The notes below the pieces were generated by a model. The model worked only from the letters and a program-made list of their open reading frames with translations. It was not told where the DNA came from and did no database searches. From NCBI RefSeq assembly GCF_001544615.1, contig NZ_FCNV02000007.1, positions 186,001 through 250,000 of the forward strand: a DNA stretch of 64,000 bases. Direction: 5' to 3'. Made by a program: the position numbers and the translations under genes. This document shows positions 1 to 64,000 of the stretch, piece by piece (the stretch's first letter is position 1; every line of letters starts with the position of its first letter). Source of the stretch: Caballeronia concitans (GTDB taxonomy: Bacteria; Pseudomonadota; Gammaproteobacteria; Burkholderiales; Burkholderiaceae).

Positions 1-191
1 TGCGTCCACGGCGCGGCATCCGCACGCATTTCTTTCGCGACGCCCGGCAAAGCCTGCGCCTCGTGCTGTGAGAGCGTTGCGTTGTGACGCCAGATAAACG
101 CGCCAGCCGCAGCGGCAAGCGCGACAGTGGTCACGCCATATGCAATGAAGCGGCCAACGCGTGACCGCAAAAAATTCCTTACCGGTTTCAT
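1..191 (-). CDS. Partial membrane-anchored protein (N-terminal part only)
   Basis: A reading frame starts with ATG at 191 on the minus strand, eight bases after an AGGA ribosome site, and stays open for 63 codons to the window edge. The protein starts MKPVRNFLRSR, then has one hydrophobic stretch (about residues 14-33, IAYGVTTVALAAAAGAFIW) and a soluble part containing ALPGVAKEM. This fits an inner-membrane protein with a short cytoplasmic tail and a periplasmic body. It is divergent from the deoxyribose operon. I do not recognise the family, and most of the protein lies outside the window. Confidence 0.55.
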   Translation of the reverse strand, partial: MKPVRNFLRSRVGRFIAYGVTTVALAAAAGAFIWRHNATLSQHEAQALPGVAKEMRADAAPWT

Positions 192-556
192 CAGGCAAAT
201 CCTGAACGGTTCCGCCAGGCGCGGCCGTTAATGTATGGTCGGAGCGTGAGGTCCGAAGTGTGTCGGGGGTATTGCTTCGGTGGTGGGATGCCCGCCGCGC
301 GCGGCTTGACGATTGACCTTGAACCGCTAAAGAGCAGTCAGTGTTGCTTGCCATTCTCTTAACGGCAAGCGGCGCACCTTCTTGATCTTGAACGAAAGCG
401 GTAATTCCTACTCGCGTCTCGTCTATTCAAGCGTTTTCTTTAAAGCGTTTCCGAGGATATCACAGCATTAATTTATGCTCCACGCGGTAAAGAATGCCGC
501 CTCTATGAAGAGTAGTACTCTCGGCACATATCGATGGCGTCTCCGCATTTTCCCTA

Positions 557-585
557 TGTTACGATCGTAACAACACTGCTATAAA
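557..585 (+). promoter_or_regulatory. DeoR-type operator overlapping a promoter
   Basis: Bases 557-572 are a perfect 16-bp palindrome, TGTTACGATCGTAACA. The E. coli DeoR operator, as I recall it, is TGTTAGAATTCTAACA, so both arms TGTTA/TAACA and the central AT are identical (12 of 16). A -10-like TATAAA lies at 580-585. A 17-bp spacer would put the -35 over the first arm, so a bound repressor should block the promoter. The site precedes the aldolase operon, and a close DeoR homologue is encoded at its end. The rest of 192-645 shows no gene. Confidence 0.65.
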
Positions 586-645
586 CTGAGATCAATCTAT
601 CAAAACCTGTTGTGCATCGCGCAAGCGCACAACTCACTCGATCTC

Positions 646-1653
646 ATGGTGGAAACCGTCTCGAAGTCCGTCGTCGCGTGGCCCGGCAAGGCGCAGGCTC
701 ACACAAGCGCGCGCAATCCCGGCGTGCCGTTCGATCTCGCATGGCTCGAAGGCCTGCGGGTGAATCAATCGGCTGTATCGCGAAGGACGTCCACGCTCGG
801 CACGCGGCGCGCCGTCAAGAAAGACGCGCAAGCAGCGTGGCTGCTCAAAGCCATTACCTGTATCGATCTCACTACGCTTAGTGGCGATGACACCGCCGCG
901 CGCGTCGAACGGCTCTGCGCTAAAGCACGCCGTCCTTTGCGCGACGATCTGCTGGACGCACTCGGCATGTCGGGTCAACCCATTACGACAGGCGCGGTCT
1001 GTGTGTATCACCGCTTCGTCAAGACCGCAGTCGATGCGCTGGAAGGCAGCGGCATTCCGGTCGCGGCCGTCTCTACTGGTTTTCCCGCCGGCCTCAATCC
1101 GCATTCGCTCAAGCTCAAGGAAATCGAGGCTTCGGTGGCGGACGGCGCAAAGGAAATCGATATCGTCGTCACGCGCGAGCATGTGCTGACGGGAAACTGG
1201 CAAGCGCTGTATAGCGAAATGCGCGACTTTCGCGCGGCTTGCGGCGATGCGCACGTCAAGGCAATTCTCGGCACCGGCGACATTCGCACGTTATCCAATA
1301 TCGCCAAGGCGTCGATGATTTGCATGATGGCCGGCGCGGATTTCATCAAGACATCGACGGGGAAGGAAAGCGTCAACGCAACGCTCGACGTGTCGCTCGT
1401 GATGTTGCGCATGATTCGCGAATATCTCGCGCGCACGGGCGTCGCAGTCGGTTTCAAACCGGCGGGCGGTGTGTCCAGCGCCAAGTCAGTGCTTCAGTAC
1501 CAGATCCTCATGAAGGAAGAACTGGGGCGCGCGTGGCTCGAAGCCGATCTCTTTCGCATCGGCGCTTCCAGTCTTCTTGCCGATATCGAGCGGCAACTCG
1601 AGCATCACGTAAGCGGGCGCTATTCGGCGTTCAATCGTCATCCGGTTGCTTGA
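646..1653 (+). CDS. deoC: Deoxyribose-phosphate aldolase
   Basis: Cytoplasmic class I aldolase that splits 2-deoxyribose-5-phosphate into acetaldehyde and glyceraldehyde-3-phosphate. The TIM-barrel core is recognisable from GFPAGLNPHSLKLKE and KEIDIVV through GADFIKTSTGKE, where the Lys (residue 235 from this start) is the Schiff-base lysine, to GVAVGFKPAGGV. About 95 residues precede the core, making it longer (335 aa) than the roughly 250-aa enterobacterial enzyme, as in other Burkholderiaceae. The start is uncertain: ATG 646 or TTG 610, neither with a clear ribosome site. It is first in an eight-gene operon, 24 bp before the aldehyde dehydrogenase, and is downstream of the DeoR-like operator. 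Confidence 0.9.
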   Translation: MVETVSKSVVAWPGKAQAHTSARNPGVPFDLAWLEGLRVNQSAVSRRTSTLGTRRAVKKDAQAAWLLKAITCIDLTTLSGDDTAARVERLCAKARRPLRDDLLDALGMSGQPITTGAVCVYHRFVKTAVDALEGSGIPVAAVSTGFPAGLNPHSLKLKEIEASVADGAKEIDIVVTREHVLTGNWQALYSEMRDFRAACGDAHVKAILGTGDIRTLSNIAKASMICMMAGADFIKTSTGKESVNATLDVSLVMLRMIREYLARTGVAVGFKPAGGVSSAKSVLQYQILMKEELGRAWLEADLFRIGASSLLADIERQLEHHVSGRYSAFNRHPVA

Positions 1654-1677
1654 CCAAGCACTTACACATAAAGCCTC

Positions 1678-4068
1678 ATGAGCGTAGCCGAATATTTTTC
1701 TTCGATGGAATACGGACCCGCACCGGAAGACGATAGCGCCGTGCACGCATGGCTCGACGAACACGCCGGCCGCTTCGGTCACTTCATCAATGGCGCGTGG
1801 CGAGCGGGCGTCGATGATGAGCGATTCGATTCGCGCGAACCGGCGACAGGCCGCGTGCTTGCATCGATTGCTCAGGGCGCGGGCGCGGATGTCGACGCAG
1901 CCGTGCAGGCCGCTCACGATGCGCTCGAATCCTGGCAAGGCTTGGGCGGCGCAGGCCGAGCACGGCATCTTTATGCTTTGTCGCGGATGGTGCAAAGGCA
2001 TAGCCGTCTCTTTGCCGTGCTCGAATCGCTCGACAACGGCAAGCCGATCCGCGAGTCGCGCGATATCGATATACCCCTTGTTTCAAGGCACTTTCTGCAT
2101 CACGCGGGATGGGCGCAGTTGCAGGACCGCGAGTTCGCGGACTGGGCGCCGCTCGGTGTGATCGGGCAGATCGTGCCCTGGAATTTCCCGCTATTGATGC
2201 TCGCGTGGAAGATTGCGCCCGCGCTCGCGCTCGGCAATTGCGTCGTGCTTAAGCCCGCGGAGTATACGTCGCTGACGGCACTGCTTTTTGCGGAGCTTGC
2301 GCATCGCGCGGGCTTGCCGAAGGGCGTGCTCAACGTCGTGACCGGCGATGGCCGCACGGGCGCTGCGTTGGTCGAGCATCCACGCGTCGCGAAGATCGCG
2401 TTCACGGGATCGACGGAAGTCGGCCGCCATATTCGCGCGACGACGGCCGGATCGGGCAAGTCACTCACGCTGGAACTCGGCGGCAAGTCGCCGTTCATCG
2501 TATTCGACGATGCCGATATCGATTCCGCTGTCGAAGGCGTGGTCGATGCAATCTGGTTCAATCAAGGCCAGGTATGTTGCGCGGGTTCGCGCCTGCTCGT
2601 GCAGGAAGGCATCGAAACGCAGTTCGTCGACAAGCTCAAGCGCCGCATGGAAACGCTGCGTGTGGGGCATTCGCTCGACAAGAGCATCGACATGAGCGCG
2701 ATTGTCGATGACGTGCAGCTCGAACGCATTCGCGCACTCGTCGAAAGAGGACGAAGCGAAGGCTGTGCGATTCATCAGCCGTCGCGTCTCACACTGCCCG
2801 AAGGCGGCGCTTTCTTCCCTCCGACGCTCGTGACCAACGTTGCGCCCGCTTCCACGCTCGCGCAAGAAGAAATCTTCGGGCCCGTTCTGGTGACGATGAG
2901 TTTCCGCACGCCGGAAGAAGCCGTCGCCCTCGCGAACAATACGCGCTATGGGCTTGCGGCGAGCGTATGGAGCGAGAACATCAGCCGGGCGCTGGATGTC
3001 GCGCCGCGCCTGCAATGCGGTGTCGTATGGATCAATGCGACGAATCTCTTCGACGCAGCCGTGGGTTTCGGCGGTTATCGCGAGTCCGGGTTCGGCCGGG
3101 AAGGCGGACGCGAGGGCATTTACGAATATCTCAAGCCGCGCGCCTGGTCCAAGCTGCCGGTACGCGATGAATCGAAAACGCTTTCCCCGCAGTTGGACTC
3201 ACTCACGGATGGCGGCAATGTCAGTGCGATCGACCGCACCGCGAAGCTTTATATCGGCGGCAAGCAGACGCGTCCCGATAGCGGCTATTCGCGGATCGTG
3301 CGCGCGCCGTCGGGCGTGATCGTCGGAGAAGTAGGCGATGGCAGTCGCAAGGACATTCGCGATGCGGTGACCGCGGCGCGCGGCATGACGAAATGGTCGG
3401 CCGCGACTGCGCATAATCGCGCGCAAGTGCTGTATTACCTGGCGGAAAATCTGAGTGCGCGTGCCGATGAATTCACTCGACAACTCACTCTGCGCGCCGG
3501 CTGTAACGAGCGCGATGCGAAGCGGGAAGTGGACGCATCGATCGCGCGTTTCTTCACGTATGCGGCATGGGCCGACAAGTTCGACGGCGCGGTGCATGCA
3601 CCGCCTCTGCATGGCGTGGCGCTTGCAATGCATGAACCGCTTGGCGTGGTGGGTATCGTATGTCCCGATGAAGCGCCGCTGCTTGGATTCGTCTCGTTGG
3701 TCGCGCCCGCGCTTGCGCTGGGAAATCGCGTGGTCGTCGTGCCAAGCGAGACGTGTCCGCTGATGGCGACCGACTTCTATCAGGTGGCGGAAACGTCGGA
3801 CGTGCCGGGCGGAGCGCTCAACATCGTCACTGGCGACGCGCGTACGCTGGCGCATACGCTTGCGAGACACGACGACGTCGATGCGCTATGGTGCTTCCAC
3901 GGTCTCGCGCTCTCGGCTATGGTCGAGCGCGAGTCGGTCGGCAACCTCAAGCGCACGTTCGTCGATCAGGGCCGCGTGTACGACTGGCACGATGCATCGA
4001 GTGAAGGCTTGCCGTTCTTGCGTCAGGCAGTGCAGGTGAAGAATATCTGGGTGCCTTACGGAGATTGA
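1678..4068 (+). CDS. Double-domain aldehyde dehydrogenase (second domain degenerate)
   Basis: NAD(P)-dependent aldehyde dehydrogenase of 796 residues. Residues about 25-495 form a complete ALDH: IVPWNFPLLM, the Rossmann FTGSTEVGR, LELGGKSPF with the general-base Glu, and GQVCCAGSR with catalytic Cys300. From about residue 520 (LYIGGKQTRPDSGYS) a second ALDH-like segment runs through GVVGIVCPDEAPLLGF and ALNIVTGDA but stops before any catalytic Cys motif, so it is probably structural. Its place between deoC and the kinase suggests it oxidises the acetaldehyde made by DeoC. The aldehyde substrate is inferred from context. It could be called an acetaldehyde dehydrogenase, but this is the NAD-dependent acetate-forming fold, not the CoA-acylating one. 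Confidence 0.88.
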   Translation: MSVAEYFSSMEYGPAPEDDSAVHAWLDEHAGRFGHFINGAWRAGVDDERFDSREPATGRVLASIAQGAGADVDAAVQAAHDALESWQGLGGAGRARHLYALSRMVQRHSRLFAVLESLDNGKPIRESRDIDIPLVSRHFLHHAGWAQLQDREFADWAPLGVIGQIVPWNFPLLMLAWKIAPALALGNCVVLKPAEYTSLTALLFAELAHRAGLPKGVLNVVTGDGRTGAALVEHPRVAKIAFTGSTEVGRHIRATTAGSGKSLTLELGGKSPFIVFDDADIDSAVEGVVDAIWFNQGQVCCAGSRLLVQEGIETQFVDKLKRRMETLRVGHSLDKSIDMSAIVDDVQLERIRALVERGRSEGCAIHQPSRLTLPEGGAFFPPTLVTNVAPASTLAQEEIFGPVLVTMSFRTPEEAVALANNTRYGLAASVWSENISRALDVAPRLQCGVVWINATNLFDAAVGFGGYRESGFGREGGREGIYEYLKPRAWSKLPVRDESKTLSPQLDSLTDGGNVSAIDRTAKLYIGGKQTRPDSGYSRIVRAPSGVIVGEVGDGSRKDIRDAVTAARGMTKWSAATAHNRAQVLYYLAENLSARADEFTRQLTLRAGCNERDAKREVDASIARFFTYAAWADKFDGAVHAPPLHGVALAMHEPLGVVGIVCPDEAPLLGFVSLVAPALALGNRVVVVPSETCPLMATDFYQVAETSDVPGGALNIVTGDARTLAHTLARHDDVDALWCFHGLALSAMVERESVGNLKRTFVDQGRVYDWHDASSEGLPFLRQAVQVKNIWVPYGD

Positions 4069-4142
4069 TCGAGGCATTGAATCAGAGAGTTTAATGGGCG
4101 TAGATTTCGAATGGGACACGCCCTTCGCATGGAGGAGACGCT

Positions 4143-4616
4143 GTGCTGAAGAACATCGATCCGCTGTTGAACGCCGATATCCTTTACGCGCTTGCCGCGA
4201 TGGGTCATGGCGATGAAGTGGTGATTTGCGACGCGAATTTCCCCGCCGATTCCGTCGCGCGCCAAACGCCGCTGGGCAAGCTCTTGCGCGTGGATGGTGC
4301 GAATGCGCCGCGTGTCGTGCGTGCGGTGTTGTCGGTATTGCCGCTGGATACGTTCGTCGATGATCCCGCAGGCCGCATGGAAGTCGTCGGCGATTCTTCC
4401 TCGCTACCCGCCGTGCAGCGCGAAGCGCAACGCGAAGTGGATGCAGCGGAAGGACGTGCAATGCCGTTTGCACCTATCGAACGATTTGCTTTCTACGAGC
4501 GCGCAAAGAAAGCCTATTGCGTGATTGCCACAGGCGAAGCACGCGGTTACGGCTGCTTCATCTTCAAGAAGGGCGTCGAGCTTGCGCCCGATGCACCGCA
4601 AGGGGACGCACAATGA
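4143..4616 (+). CDS. RbsD/FucU-family sugar mutarotase
   Basis: Small cytoplasmic protein (157 aa) of the RbsD/FucU family, which speeds the interconversion of sugar anomers or of pyranose and furanose forms. The start MLKNIDPLLNADILYALAAMGHGD holds the conserved His of MGHGD and is followed by VVICDANFPA, the family signature. The C-terminal half (FYERAKKAYCVIATGEARGYGCFIFKKG) looks more like FucU than RbsD. It starts after a GGAGG-type site and overlaps the kinase gene by ATGA. In this operon the likely role is to present imported deoxyribose to the kinase in the reactive ring form; the exact sugar is inferred. Confidence 0.85.
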   Translation: MLKNIDPLLNADILYALAAMGHGDEVVICDANFPADSVARQTPLGKLLRVDGANAPRVVRAVLSVLPLDTFVDDPAGRMEVVGDSSSLPAVQREAQREVDAAEGRAMPFAPIERFAFYERAKKAYCVIATGEARGYGCFIFKKGVELAPDAPQGDAQ

Positions 4617-5548
4617 GCGGTAGCGTCGTCATCCTCGGCATCTACGTGACCGACCTTGCGTTTCGCGCGCAACGCATGCCCTTGCTCGGCGAGACCGTGG
4701 CGGGGTCCGCTTTTGCAATGGGGCCGGGCGGTAAAGGCTCGAACCAGGCCGTCGCGGCCGCGCGTGCAGGTGCGGACGTGATCTTCTGCACGCGCATCGG
4801 CAACGATGCGTTCGGCAACATCGCGCAAGCCACATGGGCCGCTGAAGGCATCACCTCGCGCGCCACTGTCATGGACGAAGTGGCCACAGGCGCCGCGCAT
4901 ATCTACGTCGACGAGAATACGGGCGGCAATGCGATCATCGTCGCGGCGGGCGCGGCAGGCACGCTCGGCCCGGAAGATGTCGATGCAATCGAAGACGATA
5001 TTTCCCGTGCGGCGGTTTTCGTCACGCAACTGGAACAACCGATTCCTGCCGCGCGGCGCGGCCTCGAACTGGCACGAAAGCATGGCGTGATCACCGTGTT
5101 CAATCCCGCACCGGCCTTGCCGCTTACCGACGACATTTATCCGCTTTGCGACTACATCACGCCCAACGAAACGGAAGCGGCGGCATTGACGGGCATGACA
5201 GTAAGTTCCGTCGACGATGCACGCCGCGCCGCGAATATTCTCTTGGCCAAGGGCGCTCGCGCCGCGATCATCACGCTCGGCGAAGCGGGTGCGTTGCTGC
5301 ATACCGCGAATGAATCAGTGCTCGTGCCGGCGTTCGATTGCGGGCGCGTGGTGGAGACGGCCGGTGCAGGCGATGGCTTTACCGGTGGCTTCGCTGCCGC
5401 GCTTGCGCGTGGCGAAAGTCCCCTGGATGCGGTGCGTTTCGGCTGCGCGCTCGCGAGCATTTCGGTGACGCGCGCGGGCACCGCACCATCCATGCCGCGC
5501 CTCGATGAGATCAACGCGCTGCTCGCGGAAAGGAGCGTCACGCAATGA
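4613..5548 (+). CDS. deoK: PfkB-family sugar kinase, probable deoxyribokinase
   Basis: Ribokinase-family kinase of 311 residues. The PfkB signatures are present: GPGGKGSNQAVAAARAGADV near residue 37, and near the C terminus the ATP/anion-hole motif TAGAGDGFTGGF, whose Asp is the catalytic base. The start at 4613 overlaps the preceding stop (ATGA), so the pair is translationally coupled. Because deoC and a DeoR-type regulator belong to the same operon, phosphorylation of 2-deoxy-D-ribose at O5 is the simplest role. Ribokinase proper cannot be excluded by sequence alone. The next gene also starts in an ATGA overlap. Confidence 0.82.
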   Translation: MSGSVVILGIYVTDLAFRAQRMPLLGETVAGSAFAMGPGGKGSNQAVAAARAGADVIFCTRIGNDAFGNIAQATWAAEGITSRATVMDEVATGAAHIYVDENTGGNAIIVAAGAAGTLGPEDVDAIEDDISRAAVFVTQLEQPIPAARRGLELARKHGVITVFNPAPALPLTDDIYPLCDYITPNETEAAALTGMTVSSVDDARRAANILLAKGARAAIITLGEAGALLHTANESVLVPAFDCGRVVETAGAGDGFTGGFAAALARGESPLDAVRFGCALASISVTRAGTAPSMPRLDEINALLAERSVTQ

Positions 5549-6588
5549 AAGCGTCGAAGTGGCTCGCCGACCGTCAGTTCAATTTTCTTGTCGGCGTGAA
5601 CTTACTGGTAATTGTGGTTGCGACGTGGCTTTCGCACGGCCAGTTTCTCGACATCGACAATCTGCAGTCGATGGGCGGACAGTTGCCCGAACTCGGCCTG
5701 CTTGCGCTTGGAATCATGCTTTCGATGGTATCGGGCAATGGCGGCATCGACTTGTCGGGTGTGGGGCTTGCGAATCTCTCGGGCATGGTCGCGGCAATGC
5801 TGTTGCCGCAGCTCCTTTCCGCTGACGATTCGCCCGCGCTGTACACGGCGGCGTTCGTCTGCATCGTCGTGGCAATGGGTCTGATCGGCGGCTTGCTCAA
5901 CGGCGTTGTCATTGCCAAGCTCAGACTCACTCCCATTCTTTGCACGCTCGGCACGCAATTGCTGTTCACCGGTATCGCAGTGGTGTTGAGCAATGGCGCT
6001 TCGGTACGCGTCGAGTATGTCGATCCCTTATCGAATATCGGCAACGGGACGTTCCTGCAAGTGCCGATCGCATTCTGGATTTTCATCGCAGCCGTGTTGC
6101 TGCTCGGGTGGATACTCAAGCGCACGCCGTTCGGCTTGCGGCTCTATTTGATGGGCACCAATCCGAAAGCCGCGTTTTATGCGGGTATTCCACGCGCGCG
6201 CATGCTGATTCTCACCTATGGCATGTGCGGCGTGCTGGCATCGCTTGCCGGTCTCATCAGTGCAACGCATACGTCCAGCGCAAAATGGGACTACGGCAAT
6301 TCATACCTGCTGATCGCCATTCTCATCGCGGTGATGGGAGGCGTGAATCCGGCAGGCGGCTATGGCCGCATTGTCTGTGTGTTTCTCGCCGCGACGGTGC
6401 TGCAGTTTCTGTCGAGCCTCTTCAACTTGCTTGGCGTGTCGCAATTTTTCGGCGATTGCGCGTGGGGCTTCCTGCTGCTTGCTTCGCTCGCTTTCGCGGG
6501 CGGCGAACGCGTCCGTGCGATCTTCGGCATCGGCGGCGCCGCGCCTACGACTAAAGTTCCACCGCCGCCTGCATCGACCGGACGTTGA
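5545..6588 (+). CDS. Sugar ABC transporter permease (RbsC/BPD_transp_2 type), first copy
   Basis: Inner-membrane permease of the ribose/autoinducer-2 ABC class, 347 residues with about nine or ten hydrophobic segments. Recognisable family features are LGIMLSMVSGNGGIDLSGVGLANLSGM near residue 55 and MGGVNPAGGYGRIVCVFLAATVLQ near residue 250, the latter matching the EAA-like coupling region. It starts in an ATGA overlap with the kinase. A second, different permease of the same family closes the operon at 9240, so the channel is probably a heterodimer. Specificity should be the operon's pentose. Confidence 0.88.
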   Translation: MKASKWLADRQFNFLVGVNLLVIVVATWLSHGQFLDIDNLQSMGGQLPELGLLALGIMLSMVSGNGGIDLSGVGLANLSGMVAAMLLPQLLSADDSPALYTAAFVCIVVAMGLIGGLLNGVVIAKLRLTPILCTLGTQLLFTGIAVVLSNGASVRVEYVDPLSNIGNGTFLQVPIAFWIFIAAVLLLGWILKRTPFGLRLYLMGTNPKAAFYAGIPRARMLILTYGMCGVLASLAGLISATHTSSAKWDYGNSYLLIAILIAVMGGVNPAGGYGRIVCVFLAATVLQFLSSLFNLLGVSQFFGDCAWGFLLLASLAFAGGERVRAIFGIGGAAPTTKVPPPPASTGR

Positions 6589-6654
6589 TATCTGCCATGT
6601 GATTTCTTTAAAAGACCAATCGAGAGCCATTCGAAACATAAAGGAGACAGCGCA

Positions 6655-7659
6655 ATGAAGCTCAAGAAATTCGGCACCGCTCTTACGGCGATCGCGCTTG
6701 CTGCAGGCGCGATTGCAGCCGCGCAAGCCGCGACCAACGAGACGATCGTGACCGTGGTGAAAGTGACCGGCATCAACTGGTTCAATCGCATGGACGATGG
6801 CGTGAAGGAATTCGGCAAAGAGAATCCGAATATCAACGTCTATCAGACCGGCCCGGGCCGCGCCGATGCCGCGCAGCAGCTCAAGATCATCGAAGACCTG
6901 ATTGCCAAGAAAGTCACTGCGATCGCAGTCGTTCCCTACGATCCGCCGACGCTCGAACCCGCGCTCAAGAAAGCGATGGATCGCGGCATCAAGGTCGTCA
7001 CGCATGAGGCCGACAATGCCAAGAACACGATGGTCGATATCGAAGCGTTCGACAATACCGCCTATGGCGCAGGTCTGAACGAGCGGCTCGCTAAGTGCAT
7101 GGGACAGCAGGGCAAGTGGGCAGTGCTGGTCGGCTCGCTCGGCAGCCGCTCGCAAGTGCAATGGGCCGATGGCGGCATCGGCAATGCCAAGGCTAAATAT
7201 CCGAAGATGGATCTCGTCGAGCCGAAGCTCGAAACGAACAACGACGGCGAGCGCGCTTATCAGGTCGCCAAGGAAGTCTTGCGCAAGCATCCGGACCTGA
7301 CAGGCTTCCAGGGTTCATCGTCGCTGGATGTGATCGGCATTGGCCGGGCGGTTGAAGAAGCCGGCAAGGTCGGCAAGATCTGCGTCTATGGCACGGGCTT
7401 GCCGACGGAAGCGGGCAAGTTCCTCGAAAGCGGCGCGATCAACGGCATTGCCTTTTGGGATCCGAAGCTCGCGGGCATCGCAATGAACAAGGTCGCGCAA
7501 ATGCTCGTCGACGGCAAGACGGTTCAGAACGGCGCCGATCTCGGCATTCCCGGCTATAACAAAGTCACTGTGAGCAAGGGCCCGGGCAAAGGCGTGATCG
7601 TGCGCGGCACTGGCTGGGTGGATGTCGACAAGACGAATTACAAGCAATACCCGTTCTGA
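6655..7659 (+). CDS. Periplasmic sugar-binding protein of the deo ABC transporter
   Basis: Type-I periplasmic binding protein (334 aa) of the RbsB/RhaS/LsrB class. A signal peptide (MKLKKFGTALTAIALAAGAIAAAQA) is followed by TVVKVTGINWFNRMDDGVKEF. The pattern AVVPYDPPTLEPALKKAMDRGIKVVTHEAD is the usual ligand-cleft hinge of LsrB/RhaS-like proteins. It has its own strong ribosome site (AAGGAG) 66 bp after the permease, and a GC-rich stem-loop follows it at once, both typical of a subunit made in excess over the membrane parts. It should deliver the sugar to the two permeases. Confidence 0.9.
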   Translation: MKLKKFGTALTAIALAAGAIAAAQAATNETIVTVVKVTGINWFNRMDDGVKEFGKENPNINVYQTGPGRADAAQQLKIIEDLIAKKVTAIAVVPYDPPTLEPALKKAMDRGIKVVTHEADNAKNTMVDIEAFDNTAYGAGLNERLAKCMGQQGKWAVLVGSLGSRSQVQWADGGIGNAKAKYPKMDLVEPKLETNNDGERAYQVAKEVLRKHPDLTGFQGSSSLDVIGIGRAVEEAGKVGKICVYGTGLPTEAGKFLESGAINGIAFWDPKLAGIAMNKVAQMLVDGKTVQNGADLGIPGYNKVTVSKGPGKGVIVRGTGWVDVDKTNYKQYPF

Positions 7660-7669
7660 TGTAATGCTT

Positions 7670-7698
7670 GCGGCGCGTGAGTTCAAGGCACGCGCCGC
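7670..7698 (+). terminator. Intercistronic stem-loop after the binding-protein gene
   Basis: A perfect 10-bp stem, GCGGCGCGTG pairing with CACGCGCCGC across a 9-base loop, begins 10 bases after the binding-protein stop codon. There is no T-run, so it is more likely an mRNA-stabilising or attenuating hairpin than a full terminator. Such elements often raise expression of the upstream periplasmic subunit over the downstream ATPase and permease genes. Confidence 0.6.
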
Positions 7699-7713
7699 GC
7701 GAAACCATACGCC

Positions 7714-9243
7714 ATGACCACAGAGACACCGCTCCTCGAAGTCGTCGATATTCATAAGCGCTTTACCGGCGTGTATGCGCTGCGCGGCGTGAGCCTTGCG
7801 TTCGAGCGTGGGCAGATTTATCACTTGCTTGGTGAGAATGGCTGCGGCAAGAGCACGCTCATCAAGATCATTTCGGGCGCGCAGCCGCCGGACGAAGGCG
7901 AGCTCGTAATAGAAGGCGCGCGTCATGCACGACTTTCGCCGCTGGATGCGCTTTCGGCAGGCATCGAGACGGTCTATCAGGACTTGTCGTTGCTGCCGAA
8001 CATGAGCGTGGCAGAGAATGTCGCGCTCACATCCGAGCTTGCCGAACACGCAGGAAAGCTCGCGCGCACGTTCGATCGTCGTGCGCTTGCCGCCACCGCC
8101 GCGCGTGCGCTCGAAGCCGTTGGCTTGCCAGGCGACCTCACTTTTCAAAAGACTCTGATCGAGCAATTGCCGCTCGCCACGCGTCAGCTCGTGGCGATTG
8201 CGCGCGCCATTGCCAGTGAAGCGAAATTCGTCATCATGGATGAACCGACGACCTCGCTGACTCAAAAGGAAGTGGACAACCTGATCGCGGTGCTGGGCAA
8301 GCTGCGCGCTCAAGGCGTTGCAGTGCTCTTCGTCAGTCACAAGCTGGATGAGTGTTATGCGATTGGCGGCGAAGTCATCGTGCTGCGCGACGGCCAGAAA
8401 ATGGCGCAAGGGCCGATTGAAAACTATTCGAAGGCACAGATCAGCGAGCTCATGACGGGCAAGCATCTTTCGACGGAGCGCTATCGCGATGAGGGCGATG
8501 TCCATGCGTCGCAAGTGGTGCTCGATGTGAAGGACCTGGGGCGTAAGGGCCAGTTCGCGGATGTGTCGTTTGCCTTGCACAAGGGTGAGATTCTCGGCGT
8601 GACCGGATTGCTCGACTCCGGGCGTAACGAGCTTGCGCGCGCGCTGGCCGGCGTCGCGCCGGCGGATACCGGCGCGGTGACGCTCGACGGCATGCGCGTG
8701 CGCCTGCATTCGCCAGCCGACGCCAAGGCGCAGCGCATTGGCTATGTGCCCGAAGACCGCCTGAACGAAGGCTTGTTTCTCGACAAGCCGATACGCGACA
8801 ACGTCGTGACCGCGATGATCGCGAGCTTGCGCGACCGCTTCGGCCAGATCGATCGCAAACGGGCGCAAGCGCTTGCCGAGCGCACCGTGAAAGACTTGCA
8901 GATCGCGACGCCCGATGTCGACAAGCCGGTGCAATCGCTCTCGGGCGGCAATCAGCAGCGCGTGCTGATCGGCCGCTGGCTTGCAATCGATCCGCGCGTG
9001 CTCATCTTGCACGGACCGACGGTGGGCGTGGACGTGGGATCGAAGGACATCATTTACCGCATCATGCAGCGGCTGTCCAAAGAGGGCATCGGCATTATCC
9101 TGATCAGTGACGACTTGCCCGAGCTGCTGCAGAACTGCGACCGCATACTGATGATGAAGAAAGGCCGCATTGCGAGTGAGTATCGTGCGGACCGCCTGAA
9201 CGAGGCCGATCTTTATCACGCGCTACTTTCAGAGGCAGCATGA
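7714..9243 (+). CDS. Sugar ABC transporter ATPase with two nucleotide-binding domains
   Basis: ATP-binding subunit (509 aa) of the RbsA/LsrA type with two fused ABC domains. Domain 1 (about residues 8-245) has Walker A GENGCGKST, a degenerate signature (LPLATRQLVAIARA) and Walker B VIMDEPT. Domain 2 (about 260-500) has the degenerate Walker A usual for this class (GLLDSGRNELARAL) and a full signature LSGGNQQRVLIGRWLA. It acts at the inner face of the membrane to power the two permeases. The next permease starts inside its stop codon (ATGA). Confidence 0.92.
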   Translation: MTTETPLLEVVDIHKRFTGVYALRGVSLAFERGQIYHLLGENGCGKSTLIKIISGAQPPDEGELVIEGARHARLSPLDALSAGIETVYQDLSLLPNMSVAENVALTSELAEHAGKLARTFDRRALAATAARALEAVGLPGDLTFQKTLIEQLPLATRQLVAIARAIASEAKFVIMDEPTTSLTQKEVDNLIAVLGKLRAQGVAVLFVSHKLDECYAIGGEVIVLRDGQKMAQGPIENYSKAQISELMTGKHLSTERYRDEGDVHASQVVLDVKDLGRKGQFADVSFALHKGEILGVTGLLDSGRNELARALAGVAPADTGAVTLDGMRVRLHSPADAKAQRIGYVPEDRLNEGLFLDKPIRDNVVTAMIASLRDRFGQIDRKRAQALAERTVKDLQIATPDVDKPVQSLSGGNQQRVLIGRWLAIDPRVLILHGPTVGVDVGSKDIIYRIMQRLSKEGIGIILISDDLPELLQNCDRILMMKKGRIASEYRADRLNEADLYHALLSEAA

Positions 9244-10301
9244 GCATGAGTGAATCCGTCCGCCGCACAGGAAACGAGACGATGACGCCAGCAGTGAGCG
9301 ATGTCTCTCCGCGTGTGCGCAAGGGCAATCTGTATGCGCAACTGATGCGCAATCCGGAGTGGTTTACGGTCGGACTCATTGTGGTCACGTGTCTGATCGT
9401 GGGCAGCCTCAACCCGCGCTTCTTTCAGTTCGCCACGTTGTTCGACATGCTGCATTCGGCGACGACCGTATCGCTGTTTGCAATGGGCACGCTCGTGGTG
9501 CTGGCATCGGGCGGCATCGACGTGTCGTTCACCGCCATCGCCGCCTTGACGATGTATTCCATCACCAAGGCCGTATTCGCATGGTGGCCCGAGTGTCCGT
9601 TCGTCTTCATTCTGCTTGCGGGCGCGGTGGGCGGCGTGCTGCTCGGCATCGTCAATGGGACGCTGGTGCATCGGCTAAAGGCACCTTCGCTGATCGTCAC
9701 GATCGGCACGCAGTATCTGTTTCGCGGTTTGCTGCTGACGTTCGTCGGCACGCAGTTCTTCATGAATATTCCGCACAGCATGGATACGTTCGGCCGCTTG
9801 CCACTCTTCTTCTATCACACGGCCGATGGGTTGCGCGCGGTGTTGCCGGTGTCGGTGCTGGCGCTCGTGATTGCAGCCGTCGTTACGTGGTGGCTGCTCA
9901 ATCGAACGATGATGGGCCGCGGCGTGTATGCAATGGGCGGCAGTCTGGCCATTGCCGAGCGCCTGGGCTATAACCTGCGCGCCATTCATCTCTTCGTATT
10001 CGGTTATACCGGTTTGCTGGCGGGCGTCGCGGGCATTCTGCACGTATCGACTAATCGGCTGGCGAATCCGTTCGATCTCGTCGGCACCGAGCTCGATGTG
10101 ATCGCTGCGGTCATTCTCGGCGGAGCGCGCATCACGGGCGGCACGGGTACGGTCATCGGCACGCTGCTTGGTGTCGTGCTCGTGACGCTCATCAATAGCG
10201 TGCTGATTCTGGTGGGCGTGCCTAGCACCTGGCAGAAGGTGATTATCGGCGCGTTTATTCTCGTCGCGGGGACGCTGTTCGCTCTGGGACGCAGGCAGTA
10301 G
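9240..10301 (+). CDS. Sugar ABC transporter permease, second copy
   Basis: Second BPD_transp_2-type permease, 353 residues, with a longer polar N-terminal tail (about 45 residues) before the first membrane segment WFTVGLIVVTCLIVGSL. Family features are MGTLVVLASGGIDVSFTAIAAL and the coupling region VILGGARITGGTGTVIGTLLGVVLV. It overlaps the ATPase gene by ATGA and is the last gene of the operon. It differs clearly in sequence from the permease at 5545, which supports an asymmetric channel rather than a recent duplication. It ends 6 bp from the end of the convergent deoR. Confidence 0.88.
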   Translation: MSMSESVRRTGNETMTPAVSDVSPRVRKGNLYAQLMRNPEWFTVGLIVVTCLIVGSLNPRFFQFATLFDMLHSATTVSLFAMGTLVVLASGGIDVSFTAIAALTMYSITKAVFAWWPECPFVFILLAGAVGGVLLGIVNGTLVHRLKAPSLIVTIGTQYLFRGLLLTFVGTQFFMNIPHSMDTFGRLPLFFYHTADGLRAVLPVSVLALVIAAVVTWWLLNRTMMGRGVYAMGGSLAIAERLGYNLRAIHLFVFGYTGLLAGVAGILHVSTNRLANPFDLVGTELDVIAAVILGGARITGGTGTVIGTLLGVVLVTLINSVLILVGVPSTWQKVIIGAFILVAGTLFALGRRQ

Positions 10302-10307
10302 GTTCGG

Positions 10308-11033
10308 TCAGGCGCGCTTCTGCTGCGCCTGTCCCTTTTCCGTGATGATCGAATCGAACTCGGCAAGTTCAGCGAAGCGCACGGCCTTCACCTTGCCAAA
10401 TTTACTCGAATCGACGACGAGATGCCGCTCCACGGCGCTCGCCATGGCGGCCTGCTTGATTGCCACTTCATGGAAATTCCAGCACGTGACGCCGCGCGCT
10501 TCGTCGGCGCCGCCCGCCGACACGAACGCCTTGTTGATGCCCATGCGTCTCAACGTCTCGACACTTTCATCGCTTGCAAACGATTCGGACGAAGGCACGT
10601 ACACGCCTCCAAGCAGAATCATGCGCACATTGGGCTTGCGCCGCAAAATTTCCGCGACGTTGAGTGAGTAACACACCACCGTCAAATGCATCTCGGCGGG
10701 AATGTGACGGGCGAGCGTGGTCAGCGTCGTGCCGCAGTCGATGAAAATGGTTTCGCTGTCCGTCAGGAGATGCGCCGCATGGCCCGATGCAATGGCCTTC
10801 GCCTGCGCGAAGTGATCCTTCTCTTCGTCGATGGTGTAGCCCGCCGCGTTCGGTAAATCCGCTGCGCTGACGATATAACCGCCAAGGTAAGTGAATTGGC
10901 CGGGATGCGCCGCGATATCCCGGCGAACGGTCATTTCGGATACGCCTAGAAGTGTCGCCGCATCGCGCAGACGCATGACGTTTTGTTTCTCTAGCGCGCT
11001 GGAAAGCGTGCGTAGGCGGTCGCTCTTGGCCAT
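10308..11033 (-). CDS. deoR: DeoR-type transcriptional repressor
   Basis: DeoR-family regulator of about 241 residues. The N-terminal helix-turn-helix reads RLRDAATLLGVSEMTVRRDIAAHPG, and LGGYIV follows. The C-terminal sugar-phosphate sensor has IFIDCGTTLTTLARHIP, VVCYSLN and VVDSSKFGKVKAVRFAEL. These segments are unusually close to E. coli DeoR itself (DAAALLGVSEMTIRRDL, DCGTT, AVCYSLN, SKFGKV from memory), more so than to generic sugar DeoR proteins. Expected inducer is deoxyribose-5-phosphate. The start MAKSDRLRTL at 11033 is chosen over an ATG at 11108 because the homology begins there. It is convergent to the operon it should repress through the 557-572 operator. Confidence 0.88.
   Translation of the reverse strand: MAKSDRLRTLSSALEKQNVMRLRDAATLLGVSEMTVRRDIAAHPGQFTYLGGYIVSAADLPNAAGYTIDEEKDHFAQAKAIASGHAAHLLTDSETIFIDCGTTLTTLARHIPAEMHLTVVCYSLNVAEILRRKPNVRMILLGGVYVPSSESFASDESVETLRRMGINKAFVSAGGADEARGVTCWNFHEVAIKQAAMASAVERHLVVDSSKFGKVKAVRFAELAEFDSIITEKGQAQQKRA
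10309..10339 (+). terminator. Terminator of the deo operon, inside the 3' end of deoR
   Basis: CAGGCGC and GCGCCTG form a 7-bp GC-rich stem with a 9-base loop, followed by TCCCTTTT. It lies 8 bases after the last permease stop codon and within the final codons of the convergent deoR gene. That position saves space and could also expose the 3' end of deoR to transcription from the operon. Confidence 0.5.
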
Positions 11034-11065
11034 TGAATTCGCAGTCTCGCAACGCGTCGCCGCGG

Positions 11066-11081
11066 TGTTAGATTTTAGTCG
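11066..11081 (-). promoter_or_regulatory. Possible half operator upstream of deoR
   Basis: TGTTAGATTTTAGTCG, 33 bases upstream of the chosen deoR start, has one arm identical to the E. coli DeoR site (TGTTAGA), but the second arm is not conserved. It could allow weak autoregulation. This is a single half-site and may be chance. Confidence 0.25.
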
Positions 11082-11106
11082 TGAGTTGAAAGAATTATAA
11101 CAATGC

Positions 11107-11128
11107 AAGGCGCATCGGCGTGCGCCTT
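11107..11128 (-). terminator. Stem-loop between 11163 gene and deoR
   Basis: AAGGCGCA and TGCGCCTT form a perfect 8-bp stem around a 6-base loop. It lies 35 bases beyond the stop codon of the minus-strand gene at 11163 and upstream of deoR on the same strand, so it probably ends that transcript. No clear T-run follows. Confidence 0.4.
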
Positions 11129-11162
11129 GACTGTGCGTAGCGGGTAAATACGGAGTGGGAAG

Positions 11163-11582
11163 CTAGTTCGCTTCGACTTCGTCCAGCATGACGGAAAGCG
11201 TGCCGGCTTCGCTTTGCACGCCCGCATCGAGATCGATCTCGTGAGGCGTCATCTTTGCGATGGCTTTCAAAAGACGCGGCGAAAACGTCGCGCCAAACAA
11301 GGCAATCGCATCGTTGCGTTCGCGTTCGTTTGCATTCGCCAAGGTCCGCAACTCTGCAAGCGGCAGGCCGACGAACAGGTCCAAGGGATAAGGCGGAGCG
11401 TTGAGTTCTAGCGTCGTGGCCGGTGACTCCGGAGCGCGAATACGCAGACCGGGCTGAAGATGGTTCTCCAATTCCATCGTCACTTCATAATCTGCCTCCG
11501 CTTCGAGTGATGTGCGCGCTTCGCTTTGCAAAAACGGCGCGACGGGCTGAAGGCGGGCGAGTTCTTCATCGGTCAGTAGCAT
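11163..11582 (-). CDS. Conserved-looking small acidic protein of unknown function
   Basis: A 139-residue protein starting MLLTDEELARLQP, seven bases after a strong AAGGAG site, which rules against a longer version beginning at 11951. It is acidic, has no signal peptide, membrane segment or cysteine motif, and ends DLDAGVQSEAGTLSVMLDEVEAN. I do not recognise a family. It lies about 110 bp downstream of the alpha/beta hydrolase on the same strand and could be co-transcribed with it. Confidence 0.65.
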   Translation of the reverse strand: MLLTDEELARLQPVAPFLQSEARTSLEAEADYEVTMELENHLQPGLRIRAPESPATTLELNAPPYPLDLFVGLPLAELRTLANANERERNDAIALFGATFSPRLLKAIAKMTPHEIDLDAGVQSEAGTLSVMLDEVEAN

Positions 11583-11692
11583 GGCGGTTCTCCTTGATCG
11601 GCGATCGATGGATCGCCTGATCCTAGCCCTTAAGCTAAATGCTTGCCCGGTACGCGATAGCTTCGAATTCGATGGAGAGGAAGAAAGATTTC

Positions 11693-12502
11693 TCAGTGCC
11701 GATGCGCTTCGACGAAGTGCGCGATTGCATCGTTTACCGCACTTGCAGCGTCGCGATGAGGCGAGTGACCGCAATGCGGCAGCTTGGCCAGTTGCGCGTG
11801 CGGAACGTATGCCTTGATTCTGTCGATCTGTTCCATTGATGCATATTCGTCGTCGCAACCCTGAATGGCAAGAAGCGGCCGCTTGATCGATACAAGCGTT
11901 GCTGCAATATCCCAGTGGCGAAACGCGGGGGCGAGCCAGGCATCGTTCCATCCATAGAAAGCCGAGTCCACGTCTTCGTGATAGGGCGCGAGCCTTGCCC
12001 GAAAGCCGCCCGTTTCATAGGCGATTCTTGCCTTGCCGATTGCATCCACGGTCATTGCTTCGACGAACGTATGCGGCGCAAGCACGACCGCGCCCGCGAG
12101 CGCTTCGGGAAACGCGCTTGCATAGAGCAGCGCGATGGAGCCGCCGTCACTATGACCGACCACCCACATGCGCGCCCGCTCGGCATGATCGATGGCGAGT
12201 GCATCGAGGAATGCAGGCAGCACGACTTGCGCTTGACGATGCAGGAAGTCGACCGGCCATTTTTCTTGTCGAGGTCGCGGCGTGGAGCGTCCATAACCGG
12301 GACGTGAATAAACGAGGCCACGGCAATTCAGGCGATCGCACAAGGCCTTGGGCCAGTCCTTCCATAAGGCAATGGAGCCCAGGCCCTCATGTAGAAAGAG
12401 CGCAATCGGCGCATCCGTGCGTTCAGCGTTGATCCATCGATACTCGATGTCGAGCGGATAAGGGCCGCAGTCCAGTCGAGTGAATTTCACGTGGTCGTTC
12501 AT
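11693..12502 (-). CDS. Alpha/beta-fold hydrolase
   Basis: Cytoplasmic serine hydrolase of 269 residues. The nucleophile elbow is GHSDGG (Ser in VVGHSDGGSIALLYA), the oxyanion-side strand reads ALFLHEGLGSIALW, and the late LPHCGHSPHRD supplies the catalytic His. QGCDDEYAS probably holds the acidic residue. The pattern fits the general esterase/C-C hydrolase group. The substrate cannot be inferred: the downstream gene is an unknown acidic protein and the upstream gene an anti-sigma factor. Confidence 0.85.
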   Translation of the reverse strand: MNDHVKFTRLDCGPYPLDIEYRWINAERTDAPIALFLHEGLGSIALWKDWPKALCDRLNCRGLVYSRPGYGRSTPRPRQEKWPVDFLHRQAQVVLPAFLDALAIDHAERARMWVVGHSDGGSIALLYASAFPEALAGAVVLAPHTFVEAMTVDAIGKARIAYETGGFRARLAPYHEDVDSAFYGWNDAWLAPAFRHWDIAATLVSIKRPLLAIQGCDDEYASMEQIDRIKAYVPHAQLAKLPHCGHSPHRDAASAVNDAIAHFVEAHRH

Positions 12503-12547
12503 GGCGTTCCAAGGTCTTTGGATGCGCCCAAGATTAACAGAGACCGC

Positions 12548-13369
12548 TTAGCCTGGCGCCGCTGTCAATTGCGAATGGACGTCCTGTGCGAGTTCCAGCA
12601 TCACTTGGCGGTCGATGCCACCGGAAACCGCATAGCCGAAATCGCCGTCGACCCAGTAGAAAACACTTACCGGGCCATCCTGATACAGCTTGAATGCAGT
12701 CGTATTCGCGCTCGTCTTGCGGCGGGAAATGCAAAGCGTCACACGTTCGCCTCTTGCGTCGCGATACATGAATTGAGCCATCGGACCGTCTTCGCCGGGA
12801 ATGAGCCGGCCGCCCATCAATTGAAAGCCGCTCTTGGTGAGCATGGGCGGATGCACGTCCGTTCCCAGCTTGTTCGACAGGTACTGCACGAATTCTTCTT
12901 CGCGATCTTGGCTCATGTCCGCAGGACGATCGACTGTCGGCATATACACCACATGCGCAAGCGCGGCCTCGCGCGCCATCGTTTCGTTGTTGTCCGCGCC
13001 GAGCGCAACGGTCTGCGATGCATTCGACCACGGTCCATATGCGCGCATGCCGAATCCGAAGCCGGCACCGATGCCGATGCCAAGCACGAGCGTCGCAGCA
13101 AGGCCCGCGAATTGCGGCCAACTGGCGATGCTCCATGTGCGCCGCTTGCGTTCGAGCGCACGCAAACGAGACGGCACGGGCTCGTTCAGAACGCGGTCGT
13201 AACGCTCATGAAACATGTTATTCAGCGAGAAATAATCGCTTACGCGCGCAGCCAGCGCGGGATTCGATTCGATTGCACGTTGAACCTGCTCGCGACGTTC
13301 CGAGGACAGTGCGCCATCGACATAAGCATGGATTTCTTCTTCGCTGATCGCAGTCGGTTGCTCGCTCAT
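12548..13369 (-). CDS. Transmembrane anti-sigma factor
   Basis: Protein of 273 residues beginning SEEEIHAYVDGALSSERREQVQRAIESNPALAARV, the usual cytoplasmic anti-sigma N-terminal helix bundle. One membrane helix (about residues 85-107, FAGLAATLVLGIGIGAGFGFG) and a periplasmic domain of about 165 residues follow. The zinc-binding His-Cys-Cys motif of ZAS factors is absent. It starts in an ATGA overlap with the sigma gene upstream, so the two are made together. It should hold the ECF sigma factor at the membrane until a periplasmic signal arrives. Confidence 0.85.
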   Translation of the reverse strand: MSEQPTAISEEEIHAYVDGALSSERREQVQRAIESNPALAARVSDYFSLNNMFHERYDRVLNEPVPSRLRALERKRRTWSIASWPQFAGLAATLVLGIGIGAGFGFGMRAYGPWSNASQTVALGADNNETMAREAALAHVVYMPTVDRPADMSQDREEEFVQYLSNKLGTDVHPPMLTKSGFQLMGGRLIPGEDGPMAQFMYRDARGERVTLCISRRKTSANTTAFKLYQDGPVSVFYWVDGDFGYAVSGGIDRQVMLELAQDVHSQLTAAPG

Positions 13370-13902
13370 CGCACCACCTTCAGTTTTGCACCGGGCTGCG
13401 CGCCCGCCATGAATGCTCTTAGTCGTTCGCGGCCACGCGACAGCCGGGACATGACCGTGCCGACGGGCACGTCCAGCGCAATCGCGACTTCCGCATAGCT
13501 CATCTCTTCCAGGCCCACGAGCAAGACGACTTCACGCTGCTCGGCGGGCAGGCGCTGCAATGCATAGTCGAGGTCGCGCACTTCGAGGGAACGCAATTGG
13601 TCGCCGGGTGCGGCAAAATCGCTTTCGCGGTACGCGTCGTCGTCGACCGAAACGTGAACTGCGCGCGCCGACGCTTTGCTGAGTTGATTGACGAACACGT
13701 TATGCATGATCGTAAAAAGCCACGCGCGCAGATCGGTGCCGGCTTCGAACATTTTGCTTCGCGAGAGGGCGCGTTCGAGCGTGTCCTGCACGAGATCGTC
13801 CGCGAGTTCGCGGTTGGTCAGAAGCGCGCGCGCGTATCGGCGCAATCGCGGCACGTGCTCCATCAAGTCATTGCGGATGTCCATGTTCGATCCGTCGCTC
13901 AT
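13366..13902 (-). CDS. ECF-family RNA polymerase sigma factor
   Basis: Sigma-70 family extracytoplasmic-function factor of 178 residues. Region 2 reads LRRYARALLTNRELADDLVQDTLERAL with RAWLFTIMHNVFVN, and region 4 is ALQRLPAEQREVVLLVGLEEMSYAEVAIALDVPVGTVMSRLSRGRERLR. It is coupled by ATGA to the anti-sigma gene. The start is MSDGSNMDI at 13902, although MDIRNDLMEH at 13884 is also possible. On the minus strand a GGGAAT at 13966-13971 resembles an ECF -35 element, hinting at self-activation, but this is weak. Confidence 0.9.
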   Translation of the reverse strand: MSDGSNMDIRNDLMEHVPRLRRYARALLTNRELADDLVQDTLERALSRSKMFEAGTDLRAWLFTIMHNVFVNQLSKASARAVHVSVDDDAYRESDFAAPGDQLRSLEVRDLDYALQRLPAEQREVVLLVGLEEMSYAEVAIALDVPVGTVMSRLSRGRERLRAFMAGAQPGAKLKVVR

Positions 13903-14029
13903 TGCCCGTCGCAGCCGGTATCAGCTGCGGTCATTCAAAAAGAAGAACAGGCGCGCCGGCGTTTTATTCCCGTTTTTAGTGAATTCTTTTTCCCGCAGAC
14001 CGACGCTCGCTGAATGGAGCATGCGGGGG

Positions 14030-15292
14030 TTACGCAATGTGCGTCGCTTCCTTGGCGATACCCGACGTGTGCCGCAACTGATCGACGGTCAGCCGGATTG
14101 CATCGATCAAGGCGCGCGCGGCCGGTGAAGGCGTGCTGCCCGCGCGCATCGTGAGGCCGATATCGCGCCGCGTGTTTTGCATCGCAATGTCGAGCACGAC
14201 GAGTTGTCCCGCCTCGCATTCGTAGTGCAATTGCTGTGCGGAAACCGCGGCAAGCATGTCCGTATGAGCCAGCAAGCCGCGAATGATGGCAAGGTCCGCC
14301 GTCTCGACGGTCGGCATCGGCGGTTTGAGCTTGAGGCGCCTGAATTGCGCTTCGAATATGCCCCGTGCGGGTGCATGGCTGCGTGGCAAAACCCACTGGG
14401 CTGCGATCAATTCGTTGAGTGTCAAGTCGCGCTTGCTCGCTAACGGATGATCGCGCCGCGCAAGGACCACCATGTCTTCCGACATGAGACGTTCATTCGC
14501 CAGGCCGCTCGATGCATCGTTCGCTCTCAGCGCGCCGAGTACGAAATCGATATCGCCCGCCCGCAGTCCGGCGACGAGCGGTTCATACGCGCTTTCATCG
14601 GTTGCAATTCGCACGCCGGGATATTGAGCGGCGACGCGTGCAATCGCGCGAGGAAGAATCAAGGTTCTGCCAAGCGGCAGCGCGCCGACGGTGACATAAC
14701 CCTGAATGGTGCCGCGCAAGGCGGCAAGATCATCGGGAATATGCCGCAACTCATTGAGCGCGCGACGCACGTGAAGCACGAAAGTCTCGCCTTCGCTCGT
14801 GAGCAACAGGCCGCGCGGGCTGCGATGAAACAATTGCATGCCCGCGCCGGTTTCCATGATGCGTATGGCGCTACTGACGGCGGGCTGACTGAGGCCGAGT
14901 GTCTGAGCGGCGCTGGGCATATGACGATGACGCGCCAGTGCGGAAAACAATTGCAGCCGCCGCGTGTTCAGGAGAAAAGCCGGCAATGCATTCCCCGATG
15001 CCGAGCGTCGACGCGACTGCCGCGCGGCGCACCATTGCGCGAGCGTTTCGAGTTCGAAGAATATGCGCTCGCAACGCAATAAAACAGCGCGTCCGGCGGG
15101 CGTAGGCAACATGCCCGATGGACGGCGTTCGAGCAGGGTTTCGCCTACCGCCGCTTCGAGTTCCTGCAGCGACCGTGTAACGGCGGATTGCGCGCGAAAG
15201 AGCGCAGATGCAGCGCGCGTGGCGCTGCCGGTTTGCACCACGAGTCTGAATGCGCGCAAGTACGCGAGATTGAGCAGTTCGCGGGTGTCCAT
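14030..15292 (-). CDS. LysR-type regulator with two tandem DNA-binding domains
   Basis: A 420-residue LysR-family protein, about 110 residues longer than usual. A first winged helix-turn-helix spans residues about 9-67 (YLRAFRLVVQTGSATRAASALFRAQSAVTRSLQELEAAVG). After a linker a second occupies about 109-167 (RLQLFSALARHRHMPSAAQTLGLSQPAVSSAIRIMETGAG). A LysR substrate-binding domain follows (about 190-400, GYVTVGALPLGRTLILPRAI). Both helix-turn-helix copies keep the A.AL..SQ.A.S pattern, so neither looks degenerate. No adjacent divergent gene reveals its target, since both neighbours run on the same strand. Confidence 0.88.
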   Translation of the reverse strand: MDTRELLNLAYLRAFRLVVQTGSATRAASALFRAQSAVTRSLQELEAAVGETLLERRPSGMLPTPAGRAVLLRCERIFFELETLAQWCAARQSRRRSASGNALPAFLLNTRRLQLFSALARHRHMPSAAQTLGLSQPAVSSAIRIMETGAGMQLFHRSPRGLLLTSEGETFVLHVRRALNELRHIPDDLAALRGTIQGYVTVGALPLGRTLILPRAIARVAAQYPGVRIATDESAYEPLVAGLRAGDIDFVLGALRANDASSGLANERLMSEDMVVLARRDHPLASKRDLTLNELIAAQWVLPRSHAPARGIFEAQFRRLKLKPPMPTVETADLAIIRGLLAHTDMLAAVSAQQLHYECEAGQLVVLDIAMQNTRRDIGLTMRAGSTPSPAARALIDAIRLTVDQLRHTSGIAKEATHIA

Positions 15293-15363
15293 GGGACTTG
15301 CTGAAGGAAAGGTTCGGGCATCAGTTTAATTTATCGCTTGCCGCTCTTAGCAATTCCCCGCCG

Positions 15364-16200
15364 TCAATCGTCGATCGTTCCATGCACGCCAAGCTCGCCG
15401 CGCTTCCAATAAGCGGAGGCACGGATGCGCCGCTTGTCGATACCGCGTTCGTCGCAAAGCAACTGACGCACCGAACGCATCAGCGTCGCTTCACCGGCGG
15501 CCCACACATAGCCTTCGCCATCGGGCAAATACAACTCGCGCAGCGCGGACAACACATCGCCTGATTGCGCGGTCTCGTCGCGGTAACACCATTGCGCGTA
15601 GAGATCGGCGCGCGAATTGAGTTCGAAGCACGCGGAAGGATCGGCGACTTCGATCAACGTGGCCGCGCGGGTGCCTTCGGGCAGTTCTTCGAGACGACGC
15701 GCGATGGCGGGCAGGGCGGTTTCATCGCCGATCAGAAGATGCCAGTCGAAATGCGACGGCACGACGAACGAGCCGCGCGGCCCGCCGATGCCGAGAGTGT
15801 GACCCGGCGCGGCCTGCGACGCCCACGCCGTCGCCGGACCGGCTTGGTGCAAAGCGAATTCAATATCCAATTCCAGCGCCTCGCGGTCGAAGCGCCGCGG
15901 CGTGAAATCGCGCGCGATGGGTTTGGGCTTCGCCGGATCGAAAACGGGACCGTCGGGGCCCGCTTCGGGAATGACGGGCATCGTCTCGCCGGGCTGCGGG
16001 AAAAAGACCTTTACGTGATCGTCGAAAGATGCGGTTTCGAAATCGGCGAGCGCTTCGCCCGTCAATGTCACGCGGATCAAACGCGGGTTCATTGCATGCA
16101 CGCGCTTCACTTGAAGCAGGCGGAACTTGAGTGCATGGCGCACGCGCGTGACTTCGAGATTGGGGCGGTCCTGCCGTTCGTTCGTCGCGGAATGGATCAT
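15364..16200 (-). CDS. nfeF: Siderophore-interacting ferric reductase (NfeF/ViuB family)
   Basis: FAD-dependent ferric-siderophore reductase of 278 residues. The N-terminal flavin domain (LLQVKRVHAMNPRLIRVTLTGEAL, then DFTPRRFD) matches the FAD-binding-9 fold, and the C-terminal SIP domain has LLIGDETALPAIARRLEEL, VWAAGEATLMRSVRQLL and a final SAYWKRGELG. It starts 10 bp after the PadR-type gene on the same strand. In E. coli the pair yqjI/yqjH (nfeR/nfeF) has the same two partners, divergently placed, which supports a role in releasing iron from ferric chelates. Here the two are co-directional. Confidence 0.88.
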   Translation of the reverse strand: MIHSATNERQDRPNLEVTRVRHALKFRLLQVKRVHAMNPRLIRVTLTGEALADFETASFDDHVKVFFPQPGETMPVIPEAGPDGPVFDPAKPKPIARDFTPRRFDREALELDIEFALHQAGPATAWASQAAPGHTLGIGGPRGSFVVPSHFDWHLLIGDETALPAIARRLEELPEGTRAATLIEVADPSACFELNSRADLYAQWCYRDETAQSGDVLSALRELYLPDGEGYVWAAGEATLMRSVRQLLCDERGIDKRRIRASAYWKRGELGVHGTIDD

Positions 16201-16210
16201 CGGATGTTCT

Positions 16211-16966
16211 TCAATCGTTGGCCTGCGTTTTTGATTGCGGGCTGGCGTCGCCCTGTTCGATCTCCGCCGTTGCACGCGCGAGAATGGCCGCGATACGGCG
16301 CTGCTCTCCCTGCGATGCATCGGTGCGCAGCAGCAGAGCGCGTTTCAACGCGTGTCGCGCGGCGATCAGTTCGGGCGCCCATCCGTTGTCGGCTGCCGCG
16401 TCGTCCGGATCCTCGCCCGCATAGGCGCGGCGCACGAGGTCCATCTTGCGTGCAAAATGCAAAAGCCTTGCAAGCATCAGATCGACGCGCTCGCGGTTCG
16501 CAGCGAGATACGCGCGGCCCGACTCCGATAGCGCGTAGCGCTTGCGGTTGCCTTCCAGTTCGACGGTTGCATGGCCGAGTTCTTCGAGATACGTGAGCGC
16601 GGGATAGACCATGCCGGGACTCGGCGCATAGAAGCCGTTGGAGCGGTCCGCCAACGCCTTGATCAGCTCGTATCCGTGGCGCGGGGCCTCTTCGAGCATC
16701 GCGAGAAGCAGCAGTTGCAGGTCCTCCGACGAAAACTTGCGGCCACGCGGCATGCCGCCCATGTCGTCGGGACCGCCGCCGAATCCGCCCATCCCCCCGA
16801 AGCCACCGCCCCTGCCGAACCGCCCGCCGCCGTGCCGATGCCGGCCGACCATGCCCCAGCGCTCGAACATGAACCACGCGGCTCGGAAGGGCGAATCGAA
16901 TTCAAAATGCCGTTCGGGGCCGGGGGCGACAGCGTGGCTGCATCGGTGAAAACCTCGAGATCTCAT
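16211..16966 (-). CDS. nfeR: PadR-family metal-responsive regulator, NfeR/YqjI-like
   Basis: PadR-family repressor of 251 residues from the ATG at 16966, placed seven bases after AAGGAG. The winged-helix domain (about residues 80-165) contains LLAMLEEAPRHGYELIKALADRSNGFYAPSPGMVYPALTYLEELG, close to E. coli YqjI. As in YqjI, the domain is preceded by an unusual metal-binding-looking arm. Here it is rich in Gly, Arg, His and Met (VGRHRHGGGRFGRGGGFGGMGG) rather than Cys/His. YqjI responds to nickel and controls the adjacent reductase; the same is inferred here. Confidence 0.85.
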   Translation of the reverse strand: MRSRGFHRCSHAVAPGPERHFEFDSPFRAAWFMFERWGMVGRHRHGGGRFGRGGGFGGMGGFGGGPDDMGGMPRGRKFSSEDLQLLLLAMLEEAPRHGYELIKALADRSNGFYAPSPGMVYPALTYLEELGHATVELEGNRKRYALSESGRAYLAANRERVDLMLARLLHFARKMDLVRRAYAGEDPDDAAADNGWAPELIAARHALKRALLLRTDASQGEQRRIAAILARATAEIEQGDASPQSKTQAND

Positions 16967-16980
16967 GGTCGCACTCCTTG

Positions 16981-17017
16981 ATATATCGTAAAACATATCT
17001 AAAGATATATATCGTAA
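16981..17017 (-). promoter_or_regulatory. A/T-rich operator region of the PadR-type regulator
   Basis: Just upstream of the ribosome site an 11-bp direct repeat, ATATATCGTAA, occurs at 16981-16991 and 17007-17017. Between the copies is an inverted repeat ATATCT-AA-AGATAT (16995-17008). PadR proteins usually bind A/T-rich inverted repeats of this kind, so autoregulation of the regulator/reductase pair is likely. The stretch stands out against the GC-rich surroundings. Confidence 0.55.
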
Positions 17018-17206
17018 GAGTGTCTGTCAAGGGTGTCTCAAGGGTTTTATGGTGCACAACATAGTCTGCGGGAACCAAAAAGACCGGTTTCGAAGACAAC
17101 CGAGTCTGCAGGATCGCGGAAACCTCAGCGGCTTGTACGCGCAGGTCATTCCGCCGATCGCAGGCGATGCGCGCTGCTTCGCCGAATCGATGTCTCCTTG
17201 GGAATC

Positions 17207-17782
17207 TCAGGCAAGCGTCGAGAAGTATTTCTCGTCAGGCACGACGCCCGTTGCGATAAAAATGCGATTGGTATGGTTGAACCACGATGCGATCTCGATG
17301 GCTTCGAGTATGTCGGCATCGTCGAGACCGAGCCGCCGCAAGCGTTCGAAGTCATGCGGCGTGATGGCGCGCGGCGACGTGGTGATGGTCTCGGCGATCT
17401 CTGCGAGCGCGCGTTGACGCGGCGATAGATCGGCGAGGTGATAGTCGAGTGCGATGCGCCTTGCGCGCACGCGATCGCGCGAAGCGGCAGCAAGCGAGCG
17501 CGCATGATGAATCGTGCAGCGTGCGCAGCCGTTCGTGCGCGAAACGATGACCGCGATGAGTTCGCGCTCGTCGATCGGTAAGCGGCCTGCCGTCGCGCTG
17601 AAGAGCTTCTCGAAATACTGCGTGAAGCGGCGTGCCGTATCAGGATTGATGGACAGCGCGCGAATCCAGTTGTCGCCATCGTGGTGCGCGACGAGTTCGC
17701 GGATATCGTCGCTCAAGGCATTCTGGTCGGGCACTTCGAGCCGGCCGATGACGGATGCATCGGCGCTGGGAATGTTTGCCAT
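17207..17782 (-). CDS. AhpD/carboxymuconolactone-decarboxylase-fold protein
   Basis: All-helical AhpD-like protein of 191 residues; the start MANIPSADAS follows a GAGGAA site. The family motif is VSRTNGCARCTIHHARSLAAA, where the CxxC (Cys-Ala-Arg-Cys) and nearby His form the redox centre of peroxidase-related enzymes. The C-terminal half has NHTNRIFIATGVVPDEKYF, typical of the uncharacterised peroxidase-related subfamily. It is divergent from a paralogue at 17989. A role in peroxide or organic radical detoxification is possible but unproven. Confidence 0.82.
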   Translation of the reverse strand: MANIPSADASVIGRLEVPDQNALSDDIRELVAHHDGDNWIRALSINPDTARRFTQYFEKLFSATAGRLPIDERELIAVIVSRTNGCARCTIHHARSLAAASRDRVRARRIALDYHLADLSPRQRALAEIAETITTSPRAITPHDFERLRRLGLDDADILEAIEIASWFNHTNRIFIATGVVPDEKYFSTLA

Positions 17783-17988
17783 GTCGCATTCCTCGTCCGG
17801 ATAGATTCGAACATGCAGCGGACCATTATGCGCAGTGTGTTCCGGCTCGTTCCAATATCGATTTGCGATTAGCAATTCAGCCGGGCGCGATGCGCGCGGA
17901 TCGCTTAGCTTATGAAAAATGAGTCGTACCGATGATCGTGCGCGTGAGCTAACGTTGAGCTCTTCATCCACACCGGGAGAAACCGACG

Positions 17989-18630
17989 ATGTCCACACTT
18001 GCGCCCGATCCGGCGACGCTTGCCGATGCCAACGTCAATCGCGAGCCGATATCACGCTTCGTCGTGCCGGATGAAGCGCGCTTGCCGCCGCACGTCGCAT
18101 CGATTCATGCGCAGTTTCGCCGGCAGTACGGCTTCGTGCCGAACTGGCTCGCGGCGTTTTCGGTGAATCCGGATACCGCTTACCGGCTCTTCACGTTCTA
18201 CGAGCATCTCGTCGATCCGCACCGGAGCAACCTGACGGCGGCCGAGCGCGAATTGATTGCGGTCGTGACATCGGCGGCGAACGAGTGCAGCTATTGCGTG
18301 TTCAATCACACGCAGGCGCTCGCGCATGTGCTCGGTGATACGGTCCGTGCGCAGCGCATCGCGCAGGGGTTTCATCATGTGCGGCTGACGCCGAAGGAAG
18401 CCGCGCTCGCCGAGATTTCGGTGCGTCTGACGCGCGATCCATCCAGCATCCGCGACGACGACTTGCAGCAGTTGCGCGAGATCGGCTTCACGCAGCAAGC
18501 CGTGACGGAAGTGCTGGAGATCGCCGCTTTCTTCAATTACGCGAACCGGCTGACGATCGCCCTCAATGTCGTGCCGGATGATGAGTTCTTCGCGGGGCGT
18601 GATCTGAAGACCGCAGTCGCAGCGGCATAG
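17989..18630 (+). CDS. AhpD/carboxymuconolactone-decarboxylase-fold protein, second copy
   Basis: Paralogue (213 aa) of the divergent gene at 17207. It has LTAAERELIAVVTSAANECSYCVFNHTQALAHVLGD with the same CxxC...His centre, and an equivalent end NYANRLTIALNVVPDDEFFAGRD. The N-terminal 25 residues are longer. Start ATG 17989 follows a GGGAG-type site. The two genes probably arose by inverted duplication and share the 17783-17988 promoter region, in which I see no clear operator. Confidence 0.82.
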   Translation: MSTLAPDPATLADANVNREPISRFVVPDEARLPPHVASIHAQFRRQYGFVPNWLAAFSVNPDTAYRLFTFYEHLVDPHRSNLTAAERELIAVVTSAANECSYCVFNHTQALAHVLGDTVRAQRIAQGFHHVRLTPKEAALAEISVRLTRDPSSIRDDDLQQLREIGFTQQAVTEVLEIAAFFNYANRLTIALNVVPDDEFFAGRDLKTAVAAA

Positions 18631-18650
18631 ATTGGCGCTCGATTGATAAA

Positions 18651-18763
18651 GACTCGGCTTGATCACATAGGCAGAGACATCAACGATGATCGAACGTAAT
18701 GCGTTGCACCGCGTCGTGCCAGATAGAAAAGAATCGCACCCCGTCACGCTCGTGACGGTTCCC
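18651..18763 (+). repeat. 113-bp direct repeat, copy A (leader and first codons of the hydrolase gene)
   Basis: This segment holds 35 bases of leader and the first 26 codons of the hydrolase gene. It recurs at 31571-31683 in the same orientation with about ten differences (roughly 91% identity). Homology ends sharply at GTGACGGTTCCC. No target-site duplication or inverted ends were seen. Confidence 0.85.
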
Positions 18764-19330
18764 GGGCTGCATGGCAGCGAAGGCGCGCACTGGCAGAGCT
18801 GGCTGGAACGCCAGATGCCCGGCGCGCGGCGTGTCCAACAACGCGACTGGAATGCGCCGCATCTGGAAACATGGAGCGACGCCGTGCACGACGCACTCCT
18901 GCATGCGCCGAATCCGACCGTTTTGGCGGCGCACAGTTTCGGTTGCCTGGCCGTCGCGCAGGCGCTTGCGCAGCGTGCGCGCGGCGCGTTCCATGGGTTG
19001 GGCGCGACGGTGCTCGGCGTGCTGTTCGTCGCGCCGGCGAGTCCGTCGAAGTTTCGTTCTGCGGGCGCGTTCGACGCGCGCCGCCTCGATGTGCCCTCGC
19101 TCGTCGTCGGCAGCACGAACGACCCGTGGATTCCCATCGACGAAGCGCGCGCGCTCGCGCAGCACTGGAACAGCGCTTTCGTGAATCTGGGCGACGCCGG
19201 TCATATCAACACGGCAGCGGGGTACGGGCCGTGGCCGCTCGCGCGACATATCGTCGAGACGCTCGCGCGCCGCATCGACACGGTGACGGACGATGCGCTT
19301 ACGCGGCGGCGTCATCGCGCGCACTCGTGA
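18686..19330 (+). CDS. RBBP9/YdeN-family serine hydrolase
   Basis: Small alpha/beta hydrolase (214 aa) of the RBBP9/YdeN family. It has VTVPGLHGSEGAHWQSWLER near the N terminus, the nucleophile in VLAAHSFGCLAVAQAL, the acid in SLVVGSTNDPWIP and a late GDAGHINTAAGYGPW with the catalytic His. It is in front of the convergent tau operon. The family is common near Burkholderiaceae sulfur-scavenging genes, but its substrate is unknown. Its leader and first 26 codons are duplicated at 31571. Confidence 0.85.
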   Translation: MIERNALHRVVPDRKESHPVTLVTVPGLHGSEGAHWQSWLERQMPGARRVQQRDWNAPHLETWSDAVHDALLHAPNPTVLAAHSFGCLAVAQALAQRARGAFHGLGATVLGVLFVAPASPSKFRSAGAFDARRLDVPSLVVGSTNDPWIPIDEARALAQHWNSAFVNLGDAGHINTAAGYGPWPLARHIVETLARRIDTVTDDALTRRRHRAHS

Positions 19331-19371
19331 ACAGGCCGTCCAGAGAGCCTGGCCGAGCCTGATTTCACCGT

Positions 19372-20247
19372 TCAGCGTCCCTTCCACGGCACGAGCCGCC
19401 GCTCCAGCGCGCGCATGCCGAAATCGAAAATCCACGCGATCGCGCCGATCAACACGATCCCCATCACGACGACATCCGTGCGCAGGAAGCTCGATGCGTT
19501 GAGCACCATCTGCCCGAGCCCGGCGGTGGCGGCGACCATTTCGGCGGCGACGAGCGTGGTCCAGCCGAAGCCGACCGCGATGCGCAAGCCCGTCAGTATT
19601 TCCGGCAGCGCGGCGGGCAGCACGACATGCCACACCACCTGGCGGAAGTTCGCGCCGAGCGACCACGCGGCGTTCACCTGCTCGGCGGTCGCGCTTCTCG
19701 CACCGGCACGGGCGGCCATCGCGATGGGCGCGAAGCACGCGAGCCAGATCACGACGATTTTCGCGGTCTCGTCGATGCCGAAGTAGATGACGACGAGCGG
19801 CAGATAAGCGAGCGGCGGCAGCGGCCGATAAAACTCCAGCGGCGGGTCCAGCACACCGCGCGCGATGCGGCTCACGCCCATCAGAATGCCGACGGGCACC
19901 GCCGTGACGACCGCCAGCGCGAACGCGCCGAACACGCGAATCGCGCTCCACAGCAGATGTTCCGAGAGCGGCAGGCCGCCTTGCAGACGCCCATGCCACG
20001 CATCGACGAATGCGTGCCATACCGCCTCGGGCGAAGGCAGGAAGAGCGGCGGCAACCAGCCGAAATGCGTGGCGGACCACCACAACGCCGCGAGCACGAC
20101 AACGCATAGCGCACTCGGCAGCGCGGTCGGCCCCGCGCCGGGCATACCGCGATTGCGGGCGCGATGCTTCGCGCGAGCGGTGCGTCGAGTGAGCCGCGAC
20201 CCCGCCGTTGCACCGGACAACGATGCATCCGAAGCCTGCCGGTTCAC
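19372..20247 (-). CDS. tauC: Taurine ABC transporter permease
   Basis: Inner-membrane permease (291 aa) of the TauC/SsuC family with about six hydrophobic helices. The coupling loop is [42 protein letters not shown], the EAA-type motif of this group. The start is a GTG at 20247 inside the TauB stop (GTGA overlap). A basic N-terminal tail of about 40 residues precedes the first helix. Assignment to taurine rests on the adjacent TauA-type binding protein. Confidence 0.88.
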
Positions 20248-21023
20248 GCGGCCTCCTTTTCCGTGCGATGCAAACGGCGCGTCAGCCGCTCGCGCCATTC
20301 GATGAACGCGGGCGACGACTTCACGGCGCGCGCATCGCGGCCACGCACGTATTCGCGCGAGAAAGGCAGTTCGTGCACTTCCTCGATTCGTCCGGGACCG
20401 GGCGTCATCAGCACGAGCCGCGTCGCCAGAAAGAGCGCTTCTTCCACGCTGTGCGTGATGAAGAACACCGTCTTGCGAGTGCGCGCCCACACATCCAGCA
20501 CCAGCTCCTGCACGCTTTCGCGCGTGAGGGCGTCGAGCGCGCCCATCGGTTCGTCCATCAAGAGGACTTCGGGATCGCTCGCGAGCGCACGCGCAATGCC
20601 GACGCGTTGCTGCATGCCGCCCGAAAGCGCGTGGACCTTCGCATGCTCGTGCTGCGCCAGGCCGACGAGGGCAAGCGTGCGCCGCGCGATAACGTGACGT
20701 TCGGCGCGCTTCACGCCGCGAAAGCGCAAGCCGAGCGCGACGTTGTCGAGCACGTCGAGCCACGGCATCAACGCATGCTTCTGAAACACCACGCCGCGCT
20801 CCGCGCCCGGTCCGGCGATCGGTTCGCCGTTGAGCGATGCCTCGCCCTCGGTCGGATCGATGAAACCGGCGAGGCAGTTGAGCAGCGTGGTCTTGCCGCA
20901 GCCCGATGCGCCGAGCGCCACGACGAACTCGCCGCTGCCGATGTGCAGATCGACGCCTTCCAACGCAGGCGCGCTCGCGCCGTCATAAGTGACGCCGAGA
21001 TTGCGGATGGAAAGCGATGTCAT
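20244..21023 (-). CDS. tauB: Taurine ABC transporter ATP-binding subunit
   Basis: Single ABC ATPase domain of 259 residues: Walker [13 protein letters not shown]-loop [11 protein letters not shown], signature [15 protein letters not shown], Walker B VLLMDEP, and switch His in [11 protein letters not shown]. It overlaps tauA upstream (ATGA) and tauC downstream (GTGA), so the three proteins are translationally coupled. It powers sulfonate uptake at the inner membrane. Confidence 0.9.
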
Positions 21024-22054
21024 TTCGCGGCCTGCTGCGCGTAGCGCGGATCGACGCCCGTGGAGTAATCCGCGAGCACGTTCTGGATCGTGCCCTGCTG
21101 CTTGAGGAACTGCGCAGTCGCGGCAAGCGATTTCGCCGCGCCGGACTGTTGCCCGCCGCCGAGCCACGTCTGAGATGCCTGTTCGCCCGCCGTCGGGAAC
21201 GCGTAGAGCGCGAGACTCGCGGGCACGTCGGCGGCGTTCGCGCCGGATTCCCGTGCCACGGCCTTCACCTGCGCGGAGCCGGCGCTCCAGTCGGCTTTGT
21301 GATCGCGATATTGCGCGTCGGTGTCGGCGAGCACTTTGACGAGACCGGCCATGAACGCGGCGTTGTCCTGCGCGAACTTGCGCGACGCGACGAAGCCGTC
21401 GAAGGTCGCCTTGCCAGTTTCCTTCGCCACCTCGCCCGACGTGACGAGCACCTTGCCGTTCTGCTTGACCTTCGCGAGCACCGGGTCCCAGATATAGGTC
21501 GCGTCGATGTTGCCGCGCTCCCACGCTGCGGCCACTTCGGGCGGACGCAGATTGACGATCCTGACCGCGGAAGGATCGACGCCCGCCTGCTGCAACGCGA
21601 CGAGCGCATGGAAATGCGAGGTCGACACATACGGCACGCCGAGCGTCTTGCCCTTGAGATCGGCGAGCTTGGTCACGCCCGAGCCGTTGCGGGCGACGAG
21701 CGCTTCGGCGTCGTTGATGTTGTCGAGAATCCAGAACAGCGAGAGATCGACGCCTTGCGACAAGCCCGCCGCGATTGGACTCGAACCCGCTTCGCCGACT
21801 TGTATCGAACCCGACGCGAGCGCGCGAATGACGTCCGCGCCGCTGCCGAGCTTGCGATAGGTGACCTTGTAGCCCGTCGCCTTCTCGACAGCGCCGCTCG
21901 CCTGCGCATAACGCCAGGGCACCACCATATCCTGATAGCCGATGACGACCTCGCGTGTCTCGGCGCGCGTGGAAAGGGGCGCGAATGCGATGGCGGCGAA
22001 CAGGAAGGACGCAGCGCCGGCGATCAGCCTGCGACGATGGAACGTGTGTTTCAT
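21020..22054 (-). CDS. tauA: Taurine-binding periplasmic protein
   Basis: Periplasmic binding protein (344 aa) with a signal peptide ([31 protein letters not shown]). The body matches E. coli TauA in several places: [85 protein letters not shown] and TAQFLKQQG. The start at 22054 is preferred to 22084 because the signal peptide begins there. No tauD dioxygenase follows the operon. Instead a flavin monooxygenase gene lies divergently upstream, so sulfonate cleavage may depend on that or on genes elsewhere. Confidence 0.9.
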
Positions 22055-22282
22055 GGAGCGGACGAAAGTGGTGGGATGGAGCATTCGACTATAGGCACTT
22101 CGCGTACCGCGGCTACGAATCTTTCATGCTTTGCAAGTGAAGCAGGAAGGCATGATCGCCGTTCATGTCCGATGCTATGCATATTCCGCGTCGCGCGAAA
22201 AGCAAAGTGCCGAAGCATTCGAGCGCGTTTTCGCCAGTTGCAGTACCTTGGCGCGAATCACACTACGCATTCAATCGACGCG

Positions 22283-23614
22283 ATGCCACACTCACGACAG
22301 CTTCATCTCGGCGCGTTCATGCGTCCGGTCAGCCTGCACACCGGCGCGTGGCGCTACCCTGGCGCATACCCCGACGCCAACTTCAACTTCAAGCACCTGA
22401 AACGCTTCGTGCAGACGCTGGAGAAAGCGTGCTTCGATGCCTTCTTCATGGCCGATCATCTCGCCGTGCTCAACATGCCGGTGAATGCGTTGAAGCGCAG
22501 CCACACCGCCACTTCGTTCGAACCGTTCACGCTGCTTTCCGCGCTCGCCTCGGTGACGGAGCGCATCGGGCTGGTGGCGACGGCATCGACCACGTTCGAC
22601 GAGCCGTATCACATCGCACGGCGCTTTGCGTCGCTCGATCATCTGAGCGACGGGCGCGCGGGCTGGAATCTCGTCACCACGTCCAATCCCGATGCCGCAC
22701 GCAACTTCGGCCGCGAAGAGCACATGGAGCACGACGAGCGCTATCGGCGAGCGCGCGAGTTCCACGATGTCGTCACGGGCCTCTGGGATAGCTGGTCCGA
22801 CGACGCCTTCGTGCGCGACACCGAAAGCGGCCTCTTCTTCGATCCGGCGAAGCTGCACGTGCTCGATCACAAGGGGCCGTATCTGTCGGTGCGCGGGCCG
22901 TTGAACATCGCGCGGCCGTTGCAGGGCTGGCCCGTGGTGGTGCAGGCGGGATCGTCGGAGGCGGGCAAGCAGCTCGCCGCCGAAACCGCCGATGCGGTCT
23001 TCACCGCGCAGCCGAATCTCGCCGCGGGCAAGCGTTTCTATGCCGACGTGAAAGGCCGCATGGAACGCATCGGCCGCGCGCGGGATCATCTGAAGATCCT
23101 GCCCGGCGCGTTCGTCGTGGTGGGCGATTCGCGCGACGAAGCGCAGGAAAAGCGCGCGCTGCTCGATACCTTCGTGCACGACGATAGCGGCTTCGCCTCG
23201 CTGTCGATCGCGCTCGGGCACGATGTATCGTCGTTCGATCCGGACGGCCCTCTGCCCGAGATTCCCGAAACGAATGCGAGCCGGAGCGCGCGCGAACGCG
23301 TCATCGACATGGCGCGCAGGGAAGGGCTGAGCGTGCGCGAGCTTGCGCGCCGTGTCGGCGGCTATTCGGGCTTGCAGATGGTCGGAACCGCGACGGACAT
23401 CGCCGACGAGATGGAGCAATGGCTCGTCGAGGAAGGCAGCGACGGCTTCAACGTGATGTTTCCGTTCTTGCCGGCGGGCCTTGATGATTTCGTCGCGAAG
23501 GTCGTGCCGGAACTGCAGCGGCGCGGCATCTTCAGGCGCGCATACGAAGGCGCGACACTGCGCGAGCATCTGGGTCTGCCGAGACCGCGCAACCGTTTCT
23601 TCGATGAAGGGTGA
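22283..23614 (+). CDS. FMNH2-dependent monooxygenase, NtaA/SnaA/DszA family
   Basis: Luciferase-like flavin monooxygenase of 443 residues. Family markers are LGAFMRPVSLHTGAWRYPGAYPDANF at the start, ACFDAFFMADHLAV, DHLSDGRAGWNLVTTSNPDAARNFG, HDERYRRAREF and PVVVQAGSSEAGKQLAAETADAVF. NtaA/DszA-type enzymes use FMNH2 from a separate reductase to cleave C-N or C-S bonds. Its position, divergent from tauA and before a second flavin enzyme, points to an organosulfur substrate such as a sulfone. Start ATG 22283 has no clear ribosome site. Confidence 0.88.
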   Translation: MPHSRQLHLGAFMRPVSLHTGAWRYPGAYPDANFNFKHLKRFVQTLEKACFDAFFMADHLAVLNMPVNALKRSHTATSFEPFTLLSALASVTERIGLVATASTTFDEPYHIARRFASLDHLSDGRAGWNLVTTSNPDAARNFGREEHMEHDERYRRAREFHDVVTGLWDSWSDDAFVRDTESGLFFDPAKLHVLDHKGPYLSVRGPLNIARPLQGWPVVVQAGSSEAGKQLAAETADAVFTAQPNLAAGKRFYADVKGRMERIGRARDHLKILPGAFVVVGDSRDEAQEKRALLDTFVHDDSGFASLSIALGHDVSSFDPDGPLPEIPETNASRSARERVIDMARREGLSVRELARRVGGYSGLQMVGTATDIADEMEQWLVEEGSDGFNVMFPFLPAGLDDFVAKVVPELQRRGIFRRAYEGATLREHLGLPRPRNRFFDEG

Positions 23615-23768
23615 TGTGTCGCGTTGCATGGAGCGCGAAGCGATGCGCGAGCGGCCCACGCTTATGACCTCAAGGAACGATTGGTTATCTTTATAAATTG
23701 GATAGCCGGACGCGCGAGCGGCATTAGCATGATGTGCTTCGCCACTTCTCTAGAGGCTCATTCAAACG

Positions 23769-24827
23769 ATGTCCAACTCTCCCCGCTTCGGCGTTTGGGC
23801 GCTGGTGCATGGCAGCCGCGCGGCGCTGCAGGATCCCGACGAGCCTTACGATGCATCGTGGGCGCGCAACAAGGCGCTCGTGCTCGAAGCCGAACGCCTC
23901 GGCTACGACTCCGTGCTCGTCGCGCAACATACGATCAATCCGCATGATCCTTCGCTCGATCAGCTCGAGGCATGGACGGCATCGGCGGCGCTGGCGGCGC
24001 TCACGTCGCGCATCGAGATCATCACGGCGATCAAGCCTTATCTCTATCATCCGGTGGTGCTCGCGAAAATGGCGCAGCAGATCGAGCATATCAGCGGCGG
24101 GCGCTTCGCGATCAATCTCGTGAATGCGTGGAATCGTCCCGAGCTTGAGCGCGCCGGCATCGGTTTCGCCGAGCACGATGAGCGTTACGCGTATGGCCGC
24201 GAGTGGATCGGCGTCGTCGATGCGTTGCTGCGCGGCGAAGCGCTGACGCATCGCGGCGATCACTTTCGTATCGACGATTACCAGTTGCGTCCCGGCGATC
24301 CGTTTCGCGCGCGTCCGCGTATTTATGTGGGCGGCGAATCGGAGCCGGCGCGTTCGCTCGTGGCGGCGCATGGCGACGTGTGGTTCATCAACGGTCAGCC
24401 GCACGACGACGTTGCGAAGCTCATCGCCGATGTCTCCGCGCGTGCGCGTCCGGCTGGGCGGGAGCCGTTGCGCTTCGGCTTATCGGCGTTCGTGATCGCG
24501 CGCGAGACGCACGATGAAGCGCTCGCGCATTTGCAGCATCTCTTCGCGCTGGCGGAACTCGACAAGCCGCTGCGCGAGCAGCAGAAGGCGAATACCGATC
24601 CGAACGCCGTCATGCATCAGACCTTCGCGCGCTCGGCGCGGGTTGGGTCGAACGGCGGAACGGCGGCCGATCTCGTCGGCGATTACGATACCGTTGCGCG
24701 GCGCATTGCGGATTTCCATCGCGCGGGCATCGAACTGTTCATGCTGCAGTTTCAGCCGTTCGAAGCGGACATGGCCCGCTTCGCCCACGAAGTGATGCCG
24801 CGCGTGCGCCGGCTGTTGAACGCGTGA
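23769..24827 (+). CDS. FMNH2-dependent monooxygenase, SfnG-like
   Basis: Second luciferase-like monooxygenase, 352 residues, closest in pattern to dimethylsulfone monooxygenase SfnG. It has FGVWALVHGSRAAL at the start, then SRIEIITAIKPYLYHPVVLAKM, GGRFAINLVNAWNRPELERAGIGFAEHDERYAYGREWI and PRIYVGGESEPARSLVAAHGDVWFINGQ. It should oxidise a sulfone or small sulfonate with FMNH2 and O2, releasing a sulfinate or sulfite. It follows the DszA-type gene after 154 bp and is convergent with the SfnB-like gene. Substrate assignment is by family and context only. Confidence 0.84.
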   Translation: MSNSPRFGVWALVHGSRAALQDPDEPYDASWARNKALVLEAERLGYDSVLVAQHTINPHDPSLDQLEAWTASAALAALTSRIEIITAIKPYLYHPVVLAKMAQQIEHISGGRFAINLVNAWNRPELERAGIGFAEHDERYAYGREWIGVVDALLRGEALTHRGDHFRIDDYQLRPGDPFRARPRIYVGGESEPARSLVAAHGDVWFINGQPHDDVAKLIADVSARARPAGREPLRFGLSAFVIARETHDEALAHLQHLFALAELDKPLREQQKANTDPNAVMHQTFARSARVGSNGGTAADLVGDYDTVARRIADFHRAGIELFMLQFQPFEADMARFAHEVMPRVRRLLNA

Positions 24828-24841
24828 GCGCGTGAGCGCAT

Positions 24842-24867
24842 GCGTGTCCGCAAGCGAGCGGACACGC
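24842..24867. terminator. Bidirectional terminator between convergent sulfur genes
   Basis: A perfect 10-bp stem, GCGTGTCCGC with GCGGACACGC around a 6-base loop, lies in the 52-bp gap between two convergent genes and would serve both strands. The flanking T content is low. Confidence 0.6.
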
Positions 24868-24879
24868 TTCACTGCATCA

Positions 24880-26121
24880 TCAAAAGAACGCGCCCGTGGG
24901 CGGCAGTTGTCCGCTCAACAGGTTTTGCCCGAGCAGGCGTTCCTTATAGAGCCGCGGATTGTGCGACGCGATGACCTTGATGTTGCGCCAGTGCCGGTCC
25001 AGCGCGCCGATGCGTGAGACGACCGATCCCGAGCCGAGATCGATCAGCCAGCTTGCGATCTGCGGCGCGAGATCGTCGATGACCACCTTCGCCTCCGATG
25101 CCGCGAGCGTGGCGGCAAGCGTCGCCTCGTATTCATCGCGCGTGCCGTAAGCGTCCCACGCGCGCTGCAACGCATCGGCTGCGCGGTCGGCGATTGCTTC
25201 GACGCTTGCCGCATAGGCGCGAATGCGGCCGAGCAGGGCGTGCAGCACGGGTTCGTCCGTGGGATGCGCGGCTTCGCCATGATAGAAGTTGCGTCCTCGC
25301 GCACGCAGCACGCCGGCGCCGTCCAGCGCGACGCGCCGCGCAATCCCGGCGATGCAGTTGGTCAGATAGACCTGATGGAACGTGAAGCCCCACGGCGCGG
25401 CTTCGTCGGACTTCGGCGGATCGGCGGGATAAACGTGCGCGGGCGGCACCGTCACGTCGTGAAAGCGCGCCGTCCCCGAGCCTGTCAGACGCTGGCCGAA
25501 ACCCTGCCAGTCATCGTCGTTGCTGACGCCTGCGCCGCGTTCCAGCACGTACTGCACCGTGCGCCCCGCGCGGCTTTCCACCGCCACGCCGGTGAATGCA
25601 TCGTTATAAAGATTGCCCGTTGCGTAGGGCTTCTCGCCGGAGCCGACATAGACATCGCGCGACGCGTCCCATTCCAGCCGCGTCAGCACTTTCGTGGGCC
25701 GCGCGCCCGCCGCTCTCACATCGCTTTCGACGAAACCCAGGCCGATGGTCTTTTTCTGCGCGGTGAGTTCGAGCACGCGCGCATGAAACGGATGCTCGCG
25801 TCTTTTGAGCGCGGCCTCGACTTGCCACAGATGATTGCGAAACGCGTGCGCGATGTTCGAATCCGCTGCGGCGATGTCGCGTGCGACGACGAACAGTTCG
25901 CGCAGCGACACGCCATGGCCGCCGGCATCGGAAGGAAGACGCAGCGCGCCGAAGCCGAGCGCCTTGAGCTTCGCGATTTCCTCGTGTGGCAGCCGATGAT
26001 CGCGTTCGCGTTCGGCGGCCGTCGCGGCGATATCGTCGATGACTTGCGAGAAGCCGAGCGTCGCGGAAAGGGGCGACACGAGGCGCGGATTCGAGCTTGT
26101 GTGTTGAGTGCGTTCAGTCAT
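24880..26121 (-). CDS. Acyl-CoA-dehydrogenase-fold flavin monooxygenase, SfnB/DszC-like
   Basis: Flavoprotein of 413 residues with the acyl-CoA dehydrogenase fold of DszC/SfnB sulfur monooxygenases. Markers are LGFGALRLPSDAGGHGVSLRELFVVARDIAAADSNIAHAFRNH, TIGLGFVESDV, WQGFGQRLTGSGTARFHDVTVP and the C-terminal IGALDRHWRNIKVIASHNPRLYKERLLG. The catalytic Glu of true acyl-CoA dehydrogenases is not evident, as expected for this oxygenase branch. The start is MTERTQHTSS at 26121, 19 bp after the ssuA-like gene, so it is probably last in the ssuCBA operon. Confidence 0.84.
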   Translation of the reverse strand: MTERTQHTSSNPRLVSPLSATLGFSQVIDDIAATAAERERDHRLPHEEIAKLKALGFGALRLPSDAGGHGVSLRELFVVARDIAAADSNIAHAFRNHLWQVEAALKRREHPFHARVLELTAQKKTIGLGFVESDVRAAGARPTKVLTRLEWDASRDVYVGSGEKPYATGNLYNDAFTGVAVESRAGRTVQYVLERGAGVSNDDDWQGFGQRLTGSGTARFHDVTVPPAHVYPADPPKSDEAAPWGFTFHQVYLTNCIAGIARRVALDGAGVLRARGRNFYHGEAAHPTDEPVLHALLGRIRAYAASVEAIADRAADALQRAWDAYGTRDEYEATLAATLAASEAKVVIDDLAPQIASWLIDLGSGSVVSRIGALDRHWRNIKVIASHNPRLYKERLLGQNLLSGQLPPTGAFF

Positions 26122-26140
26122 GATCGTGCGTGTCCTCGCG

Positions 26141-27145
26141 TCACACTTTGACGCTGTAATCCGCGACCTTGATGCGCGAATTGATGATTTTGCGTTCCGC
26201 GAGCCAGTCGGCCGCGCGCTGGAATTGCGCAATGAACGCGGCGTCGTCGGGCTCGTGAAACTGATTGACGCGCTTGAGGCTCGTCAAGTACTCGCGCACC
26301 TGATCCGGATACTTGCCCTCGCGTTGAACGAGCAGTTCGGCATCGGCGGAATGCGCGGACTGCCATGCGCCTTCGACGTAGTACGCATCGATCACGGCGC
26401 GGATCAGTTCCGAGTTCTCCTCGGTGAATTGGCGGCGCGTCACGAGCGAACTGTAGTCGATCAGGAAATCCAGATCGCGGCCTTCGTTGAAGATGTCGTG
26501 CGCATCGTTGGCGAAACGCGAAATGTCGACGCCCGGCGACCACATGGACCACGCATCGACCTTGCCTTGCGCGAAGGCCGGCGCCGCGTCGGGCGGATTC
26601 AGATAGACGAACTGCACCTTGTCCCGATCGACGCGATGCTTTTCCAGCGCCGCGATGAGCAGGAATTCGCCGAGTCCCGAGCGGTTGACGGCGACCTTGC
26701 GGCCCGCCAGATCGCTCACCGAACGAATGCCGCTCGACTTCTTCGCGATGATCGCAGTGGAGCGCGGCGAATAGATATCGAATGCGTTGAAGACGATGGG
26801 CGAGCCGGCGAGCATGGCGGCGAGCGCGGGTGTCGTCGATCCCCAGAAGCCGAAGTCCGCGCTGCCGCCGACGACCGCCTGAATCGAGGGCGCGTGGTTC
26901 GGAAACGGTCCGACCCATTCGACCTTGATGCCTTTGGCAGCGAGCGTCTTCTCGAACACGCCGCGCTGTTTCGCGATGTCCGGCAGGCTGCCGTAGCCCC
27001 AGCCGATGCGGACCGTATCGGTATTGCGCGTGAGCTTGCGCGGCTCGGCCGCCTGCGCCGGGAACAGGCCGCCGACGGCTGCGCCGGCAAACAAGCCACC
27101 CGCCGCGCGCAACAACTGGCGGCGGGTCAGCGATGAATCGTTCAT
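26141..27145 (-). CDS. ssuA: Aliphatic-sulfonate-binding protein with Tat signal
   Basis: Periplasmic binding protein (334 aa) of the SsuA/NMT1-like family. The leader has a twin-arginine motif (SLTRRQLLRAAGGLFAGAAVGGLF), so export is probably by Tat as a folded protein, unusual for this class. The body has RIGWGYGSLPDIAKQRGVFEK, SIQAVVGGSADFGFWGSTTPA, LAGRKVAVNRSGLGEFLLIAALEK and PPDAAPAFAQGKVDAWSMWSPG. It is 33 bp after the ATPase gene on the same strand. Confidence 0.87.
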   Translation of the reverse strand: MNDSSLTRRQLLRAAGGLFAGAAVGGLFPAQAAEPRKLTRNTDTVRIGWGYGSLPDIAKQRGVFEKTLAAKGIKVEWVGPFPNHAPSIQAVVGGSADFGFWGSTTPALAAMLAGSPIVFNAFDIYSPRSTAIIAKKSSGIRSVSDLAGRKVAVNRSGLGEFLLIAALEKHRVDRDKVQFVYLNPPDAAPAFAQGKVDAWSMWSPGVDISRFANDAHDIFNEGRDLDFLIDYSSLVTRRQFTEENSELIRAVIDAYYVEGAWQSAHSADAELLVQREGKYPDQVREYLTSLKRVNQFHEPDDAAFIAQFQRAADWLAERKIINSRIKVADYSVKV

Positions 27146-27178
27146 TCTCTCGGGTCCTTCTTGTCGTGGAAAAGGCGG

Positions 27179-27925
27179 TCAATGCGAACGGACACCCAGC
27201 TCGTCGAGCAGGATGGGCCGCAGCGTTTGCGGCGTGTGCGCCTTCGGCTCGAACGAAGCCGCGATGCGTCCCGCGCGCATGACGAGGATTCTGTCGGCGA
27301 GCGCGAGGGCTTCGTCGACGTCATGCGTGACGATCAGCACGCCGGGGTGATGAAGCGCGACGAGCTCCTTCACGAGCCCGTGCATCTTGATGCGCGTGAG
27401 GGCATCGAGCGCCGCGAATGGCTCGTCGAGCAGCAGCAGCGCGGGATCGTGGATGAGCGCGCGCGCCAGCGCCACACGCTGAGCCTGCCCGCCCGATAGA
27501 TTGCGCGGCCAGTCGTCCTCGCGGCCTGCGAGTCCGACTTCGGCCAGCGCACGCGCCGCGCCATTGCGGCCGATAGTGTTCTCATGACCGAGCGACACGT
27601 TCTGCCACAGCGTCGCCCACGGAAGAAGCCGATGCTCCTGGAACACGACGGAAGGCCTGGCCGGCGCGCGGATGCTTCCCGCATCGGGCCGATCGAGTCC
27701 TGCGAGCGCGCGCAGCAGCGTGGTCTTGCCGCATCCGCTTTCGCCCAGCAGCGCGACGAATTCGCCTTTGCGGATGTCGAGATCGAGGGCATCGATGACG
27801 ACGCGGCTGCCGTAGCGCCGCTGAAGACCGCGAACCGATACGGCCAGCGTCGATGCGGCGCTTGGCTCGCGAGTGGCCGACGCGCTTGGCGAGGAATCGC
27901 GCGAAAGAGCGATGCTTCCAGTCAC
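27179..27925 (-). CDS. ssuB: Aliphatic-sulfonate ABC transporter ATPase
   Basis: ABC ATPase (248 aa) with Walker [13 protein letters not shown]-loop VVFQEHRLLPWATLW, signature LSGGQAQRVALARAL, Walker B LLLLDEP and switch His VTHDVDEAL. HRLLPW is a common SsuB variant. Start GTG at 27925 overlaps the permease stop (GTGA). About 28 variable residues precede the ABC domain. Confidence 0.9.
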   Translation of the reverse strand: MTGSIALSRDSSPSASATREPSAASTLAVSVRGLQRRYGSRVVIDALDLDIRKGEFVALLGESGCGKTTLLRALAGLDRPDAGSIRAPARPSVVFQEHRLLPWATLWQNVSLGHENTIGRNGAARALAEVGLAGREDDWPRNLSGGQAQRVALARALIHDPALLLLDEPFAALDALTRIKMHGLVKELVALHHPGVLIVTHDVDEALALADRILVMRAGRIAASFEPKAHTPQTLRPILLDELGVRSH

Positions 27926-28770
27926 TTGTGCGCTCCCTTGTTGCTGTTCGCGTAGTTCGCATGCCAGGAGAGGAAATGGCCTTCGAGCAAGCGCACGAGT
28001 GTGTCCGCGACGACGCCGATGATCGCGTAGATGATCACGGTCAGCACGATGACATTGGTGTTCAGGAACTCGCGCGCGTCCATCGCGAGAAAGCCGATGC
28101 CTTTGGTCGTCGCAAGCGTTTCGGCGATGACGAGGGCAAGCCACGCATGAGCGAGCGCATAGCGCACGCCAGTGAGGATCGAGGGCATTGCGCCGGGAAG
28201 AATGATTCGCCGCACGGTCGCGCTTCGGCTCATGCCGACGACCTTGGCAAGCTCCATCAGCTTCGGATCGATCTGGCGGATGCCGAGCATCGTGTTGATA
28301 TAGATCGGGAAGAGGACCGCGAGCGCGACCAGAAAGATCTTTGCGGTTTCGCCGACGCCGAACCACACGATGACGAGCGGGAGCATCGCCAGAAAAGGAA
28401 TGGCGCGCACCATCTGCACGGAGCGATCGATAATCGCCTGCGCAAGGGGCGAGAAGCCGACCACGACACCCAGCGCCAGCCCGATGATCCCGCCAATGGC
28501 GAAGCCCGCCGCCGCGCGCAACAGCGAAACGCCAAGGTGAACGAAGAGTTCGCCGTTCTGCGCCATATTCGCGGCGGTTGCGAGGACGCGGCTCGGTGCG
28601 GGAAGCACTTGCGGTGCAATGAGTCCGGCGCGTGCGGCGGCTTCCCATAGCAGCACGACCATCGCCGGTACGAGCCAGGATAGCCACCGGTAAAGGACGG
28701 TCGTGGTTAAGCCCGCGCGAGCGGGTCGCGTGGACAGATAGCGTTCATGCGTCGAAGTCAGGTCGGCCAT
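27922..28770 (-). CDS. ssuC: Aliphatic-sulfonate ABC transporter permease
   Basis: Inner-membrane permease of 282 residues with about six helices; the coupling loop reads VGMSRSATVRRIILPGAMPSILTGVRYALAHAWLALVIAET, the SsuC/TauC signature. It is first in the minus-strand operon ssuC-ssuB-ssuA-sfnB-like, an order different from E. coli ssuEADCB. No ssuE flavin reductase is nearby, so FMNH2 must come from elsewhere. Confidence 0.9.
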   Translation of the reverse strand: MADLTSTHERYLSTRPARAGLTTTVLYRWLSWLVPAMVVLLWEAAARAGLIAPQVLPAPSRVLATAANMAQNGELFVHLGVSLLRAAAGFAIGGIIGLALGVVVGFSPLAQAIIDRSVQMVRAIPFLAMLPLVIVWFGVGETAKIFLVALAVLFPIYINTMLGIRQIDPKLMELAKVVGMSRSATVRRIILPGAMPSILTGVRYALAHAWLALVIAETLATTKGIGFLAMDAREFLNTNVIVLTVIIYAIIGVVADTLVRLLEGHFLSWHANYANSNKGAHK

Positions 28771-28904
28771 TTCATTCCCGTGTCAGTCCATGAAGGATGG
28801 AACGCTCCGGCAGGAAGCAGAAGCGCGGCGGTGCGCCGAGTGCCGTGGTCATCGAATACTGAATGGTGTAAAGCAGCCAGTCATTAGAAGACAGCGCGAT
28901 CAGC

Positions 28905-28928
28905 AACGACAAACGATTTATTGTCGTT
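28905..28928 (-). promoter_or_regulatory. Inverted repeat in the ssu promoter region
   Basis: AACGACAA and TTGTCGTT form an 8-bp inverted repeat with an 8-base A/T-rich spacer, 135 bp upstream of the ssuC start. It is too A/T-rich for a terminator and suits an operator for the ssu operon or the divergent cassette. The rest of 28771-29093 shows no gene. Confidence 0.4.
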
Positions 28929-29093
28929 TGCTTTTCAGCTCCGGCGCGATGAGTAATTCACGACAAATGATGTCGGCCCCGGCAATTCGTCGCGCGTGAA
29001 CTGCATCTATGAATCGAAGAATTGCTTGTTTTCGGCGGCGGCTGAGTTGCCGTATCGTCGGCGAGGAAGATCACTCGGGCAAGGAGGAAGTCG

Positions 29094-30065
29094 ATGACCA
29101 TTCCCGCGGAAACGAGAAGCTCGGTCCACGGAGTCCATGAGGCGCGTGCTCGCACGCTGGCAAGCAGCTTGGCCGTGGTTGCCGGCAAGACGCGGGCAGC
29201 GGCGGCATCGACATTATTCAGGGCTGCGAGAAGCGCGCTTCCGGATGCGTTGCTGCTGCGTCTCCTGCATCGCCGAAAAGTAGGGCGATTCCCGAACCTC
29301 GCCAATCCCTCGACCTTCAACGAACTGATTCTCGACCGCTGCCTGAATCCGCAGCCGCAATGGACTGCGCTCACCGACAAGCTGCTCGTCAGAGACCACG
29401 TTAAACGCACCATCGGCGAGCGGCATCTGATTCCGTTGATCGCTGCGCCCGACGTTTTCACGCGCGATGTCTTCGACTCGCTTCCCGATGCCTTCGTGAT
29501 GAAAGCCAATCACGGTTGCGGTTTTGTGAAAGTGGTCTGGAGAAAGGCGGATACGTCGTTCGAAGAACTGAGCCGGATCGCGAGCAGGTGGCTCGATACG
29601 AACTTCTATCGCCACACACGCGAACGGCACTATGAGCCGATCGAGCGTCGCGTGTTCTTCGAGAAACTGCTGCTGGATAAAGACGGCAAGATTCCGCCTG
29701 ACATCAAGCTCAATATCTTCGGGAACGGACCGGACGGACGGATCATCTATACCGGCGTCATTACCGACCGGTTCGGCCAGCCGCGCCACGATTTCTACGA
29801 TCCGCAGTGGAATCGCATGGACATCGTTCTTGGCGATTATCCGTGCAGCGACGTGGCTGCTCCGCCGCTCAGGAACTGGAAAGAGATTGTCGAGATCGCG
29901 ACGCGCCTGGCGGACGGTCTCGGCTATGTGCGCGTCGATCTCTACGCACCCGACGATCATATCTATTTCGGGGAGCTAACGTTCACGCCGGGCGGCGGAC
30001 TCATGCGGATCGCGCCGGACCATTACGACCATGAATGGGGACGACTGATTCGCCAGATGGGCTAA
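29094..30065 (+). CDS. TupA-like ATP-grasp protein
   Basis: Protein of 323 residues matching the TupA-like ATP-grasp family (named after teichuronopeptide synthesis). Markers are GRFPNLANPSTFNELILDR, TDKLLVRDHVKRTIGERHLIP, DAFVMKANHGCGFVKVV (ATP-binding strand), RRVFFEKLLLDKDGKIPPDIKLNIFGNG and a metal-binding YVRVDLYAPDDHIYFGELTFTPGGGLMRI. Such proteins ligate amino acids or similar groups onto saccharides or envelope polymers. The start follows AAGGAGG. It leads a three-gene cassette with no glycosyltransferase nearby, so its partner substrate is unclear. Confidence 0.84.
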   Translation: MTIPAETRSSVHGVHEARARTLASSLAVVAGKTRAAAASTLFRAARSALPDALLLRLLHRRKVGRFPNLANPSTFNELILDRCLNPQPQWTALTDKLLVRDHVKRTIGERHLIPLIAAPDVFTRDVFDSLPDAFVMKANHGCGFVKVVWRKADTSFEELSRIASRWLDTNFYRHTRERHYEPIERRVFFEKLLLDKDGKIPPDIKLNIFGNGPDGRIIYTGVITDRFGQPRHDFYDPQWNRMDIVLGDYPCSDVAAPPLRNWKEIVEIATRLADGLGYVRVDLYAPDDHIYFGELTFTPGGGLMRIAPDHYDHEWGRLIRQMG

Positions 30066-30097
30066 CGGACGAAGCGCGTCGGTTGACGAGGGTCACT

Positions 30098-30703
30098 ATG
30101 TCAATAAGGCTATCGGAATCGGAGCAGATTCCTTTCGACGAGGCATCGTCCGATCCAGCGTTCGCCGATGTCGTCGACTGGATCGTACAATTTCTGTGCG
30201 CGCCGCATGCGGATGTCGGCCGGCTGGGGGACGTATGCCCGTTCGCGAGATCGGCGGTGCTGAGGAAGAGCATAGCGTTCTTCAGCAACTGGTCTGCGGA
30301 CGCGGACGCGTTCGAGCAGGAAGTCGCGGCGCATCGCGAAGACTTCGGGCAAAGCGGCGGAATGCTGGACACATATCGTTGCCGTATCATCGTTCCGATG
30401 CGAATCGCCAATGCGGCGCACGCGGTCGAGCGCGTTCAGCAAAGGCTCAAGCCGAGCTTCGTCGAACGCCATCTGATGATCGGCCAATTCTTTCCGGGCT
30501 GCGAGGAGCCGGGCCTCTGGAACCGGTCGTTTCGGCCGCTGCAAGCACCCGTTCCCTTGCTTGCGATTCGAAACATGGTCCCGACCGACATCGCGTTCCT
30601 ATACGATAACGCGCACTATGTCCGCCTGTATCTGGAGAAGTTCGGCGGGCGCGGCAGGATCGCCCTTCGGCAACTGGAAACCGCAAGAGAGGCCAAGGCA
30701 TGA
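30098..30703 (+). CDS. DUF6875-like protein
   Basis: A 201-residue cytoplasmic protein without membrane segments, starting MSIRLSESEQIPFDEASSDPAF at 30098. Conserved-looking segments are CPFARSAVLRKSI, HLMIGQFFPGCEEPGLWN and VPLLAIRNMVPTDIAFLYD; the last resembles proteins now grouped under DUF6875, whose function I do not know. It sits 32 bp after the TupA-like gene and overlaps the next gene by ATGA, so the three are likely co-expressed. Confidence 0.62.
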   Translation: MSIRLSESEQIPFDEASSDPAFADVVDWIVQFLCAPHADVGRLGDVCPFARSAVLRKSIAFFSNWSADADAFEQEVAAHREDFGQSGGMLDTYRCRIIVPMRIANAAHAVERVQQRLKPSFVERHLMIGQFFPGCEEPGLWNRSFRPLQAPVPLLAIRNMVPTDIAFLYDNAHYVRLYLEKFGGRGRIALRQLETAREAKA

Positions 30704-31419
30704 ACGCATCGTCAATCGAACGATTCGGCAGCGACGTGTACCGCAACACGCTATACATCGAGAAGCTGGACCTCGCGTTCTCGCAGTTTTTCATTCGCTC
30801 GCCTTCGGGCGGATACGTGGGCGTCTCCACCGGCATGCGGGCCGACTTTGCGCAACTCGAGGCGAATCTGCGGAGCGTGGGCATCGAAGTGGGCGAGGTC
30901 GGAAGCATCGTGGCGCCGCATTTCGAAGCCGATGAAATTGCCGCGCTGCCCGAGTTCTCATCGCGTCATGCGGGCGTCGTTGCATACGCGCATCCCATTT
31001 GCGCGCACGCGCTCGCCGATATTTTTTCCGTCAAGACGAAGCCGCTCAAGGATGAAGTGCCGATCACGATATCGGGCGAGCGCATCGTGCCGATCTTCAC
31101 GACGCACGTGCATCAATGGGACGCGCTCGTGCTCTATGTGCCGCGGCTGAAGGCGCTGTTTTCGTCGGATATCTTCATGAGCTACGGACCGGTCGATGCG
31201 TCGGGCGATGCGTTGCGCGACATCATCGGCTCTATCGAGAAGTCGGGATATCTGCCTTCGCTCGCGCATCTGCATGCCGCACTCATGAAGATACGCAAGT
31301 ACGACATAGACTGGATATTCCCGATGCATGGCCCCGCGATCGACTCGGGAATTCCGCAGATCATCGATGGACTCATCCAGTACTGCACGGCGGCAAGTGC
31401 GAGGGAAGTTGCCGAGTGA
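30700..31419 (+). CDS. Metallo-beta-lactamase-fold protein of the diiron (ODP) type
   Basis: A 239-residue protein with the metallo-beta-lactamase fold. The first metal motif is PHFEADEI, the H-x-E-x-D pattern of flavodiiron-type oxygen reductases rather than the HxHxDH of hydrolases. Further ligands are likely in ICAHALAD, TTHVHQWDALVLY, LFSSDIFMSYGP and IFPMHGPAID. The flavodoxin domain of flavodiiron proteins is absent, so it is a stand-alone diiron domain, perhaps sensing or reducing O2 or NO. It is coupled by ATGA to the DUF6875-like gene. Confidence 0.68.
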   Translation: MNASSIERFGSDVYRNTLYIEKLDLAFSQFFIRSPSGGYVGVSTGMRADFAQLEANLRSVGIEVGEVGSIVAPHFEADEIAALPEFSSRHAGVVAYAHPICAHALADIFSVKTKPLKDEVPITISGERIVPIFTTHVHQWDALVLYVPRLKALFSSDIFMSYGPVDASGDALRDIIGSIEKSGYLPSLAHLHAALMKIRKYDIDWIFPMHGPAIDSGIPQIIDGLIQYCTAASAREVAE

Positions 31420-31570
31420 TGCGCTGCACGAGCAGCCTGGCCCGTGACGCGCACGCTGCGGCTTTTATTCATGCATACCCGTTGCGCAGTCCGCAGAAAG
31501 GGAACCGTTCAGCCATTAAAAAATGAAGAAAAATTGGTTATCGCCTGCGCGGGGTGTGCTCAGAATCAAA

Positions 31571-31683
31571 GCCTCGGCTTGATCGGATAGGCAGAGGCAT
31601 CACCGATGATCGAACGTAATGCGTTGCACCGCGACGTGCCAGATAGACAAGAATCGCACCCTTTCACGCTTGTGACGGTTCCC
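31571..31683 (+). repeat. 113-bp direct repeat, copy B
   Basis: Second copy of the hydrolase leader and first 26 codons found at 18651-18763, same orientation, about ten mismatches. It begins 151 bp after the diiron-protein gene and ends abruptly in unrelated sequence. Confidence 0.85.
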
Positions 31684-31839
31684 TTTCCTCAAACCCCAAG
31701 CCAAATCTTCCCGCCTGATTTCGACGTGAGAAAAACTTCGTTCCCTTGTGCCCCTTACGCCGATACAGTGCGTGCCTCGCCACCGCCGATGCACGACGAC
31801 GGCGCAGGCGGCACAACGAACGAGGAATCCATCCAATGA
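31606..31839 (+). pseudogene. Truncated hydrolase start fused to unrelated frame
   Basis: Reads MIERNALHRDVPDRQESHPFTLVTVP like the RBBP9-type hydrolase start, then departs into unrelated residues (FPQTPSQIFPPDFDVRK onward) and stops. The stop TGA overlaps the ATG of the following binding-protein gene, so if the leader is translated it could couple to that gene. It lacks every catalytic residue of the hydrolase. Confidence 0.7.
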
Positions 31840-32657
31840 AAATCAAGACCTGGGGCGCGGTGCTGGCGGCACTGCTGGTAACTGCATCGAACGGCGCGCA
31901 TGCGGACCGTCTGGACGACATCAGGAAGGCAGGCGTGCTGCGCGTGGCGGCATTCGACAGCAACCCGCCATTCGGCTTCGTCGATCCGAAGGACAACCAG
32001 ATCGTCGGCCTCGATGTCGACTATGCGCGCGCCGTCGCGAGCAGTCTCGGCGTCAAGCTGGAAGTGCAGCCGACGAATCCTGCCAATCGCATTGCTTTCC
32101 TCAAGTCGGGCAAGGTGGACCTCGTGTTCGCCAACTTCACGATCACCGACGAGCGCAAGAAGGAAGTGGATTTCAGCACGCCGTACTTCGCATCGGGCAC
32201 GCAGTTCATCGCGAAGAAGGGCGTGCTGAAGACGCCCGATCAGATCAACAGCCTGCGCATCGGCGCGGACAAGGGTACGACCAACGAGCAGCAGGTGCGC
32301 GCGAAATTCCCGAACGCGACCATCGTCGCCTATGACGATACGCCTTTCGCCTTTGCCGCATTGCGCACGGGCAACGTGCAGGCAATCACGCAGGACGGCC
32401 CGAAGCTCGTCGCGCTGCTCGCGCGCGTGCCTGACAAGTCCGGCTATGAAATCTCGCCTTTCACGATTTCCAACGACTACGAAGGCGTGGGCGTGCCGAA
32501 GGGTGAAACGCGCTTGCTCGACGCCGTGAACAGCACGCTCACGAAACTCGAAGCGGACGGCGAGGCGAACCGAATCTACGACAAGTGGTTCGGGCCTCGA
32601 AGCGCCGCACCGCTGCCGCGCCTCTTCAAGATCGGCGATCCGCAGAAGAACAGCTGA
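31836..32657 (+). CDS. Amino-acid-type ABC transporter binding protein (SBP family 3)
   Basis: Periplasmic binding protein (273 aa). A signal peptide (MKIKTWGAVLAALLVTASNGAHA) precedes the family-3 start RLDDIRKAGVLRVAAFDSNPPFGFVDPKDNQIVGLDVDYARAVASSLG. The ligand Arg is probably in ANFTITDERKKEVDFSTPYFASG. The C-terminal part has YDKWFGPRSAAPLPRLF. The ribosome site is GAGGAA eight bases before ATG 31836. Likely ligands are polar amino acids, possibly cystine or glutamine-like; sequence does not settle this. Two permease genes follow, but no ATPase. Confidence 0.86.
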   Translation: MKIKTWGAVLAALLVTASNGAHADRLDDIRKAGVLRVAAFDSNPPFGFVDPKDNQIVGLDVDYARAVASSLGVKLEVQPTNPANRIAFLKSGKVDLVFANFTITDERKKEVDFSTPYFASGTQFIAKKGVLKTPDQINSLRIGADKGTTNEQQVRAKFPNATIVAYDDTPFAFAALRTGNVQAITQDGPKLVALLARVPDKSGYEISPFTISNDYEGVGVPKGETRLLDAVNSTLTKLEADGEANRIYDKWFGPRSAAPLPRLFKIGDPQKNS

Positions 32658-32736
32658 GTCTCGTCGACGACATCAATGGGCCGGCGCGCGAACTTCGGGC
32701 GCCGGCTTTCGCTGCTTATGTTTCTCGCTGTCGATC

Positions 32737-33468
32737 ATGCACACCTGGCTTGAACCGAAGTATCTCGCGTGGCTCGTGCACGGCTTCGCCGTCACGCTCG
32801 GGCTCTCCGCATGTGCGGGCATCGGCGCAACGCTGCTCGGCTTCCTATTGGCGGTCGCGCGCACGTCGCGAAGCGCGGTCTTCGCGCAAGCCGCCGCGCT
32901 TTATGTCTTCGTTTTCCGGAATTCGCCGTTGCTCGTTCAATTGCTCTTTTGGTACTTCGGCGCGGCCGCGTTGCTGCCGTCCGACTGGATGACGTGGCTC
33001 AACACACCGCATGCAGTGACGTTCGGCCCGGTTTCAATACCTTGGCCTAGCTTCGAACTGTTTGCTGGATGGACAGGCCTCACTTGCTACACAACGGCCT
33101 TCATCGGCGAAGAGTTTCGCGCCGGCATGCGCGGCGTCAGCCATGCGCAGGAACAGGCCGCCGCCGCGCTAGGCATGGGCCGCTTCGCGACCCTGCGATA
33201 CGTGATCCTGCCGCAGGCGCTGCGCATCGCGACGCCGCCGCTCGCGGGGCAATACATGAACGTGGTGAAGAACTCGTCGCTGACAATGGCCATCGGCGTC
33301 GCGGAACTGTCGTACATGTCGCGTCAGGTCGATACGGAAACGTTCAAGACCTTCCAGGCATTCGGCACGGCGACCGTGTTCTATGTGCTGACCATCGCCG
33401 TCATCGAGGTCGCGCTGGTGCTTTGGCAGCGCAGTCGCGCGCGCGCCTTTCAGCGAGGCCATGCATGA
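32737..33468 (+). CDS. Polar amino-acid ABC transporter permease, first subunit
   Basis: HisM/GlnP-family permease of 243 residues. Markers are FVFRNSPLLVQLLFWYFGAAALLP and the coupling loop ALGMGRFATLRYVILPQALRIATPPLAGQYMNVVKNSSLTMAIGVAEL. About five to six hydrophobic helices. It overlaps the next permease by ATGA. Together they would form the heterodimeric channel for the 31836 binding protein. Confidence 0.88.
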   Translation: MHTWLEPKYLAWLVHGFAVTLGLSACAGIGATLLGFLLAVARTSRSAVFAQAAALYVFVFRNSPLLVQLLFWYFGAAALLPSDWMTWLNTPHAVTFGPVSIPWPSFELFAGWTGLTCYTTAFIGEEFRAGMRGVSHAQEQAAAALGMGRFATLRYVILPQALRIATPPLAGQYMNVVKNSSLTMAIGVAELSYMSRQVDTETFKTFQAFGTATVFYVLTIAVIEVALVLWQRSRARAFQRGHA

Positions 33469-34199
33469 GCGGTTTAGACTGGCTGCTCTCGCTGCGCTAT
33501 CTCGCTTTCGGCGCGTTTCCTTCAGGGCCGTTGGGCGGCATCGCGCTGACGGTCGCGCTCTCGGTCACTTCAGCGTCGCTCGCCGCGATGATCGGCCTCG
33601 CGGGCGGCATCGCGCTCGCCATGACACGCGGCATCGTGCATCTTCTGCTGACTTCGGTGGTGGCGTTCTTTCGCGCGATTCCCGTGCTGATGCTGATCTT
33701 CTGGACGTTCTTCCTCATGCCGATCCTGCTGCATGTGAACGTGCCGGGGCTCGCGACGGTCGTGTGCGCGCTCGCGCTCATCGGCGGCGCGTATCTGTCG
33801 CATTCGGTGCATGCGGGCATCGCGTCGATCGGCGATGGCCAGCGGCAGGCGGCGTTGTCGCTCGGCCTCACGCGCTGGCAGGCGTTGCGCGAAGTGATCC
33901 TGCCGCAAGCCGTGCGCGTGATGATGCCGTCCTTCGTCAATCAGTGCGTCTCGCTCGTCAAGGACACGTCGCTGGCCTATATCGTCGGCGTGCCGGAATT
34001 CACGTTCCTCGCGAATCAGCTCAACAATCGCCTGATGATTTATCCGGCGCAAATCTTTTTGTTCGTTGGCTTCGTCTATCTGATGCTGTGCGGCGCGCTG
34101 CAAGGGCTTGCGCGCCTGCTGCTCGGACATCGCGAGAAGATGCAGCCGCGCGAGCGGCGCGCGCGCAAGCCGGGTCTCGGCGAGCGGCTTCCGGAGTGA
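33465..34199 (+). CDS. Polar amino-acid ABC transporter permease, second subunit
   Basis: HisM/GlnP-family permease of 244 residues from ATG 33465. It has FFRAIPVLMLIFWTFFLMPILL and LGLTRWQALREVILPQAVRVMMPSFVNQCVSLVKDTSLAYIVGVPEF. The C terminus is basic (KMQPRERRARKPGLG). The expected ATPase gene is missing downstream, where a broken ssuD begins at once, so the operon seems truncated by rearrangement. An ATPase from another locus would be needed for function. Confidence 0.87.
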   Translation: MSGLDWLLSLRYLAFGAFPSGPLGGIALTVALSVTSASLAAMIGLAGGIALAMTRGIVHLLLTSVVAFFRAIPVLMLIFWTFFLMPILLHVNVPGLATVVCALALIGGAYLSHSVHAGIASIGDGQRQAALSLGLTRWQALREVILPQAVRVMMPSFVNQCVSLVKDTSLAYIVGVPEFTFLANQLNNRLMIYPAQIFLFVGFVYLMLCGALQGLARLLLGHREKMQPRERRARKPGLGERLPE

Positions 34200-34229
34200 T
34201 GGCGCCGTCGGCGTGGCCGGCACGATGCG

Positions 34230-34776
34230 ACCGAACTGGCCGCCGACGGCGTCGTTCTCGACCACGAGGCGCGCTACGAGTACGCCGACGAATTTCTTTA
34301 CGTGTGGCGCAGGCTCTCCGCGGGCGAGTCGATCGATTTCGACGGCAAGCATGTGCGCGTCAAGGGCGCGAAGAATTTCCACGAGCCAGTGCAGAAGCCG
34401 TATCCGCCGCTATATTTCGGCGGTTCATCTGATGCGGCGCACGAGATCGCGGCGGAGCACGTCGATACATACCTGACGTGGGGCGAGCCGCCCGAGGCCG
34501 TCGCGAAGAAATTCGCGGACGTGCGCGAGCGCGCCACGCGCCGTGGCCGCACGCTGCGCTTCGGGGTGCGCCTGCATGTGATCGTGCGCGAGACCAATGA
34601 GGAAGCATGGGCCGCAGCCGATTCGTTGATCAGCCGCCTGACCGACGAGGACATCGCGCAATCGCAGCAGAACTTCGCGAAGATGGATTCGGTAGGGCAG
34701 CGCCGCATGGCTGAACTGCACGGTGGACGACGCGACAAGCTGGAGACGAGCCCGAACCTGTGGGCCGGCGTTGGAC
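34230..34776 (+). pseudogene. ssuD: Internal fragment of alkanesulfonate monooxygenase
   Basis: About 182 codons match the middle of Ssu[109 protein letters not shown] and [10 protein letters not shown]. The N-terminal catalytic third is absent and the frame leaves the family just before the usual VRGGAGTALVG, so both ends are lost. It follows the permease gene by 30 bp. From 34777 to 35096 nothing coding is seen except a small hairpin at 34818-34839. Confidence 0.85.
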
Positions 34777-35096
34777 TGACGGTGACGGTTCGCCGATTTG
34801 CTAGAACCAAATACCGCGCACGGCGGCTCGTCGCCGTGCTTGCTCGCCGGATACGGGGACGAGTCGAACCTGCGGCAGAAGATGCCTGCCGATGTTGCGC
34901 AAAATGCTAAAGACACGAGACATCGCACACCTCCAAGGTTCGTTTCGGCTCGCAATAGCAACAGGCGGCTCTGCCCACCCGTGTTTGCGATGTCGGCAGC
35001 GCGCGATATTTCTTTAGAACCGCAGAAGGTCACATCCGCACTTGCTGATCAACGACATTGGGTATTCAGGCCGCTCGTGTATGGATCGTCGAACCA

Positions 35097-35468
35097 TCAC
35101 TTGTGAGCGGGCGGCGCTCCAGGGACCGCGTTGACGCGCGCGGCATTCGCGGCATTCGCTGCATTCGCCGCGTTTATAGCCCTCCAGTTGTAGGTCGGGG
35201 CGGCGTTAGGAGTCGGGCTGACGTTGGCGTTCGGCGCAGTCTGGTTCGGTGTAGTGCCGTTCGACGTATTCGAGTTGTTATTAGCGGGGGGCGCGGGGTT
35301 TGAATTAAGGGGTTTGGGTTGAAGCGTTTGATTGATGACAGTTATCTGGCCGAGCTTCTTCACCGCCTGACTTTCTGCGGTAGCTATCGCGGTGAAGCAC
35401 AGCGCAGCAGCACCGATTAGCGTAATGAGCGTGGCGCGAAGTTGCGCGCGATCGCAATTCCTCTTCAT
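35097..35468 (-). CDS. Small secreted Asn/Pro/Ala-rich protein
   Basis: A 123-residue protein with an AAGGAG site before ATG 35468. A signal peptide (ATLITLIGAAALCFTAIATAES) is followed by KKLGQITVINQTLQPK and then a low-complexity tail rich in Asn, Pro, Thr and Ala (NNNSNTSNGTTPNQTAPN), ending with the repeat AANAANAANAARVNAV. No Cys. It is probably periplasmic or extracellular and disordered; I do not recognise a family. Confidence 0.65.
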   Translation of the reverse strand: MKRNCDRAQLRATLITLIGAAALCFTAIATAESQAVKKLGQITVINQTLQPKPLNSNPAPPANNNSNTSNGTTPNQTAPNANVSPTPNAAPTYNWRAINAANAANAANAARVNAVPGAPPAHK

Positions 35469-35647
35469 GATGGGCTCCTTGTGCAGGTTCCGGCGCCGCT
35501 GACAAGTCGACGCCAGCGGAAGCGGCATGGCCACAGTTACATTGCACCGCTTCTACGTTTCTGTAGCTCTTCAACGGCCTACGAAAAACAGCAGTGCCCA
35601 GCACACGAAACAATGATACTTCCGATCGTGAAAAGGATGAGCGGTCC

Positions 35648-35842
35648 CTATCTTCGACCGCTGCGGCCCCACACAAATCGAATCCACCGTTGCCATCGGT
35701 TCCCTGGTGCAGGCGCGTTGTGCGCGGCCTGCGTATCGCGGTCCCGCTGAACGGACTTCTGCACCTGCTCGTGGATCTGGCGGAATGTCATGCCACCCGG
35801 GCCTTTCAGCTTGTCGGGATCAGAAGGGGAATCGTCTGTCAT
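35648..35842 (-). CDS. Small hypothetical protein
   Basis: A 64-residue frame starting MTDDSPSDPDKLKGPGGMTFRQIHEQVQKSVQRDRD, with GAGG seven bases upstream. The middle is a charged helix and the end is basic and aromatic (GNRWQRWIRFVWGRSGRR), which could bind membrane or nucleic acid. It begins 35 bp after the streptogramin-lyase-like gene on the same strand. No family recognised. Confidence 0.5.
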   Translation of the reverse strand: MTDDSPSDPDKLKGPGGMTFRQIHEQVQKSVQRDRDTQAAHNAPAPGNRWQRWIRFVWGRSGRR

Positions 35843-35877
35843 CACGTTGCCTCGTGAAGGTTGCGCGCATCGCGGCA

Positions 35878-36873
35878 TCAATTACCGGAGATCGTTGGCG
35901 AAGACCGGTACCGCAGCAAGTGATCCGTGCCGGATTCGGATAACCACACTTCACCGGGGCGCCCCATCATCTGACGCACATTCGCGTGCGGCCGCGGCAG
36001 CGCAAACGTCTCGAACCGTTCAGTTCGCGGGTCAAACCGGACCAGCGCGTTCGCGCTCCATTCGCTGAGCCATACGATATCTTTCTCGTCGACGAATACC
36101 GCGTACGCGTGTGGATCCGAACCGGGCAATTTCCACTCGCGCCATCGATGCGTCGCGGGATCGAACATGCCGAGCTTTCCTGCGTTCCACTCGCTGATCC
36201 AGACGCGTCCCATCGAGTCGGACCATACGCGGCGCGCGCCCTGCCGCGGTGTCGGCGGTTCGATGACCTGCGCCGCGCCGCTCGTCGGATCAATCCGGCC
36301 GAGATAACTTCCCGCAAGCGAAGCGAAGTACACGCTGGCGTCGGGCGTCACGCAGATTCCATATGCGCCTGGTCCTCGCGGCGCGTCGAACACGCGCATC
36401 TGACCGCTTTTCGGGTCGAGTTCGCCGTAGATTCCACTTTGCCCGGTAAACCAGAGATGCCCTCGTTTGTCGAAGACCGCCGTGTTTAGGTTGGCATTTC
36501 GCCGTTCCTTCGGTAACGGGAATCGTGTGACCGCGAGCGTCACAGGATCGACGCGCACAATTGCGTCGCGCCCGCCGTCTGTGATCCATGCCGCCTGATC
36601 CGGACCGACGATGACGCCGTGCGGCGCAGAGCCATCGCCCAGCGGGATTCGATCGATCTTGCCGCTGCGCGGGTCGAGTCGTCCTGCGGCGCCTTGCGCC
36701 TGAGCCGTGTACCAGACGAGGCCGTTTGACGCCGGCGCAACATCGTGCGGCGCGCTGCCGGCGGGCACGGGGAAGGAGTCGAACGGTGATGACTGGGCCT
36801 GCACCGGCCCCGCCGCAACCATTGCGCCGACAACCAGCAAGGCGAGACAGCGAACAAACCGTGATGCAGACAT
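35878..36873 (-). CDS. Secreted virginiamycin-B-lyase-like beta-propeller protein
   Basis: Protein of 331 residues with a signal peptide (RFVRCLALLVVGAMVAAGPVQA) and a repeated blade pattern: HDVAPASNGLVWYTAQAQGAAGRLDP, HGVIVGPDQAAWITDGGRDAIVRVDP, GHLWFTGQSGIYGELDP, VYFASLAGSYLGRIDP, GRVWISEWNAGKLGMFDP and IVWLSEWSANALVRFDP. This is the Vgb/streptogramin-lyase propeller. True Vgb is cytoplasmic and opens streptogramin B rings; the exported relatives in soil bacteria have unknown substrates. Start 36873 follows AAGGGGAAC. Confidence 0.8.
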   Translation of the reverse strand: MSASRFVRCLALLVVGAMVAAGPVQAQSSPFDSFPVPAGSAPHDVAPASNGLVWYTAQAQGAAGRLDPRSGKIDRIPLGDGSAPHGVIVGPDQAAWITDGGRDAIVRVDPVTLAVTRFPLPKERRNANLNTAVFDKRGHLWFTGQSGIYGELDPKSGQMRVFDAPRGPGAYGICVTPDASVYFASLAGSYLGRIDPTSGAAQVIEPPTPRQGARRVWSDSMGRVWISEWNAGKLGMFDPATHRWREWKLPGSDPHAYAVFVDEKDIVWLSEWSANALVRFDPRTERFETFALPRPHANVRQMMGRPGEVWLSESGTDHLLRYRSSPTISGN

Positions 36874-37214
36874 GCCGTTCCCCTTCGCCAGTATTACCGC
36901 GCTTCCGTCGGGCATAGCGTCCACCTCCGTGATCGCATCCGCTCATACCGCAGCCACCGGTTCATTGTGGCACCTCTCGGCCGATGCGGCCTCCGGCGTG
37001 ACAAGCGGATGTTGCAGGTGGGTGAATGCCGGGCGTCGGCCGTTTCCAATGGACATGCTCAAGCGGCGGTGCTACGACAGGGTCGGCCAGAGCACGCCGA
37101 ACTCCGTAACGATCAACGATACGCCTCGAAGAAAAGACGTATGGCGTAGTGCGGGACCTCAGACCACTCAGGGGAGAAAACGACGGCCCTCTCAAACATC
37201 GAAGGATTAAAAAT

Positions 37215-37776
37215 TGCAGGCCCGAGCAGACGCGCTTCAAAAAAGCAGGCCATTGCCGCCGTCGCAAAAATTCATTCGCTCATGAAAGCGCATGGCCTGA
37301 CGATTACGACCTGACTAATCGATGTAGAGCTGGCGCAGCAAAGGACCCGGCCAACGCTGCGCTAGCTGCGACCCGCAAATATCGTGATCCGGATCGTGAT
37401 CCGGGCGCGACGTGGAGCGGTCGAGGCAGAGCGCCCGCGTGGAGAGCGAACGTTAAGAATCGTGCGAGGTTCCTGGTCTTTGCAGCAGCCAGTCTAACGA
37501 TACCCACTCGGGAAAGCGCATCGGAAACTACCCTCGCGGTCCCCAACCGGCGAAGTACCGAGATCCTGAATCCGGAGCCGAGTGGAGCGGCCGGGGCAGG
37601 CGCCAGAATGGTTGGCATCGTTGAAGGACGGGAGCAAGTTTGTGATCTCCATCGCTGATACCAAAGCGGCTGGCACTAAGAAGCCGAAGTCCGAAACGAA
37701 CGCAACGCCGGCGCGCTCGACTAAGGCCGGAAAGACGTCCAGCGCGGCAAAGGCGCCCCGCGCGAAGCGGACATAG
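37215..37776 (+). pseudogene. Frameshifted H-NS family nucleoid protein with two DNA-binding motifs
   Basis: Pieces of one H-NS protein (Bv3F type) lie in order but in changing frames. They are KQAIAAVAKIHSLMKAHGLTI (oligomerisation end) in frame 1; TRKYRDPDRDPGATWSGRGRAPAW and KNRARFLV in frame 0; PQPAKYRDPESGAEWSGRG in frame 2; and QAPEWLASLKDGSKFVI with a Lys/Ala-rich tail in frame 1 up to the stop. Three single-base shifts are needed. Two copies of the YRDP..G..WSGRG DNA-contact motif occur, where usual family members have one. The first copy has an in-frame DRDP duplication. From 36874 to 37214 no gene is seen. Confidence 0.75.
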
Positions 37777-37844
37777 CGGCGCAGGGTGGCGTGCCCTCTT
37801 GCTCTGGAAATTAAGGAGTCAGCCGACCGTTCGCCAGCGCCTTC

Positions 37845-37990
37845 TCACGCTTCTGTCCTAGACATGGCCATCGTCGCACGCAGCGTTTCCGCCTGATCTT
37901 GCAGCGAACCGGCGGCTGCCGCCGCTTGCTCGACGAGCGCTGCGTTCTGCTGTGTGACCTCGTCCATCTGGCCATCGACCGACTTGTCAA
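37845..37990 (-). pseudogene. C-terminal tail of a methyl-accepting chemotaxis protein
   Basis: The minus strand encodes [24 protein letters not shown], then SLQDQAETLRATMA and a stop. This is the end of a chemoreceptor signalling domain. The preceding region has no receptor homology, so only the tail survives. It resembles but is not identical to the end of the complete receptor at 38377, so it is a remnant of a second receptor gene. Confidence 0.7.
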
Positions 37991-37999
37991 AGCCAGATT

Positions 38000-38197
38000 C
38001 TAAAACCCAGATCCACTCCGGGCGGGAGAGGCGTTCGTCCGGTGCACCTGTAAAACTGACGTCAGCGACGATCTTTCAGCTACGTCGTGGATCTCGCCGA
38101 CGCGCTCGCCGTCGCTGGAAATGATGACCGCAACTGCGTTAATGCCGCGGCGGGTTTCTTTGAAAGCGATGCTCGAAGCGTCGATGTTGAATGCCAT
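38000..38197 (-). CDS. Small hypothetical ORF with good ribosome site
   Basis: A 65-residue frame starting MAFNIDASSIAFKETRRGINAVAVIISSDGERVGEIHDVAERSS, seven bases after AGGAG. I recognise no family. It lies between a chemoreceptor remnant and a complete chemoreceptor gene on the same strand and may be a recombinant leftover rather than a functional gene. Confidence 0.35.
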   Translation of the reverse strand: MAFNIDASSIAFKETRRGINAVAVIISSDGERVGEIHDVAERSSLTSVLQVHRTNASPARSGSGF

Positions 38198-38218
38198 CCC
38201 GTTGACTCCTGAGGTGTA

Positions 38219-38240
38219 GGCCAAGCAAAAATGCTTGGCC
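38219..38240 (-). terminator. Stem-loop downstream of the chemoreceptor gene
   Basis: GGCCAAGCA and TGCTTGGCC pair perfectly over 9 bp with a 4-base loop. It is 136 bp past the end of the minus-strand chemoreceptor gene. It could end that transcript, although no T-run follows on the minus strand. Confidence 0.4.
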
Positions 38241-38376
38241 AATTCCCTCAGACTACTGTCGGCCGGCGAAAGTCAAGGCGCGGGAGACTTGTGTAGTTCG
38301 CGACCGGGCAAGTTCGAGGTCGTCGCTTTCATGCCCGGTCGCTATGCTCTCGTGACAGGAGCGTCGACGACCGACC

Positions 38377-40179
38377 TTACGCTACGCGGAACTGACCAAC
38401 GGCGCTTGCCAGTTCGTTGGCCTGCGTCTGAAGCGCGGAAGCTGCGGCCGCCGACTGTTCGACCAACGCCGCGTTTTGCTGCACCATCTCGTCGAGCTGC
38501 GCCACCGCACGATTGATTTCCTGGATGCCGCGCGTCTGTTCATCCGCCGCGTTCGTTATCTCGCCGATGATCGTGGTTACGCTGGAAACCCGCCCTACGA
38601 TATCCGTCATCGTCTCGCCTGCCTGCTGAACCAGCGACGCGCCGGTAGACACGCTCGTCACGCTGGAATCGATCAGTTCCTTGATCTCCTTCGCGGCCTG
38701 CGCACTGCGCTGAGCAAGCGTTCGCACCTCGCCCGCGACAACAGCGAATCCACGACCATCCTCGCCTGCACGTGCGGCCTCGACGGCAGCGTTAAGCGCG
38801 AGAATATTGGTCTGGAAGGCGATCCCCTCAATCACGCCAATGATGTCGGCGATCTTGCCAGATGCTCCTTCGATTTCATGCATCGTCGAAACAACGTCGG
38901 AGACAACGGAGCCACCACGGGATGCAGCGCTCGCTGCGGTCGTCGCGGTTTGGTCCGCCTGCCGAGCTGCGCTGGCGGACTGCGTCACTGTGGACGTGAT
39001 CTCTTCCATAGACGCAGCAGTCTCCTCGAGGCTTGCCGCAGCCGCTTCCGTCCGACGCGACAAATCGTGATTCCCTGAGGCGATCTCGTTGGCGGCATGG
39101 CGCACCGCTTCACTCGTGTCGCGGATCTGAACCATCACGCTATTGATCTTGCCGACGAATGCGTTGAAAGAGCGGGCGATCTGCGCCACTTCGTCGTTGC
39201 CGGTCGCGGGCAGGCGCTGGGTAAGGTCTCCGCTGCCCGAGCCGATGCCTTCCATGGCGTCGCGCACCTTGGCAAGCCCTCTGAAGGCCACGCCGGTGAC
39301 CGTGCCGATGATGGCGGCGGCGATTGCGGCGAGCACGGCGAGCGAGATGATCGATCCAGTCAGCAGCGAACGCATTCCGGCGGTCGCTTCCGACTTGTCG
39401 AGCGCGACAAGTGTCAGCCAATTCGTTCCCGGCACTGCGCGAGCCCTTACCAGCTTGGTCGCACCACCGACCGTGGCCTCGATGGCAGGCGATTGCTCCT
39501 GCGAGGCAGCGGTGATGGCGCCCGTGGTCAGTTCGCTGGAGACGTCGGTCAACGGCTTCAGTGTCAGCTTCGCATCAGCGGCGGCAACAATATTGCCGCT
39601 CCGATCCACCAACATGCCGAAGCTTGCGGGCGTCGGATGAATCGACTTGACGTTCGCAACGACGCTGTCCATCGCCACGTCACCCGATACGACGCCTTTT
39701 ACCGCGCCGTCTCTTACGATCGGCGCGGCAAACGCGACCACGAGCTTGCCGGTGCCCACATCGACGTAGGGTGGCGTCACTACCGGCTTTCCGGCCTCAA
39801 CCGCCTGCTTGTACCACGGCCGTCCGGTAGGGTCGTAATCCGATGGAATACCGGTCGGGTCGGAGAACTTCGCCGTTTTGTCCGCATAGCCGACATAAAC
39901 GTTCGTGAAACCGCCAGCGGATGCAATCTGTTTCAGGAACGGCACCGGATCGGTACTTAGCGCAGCGTCTTCGACCGAAACGATCATCTGCGTTTTCGAC
40001 GTGACCCAGTCCTCGATACCGGCTTCGTGACCGGTTAGTACCGCACTGAGGCTGTTGTCGATGGATTCGCTGTTATAGCGATGAGCGACGACGTAATTTA
40101 CGCCCGTATTGACGGCGAGTCCGCCAACGACGATGGCGACAGAAGCGGCGAGGACGCGACCGCGAATAGAAGAGAACAT
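38377..40179 (-). CDS. Methyl-accepting chemotaxis protein with dCache sensor
   Basis: Chemoreceptor of 600 residues. A first membrane helix (about residues 9-30) is followed by a periplasmic dCache_1 domain with the ligand-site pattern [40 protein letters not shown] second helix lies near 280-305 ([22 protein letters not shown]), then a HAMP region. The signalling domain has the hairpin tip [50 protein letters not shown]. The sensor pattern is typical of amino- or organic-acid receptors. It lacks a C-terminal CheR-binding pentapeptide. Start at 40179 is preferred to 40239 because the first helix follows it. Confidence 0.9.
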
Positions 40180-40297
40180 GTGAGCCGTGTGAGCCGTGGA
40201 AAAAATTAGCACTGGCTCAGTTAACGGCACGGTGTGCACGCTCTTGATCGTTGGCTGGATCTAGGCCAGATCCAAATTTTGGGGCACGAGCCACGCG

Positions 40298-40407
40298 TCA
40301 CGTCGGTCGCGGCAGCGGATACTGCGGCGAGAAAGCGCTCGCGGCCAGTCCCTCGTGATTCTTGCCGTGACACCGGGCGCAATCGGCGATGCGCACCGCG
40401 ATTGATG
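40298..40407 (-). pseudogene. Cytochrome c fragment
   Basis: The minus strand reads VRIADCARCHGKNHEGLAAS followed by AFSPQYPLPRPT and a stop. The CARCHG segment is a CxxCH haem c attachment site in the usual setting. There is no start codon, signal peptide or remaining domain, so only a fragment is left. The rest of 40180-40500 shows no gene. Confidence 0.45.
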
Positions 40408-40500
40408 CCGTAGCCCGCGGGGCGGGGTAGGCGCTGAATCACAGCGTCACCAACCGGCTCGTGCCGGAACTGCCGACAGCGCCGTCATCGTATCAATGCA

Positions 40501-40944
40501 TTAGGGGGCGGTCCAAAGGTCATCGACGGCGCGGATCGCGAGCAAGTAGCCGTTCGCACCAGCCCCGCAGATCACGGCGGTTGCCGCCACTGATATCGTC
40601 GAATGACGGTATTCCTCCGAGCGTCGATGAATGTTCGTGATGTGTACTTCCACGACCGGGTGGCGAATCAGCTTGACCGCGTCGAGCACCGGAATCCGCC
40701 CGAACGAGAAGCCGGCCGGGTTGATGATGAGCGCCGCGTCCTGCAGGAAGGCTTCCTGAATCCAGTCGATCAACTGGCTCTCGCTGTTGGTCTGACGGAA
40801 TACGCAATCGAATTTAAGCTCTTCAGCGAGCGCAAGACAGTTCTTCTCGATGTCCTTCAGCGTCGCATGTCCGTAAAGGTGCGGCTCGCGTGCGCCCAGC
40901 ATGTTCAGGTTCGAGCCATTGAGAATGTAGAGTTTGCGAGTCAT
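40501..40944 (-). CDS. aroQ: Type II 3-dehydroquinate dehydratase paralogue
   Basis: Dodecameric-type dehydroquinase fold, 147 residues. NGSNLNMLGAREPHLYG keeps the Asn, Arg and catalytic Tyr of AroQ, and VEVHITNIHRRSEEYRHS keeps the late His. However, the usual NPGAYTHTS, with its active-site His, is replaced by NPAGFSFGR, so substrate or mechanism may differ. It is 4 bp after the MFS gene and probably co-transcribed, which suggests a catabolic enzyme acting on what the carrier imports. A second AroQ lies at 50855. Confidence 0.85.
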   Translation of the reverse strand: MTRKLYILNGSNLNMLGAREPHLYGHATLKDIEKNCLALAEELKFDCVFRQTNSESQLIDWIQEAFLQDAALIINPAGFSFGRIPVLDAVKLIRHPVVEVHITNIHRRSEEYRHSTISVAATAVICGAGANGYLLAIRAVDDLWTAP

Positions 40945-40948
40945 GGTT

Positions 40949-42292
40949 TCAGTGGGTAGCGCTACGTTCGAGGGCGGTGTCTTTGGTTTCCCGCGACGTC
41001 GCGATCATGAGAAATGAGAGCAGGTTCAATGAGCCACAGACCACAACGATGGCCCACGGTGAACCATGGAAGGCATTGAGCAGGGCGACGGCGACGATCG
41101 GCATCGGTCCGCCGGTGAGAAGGTTCGCCCCCGAGTAAGACAGTGCGGAGCCCGTGTAGCGCGCTTCGGTCGGGAAGGATTCGGCGAACCACACCGGCTG
41201 GATGCCGCTTTGAAACTGCGTGAAGCCGAGGAAGGCGCCCATCACGGCCATCGTCATCGCGATGGAGTGCTGATTGAGGATCGGAAAGTAGATCAGGCAG
41301 CAGACCAGCGTGCAGAACGAGCCGATCATCAGCGCGCGCTTGCGTCCGATCCGGTCGCTCAGATAGCCACCCGCGAGCGCACCCACGATGGCGCAGACGT
41401 TGGCCACCATCAGCAGCATGAACCCGGTCTGCTTGGGCACGCCGAGGTTCTTCGTCAGATAGCTCAGCGAGAAGACCACGATCAGGTAGAAGAGCGCAGC
41501 CGGGCCGCAGAAGAACAGCGTGAGACGCAGCGCGGTCCGCCAGTGAAACCTGAAGACAATGCCGAGCGGATTGGCGGCGGGCGCGGCTTTGCCATTCCCT
41601 TTCAGCGCCTCGAAGGCCGGCGTCTCGCTGACCTTCATGCGGATATAAATGCCCAACAGCACGAGCACGAAACTGGCGACGAACGGGATTCTCCAACCGA
41701 ACGATTCGAAGTCGTCGGTCGAAAGCAGGGCAGACAGCGCAAATAGGGCGAAATTGGCGAGGATCTGGCTGAGCGGTGAGCAGATGCCGAGCAGGCCCGA
41801 GTACAGCCCGCGCTTGTTCGCGGACGCGTGTTCGACCGCCATCAGTTGCGCGCCGGTCGATTCGCCGCCGAGCGCGAAACCCTGAATGATGCGCAGCGAG
41901 ACCAGCAAGGTTGGCGCAAGAATGCCGACTTGCCGATACGTGGGCAGCAGGCCCATCAGGAACGACGACGCGCCCATCACCGAAACCGTGACGAGCATCA
42001 GCTTGCGCCGTCCCCAGCGGTCGCCGAGCATGCCGCAGATCACCGCGCCGAGCGGACGTGCGGCGAGTCCCGCCCAGAAGCTCGCCAAAGACGCGAGCAG
42101 CGAGGCTGTGGGGTCGAGCGAGGGGAAGAACAGCTTCGGGAAGATCGTGGCCGCGACGACGCCGTACAACGCGAAGTCGAACCATTCGAGTGCCGTGCCG
42201 ACGGTTGCGCCCGCCACCGCGCGACGCGCCATCAGGTGAGACTCAGCGGATCGTTCGCCCGCGGCAAGGTTGGGGTCGGCAGTGAGTGACAT
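40949..42292 (-). CDS. MFS transporter of the metabolite:H+ symporter family
   Basis: Twelve-helix carrier of 447 residues. The MHS signatures are GATVGTALEWFDFALYGVVAATIFPKLFFP, LGDRWGRRKLM after helix 2, LRIIQGFALGGESTGAQLMAVEH and SDRIGRKRALMIG in the middle loop. ShiA-, KgtP- and PcaT-type carriers for shikimate, oxoglutarate and aromatic acids share this pattern. The start has CAGGAG upstream. Divergent from the IclR gene and coupled with aroQ, it probably imports a hydroxylated cyclic acid. Confidence 0.88.
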   Translation of the reverse strand: MSLTADPNLAAGERSAESHLMARRAVAGATVGTALEWFDFALYGVVAATIFPKLFFPSLDPTASLLASLASFWAGLAARPLGAVICGMLGDRWGRRKLMLVTVSVMGASSFLMGLLPTYRQVGILAPTLLVSLRIIQGFALGGESTGAQLMAVEHASANKRGLYSGLLGICSPLSQILANFALFALSALLSTDDFESFGWRIPFVASFVLVLLGIYIRMKVSETPAFEALKGNGKAAPAANPLGIVFRFHWRTALRLTLFFCGPAALFYLIVVFSLSYLTKNLGVPKQTGFMLLMVANVCAIVGALAGGYLSDRIGRKRALMIGSFCTLVCCLIYFPILNQHSIAMTMAVMGAFLGFTQFQSGIQPVWFAESFPTEARYTGSALSYSGANLLTGGPMPIVAVALLNAFHGSPWAIVVVCGSLNLLSFLMIATSRETKDTALERSATH

Positions 42293-42376
42293 GGCTGTCT
42301 CCTGGATTCTCGTTATCTCGTGATGTTCGCTTTATGCGGCGAACAGGTGCTATTGTTTTCGCTGCGAAAGCGAGCC

Positions 42377-42411
42377 GTTCCATACCGGAACTGCATTTCG
42401 TAACATGAAAT
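42377..42411. promoter_or_regulatory. Two inverted repeats between MFS and IclR genes
   Basis: GTTCC-ATACC-GGAAC (42377-42391) and ATTTC-GTAACAT-GAAAT (42395-42411) lie side by side in the divergent promoter region, immediately before the iclR-type gene. IclR proteins often bind short palindromes of about 15 bp, so both are candidate operators. Which, if either, is used cannot be read from sequence. Confidence 0.42.
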
Positions 42412-42421
42412 CCGACCAACG

Positions 42422-43207
42422 ATGTCGCTCAAAAACGGCCTAAGAATGCTGGACTTCCTCGCCTCGCAGGGCGAGGGGGCAGGGCTGGTCGAGATCGCGG
42501 ATGCGCTCGCAATGCCACGCAGTTCGTGTCATCGCGTCCTCGCAGAACTCGTCGAAAGCGGATATGTGCGGCAATTGACGGAGCACAGCCGCTACATTCT
42601 GACCATGCGCATGACGTCGAACGGGCTCGAGTTTCTGAGCTTGACCGGCATCGCAGATATTGCCCAGCCGATCATTGAACGCATCGCGGCGCGCACGGGC
42701 GAACTGGCGCGGCTGTCGCTGGTGGACGGCGATGCGATCATCTGGGTGGGAAAGGCCGACGGTCAGCGGTCGGGCTTTCGTTACGATCCCGACATGGGGC
42801 ACGCAGCACGGCTTTCCTGCACATCGACCGGACACGCATGGCTCATGACGATGTCCGATGAAAGAGCGGCTGCGCTCGTGCTGAAGCAGGGCTTCGGTCA
42901 GCCGAATGAATTCGGCCCGAATGCGCCGACCACGCTGAAGTCGCTTTTTGGTTTCTTGCACGCTGCGCGGGTACGCGGCTACGCGATGATCGATGAAGTT
43001 TTTGCGCCGAAAATGTCGGCCGTCGCGGCGCCCGTGATCAGCGGCTCGCGTTGCGTCGGCGTCATCAGCTTGGCCGGTCCGCGCAAGCGGCTGACGGCAG
43101 AGAAGATCCACGAGTATTCGGAACTGCTGCGCGAGGCCGCCAATGAACTAGCCCAGTTGAGCAACATGGCGGGATTTCCAAGCCGGCCACCGCTGGGTAA
43201 GGGATGA
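42422..43207 (+). CDS. IclR-family transcriptional regulator
   Basis: Regulator of 261 residues. The N-terminal winged helix reads GLRMLDFLASQGEGAGLVEIADALAMPRSSCHRVLAELVESGYVRQL, and the C-terminal GAF-like effector domain contains LSCTSTGHAWLMTM, GYAMIDEVFAPKMSAVAAPVI and CVGVISLAGPRKRL. It is divergent from the MFS-aroQ operon, which it most likely controls in response to a small organic acid. From 43208 to 43508 no gene or clear structure is seen. Confidence 0.9.
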   Translation: MSLKNGLRMLDFLASQGEGAGLVEIADALAMPRSSCHRVLAELVESGYVRQLTEHSRYILTMRMTSNGLEFLSLTGIADIAQPIIERIAARTGELARLSLVDGDAIIWVGKADGQRSGFRYDPDMGHAARLSCTSTGHAWLMTMSDERAAALVLKQGFGQPNEFGPNAPTTLKSLFGFLHAARVRGYAMIDEVFAPKMSAVAAPVISGSRCVGVISLAGPRKRLTAEKIHEYSELLREAANELAQLSNMAGFPSRPPLGKG

Positions 43208-43508
43208 GCTGGAGCGGGACAAGCCCTCCGCCGACCGACACCATGCGCTTCGAGTAGCTTCTCTGATACATCGGCGTGGATGACCGGAGCCCTCTGTCAG
43301 CGGCCGCTGATTGCCCGACTCCGTGGCCGGCTGAAGTGCGTCGAAGAACGACCAGTTCGCAAGCGCACAATCGATCTCGCTTCATTGAAGAGGAGACTGT
43401 CATGGAAACGCTTGAATCTTCCAGCGGTCGTTGAGTTCGAAGGGATCGATCGGGTAAGTGGGCTGAAGACAGCGCGAGTGCATCGCTGCCTTCACTCGAT
43501 GTTCTCGC

Positions 43509-44270
43509 TCAGACTTGCGCCTGACCGCCATCGACGAACAATTCCGCACCATTGACGAAGCTCGCGTCATCCGAAGCCAGGAACAGCGCGGCCGCTGCGA
43601 TCTCGCTGGGCTGGCCAACGCGCCCCATCGGGATGCGCGAGGCGAGATAGTCGAGCAAGCCCTGCTGCTGAGTGGCGTCAGGCCCTGCGAGTTCGACCAG
43701 GCCGGGCGTCTTCGTCGCACCCGGGCTGATGGTATTGACGCGGATGCCACGGTCCTTCAGGTCGAGAATCCAGCTGCGCGCAAAGTTGCGGATGGCAGCC
43801 TTCGAGGCGGAATACACGCTGAAGGCGGCGGTCCCTTCGATGGTCACTGTCGAGCCGGCGAGGATCACCGATGCGCCTCGCGACAGCAGCGGCAATGCCT
43901 TCTGAACGGTGAACAGCGTGCCCTTCACATTGCGATCGAAGGTGTCGTGGTAGTGCTCTTCGGTGATCTCGCCGAGCGGCACCATCGAGCCGCCACCTGC
44001 GTTGGCGAACAGCACATCGAGCCGGCCCTTCTCGCCGCGAATCTGTTCATACAGTGCGCTCAGTTGATCGAGCCTGGAAGAGTCGACGCGAACACCCGTC
44101 ACGTTGCCGATTTCGCGAATCGCGGCGACTGCTGCGTCGAGTTCAGGTTGACGACGTCCCGTGATATAGACATGCGCCCCTTCTGCTGCAAAGCGCTTCG
44201 CGGTGGCGAGGCCGATGCCACTGGTTGCGCCGGTGACGAGTGCGATCTTGCCTTCGAGCTTGCGTGCCAT
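43509..44270 (-). CDS. Short-chain dehydrogenase/reductase
   Basis: Classical SDR of 253 residues: NAD(P)-binding [18 protein letters not shown], the NAG motif in LFANAGGGS, catalytic Ser in [11 protein letters not shown], and [15 protein letters not shown] with the Tyr/Lys pair. C-terminal end [24 protein letters not shown]. The Arg in ITGRRQPEL suggests NADPH preference. It is divergent from a LysR gene at 44379, a common regulator-target arrangement. Substrate unknown. Confidence 0.9.
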
Positions 44271-44353
44271 GATGTTTCTCCTTGAGTTTCGTTAAGTGGT
44301 GAAGCGATGTGAGGAGAATATCGACGCGGGCATCTTTTCGAAATAGAATCGCC

Positions 44354-44370
44354 TGCAAACTATCATTGCA
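44354..44370. promoter_or_regulatory. LysR-type palindrome between SDR and LysR genes
   Basis: TGCAA-ACTATCA-TTGCA is a perfect inverted repeat 8 bases upstream of the LysR start. It would suit autorepression and control of the divergent SDR gene. Confidence 0.42.
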
Positions 44371-44378
44371 AAATTGAA

Positions 44379-45296
44379 ATGAACACGCTTCCGGATTTTG
44401 AAGGATTGGCGATGTTCGCCAAGGTGGCGGAGGAGGGGTCGTTCGCCGCAGCGGCAAGGGCGATGGGCGTCTCGGTGGCGACCGTCTCGCGGGGCGTCGC
44501 GCGCCTGGAAGAACGCTTGGGGGCGCGCCTTTTCAACCGGACGTCACGCCAACTGGCGCTGACCGAGTTCGGCGGAACGATCGCCGAGAAAGCAGGCGAC
44601 ATCTATCGGCAGGCAGAAGAGGCGGAGAGTGCCGCCCGCGAAATGTCCGTGCAGCCGCGCGGTCTCGTGCGGCTGGCGGTTCCGATGTCTTTCGGCTTGC
44701 GCTGGGTCGCGCCGCTGATGCCGGGCTTTTTCAAGGCCTACCCGCAAATATCGATTGACCTGCATCTGTCGGATGCAACGGTGGACATCGTCGCGCAAGG
44801 ATTCGATGCGGCGTTGAGAATCGCGGCGTTGCCCGATTCTTCGCTCGTCGCGAAGCGTCTCTGTCCGGTCTCTCAGCTCGTCGTTGCGTCGCCGGCCTAT
44901 CTCGAGCGGCATGGCCGGCCAACGCATCCGCGTGAGCTGGTGGGTCGGCCATGTCTGTCCTATGCCTATCGCGCTCGAAACGAGGTCTGGCATTTCGTCA
45001 ACAACGCCGGGGAGGAGGAGGCTGTCACCCCGGTGGGTCCGCTGCGCGTGACGAACGCGGACGCGTTGCTGCCGACGTTGCTCGAGGGATTGGCGATTGC
45101 GGAACTGCCCGAGTTCATCGCAGGCGAGTACCTCGCGGACGGCCGCCTGGAGACTATCCTGACGGACTGGCATCTGACACGAGGCGGTGTGTATTTCGTG
45201 ACGCCATCGGCCAGGGCTCGACCGGCCAAGGTCACGGCGCTAGCCGATTACCTGGCCGGCCATCTTTCGACGCCTGCATGGTTCAAGCGCGCGTAA
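44379..45296 (+). CDS. LysR-family transcriptional regulator
   Basis: Regulator of 305 residues of the CrgA/AaeR-like branch: FEGLAMFAKVAEEGSFAAAARAMGVSVATVSRGVARLEERLGARLFNRTSRQLALTEFG is the DNA-binding domain. The effector domain begins VRLAVPMSFGLRWVAPLMPGFFKAYPQISIDLHL, followed by FDAALRIAALPDSSLVAKRLCPV, typical of this branch. The likely target is the divergent SDR gene. Confidence 0.9.
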   Translation: MNTLPDFEGLAMFAKVAEEGSFAAAARAMGVSVATVSRGVARLEERLGARLFNRTSRQLALTEFGGTIAEKAGDIYRQAEEAESAAREMSVQPRGLVRLAVPMSFGLRWVAPLMPGFFKAYPQISIDLHLSDATVDIVAQGFDAALRIAALPDSSLVAKRLCPVSQLVVASPAYLERHGRPTHPRELVGRPCLSYAYRARNEVWHFVNNAGEEEAVTPVGPLRVTNADALLPTLLEGLAIAELPEFIAGEYLADGRLETILTDWHLTRGGVYFVTPSARARPAKVTALADYLAGHLSTPAWFKRA

Positions 45297-45445
45297 CGGT
45301 GCTTTGCAGATAGTCGAGACGTTGCCGGCATCGTTGCGAGACTTCGACGATGCTTTGCGTGTGAAGTTATTCGCGATGGTCGCGTGCCACCGAAGGATGA
45401 GCGAGCAGACACGCGCGCGACCGTGCGGCAGCTTTATTGCTATAC

Positions 45446-45470
45446 GCAATGTCGCTATTGCGGACATTGC
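45446..45470 (+). promoter_or_regulatory. Nested inverted repeats upstream of the 45.5-49.4 kb operon
   Basis: GCAATGTC and GACATTGC form an 8-bp inverted repeat with a 9-base spacer, 54 bp upstream of the first gene. Starting one base earlier (45445), CGCAAT-N6-ATTGCG overlaps it. CGCAAT/ATTGCG arms also occur at 53690-53721 upstream of the LysR gene at 53736, suggesting that regulator as the possible binder. Confidence 0.42.
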
Positions 45471-45524
45471 ATTGCCAGCATGAGCGCGTGGCCGTATCTT
45501 CGTCTCCATGTCAAGGAGACGTCA

Positions 45525-46475
45525 ATGAAGATCGCTTTTCTCGGGGCTGGTGCGCTCGGTTGTGCCATCGGCTCCGCGCTCACGGAAGGGGGCCACGAGA
45601 CGTGGCTAGTCGATCGCTTCGCGGAGCACGTCGAAGCCATGTCGCGCAATGGCCTGAAAGTCGACGACGAGCGCGGCACCCGCCGCGTCAAGGTCCGCTC
45701 GACGATGGATTCGGCTGAAGTAGGTCCGGTCGACCTGGTGATCGTGCTCGTCAAGTCGTTCCACACCGATACGGCGATGCGCGGCGCGCTCGATCTCGTC
45801 GGACCTGAAACGGTCGTGCTTTCGCTGCAAAACGGCCTCGGTCACGAAGACGTGCTGAGCGAAATCGTCGGACGCGAGCGCGTGATCGCCGGCAAGACGT
45901 ACGTTGGCGGCGTGCTGCGCGCGCCCGGCCATATTCAGTCCGGCGTCACCGGAAAGCTGACGATCATCGGAGAGCTCGACGGTCAGATCACGAGCCGCGC
46001 GAGGGCGATCGCTGAGGCGTTCAATCGCGCCGGCCTGACGACCACGGTCAGCGACAACATACTCGGCACGATGTGGGACAAGCTGCTGATCAACGTCGCG
46101 ACCGGCGCGATTACCGGCATCACGGGACTCACCTACGGACAACTCTACGACGAGCCCGTTCTGAAGGCGACATCGCTTGCAGCCATCGAAGAAGCGATGG
46201 CTACCGCGAAGGCCGCGGGCGTCGCGCTTTCCATTGCGACTGCAGAGGACGCCTGGAAAATGGCAGCGGAAGGATTGTCGCCCGCGTTCAAGACCTCGAT
46301 GCTGCAAAGCATCGAGAAGTCATCGGTCACGGAAATCGACTTCATCAACGGAGCAGTGGTGCGTTGGGGTGAACGCCTGGGCGTGCCGACGCCCGTCAAC
46401 TCGACGCTTGTGGCCTGCATCAAAGGCATCGAGCGCGCGATGACCGATCGCCAAAAGGAAGGAGCCGCGGCATGA
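45525..46475 (+). CDS. Ketopantoate-reductase-family oxidoreductase
   Basis: NADPH-dependent 2-dehydropantoate 2-reductase family protein of 316 residues: MKIAFLGAGALGCAIGSALTEGG (dinucleotide site), VLVKSFHTDTA, LSLQNGLGHED, TMWDKLLINVATGAITGITGLTYG with the catalytic Lys, and SVTEIDFINGAVVRWGERLGVPTPVN. Ribosome site AAGGAG. As first gene of a five-gene catabolic operon (overlaps of 4 bp or less), it probably reduces or oxidises a branched 2-keto or 2-hydroxy acid of that pathway rather than making pantothenate. Confidence 0.85.
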   Translation: MKIAFLGAGALGCAIGSALTEGGHETWLVDRFAEHVEAMSRNGLKVDDERGTRRVKVRSTMDSAEVGPVDLVIVLVKSFHTDTAMRGALDLVGPETVVLSLQNGLGHEDVLSEIVGRERVIAGKTYVGGVLRAPGHIQSGVTGKLTIIGELDGQITSRARAIAEAFNRAGLTTTVSDNILGTMWDKLLINVATGAITGITGLTYGQLYDEPVLKATSLAAIEEAMATAKAAGVALSIATAEDAWKMAAEGLSPAFKTSMLQSIEKSSVTEIDFINGAVVRWGERLGVPTPVNSTLVACIKGIERAMTDRQKEGAAA

Positions 46476-46864
46476 GCGCGCCGAAAGCCTATCTGGAGCA
46501 TGTCGCGATCTGGGTGAAGGACATCCACTGGCATATCCGATTCTTCGAGCAAGTGCTCGGCATGACGATGCGCGAAGTGGACGGCACTTTGGATGAGCCG
46601 CGTCAATACTGGACGCTCGGCGGACTGCAATTCATCAGCGAGCCTCGCCATGAAGGTCCGGAAGGCCGGCTCGCGCATCTCGGCGTCATGTGCGAGGACC
46701 TCGACGCCGCACTGAAGGCGGCGCAAGCGTTCGGTGTCAGTGAAATGCCGCAGGGACGCAACTGGCTCCGTCTTCCGGACGGACTCGCCGTCGAACTTAT
46801 TCAGGCCAAACCTGCAGTGTGCGTCGCGCAGGCGCTGTCGATCAATCCACGCGCGGAGGCGTGA
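46472..46864 (+). CDS. VOC-family (glyoxalase-fold) protein
   Basis: A 130-residue single vicinal-oxygen-chelate protein: YLEHVAIWVKDIHWHIRFFEQVLGM at the start gives the first metal His, RLAHLGVMCEDLDAALKAAQ the second strand module, and LRLPDGLAVELIQA the late Glu. Members act as isomerases, dioxygenases or epimerases on oxygenated substrates bound to metal. It starts inside the preceding stop (ATGA), so it belongs to the operon. Its reaction is unknown. Confidence 0.82.
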   Translation: MSAPKAYLEHVAIWVKDIHWHIRFFEQVLGMTMREVDGTLDEPRQYWTLGGLQFISEPRHEGPEGRLAHLGVMCEDLDAALKAAQAFGVSEMPQGRNWLRLPDGLAVELIQAKPAVCVAQALSINPRAEA

Positions 46865-46866
46865 GC

Positions 46867-47328
46867 ATGAGCACCATCACCGAAAAGTACTGGGATGACG
46901 CGCGCGAAGGCGACGAATGCGTGAGCCCGACGTACACCGTCACGAAAGAACGCATTCTGGCTTACGCCGATCTCACGGGCGATCACACGCCGGTACATGT
47001 CGATGAGGAATACGCCAACGCGAGCCACTTCGGTTCGATCGTGGCGCACGGGCTCTTCGGCTTGTCGATAGCCGACGGCCTGAAGACGCAGAGCGACTAC
47101 CGTTTTCTGCCGGGTATGTCGCTCGGCTGGACGTGGGACTTCCTGCTGCCTATCAAGGTCGACGACGTCCTGCATGTGAAGTTCCGGGTCGGCTCGATGC
47201 GTGCGAGCAAGAGCAAGCCGGAATGGGGCATCGTCGTCTTGCCTTCGGAACTGATCAACCAGGACGGCCAGGTCGTCCAGCGCGGGGAACATCGCCTGAT
47301 GATCCCGCGCCGTCCGGGAGCGAACTGA
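46867..47328 (+). CDS. MaoC-like hot-dog-fold hydratase
   Basis: A 153-residue MaoC-type protein. The hydratase motif is YADLTGDHTPVHVDEEYANASHFGSIVAHGLFGLSIADGL, with the catalytic Asp and His (D..H) pair. GGAGG precedes ATG 46867. It would add water to, or remove it from, a CoA thioester. With the CoA transferase next to it (TGATG overlap) it implies that the pathway proceeds through a CoA-activated acid. Confidence 0.86.
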   Translation: MSTITEKYWDDAREGDECVSPTYTVTKERILAYADLTGDHTPVHVDEEYANASHFGSIVAHGLFGLSIADGLKTQSDYRFLPGMSLGWTWDFLLPIKVDDVLHVKFRVGSMRASKSKPEWGIVVLPSELINQDGQVVQRGEHRLMIPRRPGAN

Positions 47329-48551
47329 TGCAAGCCCGTCCTTTAGAAGGTATCCGCGTCGTCGATTACAGTCACTTTCTCGCTGGTCCGTATGTTGGCC
47401 GATGTCTTGCCGCGCTCGGCGCGGAAGTCATCAAGGTCGAGCGTCCCGGTAGCGGCGACGCAGGACGCCAGCACGCCACGATTCTCGACGATCAGCAAAG
47501 CGCTTATTTTCTGCAACTCAACATGGGTAAGCGCGGCGTGAGCGTCAACATGAAGGATTCACGCGGCAAGGCGCTCATGGAGCGTCTTTGCGATTCCGCA
47601 GACGTGTTCATCGAGAACTATCGGCCGGGCGCGCTCGACAAGCTCGGGCTCGGGTATGCGGCGTTGTCGGCGCGTAATCCCGGCCTCGTCTATTGCTCGA
47701 TCTCGGCGTACGGACACACGGGGCCTGACGCGCATCGTGCGGGCTTCGGTCTCATCGCGGAAGCCAAGAGCGGCATCATGCAGATGATCGGCAACCCGGG
47801 CGAGCCGCCGCCGCTCATGCGCATCTCGCTCGGCGACATGTACACGGGCATCCACGCGGTTGCCGCGATCAACGCGGCGTTGCTTGGTCGCGTCAAAAGC
47901 GGTCGCGGTCAGCACATCGATATGGCGCTGTACGACACGCTGTTTTCGATGCACGAGTACGCAGTCCAGTGTTACACCATGCAGGGCGTTCTTCCCGAGC
48001 AGACGGGGCACGACATGCCAACTTCGACGTTGTACGGTGTATTCCGTGCGGCCGATGGCGACCTCGTGATTGCTGCACAAGTCGATGATTCGTGGAAGCG
48101 CTTTGCCACGCTGGTCGAACGTAATGGCGGGCCGGAGCGATTCGGCGCGGATACGCGCTTTCACAGCTTGAATGGACGCAACGCAAATCGCGAAGCGATC
48201 CTTGCAGTCGTAAAACCCTGGGTCGCATCTCGACCCGTTGCAGAAGTGCTGACCTTGCTCGACAGCGTCGATGTTCCGAGCGCGAAGGTTCAGCGCATCG
48301 ATGAAGTCGTGGCCGATCCACAAATCGTGGCGCGCGGCATGGTGGTGGAACAGGAGCATCCGCGTTTTGGCACGCTGCGTCTGCCGAACTTGCCGTTTCG
48401 TTTCTCCGACTGCGACACGTCGATTCGCGAAGTCGGACCCGACCTCGGGCAACACAACGAAGAAGTCGCGCAATCTCTGGGTTTCAGCGCGGCCGAGATC
48501 GACGCCATGCAAACTGACGGCGTCTTGTTCTCGAGACGGAGCGAACAATGA
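47328..48551 (+). CDS. Class III (CaiB/BaiF) CoA transferase
   Basis: Family III CoA transferase of 407 residues: LEGIRVVDYSHFLAGPYVGRCLAALGAEVIKVERPGSGDAGR is the classic start and contains the region of conserved Asp and Arg. NMGKRGVSVNMKDSRGK, DVFIENYRPGALDKLGLGY, ISAYGHTGPDAHRAGFGL and GRGQHIDMALYDTLF follow. The enzyme moves CoA between carboxylic acids. It overlaps its neighbours by TGATG upstream and ATGA downstream. The acceptor acid is unknown. Confidence 0.9.
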   Translation: MQARPLEGIRVVDYSHFLAGPYVGRCLAALGAEVIKVERPGSGDAGRQHATILDDQQSAYFLQLNMGKRGVSVNMKDSRGKALMERLCDSADVFIENYRPGALDKLGLGYAALSARNPGLVYCSISAYGHTGPDAHRAGFGLIAEAKSGIMQMIGNPGEPPPLMRISLGDMYTGIHAVAAINAALLGRVKSGRGQHIDMALYDTLFSMHEYAVQCYTMQGVLPEQTGHDMPTSTLYGVFRAADGDLVIAAQVDDSWKRFATLVERNGGPERFGADTRFHSLNGRNANREAILAVVKPWVASRPVAEVLTLLDSVDVPSAKVQRIDEVVADPQIVARGMVVEQEHPRFGTLRLPNLPFRFSDCDTSIREVGPDLGQHNEEVAQSLGFSAAEIDAMQTDGVLFSRRSEQ

Positions 48552-49381
48552 GCGACCAGTACGCGGTAATCGGTAACCCGATCGGGCACACCAAGTCCCC
48601 ACTTATCCACGTTCTGTTCGCACAAGAGACCGGGCAGGACCTGACGTATGTCCCTATTGAAGGTCCCGTTGAGCCCGAGCACGCCTTTGCCGAGACCGTA
48701 AGGCAGTTCATCGCAGCCGGTGGCAAGGGCATGAACGTGACCGCACCCTTCAAGCTCCAAGCGTTCGCCATGTCAGACGAACGAAGCGAACGGGCCACGC
48801 TTGCGGGCGCAGTCAACGCGATGAAGTTCGAGGACGGGCGCATCATCGCCGAAAACTTCGATGGCGTTGGGCTGGTGAGAGATATCGAAGAGAATCTGCA
48901 TCAGCCGATGGCAGATAAGCGTGTCTTGATTCTCGGGGCCGGCGGAGCCGTGCGCGGCGCGTTACTGCCGTTCATCGCCGCGCGGCCGGGGGAACTCGTC
49001 GTTGCGAACAGGGATGTGGAAAAAGCGAAGGCGCTCGTTAATCAAGTCATGGCGGGCGACTTCCTGCGCGCGTGCGAATATCCCGAGCTTGAGTCGATGG
49101 GTCAGTTCGATCTCGTCGTCAATGCCACATCGGCGAGCCTCACCGGCCAACTGCCACCTGTTCCGTCCAGTGTCTTCAGTCCGACCGGGAGCGCCTATGA
49201 ACTGGCCTACGGAAAGGGACTGACGCCCTTTCTGCGCCTCGCGCGCAATGCCGGCGTGCAAGGCGTCGCTGATGGCGTCGGCATGCTGGTCGAGCAAGCG
49301 GCCGAGGCGTTCGCGTGGTGGCGCCGCATCCGCCCTCAGACGCGCGCTGTCATCGATCGTTTGACTGTCCCGCTGGCTTGA
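48548..49381 (+). CDS. aroE: Shikimate dehydrogenase family protein
   Basis: Shikimate dehydrogenase fold, 277 residues. YAVIGNPIGHTKSPLIHVLFAQETG and GKGMNVTAPFKLQAF carry the substrate loop and catalytic Lys. GAVNAM and FDGVGLVRDIE hold the conserved Asn and Asp. The NADP site is VLILGAGGAVRGALLPFIA and the late Gln is in GVGMLVEQAAEAF. It differs from E. coli AroE by Thr for Ser in HSKSP and Phe for Thr before the catalytic Asp, hinting at a different substrate such as quinate or a relative. It is last in the operon, coupled by ATGA to the CoA transferase. Confidence 0.87.
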   Translation: MSDQYAVIGNPIGHTKSPLIHVLFAQETGQDLTYVPIEGPVEPEHAFAETVRQFIAAGGKGMNVTAPFKLQAFAMSDERSERATLAGAVNAMKFEDGRIIAENFDGVGLVRDIEENLHQPMADKRVLILGAGGAVRGALLPFIAARPGELVVANRDVEKAKALVNQVMAGDFLRACEYPELESMGQFDLVVNATSASLTGQLPPVPSSVFSPTGSAYELAYGKGLTPFLRLARNAGVQGVADGVGMLVEQAAEAFAWWRRIRPQTRAVIDRLTVPLA

Positions 49382-49397
49382 GGTCGGAGAAACTTTC

Positions 49398-49563
49398 GTG
49401 CATCCGGAAGACTATCGCTATTGCCGGTATGAGGTGCAAGGGCCGCTGCTTACGCTGACGATCGACCGGCGCGAAGTCCTCAACGCGTTGCATTCCGACG
49501 CCTATCGTGAACTGGCCGATGTCTTCGACCGTTATGCCGCCGATGCCGCACTGCGCGTTGCGA
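49398..49563 (+). pseudogene. Enoyl-CoA hydratase N-terminal fragment
   Basis: GTG-initiated segment reading YRYCRYEVQGPLLTLTIDRREVLNAL, HSDAYRELADVFDRYAADAAL and RVAI. This is the first 55 or so residues of an enoyl-CoA hydratase/isomerase, ending just before the usual GxGxxFxxGxD site. It then joins an MFS fragment in another frame. It follows aroE by 16 bp, so the operon once had at least one more CoA-pathway gene. Confidence 0.75.
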
Positions 49564-49564
49564 T

Positions 49565-49768
49565 CGCGTGGCTCATATCTGCTCGATGTTCGCAATGGGA
49601 TTCGGCGGCGCACTGTGCGACCGCATTGGACGCCGTCGCGCGATGCGGGTCGGGTCGCGCTCGATACTGGTGGCGTTCATCGCGTTCTTCCCGCTGATCC
49701 TGAGCGGACATGTCGTTCTGATTTCGATGTGGGCGATTCACGCCGGTCCTGAAACCTATGGAGAGTGA
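49565..49768 (+). pseudogene. Internal fragment of an MFS transporter
   Basis: In a frame shifted from the preceding fragment the DNA reads VAHICSMFAMGFGGALCDRIGRRRAMRVGSR, then SILVAFIAFFPLILSGHVVLISMWAIH and a stop. The GALCDRIGRR loop is the MFS motif A copy between the two halves of a carrier, followed by one or two helices. Both ends are missing. Deletion between a hydratase gene and a carrier gene explains the junction. Confidence 0.75.
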
Positions 49769-49769
49769 C

Positions 49770-50858
49770 ATGGAGAAGACACGTATCGCTGTGGCCGGTG
49801 CCGGGTACATCGGTCTCGAACATATTCGCGTCATTCGGGAAAGCACGAGCTGCGTGCTGTCGGCGGTCGTCGATCCCTCGGATGCTGCGGGCGATGTCGC
49901 CGCGACGGCCGGCGTTCCGCATTACCGCTCGCTCGACGAACTCATTGAGCACGACCGCCCCGATGGCGTCGTGCTTGCCACGCCGAATCAGCTCCATGTC
50001 CAGCACGCGCTGTCGTGCATGCGAGCCGGCTTGCCGATGCTGTTGGAAAAGCCCATTGCGCCCACCGTGGAAGAGGCCGAGGCACTCGTTGCCGCCGCCG
50101 ACCGATACAACGCGTCTATGCTGATCGGGCATCATCGGGCGCATAGCCCGATCATGGCGCGAGCAAAGGAAATCATCGAAGAGGGAACCCTCGGTCCGCT
50201 CGTTGCCGTGATGGGCAGCGCGCTATTCTTCAAGCCCGATCACTATTTCACGGCGGCGCCTTGGCGCAAGGAGCCGGGGGCCGGCCCGATACTGCTCAAT
50301 CTGATTCACGAGATACACAATCTCCGCATGCTCTGCGGTGACATCGTTGCCGTGCAGGCTTTCTCGTCCAACGCGACGCGCGGATTCCAGATAGAAGATA
50401 CGGCCGCCATCATTCTGCGTTTCGCGACCGGCGCGCTGGGCACATTCCTGCTTTCCGACACAGCAGCGAGCGCACGAAGCTGGGAGCAGACCTCGCAGGA
50501 GAACAAGGCGTATCCGTCGTATGCCGACGAAGACTGCTATGCGATCGCGGGCACTTTCGGGTCGCTGTCGATTCCCACCATGCGCGTGAAAACCTACGGC
50601 AAGGCAGAGGACCGGTCGTGGTGGAAGCCGTTCGATGTAAGTGTCGCGGAATTGACGCGCGACGATCCGCTCAAGCATCAGATGGAGCACTTCAGGCGAG
50701 TGATACGAGGCGAAGCGACTCCTCTCGTCACCGCACGCGACGGTTTGCAGACCCTTCGTATCACCGACGCAATCGTGAAGGCCGCTAAAACGGGAGCCGT
50801 TGTCGAGACGACCGCCGCGGCTGCACGCAGCGCCGACTCAAACACTGGGACGAGATGA
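49770..50858 (+). CDS. Gfo/Idh/MocA-family oxidoreductase
   Basis: NAD(P)-dependent dehydrogenase of 362 residues. The dinucleotide fold is TRIAVAGAGYIGLEHIRVI and the family signature MLLEKPIAPTVEEAEAL contains the EKP Lys. The catalytic-side segment is GPILLNLIHEIHNLRMLCGDI, with the His of the D/N..H pair. These enzymes oxidise sugar, inositol or cyclitol hydroxyls, so a quinate-like cyclic polyol is plausible. A GGAG site supports ATG 49770 over 49758. It overlaps the second aroQ gene (ATGATG). Confidence 0.87.
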   Translation: MEKTRIAVAGAGYIGLEHIRVIRESTSCVLSAVVDPSDAAGDVAATAGVPHYRSLDELIEHDRPDGVVLATPNQLHVQHALSCMRAGLPMLLEKPIAPTVEEAEALVAAADRYNASMLIGHHRAHSPIMARAKEIIEEGTLGPLVAVMGSALFFKPDHYFTAAPWRKEPGAGPILLNLIHEIHNLRMLCGDIVAVQAFSSNATRGFQIEDTAAIILRFATGALGTFLLSDTAASARSWEQTSQENKAYPSYADEDCYAIAGTFGSLSIPTMRVKTYGKAEDRSWWKPFDVSVAELTRDDPLKHQMEHFRRVIRGEATPLVTARDGLQTLRITDAIVKAAKTGAVVETTAAAARSADSNTGTR

Positions 50859-51295
50859 TGAAAACGTTTCTCATGCTTCACGGCATCAATCACAACATGT
50901 TCGGCAAGCGCGATCCCGTTCAATACGGAACGGCCACGCTGGCTGACATCGACGCGCAGCTTCACGCGCTGGCCAAAGAGCTGGGTGTCGAGGTCGAGAG
51001 TTATCAGACCAATAGCGAAGGCGACATGTGCGAGCGAATCCACAAGGCGTTCGCCGATAACGTCGACGGCGTGCTGATCAATGCGGGTGCTTGGACGCAT
51101 TACAGCTACGGCATACGAGACGCACTCGCGATATTGACTGTGCCTGTCGTCGAGATTCACATGTCGAATATTCACGCGCGGGAAGCGTTCCGCCATCACT
51201 CGGTGTTCGCAGAGATCGTGAAAGGTCAGATTTGCGGCTTCGGCGTCGATAGTTATTCGCTCGGGCTACGAGCGGTGGTGTCGGCGGCAGGGTGA
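50855..51295 (+). CDS. aroQ: Type II 3-dehydroquinate dehydratase, second copy
   Basis: A 146-residue dehydroquinase-fold protein. HGINHNMFGKRDPVQYG keeps the Asn, Arg and catalytic Tyr; INAGAWTHYSYGIRDAL keeps the active-site His lost in the 40501 paralogue; EIHMSNIHAREAFRHHS and GQICGFGVDSYSLGLRAV complete the active site. It therefore looks catalytically competent for 3-dehydroquinate or a near analogue. It is coupled with the Gfo/Idh/MocA dehydrogenase, giving a plausible oxidation-dehydration pair. Confidence 0.87.
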   Translation: MMKTFLMLHGINHNMFGKRDPVQYGTATLADIDAQLHALAKELGVEVESYQTNSEGDMCERIHKAFADNVDGVLINAGAWTHYSYGIRDALAILTVPVVEIHMSNIHAREAFRHHSVFAEIVKGQICGFGVDSYSLGLRAVVSAAG

Positions 51296-51365
51296 TCGTC
51301 GCGGGACGGGAAGACTTGCATTCCGCCCCGCACTCGCTTCTCAGCATGCCACCGTAGCCGGCGAT

Positions 51366-51735
51366 CCCTGTGGTAGAAGTCGGCGATCGCGCGAACTTCC
51401 GGTCGGTTGAGCCTCGCCGCGAGACGCGTCGCATCGGCGACGCTGTTGACGAGCGCCGACTCTTTGCGCTTAAGCGGTTCGATCACGAGCGTCGTGCCGC
51501 AACCACTCAACGAATCGGCGCATCAGTCGAGCGCCTTCGAGAATTCGTTTTCGGTTTCGCTCTTCGTCCAGCCATTCGGGATGTTTCGCGCGCTAGCCAA
51601 GCAACTGCACGGCGCGATCGAAATACGCGTGATTGCGTGCGTCGTGTTTATCCGGACCGACGCGACGAACGTCGTGCGGCAACAAATAGCCGAACGCCAG
51701 TGCAGGCAAGGGAAGGTCCCCAGCCGAGGTGCGGA
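51366..51735 (-). pseudogene. Decayed TIM-barrel sugar isomerase/epimerase-like gene
   Basis: The minus strand carries AFGYLLPHDVRRVGPDKHDAR and NHAYFDRAVQLLG, then an in-frame TAG, then HPEWLDEERNRKRILEGARLMRRF. In a shifted frame it continues TLVIEPLKRKESALVNSVAD and ATRLAARLNRPEVRAIADFYH. IEPL.R.ES..N and the ADFYH ending are typical of the xylose-isomerase-like TIM barrel, a fold that includes IolE-type and some 3-dehydroshikimate dehydratases. At least one stop and one frameshift break it. Confidence 0.6.
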
Positions 51736-51760
51736 ATCGTCATTGCCGACTCCATGAAAG

Positions 51761-52065
51761 TCAGTACTTCAGTTTGGCAAGCGAACGCAGCACGTCTGGC
51801 GTCGTGGTTGGAAAGCCACCGAACATGTCTCCGACGAGACGCCCATCTGCATCGCGGCGCACTGCGTTACATGAACCGGCGATATTGTTTTCTAGCGTGA
51901 AGACGGATTCGAGGAATGCGGGAAAGGGTTCAGGTTTGCATCCCGTCGGACAACGACTGCATCGACACCTGCATGCTCGAAGTACGGGTTATCGATCATC
52001 GGCGATTTGAAGGTGTGCGTTGGAAAACCGATGTGCGCGATGATGGCGGTGTTGCCGGCGATCAT
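51761..52065 (-). pseudogene. Broken second shikimate-dehydrogenase gene
   Basis: After an AGGAC site, ATG 52065 opens MIAGNTAIIAHIGFPTHTFKSPM, then IDNPYFEHAGVDAVVVRRDANLNPFP. A one-base deletion near 51924 shifts the frame to AFLESVFTLENNIAGSCNAVRRDADGRLVGDM. The protein then stops at LRSLAKLKY. This is the N-terminal substrate domain of an AroE-type protein lacking the catalytic NVT.PFK segment and the NADP domain. It is a different lineage from the intact aroE at 48548. Confidence 0.72.
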
Positions 52066-52097
52066 GCTTTGTCCTGGAAAGTCTTAGATGAAACTTA

Positions 52098-52126
52098 GGT
52101 CGAGCACTTGAAGTAAGTGCCCGACC
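52098..52126 (-). terminator. Terminator of the minus-strand MFS gene
   Basis: GGTCGAGCACTT and AAGTGCCCGACC form a 12-bp stem with one mismatch and a 5-base loop. It begins 11 bases past the MFS stop codon, and TAAGTTT follows on the minus strand. Confidence 0.55.
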
Positions 52127-52136
52127 GCAGCAGTCG

Positions 52137-53582
52137 TTATCGGGCCTGCATGGAAGCCGCCGCGAGTCTCGCTTCGCCTAACGATTCCTCCCGGAGTTGC
52201 TCGTACTGTTGCTTTGGAATCGGCACAGCGTTTTTCTTGCCGAGATCGTCGAGGCGCAGGCGGTACGTTTCTCTCGCGCTCCATGCAGCCAAAGCCGACA
52301 CGATGGTGACACCGAGCGTGAGTGAGCCGATCATCATAGGCACGTTGTGCGACCCCGGAGGCGCGACCGCTGCGAAGAGCGCCGGCAGCAGTGCAGTGAT
52401 GGTCGTCCCGATGTTCTGTGCGATCGCCATCGCCGAGACGCGGAAGCGCGTCGGAAAGAGTTCGGGATAGTAGCCCGGAAAGACAGCGTTATAGCCTTGA
52501 TAGACAACGCCCCACATGAGTATCGACATCACAAAAGCGATCGGCAGATTGTGAATGCTGATGGCATATAAGTATGCAAATGACAAGAGCCCGGATGAGA
52601 GTGCGCCGAAGATCATCGGGATTCTCCGTCCAATGCGGTCCGACAAATTTCCGACGTACGGGATGACAAGCACCGCCACGATGTTTCCGACCACTGGAAT
52701 CCACAGATACACACTCGCGTGGAAGTTGATGCCGTAAGAAGGCTGCACCGCGTAAGCCGCGCCGAACACTGTGGCGACTACCGGAATGACGTTCATGAAC
52801 GCCATGCAGACGACGCGAAGCATGTCGGGCCAGCTGAACCTGAACGCTTCGAGAATCGGCGCGCGGGCGACCTGACCGCTCGCGTCTTCCTTGGCGAACG
52901 CAGCCGTCTCGTCCACCTCACGACGGATGATGAAGCCTGCCACGAGAACGAGCGCGCTAAGCAGGAAGGGGATGCGCCATCCCCACGCGACGAACGCGTC
53001 TTGGGACATGTAGTACGAAAGGGGCAAGAAGACGGCAGCAGCGAGAATCTGGCCCGCTTGCACGCCTTGCAGCGTGAAGCTCGCGAAGTATCCGCGTCTG
53101 CCGAACGGTGCCTGCTCCATGATCATCGAACTGGCGCCTGATATCTCGCCTGCGACTGCAAAACCTTGAATCAGACGCAGAATCACGAGTAATGCCGGCG
53201 CCAGCATTCCCACTGATTGATACGTGGGCAGCAGACCGACGGCCATCGTCGAGACGCCCATCAGGAACATGCAGATCAGCAGCACGGTCTTTCGGCCGTG
53301 CGTGTCGCCCCAATGCCCGAGCACGAACGCGCCGATCGGACGCGCGACATAGCCGACGCCGTAGGTCGCCAGCGACGCCACAATTGCAATCTTCGGATCG
53401 CCTTTAGGGAAGAAAATCTGAGGGAAGATCAGTGCCGCTGCCTGCGCGTAGATGAAGAAGTCGTAATACTCGAGCGCGGAACCAATCCAGCCGCTCGCTC
53501 TGGCCTTTCTTGCCTGTTTTCGGGCTCTCTCATCCATGAGCCCGTCGCTCGGGCCGCCTTGCGACGGCAATCTGTTTTCCAT
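52137..53582 (-). CDS. MFS transporter of the metabolite:H+ symporter family, second copy
   Basis: Twelve-helix MHS carrier of 481 residues. It has ASGWIGSALEYYDFFIYAQAAALIFPQIFFPKGDP, GHWGDTHGRKTVL, LRLIQGFAVAGEISGASSMIMEQ and NLSDRIGRRIPMIFG. The pattern is close to ShiA-like shikimate permeases, which fits a shikimate-type cluster. An AGGAG site eight bases before ATG 53582 decides the start over 53600. Divergent from the LysR gene at 53736. Confidence 0.88.
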   Translation of the reverse strand: MENRLPSQGGPSDGLMDERARKQARKARASGWIGSALEYYDFFIYAQAAALIFPQIFFPKGDPKIAIVASLATYGVGYVARPIGAFVLGHWGDTHGRKTVLLICMFLMGVSTMAVGLLPTYQSVGMLAPALLVILRLIQGFAVAGEISGASSMIMEQAPFGRRGYFASFTLQGVQAGQILAAAVFLPLSYYMSQDAFVAWGWRIPFLLSALVLVAGFIIRREVDETAAFAKEDASGQVARAPILEAFRFSWPDMLRVVCMAFMNVIPVVATVFGAAYAVQPSYGINFHASVYLWIPVVGNIVAVLVIPYVGNLSDRIGRRIPMIFGALSSGLLSFAYLYAISIHNLPIAFVMSILMWGVVYQGYNAVFPGYYPELFPTRFRVSAMAIAQNIGTTITALLPALFAAVAPPGSHNVPMMIGSLTLGVTIVSALAAWSARETYRLRLDDLGKKNAVPIPKQQYEQLREESLGEARLAAASMQAR

Positions 53583-53735
53583 GAACGTCTCCTGAATCAA
53601 ACGGTTCGGAGCAGCGTCGACGGCTGCATCTCTCGTGAGGCATCCTGATACGGACTCCCAGATCCAAGATACGGGGATGCATCAGCGGACGCAATGCAAT
53701 GGATACAATGGCGTCATTGCGATGGACAATATGCC

Positions 53736-54641
53736 GTGAGCACATCCGAACTTCCTGATCTCAAACTCCTTCAGCTTTTCGACTTGCTATATGACGTTCG
53801 CAGCGTCACGCGGGCAGCCGAGCAGCTCGGGCAAAGCCAACCGACCATCAGCATCTGGCTGGGGCGTCTGCGTGAACATCTGCAGGACCCGCTATTTGTA
53901 CGCACGCCGGGCGGCATGACGCCGACACCGCAGGCGGACGCGCTAATAGGTCCGTGCCGACAAATTCTCGAATCGCTTCGGCGGTTTGCTGCATGGGAGA
54001 TTTCGTTTGATCCGAGTACGGCCAAGCGCCGCTTTCGCATCTGCATGACAGACGCCAGCCACATCACGCTCTTGCCGAGAATGCTGGCTCACGTCCGCGC
54101 CGAAGCACCCGGTATTCGGCTGGAAGCCGCGCGGATCGACGGGAACACGGAGAGGGCGCTGGAGTCGGGTGAAGCCGATCTTGCGATCGGACACGTTCCT
54201 TGGCTCGGCGGCGGGATGTATCAGCAACAGCTATACATGCAGGATTGGGTGTGCCTGGCCAATCGAAATCACCCGCGCGTGCGCAGCAGGCTGAGCGTGA
54301 AACAGTACTGTAACGAGGGGCACGTGATTGTCGCTGCCGGCACGGGAGCGCAGTTGCTTGAACAAGCCTTGCTACGCGAAAACATTGAACGTGACGTTGT
54401 GCTTGAGCTTCCGGGCATGCTTGGGCTGGGATCGATCATCGCATCGACCGACCTGATCTCCACGTTGCCGCGAAACATTGGCGAGACGTTGGCTCGAGTA
54501 AATGATATCGCGGTACATTCGTGCCCTTTCTCGGTCGACAAATTCGCTGTGCGGCAGCACTGGCACGCGAAGTACCACCACGAGGCAGGCAATCGGTGGC
54601 TTCGCTCCGTTGTGGCAGACCTCTTCCTGGAGAGGAACTAG
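53736..54641 (+). CDS. LysR-family regulator, NodD/LinR-like branch
   Basis: Regulator of 301 residues from GTG 53736 (an ATG at 53694 is the alternative). The DNA-binding part is LPDLKLLQLFDLLYDVRSVTRAAEQLGQSQPTISIWLGRLREHLQDPLFVRTPGGMTPTPQA. The FRICMTDASHITLLPRMLAHVRAEAPGIRLE segment marks the NodD/LinR/PcaQ-type branch, which often senses aromatic or cyclic acids. It is divergent from the ShiA-like carrier and probably controls it, perhaps through CGCAAT arms in 53690-53721. Confidence 0.87.
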   Translation: MSTSELPDLKLLQLFDLLYDVRSVTRAAEQLGQSQPTISIWLGRLREHLQDPLFVRTPGGMTPTPQADALIGPCRQILESLRRFAAWEISFDPSTAKRRFRICMTDASHITLLPRMLAHVRAEAPGIRLEAARIDGNTERALESGEADLAIGHVPWLGGGMYQQQLYMQDWVCLANRNHPRVRSRLSVKQYCNEGHVIVAAGTGAQLLEQALLRENIERDVVLELPGMLGLGSIIASTDLISTLPRNIGETLARVNDIAVHSCPFSVDKFAVRQHWHAKYHHEAGNRWLRSVVADLFLERN

Positions 54642-55197
54642 GCGCCCGGCGGCGGCATGAGCATTAACGAATAAGTTTTAACGCAGGCGGATTTCGTGAT
54701 TTCAGCTATTGATTCACGGTAAGCCGTCGGAAACGTATGTTCAACTGGTGCCAGGATCGGCGGGCGGCAACGTGTCCATCGAGGCTCAGTCGTCGGTCGG
54801 GAAGGACGGCGTTCGACTGCGCCGAGTCGCGACTACAATCAAGCGGCCCGCTCTAGCCGCATCGGCTTCGGATGGCGAATGTTGGCAAGCGGCGAGAACG
54901 GCCCGTAGCTGAAGCCTCGGTATGTGGAATAACGACGGTCCGACCGTCAGCAACAGGTCGCAACGACGCATCGCTCCCGCGCCGACGTTCTATGTCAAGT
55001 TGCGGGCACTCGTCCTGAAAAGCGACGTCACGAAGATTAATGCCGCACGCTTTCGCTTCCGGAATTCAAGACAGAGCGTTCTTTCCACGCGCCATTATGT
55101 CGAAAGAAACCTGAAGAGTACGAAATACGCAGTGATGCCGCCCGCATGCGAAGCGTTAGCGACCGACTCGTCGTAAAGTCGGGGAACCTTTTTCGGC
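54642..55197. other. Non-coding stretch without recognisable gene
   Basis: Together with 55221-55535 this is the longest gap in the window. Short frames exist on both strands, but none has a ribosome site, family resemblance or typical codon pattern. It may hold remains too decayed to name. Confidence 0.5.
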
Positions 55198-55220
55198 ATT
55201 GATAACGTTTGAACATCAAT
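55198..55220 (+). promoter_or_regulatory. LysR-type box upstream of the citrate-lyase-like operon
   Basis: A perfect dyad ATTGAT-N11-ATCAAT (T-N11-A, LysR style) lies about 315 bp upstream of the lyase genes. The same dyad occurs at 59618-59640 before the citrate carrier gene. Similarity between the two sites runs on for some 20 bases to a shared ATTGCACTT, so the two promoters appear to be built alike. Confidence 0.6.
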
Positions 55221-55535
55221 GCTTCGGAAAATTGCACTTCTTGTTTGGACTTTCTTGCGCAAATATCTGGTCTCAAGACGTTCATAAAAGAGAACGCGTC
55301 GGAGACAGGCACGAAGCGCAGAACAGCGTTTCGCTGCATCCCAGTGCACGCCCGTTCGCGGCTGCCGCCAAGAGTCATCGACGCATATCTCGCGTAACCC
55401 ACCTCGCTAGTTGAATCCTGCCGCCGCTTTCGAGCGCGTCCACGGCAGCGGTGCATCTCACGCCTGCCGCAGCGAGTCGATGGACCCTCAGTATCCGCTT
55501 CAGTCGTCATTGCTCAAATCCAGGAGACACGTCAC

Positions 55536-56834
55536 ATGCAGATCACCGGAATGTTGCACGGCACGCGCCTGTTGCAATTCGTCGGCTTTCCGTCCAGCGA
55601 AGTTCTAGGGCCGGGCGCCAGCGAAGAAGAGATCAAGTCGCTGATCGACAGACATGGTCAGATATTCATCAAGCCGGTGTTCAAGGGCGGTGTGGGCAAG
55701 AAAGGCAAAGCCGGCCTGCTCGGCCGCGCGACTGATCTCAAGACGGCACTGGCGGAGAAGGAACGGCTGTATTTCGCCGAGCACGCAGTGGGACACGTGA
55801 AAGCGAAAGCAAACGGCGTGACCTTCGAAGCCGGCGTGCCCGCCAAGCACGAAGTCTATTTTTCGATCACCGATTCCACGCGTTTCCGCGCGCCGACGAT
55901 GACGCTCTCGCATATGGGCGGCATGGATATCGAGGAAGTCGATCCTAAGCACGTCGCGATGGTGCCGTTCGATGCGCTCACCGGATTGAAGGCCTTCGTT
56001 GTCGCGAATGCGCTCAGCGAAATCGGCGCGCCGCGTGAAATCATCTCGCCGCTCGTGCAGCAGTTGCCGAAGCTCTGGGAGCTCTTCCACGACTTCGGCA
56101 TGACGACGCTCGAGCTCAACCCGATCCGCATGCGCGAGGACAAGAAGGGACGCCTCACGCCCGTGGCATGCGACTTCAAGTGCGGCTTCGATCGCGACGA
56201 TCCACGCTTCTCGCGGCTCGGTTTGCCTGCGCATCTGTTCGCCGCCGATTACTCGGATTTCGAGCAGGAGATCAATCAGCTTCGCACCCACCAGGGGCAA
56301 AGCGATGTCTACGTGATCAACGACAAGGGAACGATCCTCGCGCCCACCTTCGGCGGCGGCGCGAACTCGCTCGTCACGGAAATGCTCGGCGACGCGGCGA
56401 TCATCTCGTCGGACTTCGGCGGCAATCCTCCGTATGAAAAGATGAAGGAAGTGGCGCGCATCTGCTTCCGGCACTGGCTGAAGCAGTCGAACGTGCTCTT
56501 CATCATCGGCGGCAAGTCGAACAATACCGACATCTACGAAACGCTGCGCGCCATGGCCGATGCGCTGCGCGAGCACTTCAGCGAGCACGGTCCGACGCCG
56601 CTCTATGTCGTCCTCGGACGCGGCGGCCCGAACCTCGTGCGCGGCATGTCCGCACTGCGCGACACCTGCGATTCGCTCGGCCTGCCTTATCGCCTCTTCG
56701 GTTTCGACTCCGACATCAGCGAAGTCATTCAGTACGCGCGCCATGCCGATGTGTGGATGCAATCGGGTGGACGCGCACAGATCGCGGCGCGCATCGGCGC
56801 GCGCGACGCGCAATCGCAAACGACATCGGCTTGA
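55536..56834 (+). CDS. ATP-citrate-lyase-like small subunit (ATP-grasp plus citrate-binding domain)
   Basis: Protein of 432 residues; AGGAG precedes ATG 55536. Residues about 1-230 form a succinyl-CoA-synthetase-type ATP-grasp domain: GQIFIKPVFKGGVGKKGKAGLLG, MTLSHMGGMDIEEVDPKHV and TTLELNPIRMR, the last with the metal-binding Asn. Residues about 240-420 resemble the citrate-binding domain of ATP-citrate lyase: APTFGGGANSLVTEMLGD, VLFIIGGKSNNTDIYETLRAMADAL and VVLGRGGPNLVRGMSAL. SucC lacks this last pattern. It would activate citrate together with the large subunit encoded 11 bp downstream. Confidence 0.78.
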   Translation: MQITGMLHGTRLLQFVGFPSSEVLGPGASEEEIKSLIDRHGQIFIKPVFKGGVGKKGKAGLLGRATDLKTALAEKERLYFAEHAVGHVKAKANGVTFEAGVPAKHEVYFSITDSTRFRAPTMTLSHMGGMDIEEVDPKHVAMVPFDALTGLKAFVVANALSEIGAPREIISPLVQQLPKLWELFHDFGMTTLELNPIRMREDKKGRLTPVACDFKCGFDRDDPRFSRLGLPAHLFAADYSDFEQEINQLRTHQGQSDVYVINDKGTILAPTFGGGANSLVTEMLGDAAIISSDFGGNPPYEKMKEVARICFRHWLKQSNVLFIIGGKSNNTDIYETLRAMADALREHFSEHGPTPLYVVLGRGGPNLVRGMSALRDTCDSLGLPYRLFGFDSDISEVIQYARHADVWMQSGGRAQIAARIGARDAQSQTTSA

Positions 56835-56845
56835 GGAGATCGAAC

Positions 56846-59545
56846 ATGCACAAGCAAGGCAACAGTCACTTCAAATACTTCGTCGGAATCCAGTCGCTGG
56901 CGGACATCGCCACGCGCGAAGATCGCGTCTGCGTGCTCAACATCCTTGGCGGCGAATCATCGGACGTGACGCCCGTGAGTCACGCCTTCTCGGGCGCGAA
57001 TGTCGTCTTCGGCACCGCGCCCGGCAAAGGCGGACAGGTGCTCGCGACGTCCGCGGGCGACATTCCCGTCTTCAACAACGTGCGAGAGGGTCTGGAAGCC
57101 GGGCATCGATTCAACTGCGGCGTCGTCTACCTGCCGCCTTCGGCCGCGCGCGACGGCGTGGCTGAGCTGATCCGCGTGAACCCGGATTTGCGTAAGATCT
57201 TCATCATCACGGAAAAGATCGCCGTGCACGACGCCCGTGAGATCCGCGCGATGGGTCAGCAGGCGGGCATCGACATCTTCGGCGCGAACGGGCTGGGCGT
57301 CGCGGACTCGTGGCAACGCGTGCGCATCGGCGGCGCGCTCGGCGGCGACGATCCGGGCGCGACCTTGCGCCAAGGATCGATCGCTATCTTCTCGAACTCC
57401 GGCGGCTTCAGCACCACGATTGCGCAATACCTGCGCATGAGCGGCTGGGGGACTTCGACGGTCATTTCCAGCGGGAAGGACGTCTACATCCACTATGCCG
57501 CGCCGGAATTCGCCTTCGCGCTTGCAAACGATGCGCGCAGCAAGGCGGCCGTGCTGTACTGCGAGCCCGGCGGCTATTACGAGGCCGATGCGGACTTCAC
57601 GAAGCCCGTGGTGGCGTGCGTGGTGGGCCGCTGGAAAAGCCGTCTGACGCGCGCGGTGGGACATGCCGGCGCGATGGCGGGCGGTGCCGACGATGCGCTC
57701 GCGAAGGAGCGCTGGTTCATGGAGAAATTCGGCGTCGAACGGCTCTTCACGCCCGGCGATCCATGCTGCTCGGCGAAGGGTGCGGTGGTGACGAACATCG
57801 CGCATATTCCCGCCGCGCTCACGGCGGTGATGCGGGCGAACGCCACGATGCCCGACTTCGAGCCCGAAGGCAGCCTTGCCCTCAAGCCCTGGTTCGGCTC
57901 CGATCAGGGGCTCGAATTGCCCGACGATCTCGCGCTTGCAGTCGTGAAAGCTGTCGCGCCCTATGACGAACAAGTCGCGCGGGTGAACGACCAGATCGGC
58001 GCAATCCCGCCGCGGCAGGCGTTGAAGGATGCATCGGGCGCCTCGCAGATGGATGCGAAGACCCAGGTGAGCAGCCTGCACGGCGTATCGATGCTCGACG
58101 CGGCGACGCATTCCTTCGAAGCGAACGTATGCCTCGCGCTGTTGCGCGAGTTCGGCGGCGCGAACGACGAGAAACTGATCGACGTCGCGGTCGGCGCGGC
58201 GGTGAACCTGTACGGGACGCCCGAACTGGCGGCGGCGCAGGCAGCGCGCGAGGCGGGCAATGCCCCCAATGCCGTGCTCGCCGCTGCTGCTGCCATCGTC
58301 GGGCCGAATCGCCAGCGCGCGGCGAGGGAGGCGGCGAAGCTGATGATCGACCGGTTCGCCGCAGCTAAACTCGTCGACGCATTCGATCGCGATTTCGACA
58401 TCGACGCCATCCACACCGAAGGTAGCGCGGCACTGTTCTCCGAGGAACCGGATCAGAAGGCCGAAGCCATGCTCGCCGGCCTCGCCGCCCGTGGCGTGAG
58501 TTCCGTCTTTGTACGATGGATTGCCGGCGGCCCGGGCCATCCGCGTGCGGACGCCGTGCTCGCGGCGATCACGACGACACTCGCCTGGGGCCCGCTCATG
58601 CGCAAGCGCATCTCGCGTCTGACGGCGGAGAGCCTGCCGTGGTGGACGACGCTGTTCGGCACGTTGATCGGCGCTTCGGCGGACGCATCGCGCCATCGTC
58701 CCGACAGCTTCTGCGACATTTCCACCTCCGCGTTGCTCGGCGAGCGCTCGCTGACGGAGATTGCGTTCGCGGCGCTGCTCGGCCTCGAACCGTCCGCCGA
58801 CGACCTGTTCGCTTTCAGGACGCTGACCGGATTGCTGCTCACGAACGGACCGGGTGCGATCTCGGCGCAAGGCGCGAAGGGTGCCGTATCCGCCGATGGC
58901 CCCGAGTCACCCGAACGCGTGCAACTGAACAAGGCGTTGACGGGCTTTCTGACGCACACCGGCTATACGCACGGCGGCAACGGCTACGAAGGCATCGCGT
59001 TTCTCAACGATGCGTTTCGCGACAGCGCCCTCGACGATCCCGCCGACCCGCATCACGGCGTCGATCTCGAAGCGCTCGCGCGCCGTTCCGTCGAGCATTA
59101 CGCGCGATACAAGGCGAGCCAGAAGCAGGCCGGCAGCCTCGACATCGCCAAGCTGCCGGGCGTCAATCACCCGGTTTTCAAGGACAAGCCGGTGAATCAC
59201 GATCCGCGCGAGGTGTTCATCGCCGAGCTGTACGAGGCGCGAGGCGAGTACAACGCGTTTCATGCGTACTACCGCGCGCTGGTGCAGGCCTTGTTCGACG
59301 CGGGCGTCTCGCGCAGCGTCTACTGCGTCAATGTCGATGCCGTGATCGCCGCGCTGCTGCTGAAAATGCTGTGGCAGCCGCTCAAACGCGGCGCATTCAG
59401 CGAGGCCGATCTCGAAACCGCTGCGTTCACGATCTTTCTGTATCCGCGCATGCTCGGTTGCGCCGCGGAAATCGACGATCACCTGAACCGCGGTCGAAAC
59501 ATGGACACGCGCACGCCCGCGACACAGTGCCGTTTCGTGGCCTGA
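56846..59545 (+). CDS. ATP-citrate-lyase-like large subunit (CoA ligase plus citrate-synthase-like domain)
   Basis: Protein of 899 residues after a GAGGAG site. The N-terminal half is a SucD-like CoA-binding and ligase module with GSIAIFSNSGGFSTTIAQYL and the phosphohistidine loop LTRAVGHAGAMAGG (His273). The C-terminal part (from about 610) follows the citrate-synthase-like lyase domain of ATP-citrate lyase: TNGPGAISAQGAKGAVS, LTHTGYTHGGNGYEGIAFL, GVNHPVF (His775) and YCVNVDAVIAALLLKMLW (Asp831). A segment of about 200 residues between them has no counterpart I recognise, making the protein about 300 residues longer than usual AclA. Expected reaction: citrate, ATP and CoA to oxaloacetate and acetyl-CoA, or the same on an analogue. 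Confidence 0.76.
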   Translation: MHKQGNSHFKYFVGIQSLADIATREDRVCVLNILGGESSDVTPVSHAFSGANVVFGTAPGKGGQVLATSAGDIPVFNNVREGLEAGHRFNCGVVYLPPSAARDGVAELIRVNPDLRKIFIITEKIAVHDAREIRAMGQQAGIDIFGANGLGVADSWQRVRIGGALGGDDPGATLRQGSIAIFSNSGGFSTTIAQYLRMSGWGTSTVISSGKDVYIHYAAPEFAFALANDARSKAAVLYCEPGGYYEADADFTKPVVACVVGRWKSRLTRAVGHAGAMAGGADDALAKERWFMEKFGVERLFTPGDPCCSAKGAVVTNIAHIPAALTAVMRANATMPDFEPEGSLALKPWFGSDQGLELPDDLALAVVKAVAPYDEQVARVNDQIGAIPPRQALKDASGASQMDAKTQVSSLHGVSMLDAATHSFEANVCLALLREFGGANDEKLIDVAVGAAVNLYGTPELAAAQAAREAGNAPNAVLAAAAAIVGPNRQRAAREAAKLMIDRFAAAKLVDAFDRDFDIDAIHTEGSAALFSEEPDQKAEAMLAGLAARGVSSVFVRWIAGGPGHPRADAVLAAITTTLAWGPLMRKRISRLTAESLPWWTTLFGTLIGASADASRHRPDSFCDISTSALLGERSLTEIAFAALLGLEPSADDLFAFRTLTGLLLTNGPGAISAQGAKGAVSADGPESPERVQLNKALTGFLTHTGYTHGGNGYEGIAFLNDAFRDSALDDPADPHHGVDLEALARRSVEHYARYKASQKQAGSLDIAKLPGVNHPVFKDKPVNHDPREVFIAELYEARGEYNAFHAYYRALVQALFDAGVSRSVYCVNVDAVIAALLLKMLWQPLKRGAFSEADLETAAFTIFLYPRMLGCAAEIDDHLNRGRNMDTRTPATQCRFVA

Positions 59546-59565
59546 ATGCCTGGATCCGCGAGCCC

Positions 59566-59600
59566 GGCCGGGCGCTGATTCACCGTAGCGCCCGGCCTTT
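59566..59600 (+). terminator. Rho-independent terminator after the citrate-lyase-like genes
   Basis: A perfect 11-bp GC-rich stem, GGCCGGGCGCT with AGCGCCCGGCC around a 10-base loop, followed by TTT. It begins 21 bases after the stop codon, so the carrier gene downstream must rely on its own promoter. Confidence 0.75.
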
Positions 59601-59617
59601 GCCGACGGTATCGAACG

Positions 59618-59640
59618 ATTGATAACGAGCGAACATCAAT
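59618..59640 (+). promoter_or_regulatory. LysR-type box upstream of the citrate carrier
   Basis: Second perfect ATTGAT-N11-ATCAAT dyad, same arms and spacing as at 55198-55220, with further matching bases downstream. It is about 100 bp before the carrier start. Confidence 0.6.
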
Positions 59641-59741
59641 CGTTGAGAACATTGCACTTATCTTTTTGATGGCGACAAGCCATCATTCCCGAAAGACAAG
59701 AGCGGACAGACCGCAAATTCGGGACTTCAGGAGACACATCG

Positions 59742-61040
59742 ATGCATCCCTCACCTTCCACCCTTTCGCCGGGACATTCAAAGGCCGCGGCGGTTTTCCG
59801 CGTAACGGCCGGCAACTTCCTGGAGCAGTTCGACTTCTTTCTGTTCGGTTTCTACGCGACGCAAATCGCCGGCGTGTTCTTTCCGGCATCGAGTGAATTC
59901 GCTTCGCTGATGATGACGTTCGCGGTCTTCGGCGCCGGATTCCTGATGCGTCCGCTGGGCGCGATCGTGCTCGGCGCCTACATCGACGATGTCGGCCGCC
60001 GCAAGGGCCTGATCGTCACGCTTTCCATCATGGCGAGCGGCACCATCCTGATCGCATTCGTGCCGGGCTATGCGGCGATCGGTCTTCTGGCACCCGCGCT
60101 CGTGCTCGTCGGACGTCTGTTGCAGGGATTCTCCGCAGGCGCCGAACTGGGTGGCGTGTCGGTCTATCTCGCCGAGATGGCCACGCCCGGCCGCAAGGGC
60201 TTCTTCACGAGCTGGCAGTCCGCGAGCCAGCAGGTCGCGATCGTCGTGGCCGCCGCGCTTGGCTTCGCGCTCAATCAATCCCTCGACGCCACGGCCATCG
60301 CGAGCTGGGGCTGGCGCGTGCCGTTCTTCGTCGGCTGCATGATCGTGCCGTTCATCTTCATGCTGCGTCGCAATCTGGAAGAAACGCAGGAATTCAAGGC
60401 ACGCCAGCATCGCCCGAGCATGAAGGAAGTGTTCCGCACGCTGGTCGAGAACTGGACCGTCGTGATCGCCGGCATGATGCTGGTGGCGATGACTACCGCG
60501 AGCTTCTATCTCATCACGGTCTACGCGCCGACTTTCGGAAAGACGGTCCTGCATCTGAGCACGGCGGACAGTCTGCTCGTGACCTTGTGTGTAGCCGTGT
60601 CGAACTTCGTGTGGTTGCCGGTCGGCGGGGCGCTCTCGGACAAGATCGGCCGCAGGCCGCTGCTCGTCGGCATGACGCTGCTCGCTATCGCAACCGCATA
60701 CCCCGCGCTGTCGATACTCGCCCACGCGCCGAGCTTCATCAACATGCTGCTCGTGCTGCTTTGGCTCTCGTTCATGTACGGCATGTATAACGGCGCGATG
60801 GTCGTCGCGCTGACCGAGGTCATGCCGGTTCAGGTGCGCGTGGCGGGTTTTTCGCTTGCTTACAGCCTTGCGACGGCGGTGTTCGGCGGCTTCACGCCGG
60901 CAATCTCGACGGCGCTCATTCACATGACCGGCGACAAGGCCGCGCCCGGATACTGGATGAGCTTCGCCGCTGGCTGCGCGCTTCTGGCGACGTTCGCGCT
61001 CTATCGCCGGCGCGCAGGAACGCTGACTCCGGCGCACTGA
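59742..61040 (+). CDS. citA: Citrate/tricarboxylate:H+ symporter (MFS)
   Basis: Twelve-helix MFS carrier of 432 residues very close to enterobacterial CitA and Tcu[109 protein letters not shown] and [36 protein letters not shown]. These carriers take up citrate or tricarballylate with protons. AGGAG precedes the ATG. It has its own promoter region after the 59566 terminator. Confidence 0.9.
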
Positions 61041-61090
61041 CGCGTCGCTCGTTGCGCCAAGCGTCTATTGAATCCCACCCAACTCCGATC

Positions 61091-61873
61091 ATGAAAAATC
61101 TGTTTCCGAAACTATGCGCGGCGGCGCTCATCGCAACTTCGGCCGCTGCGTCCAGCGTGCAGGCCGCCGACCTGCACGTCATGAGCTCGGGCGGCTTTAC
61201 CGCGGCGTACAAGGTGCTGGGTCCGAGATTCGCGTCCGAGACGGGCAACACGCTCGACACCGCGCTCGGTCCGTCGATGGGCAAATCGCCCGAAGCCATT
61301 CCCAACCGCCTCGAACGGGGCGAGCCGGCCGACGCCGTCATCATGGTCGGTTATGCGCTAGACGAGCTGATCAAGCAAGGCAAGGTCGTGCCCGGATCGC
61401 GCGTGGAACTGGCGGATTCGCGCATCGGCATGGTCGTGCGCGACGGTGCGGCGAAGCCCGACATCAGCTCGGAGGAAGGCCTCCGGCAGACTCTGCTGCA
61501 TGCGAAGTCGATCGCCTACTCGGACAGCGCGAGCGGTGTCTATATCGAGCGGGAACTGTTCACGAAGCTCGGCATAGAGAATCAGGTGAAGCCCAAGGCG
61601 AAGATGATCCCGCGCATACCGGTGGCCTCGGTCGTCGCGAACGGCGATTACGAGATCGGCTTTCAGCAGGTGAGCGAGTTGCTGCCGGTCAAGGGCGCGA
61701 CCTTCGTCGGAAAGATTCCGGAATCCCTGCAGTCCGTCACGCGTTTTGCCGCCGGCATTCCCGTGAGCGCACAGCATCCGAAGGAAGCGAAGGCGCTCCT
61801 CGACTATCTGGCATCGCCCGGCGTTCAGGCAGATGTGAAATCGACGGGGCTCGATAGCGTCGCCGCGCATTGA
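61091..61873 (+). CDS. Orphan ModA-like periplasmic binding protein
   Basis: Exported binding protein of 260 residues: a signal peptide (LFPKLCAAALIATSAAASSVQA) followed by DLHVMSSGGFTAAYKVLGPRFASETG and LERGEPADAVIMVGYALDELIKQGKVVPGS, the ModA/SBP-11 pattern. It continues VASVVANGDYEIGFQQVSELLPVKGA. No permease or ATPase is nearby. The gene follows the citrate carrier by 50 bp on the same strand, so it may be co-expressed and bind an organic anion rather than molybdate. It is convergent with dctA. Confidence 0.83.
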   Translation: MKNLFPKLCAAALIATSAAASSVQAADLHVMSSGGFTAAYKVLGPRFASETGNTLDTALGPSMGKSPEAIPNRLERGEPADAVIMVGYALDELIKQGKVVPGSRVELADSRIGMVVRDGAAKPDISSEEGLRQTLLHAKSIAYSDSASGVYIERELFTKLGIENQVKPKAKMIPRIPVASVVANGDYEIGFQQVSELLPVKGATFVGKIPESLQSVTRFAAGIPVSAQHPKEAKALLDYLASPGVQADVKSTGLDSVAAH

Positions 61874-61887
61874 TGCAGCCTTCTCCG

Positions 61888-63198
61888 TCAACTTCTCGAG
61901 GTACTGCTCGCATGGTCCTCTGCGCCGTCGGCGTCGCCCGGCGTCGGCGCGCGCAGCATCCGGACGAGACGCGCGCGATCGCAGGCGCCTTCCCACATCG
62001 AAACGAAGATCACCGCGCACGCGTTGCTGATCACGCTCGTGAGGGCGCGTGCTTCGGACATGAAGCGGTCGATGCCCACCAGTAGCGCCACGCCCGCGAC
62101 GGGGAGATCGGGAATCACCGTCAGCGTCGCGACGAGCGCCACGAGGCCGCTCCCGGACACGCCGGCCGCTCCTTTGGACGTAAGCAGCATGACCGCGAGC
62201 ATCATCGCGATCTGCGACGCGGAGAGCGAGACGTCGCAGGCCTGCGCGATGAACATCGAAGCAAGCGTCAGGTAGATCGCGGTGCCGTCGAGATTGAACG
62301 AATAGCCTGCGGGCAACACGAGTCCCACGACACCCTTGTCGCAGCCGAGCATTTCCAGCTTCGTGATCAGGCGCGGCAACACCGGTTCCGTCGACGAAGT
62401 CGCCAGGACGATCAGCAATTCCTCGCGCAGATAACGCAAGAGCCGCCAAAGGGCGAAGCCGTGCAAGCGCGCGAGCGGAGCAAGGACGAGTGCCACGAAC
62501 AGCACGCATGCCACATAGAACGACACCATCAACATGCCGAGTGAGCCGACCGAGCGAATCCCGAAGCGGCCCACCGTGAAAGCCATCGCGCCGAATGCGC
62601 CGAGCGGCGCGAGCCGCATGATCATCGCGAGAATGCGAAACAGCGCCTGGGCGATGCCATCGATGAGCGCGAGTACAGGCCGGCCTGCACCCGGATGCAG
62701 ATTCAGTGCGAAGCCGAATAGCAGCGAGAGCAGCAGCACCGGCAGCACCTCGCCCTTCTCGAAGGCGCCAAGCATCGTTTCGGGGATGACGTTCAGTGCG
62801 AAGGCGACGAAGCCATCCGGATGCGCCTGCTTCACATACTGCGCGAAGATCGTCGTATCGAGACTTCGGGCGTCGATATGCATGCCCGCGCCGGGCCGCA
62901 TTGTAAATGCCGTGACGAGTCCCAGCGCGAGCGCCACGGCAGTCAGAAAATAAAAGAGTCCCAACGCCCGGAAGATTACGCGACCGATGGCCTTTCCGCT
63001 CGCGACAGACGTGACCCCGGAGACGATCGTGCAGAAGACGATCGGCGTAATCATCATCCTTACGAGGCCGACAAAGCCGTCGCTGACAGGCTTGAGAAGC
63101 GAGCCGGCTTGCGGCCAGAAGTGCCCGAGTGCCATGCCGAGCAACATGCCCAGCACGACCTGCACATAGAGCAGACGAAGCGTTCTCGCCACCCTCAC
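61888..63198 (-). CDS. dctA: C4-dicarboxylate:cation symporter
   Basis: Sodium- or proton-coupled DAACS carrier of 436 residues. It has RLLYVQVVLGMLLGMALGHFWPQAG, FVGLVRMMITPIVFCTIVSGVTSV, the serine-rich reentrant loop VLATSSTEPVLPRLITKLEMLG and the transport motif GYSFNLDGTAIYLTLASMFIAQA, then LTSKGAAGVSGSGLVALVATL. The start is GTG at 63198, which overlaps the stop of the LysR gene (GTGA). It takes up succinate, fumarate, malate and perhaps oxaloacetate, a product of citrate cleavage. Confidence 0.9.
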   Translation of the reverse strand: MRVARTLRLLYVQVVLGMLLGMALGHFWPQAGSLLKPVSDGFVGLVRMMITPIVFCTIVSGVTSVASGKAIGRVIFRALGLFYFLTAVALALGLVTAFTMRPGAGMHIDARSLDTTIFAQYVKQAHPDGFVAFALNVIPETMLGAFEKGEVLPVLLLSLLFGFALNLHPGAGRPVLALIDGIAQALFRILAMIMRLAPLGAFGAMAFTVGRFGIRSVGSLGMLMVSFYVACVLFVALVLAPLARLHGFALWRLLRYLREELLIVLATSSTEPVLPRLITKLEMLGCDKGVVGLVLPAGYSFNLDGTAIYLTLASMFIAQACDVSLSASQIAMMLAVMLLTSKGAAGVSGSGLVALVATLTVIPDLPVAGVALLVGIDRFMSEARALTSVISNACAVIFVSMWEGACDRARLVRMLRAPTPGDADGAEDHASSTSRS

Positions 63199-64000
63199 GA
63201 TGCGGGCTTCCTGCTCGGGCGCGCTTTCCGAGCTACGTCGTCGGTTGATGTGCCGCTGCTCCTGACATCGCCTCTCATATCGAGAATCGTTTGATGAAAC
63301 TCCTGCGCGGTCGGCGTCAGCGTGCGTCCGCGGCGCCTCACGATCCCCACCCGTCGCTTCACGACGGGGTCGACCAGCGGCACACTCGTGAGGATGTGGT
63401 GATTGCGTCCGGGCATGGCCATCGACGGTACGGCGGCGACGCCAAGGCCCGCTTCCACCAGGCCAAGCATGGTCGTGACGTGACGTGTTTCGCACACGCT
63501 CGGTGCGCGCGGCGACACAGCCGAAAGAGCCTGATCGAGCAACAGACGATTGCCTGACGTCTTGTCCACGGAAACGTATTCGTGCTCGTAGAGCTCGTTC
63601 CAGGTCACGCGTTTCTTGCGCGCGAGCGGGTGGTCACGACGGCAAGCCGCAACGAACTGCTCCTGCAGCAGCACTTTGAAGTCGACCTCGGACTCCTGGC
63701 TTCCCATGAAGCTGACACCGAAATCGGCCTCGCCGCTGATGACGGCGGAGAGCACCTCGTTCGCGCTCGCATCGAGCAATTTCACCCTGATGCGCGGAAA
63801 ACGGCGATGGAAGCTCGCAACCGCGCTTGGCAGAAAGTAGTAGGCCACGGATGGCACACAGGCAATGGTTACATGACCCAATCGGCTCGATGAGACATCG
63901 CGGATGCCGAGCAGGGCGACATCGAGATCGTCCAGCAACTGCTCCGCGCTCGGCGCGAATGCCCGGCCGACAGTCGTGAGCGTCACGCTGCGCGTGGTGC
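63195..64000 (-). CDS. LysR-family regulator (N terminus beyond the window)
   Basis: C-terminal 268 residues of a LysR regulator. The frame is open to the window edge and starts there with TTRSVTLTTVGRAFAPSAEQLLDDLD, the end of the DNA-binding domain and the linker helix. The effector domain has VTIACVPSVAYYFLPSAVASFHRRFPRIRVKLLD, GEADFGVSFMG and GLVEAGLGVAAVPSMAMP. It is translationally coupled to dctA and is the nearest candidate to bind the two ATTGAT-N11-ATCAAT boxes. Confidence 0.87.
   Translation of the reverse strand, partial: TTRSVTLTTVGRAFAPSAEQLLDDLDVALLGIRDVSSSRLGHVTIACVPSVAYYFLPSAVASFHRRFPRIRVKLLDASANEVLSAVISGEADFGVSFMGSQESEVDFKVLLQEQFVAACRRDHPLARKKRVTWNELYEHEYVSVDKTSGNRLLLDQALSAVSPRAPSVCETRHVTTMLGLVEAGLGVAAVPSMAMPGRNHHILTSVPLVDPVVKRRVGIVRRRGRTLTPTAQEFHQTILDMRGDVRSSGTSTDDVARKARPSRKPAS

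Follow-up and report, generated by a model that had tools for sequence, protein, structure and literature searches.

The type II ATP-citrate lyase (ACL) was reportedly named in a 2011 review. In the available text of the literature, the enzyme is "postulated" for tubeworm symbionts and Magnetococcus, and no activity of a purified enzyme was found there. According to the same texts it belongs to autotrophs, and in gammaproteobacteria its genes are clustered with those of the reductive TCA cycle (acn, idh, kor and tfr). In type I ACL and human ACLY, ATP-grasp, citrate-binding, CoA-ligase (with its phosphohistidine) and citrate-synthase-like parts are combined, and NVD and G-x-x-H motifs are present. 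In Hydrogenobacter, citryl-CoA synthetase (6hxq) is accompanied by a citryl-CoA lyase (6hxp) that is a separate 256-residue chain. All of these parts and motifs were recognized in a gene pair of Caballeronia concitans, in which the lyase part is fused and duplicated.

A gene pair related to type II ATP-citrate lyase

The window is the whole 64,000-nucleotide stretch that was analysed; features are on the + strand unless stated. Two ORFs with ACL architecture had been claimed at 55536..59545 in a preliminary description, and both were present. The first (55536..56834, 432 aa) encoded the predicted small subunit. Profile searches detected PF08442 ATP-grasp_2 (54.8 bits, cut-off 29.5) and PF16114 Citrate_bind (55.9 bits, cut-off 26.8), in agreement with the ATP-grasp and citrate-binding domains described earlier. 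PF16114 was found in 4 of 274 genomes of the class and in 0/14 controls. Residues N329, T331 and R362 were invariant across 22 aligned rows, and the best PDB match was citryl-CoA synthetase (6hxq_B, E 1.2e-33); 6hxq was the best sequence match for both subunits.

The GTG at 56753, which the ORF list gives as the start of the second frame, falls within the small-subunit gene. The ATG at 56846, 11 bases past the stop of that gene and preceded by GGAG, gives a large subunit of 899 aa (56846..59545), and alignments of most relatives begin at this residue (a few at residue 2 to 9). The protein comprised a CoA-ligase alpha part (residues ~1–330), a linker and two citrate-synthase-like modules, A and B. 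CoA_binding (26.4 bits) and Succ_CoA_lig (38.5 bits) were both above cut-off, as expected for the CoA-ligase domain described earlier. The predicted phosphohistidine H273 (codon 57662..57664, in GHAGA), already pointed out within VGHAGAM, was invariant in 61/61 aligned rows, 54 of them different.

Two adjacent genes, one for an ATP-grasp/citrate-binding protein and the other for a CoA-ligase/citrate-synthase-like protein, is the arrangement of type II ACL (Mmc1_3638/3639 of Magnetococcus MC-1, tubeworm symbionts and Thioflavicoccus). The Caballeronia proteins had similar lengths, shared every tested catalytic residue and the primer motifs, and were 55–58% (large) and 66–69% (small) identical to full-length sequences assigned here to type II. 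Identities to one locus (L128), which we take to be Magnetococcus MC-1, were 56.6% and 68.7%. The primer sites given in the available text of PMC3522073 were conserved. As judged from kinship, motifs and primer sites, the pair is a member of the "type II ATP citrate lyase" family.

A type I large subunit (L081) had 620 aa, roughly enough for a single citrate-synthase-like module, whereas that of Caballeronia had 279 aa more (the earlier estimate was about 300 residues) and two modules. The residue after the motif histidine is R in type I ACL but P in Caballeronia (GIGHR vs. GVNHP), and DHGP is replaced by TNGP, which lacks the histidine. Membership of type I was thus rejected on length, module number and these two motifs; the ACL architecture proposed earlier holds for all domain parts, but the length and two modules fit type II and not type I.

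Two citrate-synthase-like modules in the large subunit

Profile-profile comparisons (hhalign, local mode) aligned module A (residues 396–613, 58031..58684) with module B (residues 614–899, 58685..59542) at a score of 78.6 (P 3.9e-11), the best of 200 shuffles reaching 29.4. The extra ~280 residues of the large subunit reflect a tandem duplication. Module B had profile matches to the C-terminus of type I ACL and to citrate synthase, and the two motifs noted earlier (GVNHPVF and NVDAVIA) aligned to GIGHR and NVD of type I ACL (P 7e-4). Six of its residues (H709, H775, R788, D831, R868 and R889) were invariant in 61/61 rows. In module A, the counterpart of H775 is an alignment gap, that of R868 is T606 (R in 1/61 rows), that of D831 is D569 (D in 27/61 rows) and that of R788 is R in 44/61 rows. 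Module A alone gave no significant match to citrate synthase or type I ACL (P 0.65 and 0.73), so its identity rests on the match to module B and on predicted helices. From the aligned residues, module A is a degenerate duplicate and module B the intact copy.

A citrate-synthase-like end had been proposed previously. A profile of this part had no match among PDB sequences up to E 10, so it was recognized solely by fold and profile-profile comparison. The AlphaFold models reached mean pLDDT values of 65.6 and 66.9 (42–52 around residues 671–710), a moderate confidence. Fold matches of the large model included 50 citrate or methylcitrate synthase entries and 6hxp, in keeping with a citrate-synthase-like fold; many model ranges in this list, which gives first and last aligned residues only, begin at about residue 120, well away from the module. 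NCBIfam citryl-CoA lyase models scored well under cut-off (30.6 vs. 212).

The pair could instead act as an acyl-CoA ligase for succinate, malate, tricarballylate or aconitate, which would form the CoA ester only, with C-terminal modules of structural or regulatory function. Succinyl-CoA ligase subunits were indeed the top NCBIfam matches, succinyl-CoA synthetases ranked above ACLs among solved structures for the large subunit, genes for acyl-CoA thioesterases are found close to the pair at some loci, and tricarballylate and aconitate lack the hydroxyl required for aldol cleavage. But the NCBIfam scores were far below cut-off, at 59.7 vs. 370 (succinate) and 34.6 vs. 604 (malate) bits for the small subunit and 110.4 vs. 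336 bits for the large one. Assignment to succinyl- or malate-CoA ligase without a citrate-synthase part, named earlier as grounds for abandoning the ACL proposal, was therefore not what the profiles and the fold gave. An inert module would have no need for the six invariant residues of module B, and we consider the ligase-only function improbable.

N667 (placed by eye) stands at the position of the type I DHGP histidine in 61/61 rows. This, and gene contexts that differ between lineages, would suit an enzyme of the same architecture acting on another 2-hydroxytricarboxylate (hydroxycitrate, methylcitrate or alkylcitrate) and releasing a different acyl-CoA or keto acid. However, two relatives (L082 and L083) keep the same residues, N667 included, beside aconitase genes, pointing to citrate for the whole family; another substrate is rather unlikely.

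Gene contexts and a shared operator-like repeat

The large-subunit gene is followed by a strong terminator-like hairpin (59566..59597) without a long T run (−34.1 kcal/mol and z −4.1 vs. shuffles for 59556–59608), whose conservation among relatives was incomplete (spacers judged by eye). Next is a carrier of the MFS (59742..61040), described earlier as CitA-like but better named a TcuC-like tricarballylate/proton symporter (predicted substrate; NCBIfam NF011656, 756 bits, cut-off 445). It is followed by a stand-alone ModA-like solute-binding protein (61091..61873, 260 aa from ATG; PF13531, 142.9 bits), a DctA-like dicarboxylate carrier (61888..63198, − strand; NF002461, 534.9 bits, cut-off 513; start inferred from an annotated relative in L069) and a LysR-type regulator truncated at the end of the window (63195..64000, − strand).

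TcuABC is a tricarballylate utilisation system, and the aconitate isomerase of Pseudomonas WU-0701 is reportedly ModA-like. The ModA-like protein is a candidate periplasmic aconitate isomerase; such a protein is paired with a TcuC-like MFS carrier on a Cronobacter plasmid and an Acinetobacter plasmid. A TcuC-like carrier and an isomerase candidate are features in common with TcuABC and with the trans-aconitate assimilation operon tar, as described in the available text of PMC11495376. Citrate lyase is not mentioned in the available text of PMC11495376 or PMC13188880 (term counts 0), whereas the Caballeronia module includes a predicted lyase.

An operator-like inverted repeat, ATTGAT-N11-ATCAAT, had exactly two exact matches in the window, one (55198..55220) 338 bp upstream of the start codon of the small-subunit gene, counted from the first base of the repeat, and the other (59618..59640) 124 bp before the TcuC-like gene; there were 0 exact matches across 300 Markov-simulated windows. 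The pairing of sites before the lyase pair and the importer recurred at 10 further Burkholderiaceae loci, and the exact sequence was seen in Burkholderiaceae loci only. Neither site was present at 5/17 loci examined, four of the five from Burkholderiaceae. Near the MFS gene, no site was found upstream on the Cronobacter plasmid and a two-mismatch site on the Acinetobacter plasmid, with counts within chance on both. Rfam gave no match at gathering threshold in 53500–64000. The LysR-type regulator was 50% identical to LysR genes beside the TcuC-like and binding-protein genes on the two plasmids, and a LysR gene is annotated at the equivalent place in L069 and L075; it is likely to be the regulator of the module.

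The Caballeronia-type pairs formed their own side of the type II tree, with support of only 78, and were found in Burkholderiales, Rhodocyclales and Alphaproteobacteria. By raw counts, tricarboxylate transport or catabolism genes were nearby at 29/44 loci of this branch (TcuA and TcuB at three), and none of those tested at the other 15. Unlike the published gammaproteobacterial type II ACL, which is clustered with reductive TCA genes, the branch is mostly beside tricarboxylate uptake genes. In L082 the pair adjoins acn, idh, frdA and frdB, and L083 had matches to all of these except idh. With the L082 genes as queries, 0/44 branch loci matched, weak evidence since some loci end at contig ends and 0/10 Magnetococcia-like loci matched as well. 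Clustering with acn, idh, kor and tfr characterizes the gene neighbourhood in a single lineage and does not define the enzyme.

Service in a reductive TCA cycle, fixing CO2 in Caballeronia, would accord with such clusters in relatives and with RuBisCO in the genome, as type II ACL autotrophs can have according to the available text. RuBisCO also means that the word "heterotroph" in the preliminary description needs care. But the POR-family gamma domain of the genome is confined to ORFs of 1177–1251 aa, whereas reductive-TCA-type genomes (G408 and G524) also carry a stand-alone gamma domain (200 and 217 aa), and ordinary citrate synthases are present. This gamma-domain pattern and the gene contexts of the branch disfavour a reductive TCA function, which we regard as very improbable.

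A predicted route for tricarboxylate catabolism

Sequence family, motifs, duplication, gene context and the common operator sequence together suggest, with a probability of roughly 0.7, that the two proteins form a heteromeric type II ACL serving tricarboxylate catabolism. On the best reading, cells growing on aconitate, tricarballylate or citrate would use it to split citrate into acetyl-CoA and oxaloacetate in an ATP- and CoA-dependent reaction. The TcuC-like symporter would import these acids, the solute-binding-like protein may convert trans- to cis-aconitate, and aconitase would turn aconitate into citrate. By homology, citrate would bind to the small subunit, which together with the large-subunit residue H273 would form first citryl phosphate and next citryl-CoA, consuming ATP and CoA; module B would cleave citryl-CoA to acetyl-CoA and oxaloacetate, and module A would have a structural, pseudo-dimer role. 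A single regulator would control both gene pairs via the common operator. Kinship and context thus favour the catabolic route to acetyl-CoA and oxaloacetate proposed at the outset, but its bypass of aconitase would apply to citrate alone, and a citrate user with aconitase has an alternative route.

New here are the tandem module duplication, a separate branch with tricarboxylate genes and the common operator. In the available text of the literature (including PMC11495376, PMC13188880, PMC2864759, PMC3522073, PMC6315080, PMC5441870, PMC6783814, PMC5459899 and PMC4945632), neither the pair in Burkholderiales nor the module duplication was found, which does not establish their absence in print. 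We lean slightly toward the view that type II ACL is a distinct machine for citrate cleavage, whose large subunit pairs an active with a dead citrate-synthase-like module in one chain, and that a widespread branch of it has moved from carbon fixation to the inducible, aerobic use of plant tricarboxylates (trans-aconitate, tricarballylate and citrate), yielding acetyl-CoA directly from the imported acid.

Since ACL genes are used to mark the reductive TCA cycle, predictions of pathways would be led astray by a branch that acts in catabolism. The tandem module would explain why type II ACL is so long, and it provides a testable evolutionary link among citryl-CoA lyase, ACL and citrate synthase. 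The biochemistry of type II ACL would have a practical system in cultivable Paraburkholderia and Caballeronia, and bacteria associated with plants may consume trans-aconitate and related acids through this candidate route.

Domains and kinship of the putative lyase pair

The small-subunit ORF (55536–56834) matched Pfam Citrate_bind and ATP-grasp_2 over cut-off, confirming the preliminary description of an ATP-grasp domain joined to a citrate-binding domain. The large-subunit ORF began with an ATG at 56846, 11 bases after the small-ORF stop, and ended at 59545. It matched CoA_binding and Succ_CoA_lig over cut-off, and Pfam gave no match over cut-off past residue 280. The best solved-structure match of both chains was Hydrogenobacter citryl-CoA synthetase (E 1.2e-33 for the small and 3.1e-35 for the large chain); ATP-citrate lyases (ACLs) ranked next for the small chain, and succinyl-CoA synthetases, above ACLs, for the large chain.

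Identity to locus L128, which we take to be that of Magnetococcus MC-1, was 56.6% for the large and 68.7% for the small protein. Mmc1_3638/3639 of MC-1 are a postulated type II ACL, and citrate cleavage was detected in that organism, according to PMC6783814. Published primers for type II ACL (PMC3522073) encode VAKEEWF and NGFEAIA; the homologous stretches of the window's pair were LAKERWF and NGYEGIA. Planctomycetes sequences fall between CCS-CCL and type II ACL (PMC5459899). In a large-subunit tree of 61 rows, with L072 and L073 as long rows, 28 rows of the branch (pairs of Burkholderiales, Rhodocyclales and Alphaproteobacteria) lay on one side of a weakly supported split (78), and 31 Magnetococcia-like rows (a working label of this analysis) and two gammaproteobacterial rows on the other.

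In a gammaproteobacterial genome (G408), genes for aconitase and a monomeric IDH lay to one side of the pair and two fumarate-reductase-like genes to the other; these were named by eye from translations, aconitase also by profile. This arrangement resembles the type II aclAB clusters of PMC6315080, whose members include acn, idh, mdh, korABCD and tfrAB; the comparison covered the acn, idh and fumarate-reductase-like neighbours. Such genes, as at locus L082, were found near the pair in none of 10 Magnetococcia-like loci read; thus a reductive TCA cluster was evident only at L082 and L083. Genome G524 carried a POR gamma ORF (217 aa) ~11 kb from the citrate-binding gene on the same contig.

Distribution and gene context

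Of 37 genomes, comprising the own one and others of its genus, 16 held full-length relatives of the large protein. A profile of its C-terminal part matched 23 of the 249 family genomes, in some cases as fragments only, and 39 of 398 drawn from the phylum (own genome counted); scanning genome contigs gave at least 31 loci. Among the contig matches listed were Paraburkholderia, Caballeronia, Variovorax, Rhizobacter, Piscinibacter, Zoogloeaceae, Sulfuritalea, Microvirga, Methylorubrum, Skermanella and others, and 19 plasmid records held at least 80% of the large protein. The large gene was annotated as a CoA-binding or hypothetical protein in six annotated stretches viewed. Short remnants occurred in same-genus genomes, namely the small-gene end with the large-gene start (L019:6447-6968) and the large gene's last 31 residues followed by a TcuC-like gene (L020:6936-7028); from these, the pair seems to have been lost in some lineages. 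Two same-genus genomes had other CoA-ligase alpha/beta-like pairs (L021:6819-8548 and L022:6680-8363), with 22–31% identity to parts of the lyase pair's ligase domains and no match to its citrate-synthase modules.

For gene context, 21 query proteins were compared with the branch's 44 loci (5 from relatives, 31 genome contigs and 8 plasmids), some sharing one genome and some ending at contig ends. At least one tested tricarboxylate gene was present at 29 loci (a raw count): TcuC-like at a level of at least 60% at 17, TctA at 8, a 2HCT carrier at 3, TcuA and TcuB at 3 and a PrpF-like isomerase at 4. None of these was found at 15 of the 44. Against the citrate:cation symporter model, whose cut-off is 549 bits, the 2HCT protein of L038 reached 439. 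A small acyl-CoA thioesterase-like gene recurred beside or near the pair in Alphaproteobacteria and Parazoarcus (L071:11702-12088, L035:11444-11827, L051:10830-11234 and L070:3911-4288). A second binding-protein gene (PF13531/PF13416 at L051) and a response-regulator gene were near the pair at L031, L036, L042–L044, L046, L047, L051 and L070, with a histidine-kinase gene at all but L046; they may be a second system for sensing or uptake.

In the window, the pair was followed by genes for a TcuC-like symporter, a ModA-like solute-binding protein lacking adjacent ABC partners, a DctA-like carrier and a LysR regulator. Relatives of the symporter, binding protein and LysR (76–77%, 55–58% and 50% identity) lay together on one Cronobacter and one Acinetobacter plasmid, and the 4 kb inspected to either side held no lyase gene. 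Upstream (49758–53600) were type II 3-dehydroquinate dehydratase-like and Gfo/Idh-like ORFs, named by eye, and an MFS gene with metabolite/H+ symporter and shikimate transporter as best models, both below cut-off; this is perhaps a quinate or shikimate cluster.

A shared operator-like site

The repeat ATTGAT-N11-ATCAAT had exactly two exact matches in the 64 kb, at 55198 (338 bp 5′ of the lyase pair) and 59618 (124 bp 5′ of the symporter), and none in 300 simulated windows. Allowing up to 3 mismatches gave 16 sites against 13.75 expected by chance, so only exact sites were informative. Among 17 loci checked for both sites, 11 (window counted) had an exact pre-lyase site and a pre-symporter site (8 of the latter exact, 3 with one or two mismatches), L023 had the pre-lyase site only, and L030, L013, L014, L015 and L033 had neither. 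Exact matches were found in 31 of 141 loci, those of known origin being Burkholderiaceae; by eye, the sites also shared a flanking GCACTT and neighbouring bases.

LysR-type regulators recognize a T-N11-A pattern, and by its form the repeat suits such a regulator. The favoured candidate is the LysR gene at 63195, since L069 keeps LysR there and has a TetR gene upstream of its pair. The long intergenic stretch 5′ of the small-subunit gene (54642–55535) had no Rfam match; the operator-like site 338 bp upstream may imply a long leader.

Host metabolism and predicted role

The own genome had four citrate synthase family matches (three over 400 bits) and six aconitase-family matches. A RuBisCO large subunit (G000:C22:180563-181486, 445 bits) was found, and CBB-type autotrophy of the host is possible. 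POR-family gamma domains occurred solely inside ORFs of 1177–1251 aa, and a reductive TCA cycle in this host found no support in this analysis.

In the proposed pathway, aconitate, tricarballylate or citrate would be imported and, where needed, converted to citrate, which the type II ACL would split into acetyl-CoA and oxaloacetate. Malic enzymes, encoded near the pair at L031, L036, L043 and L046, could drain the C4 product. Direct cleavage would spare the cell the synthesis of acetyl-CoA via malic enzyme and pyruvate.
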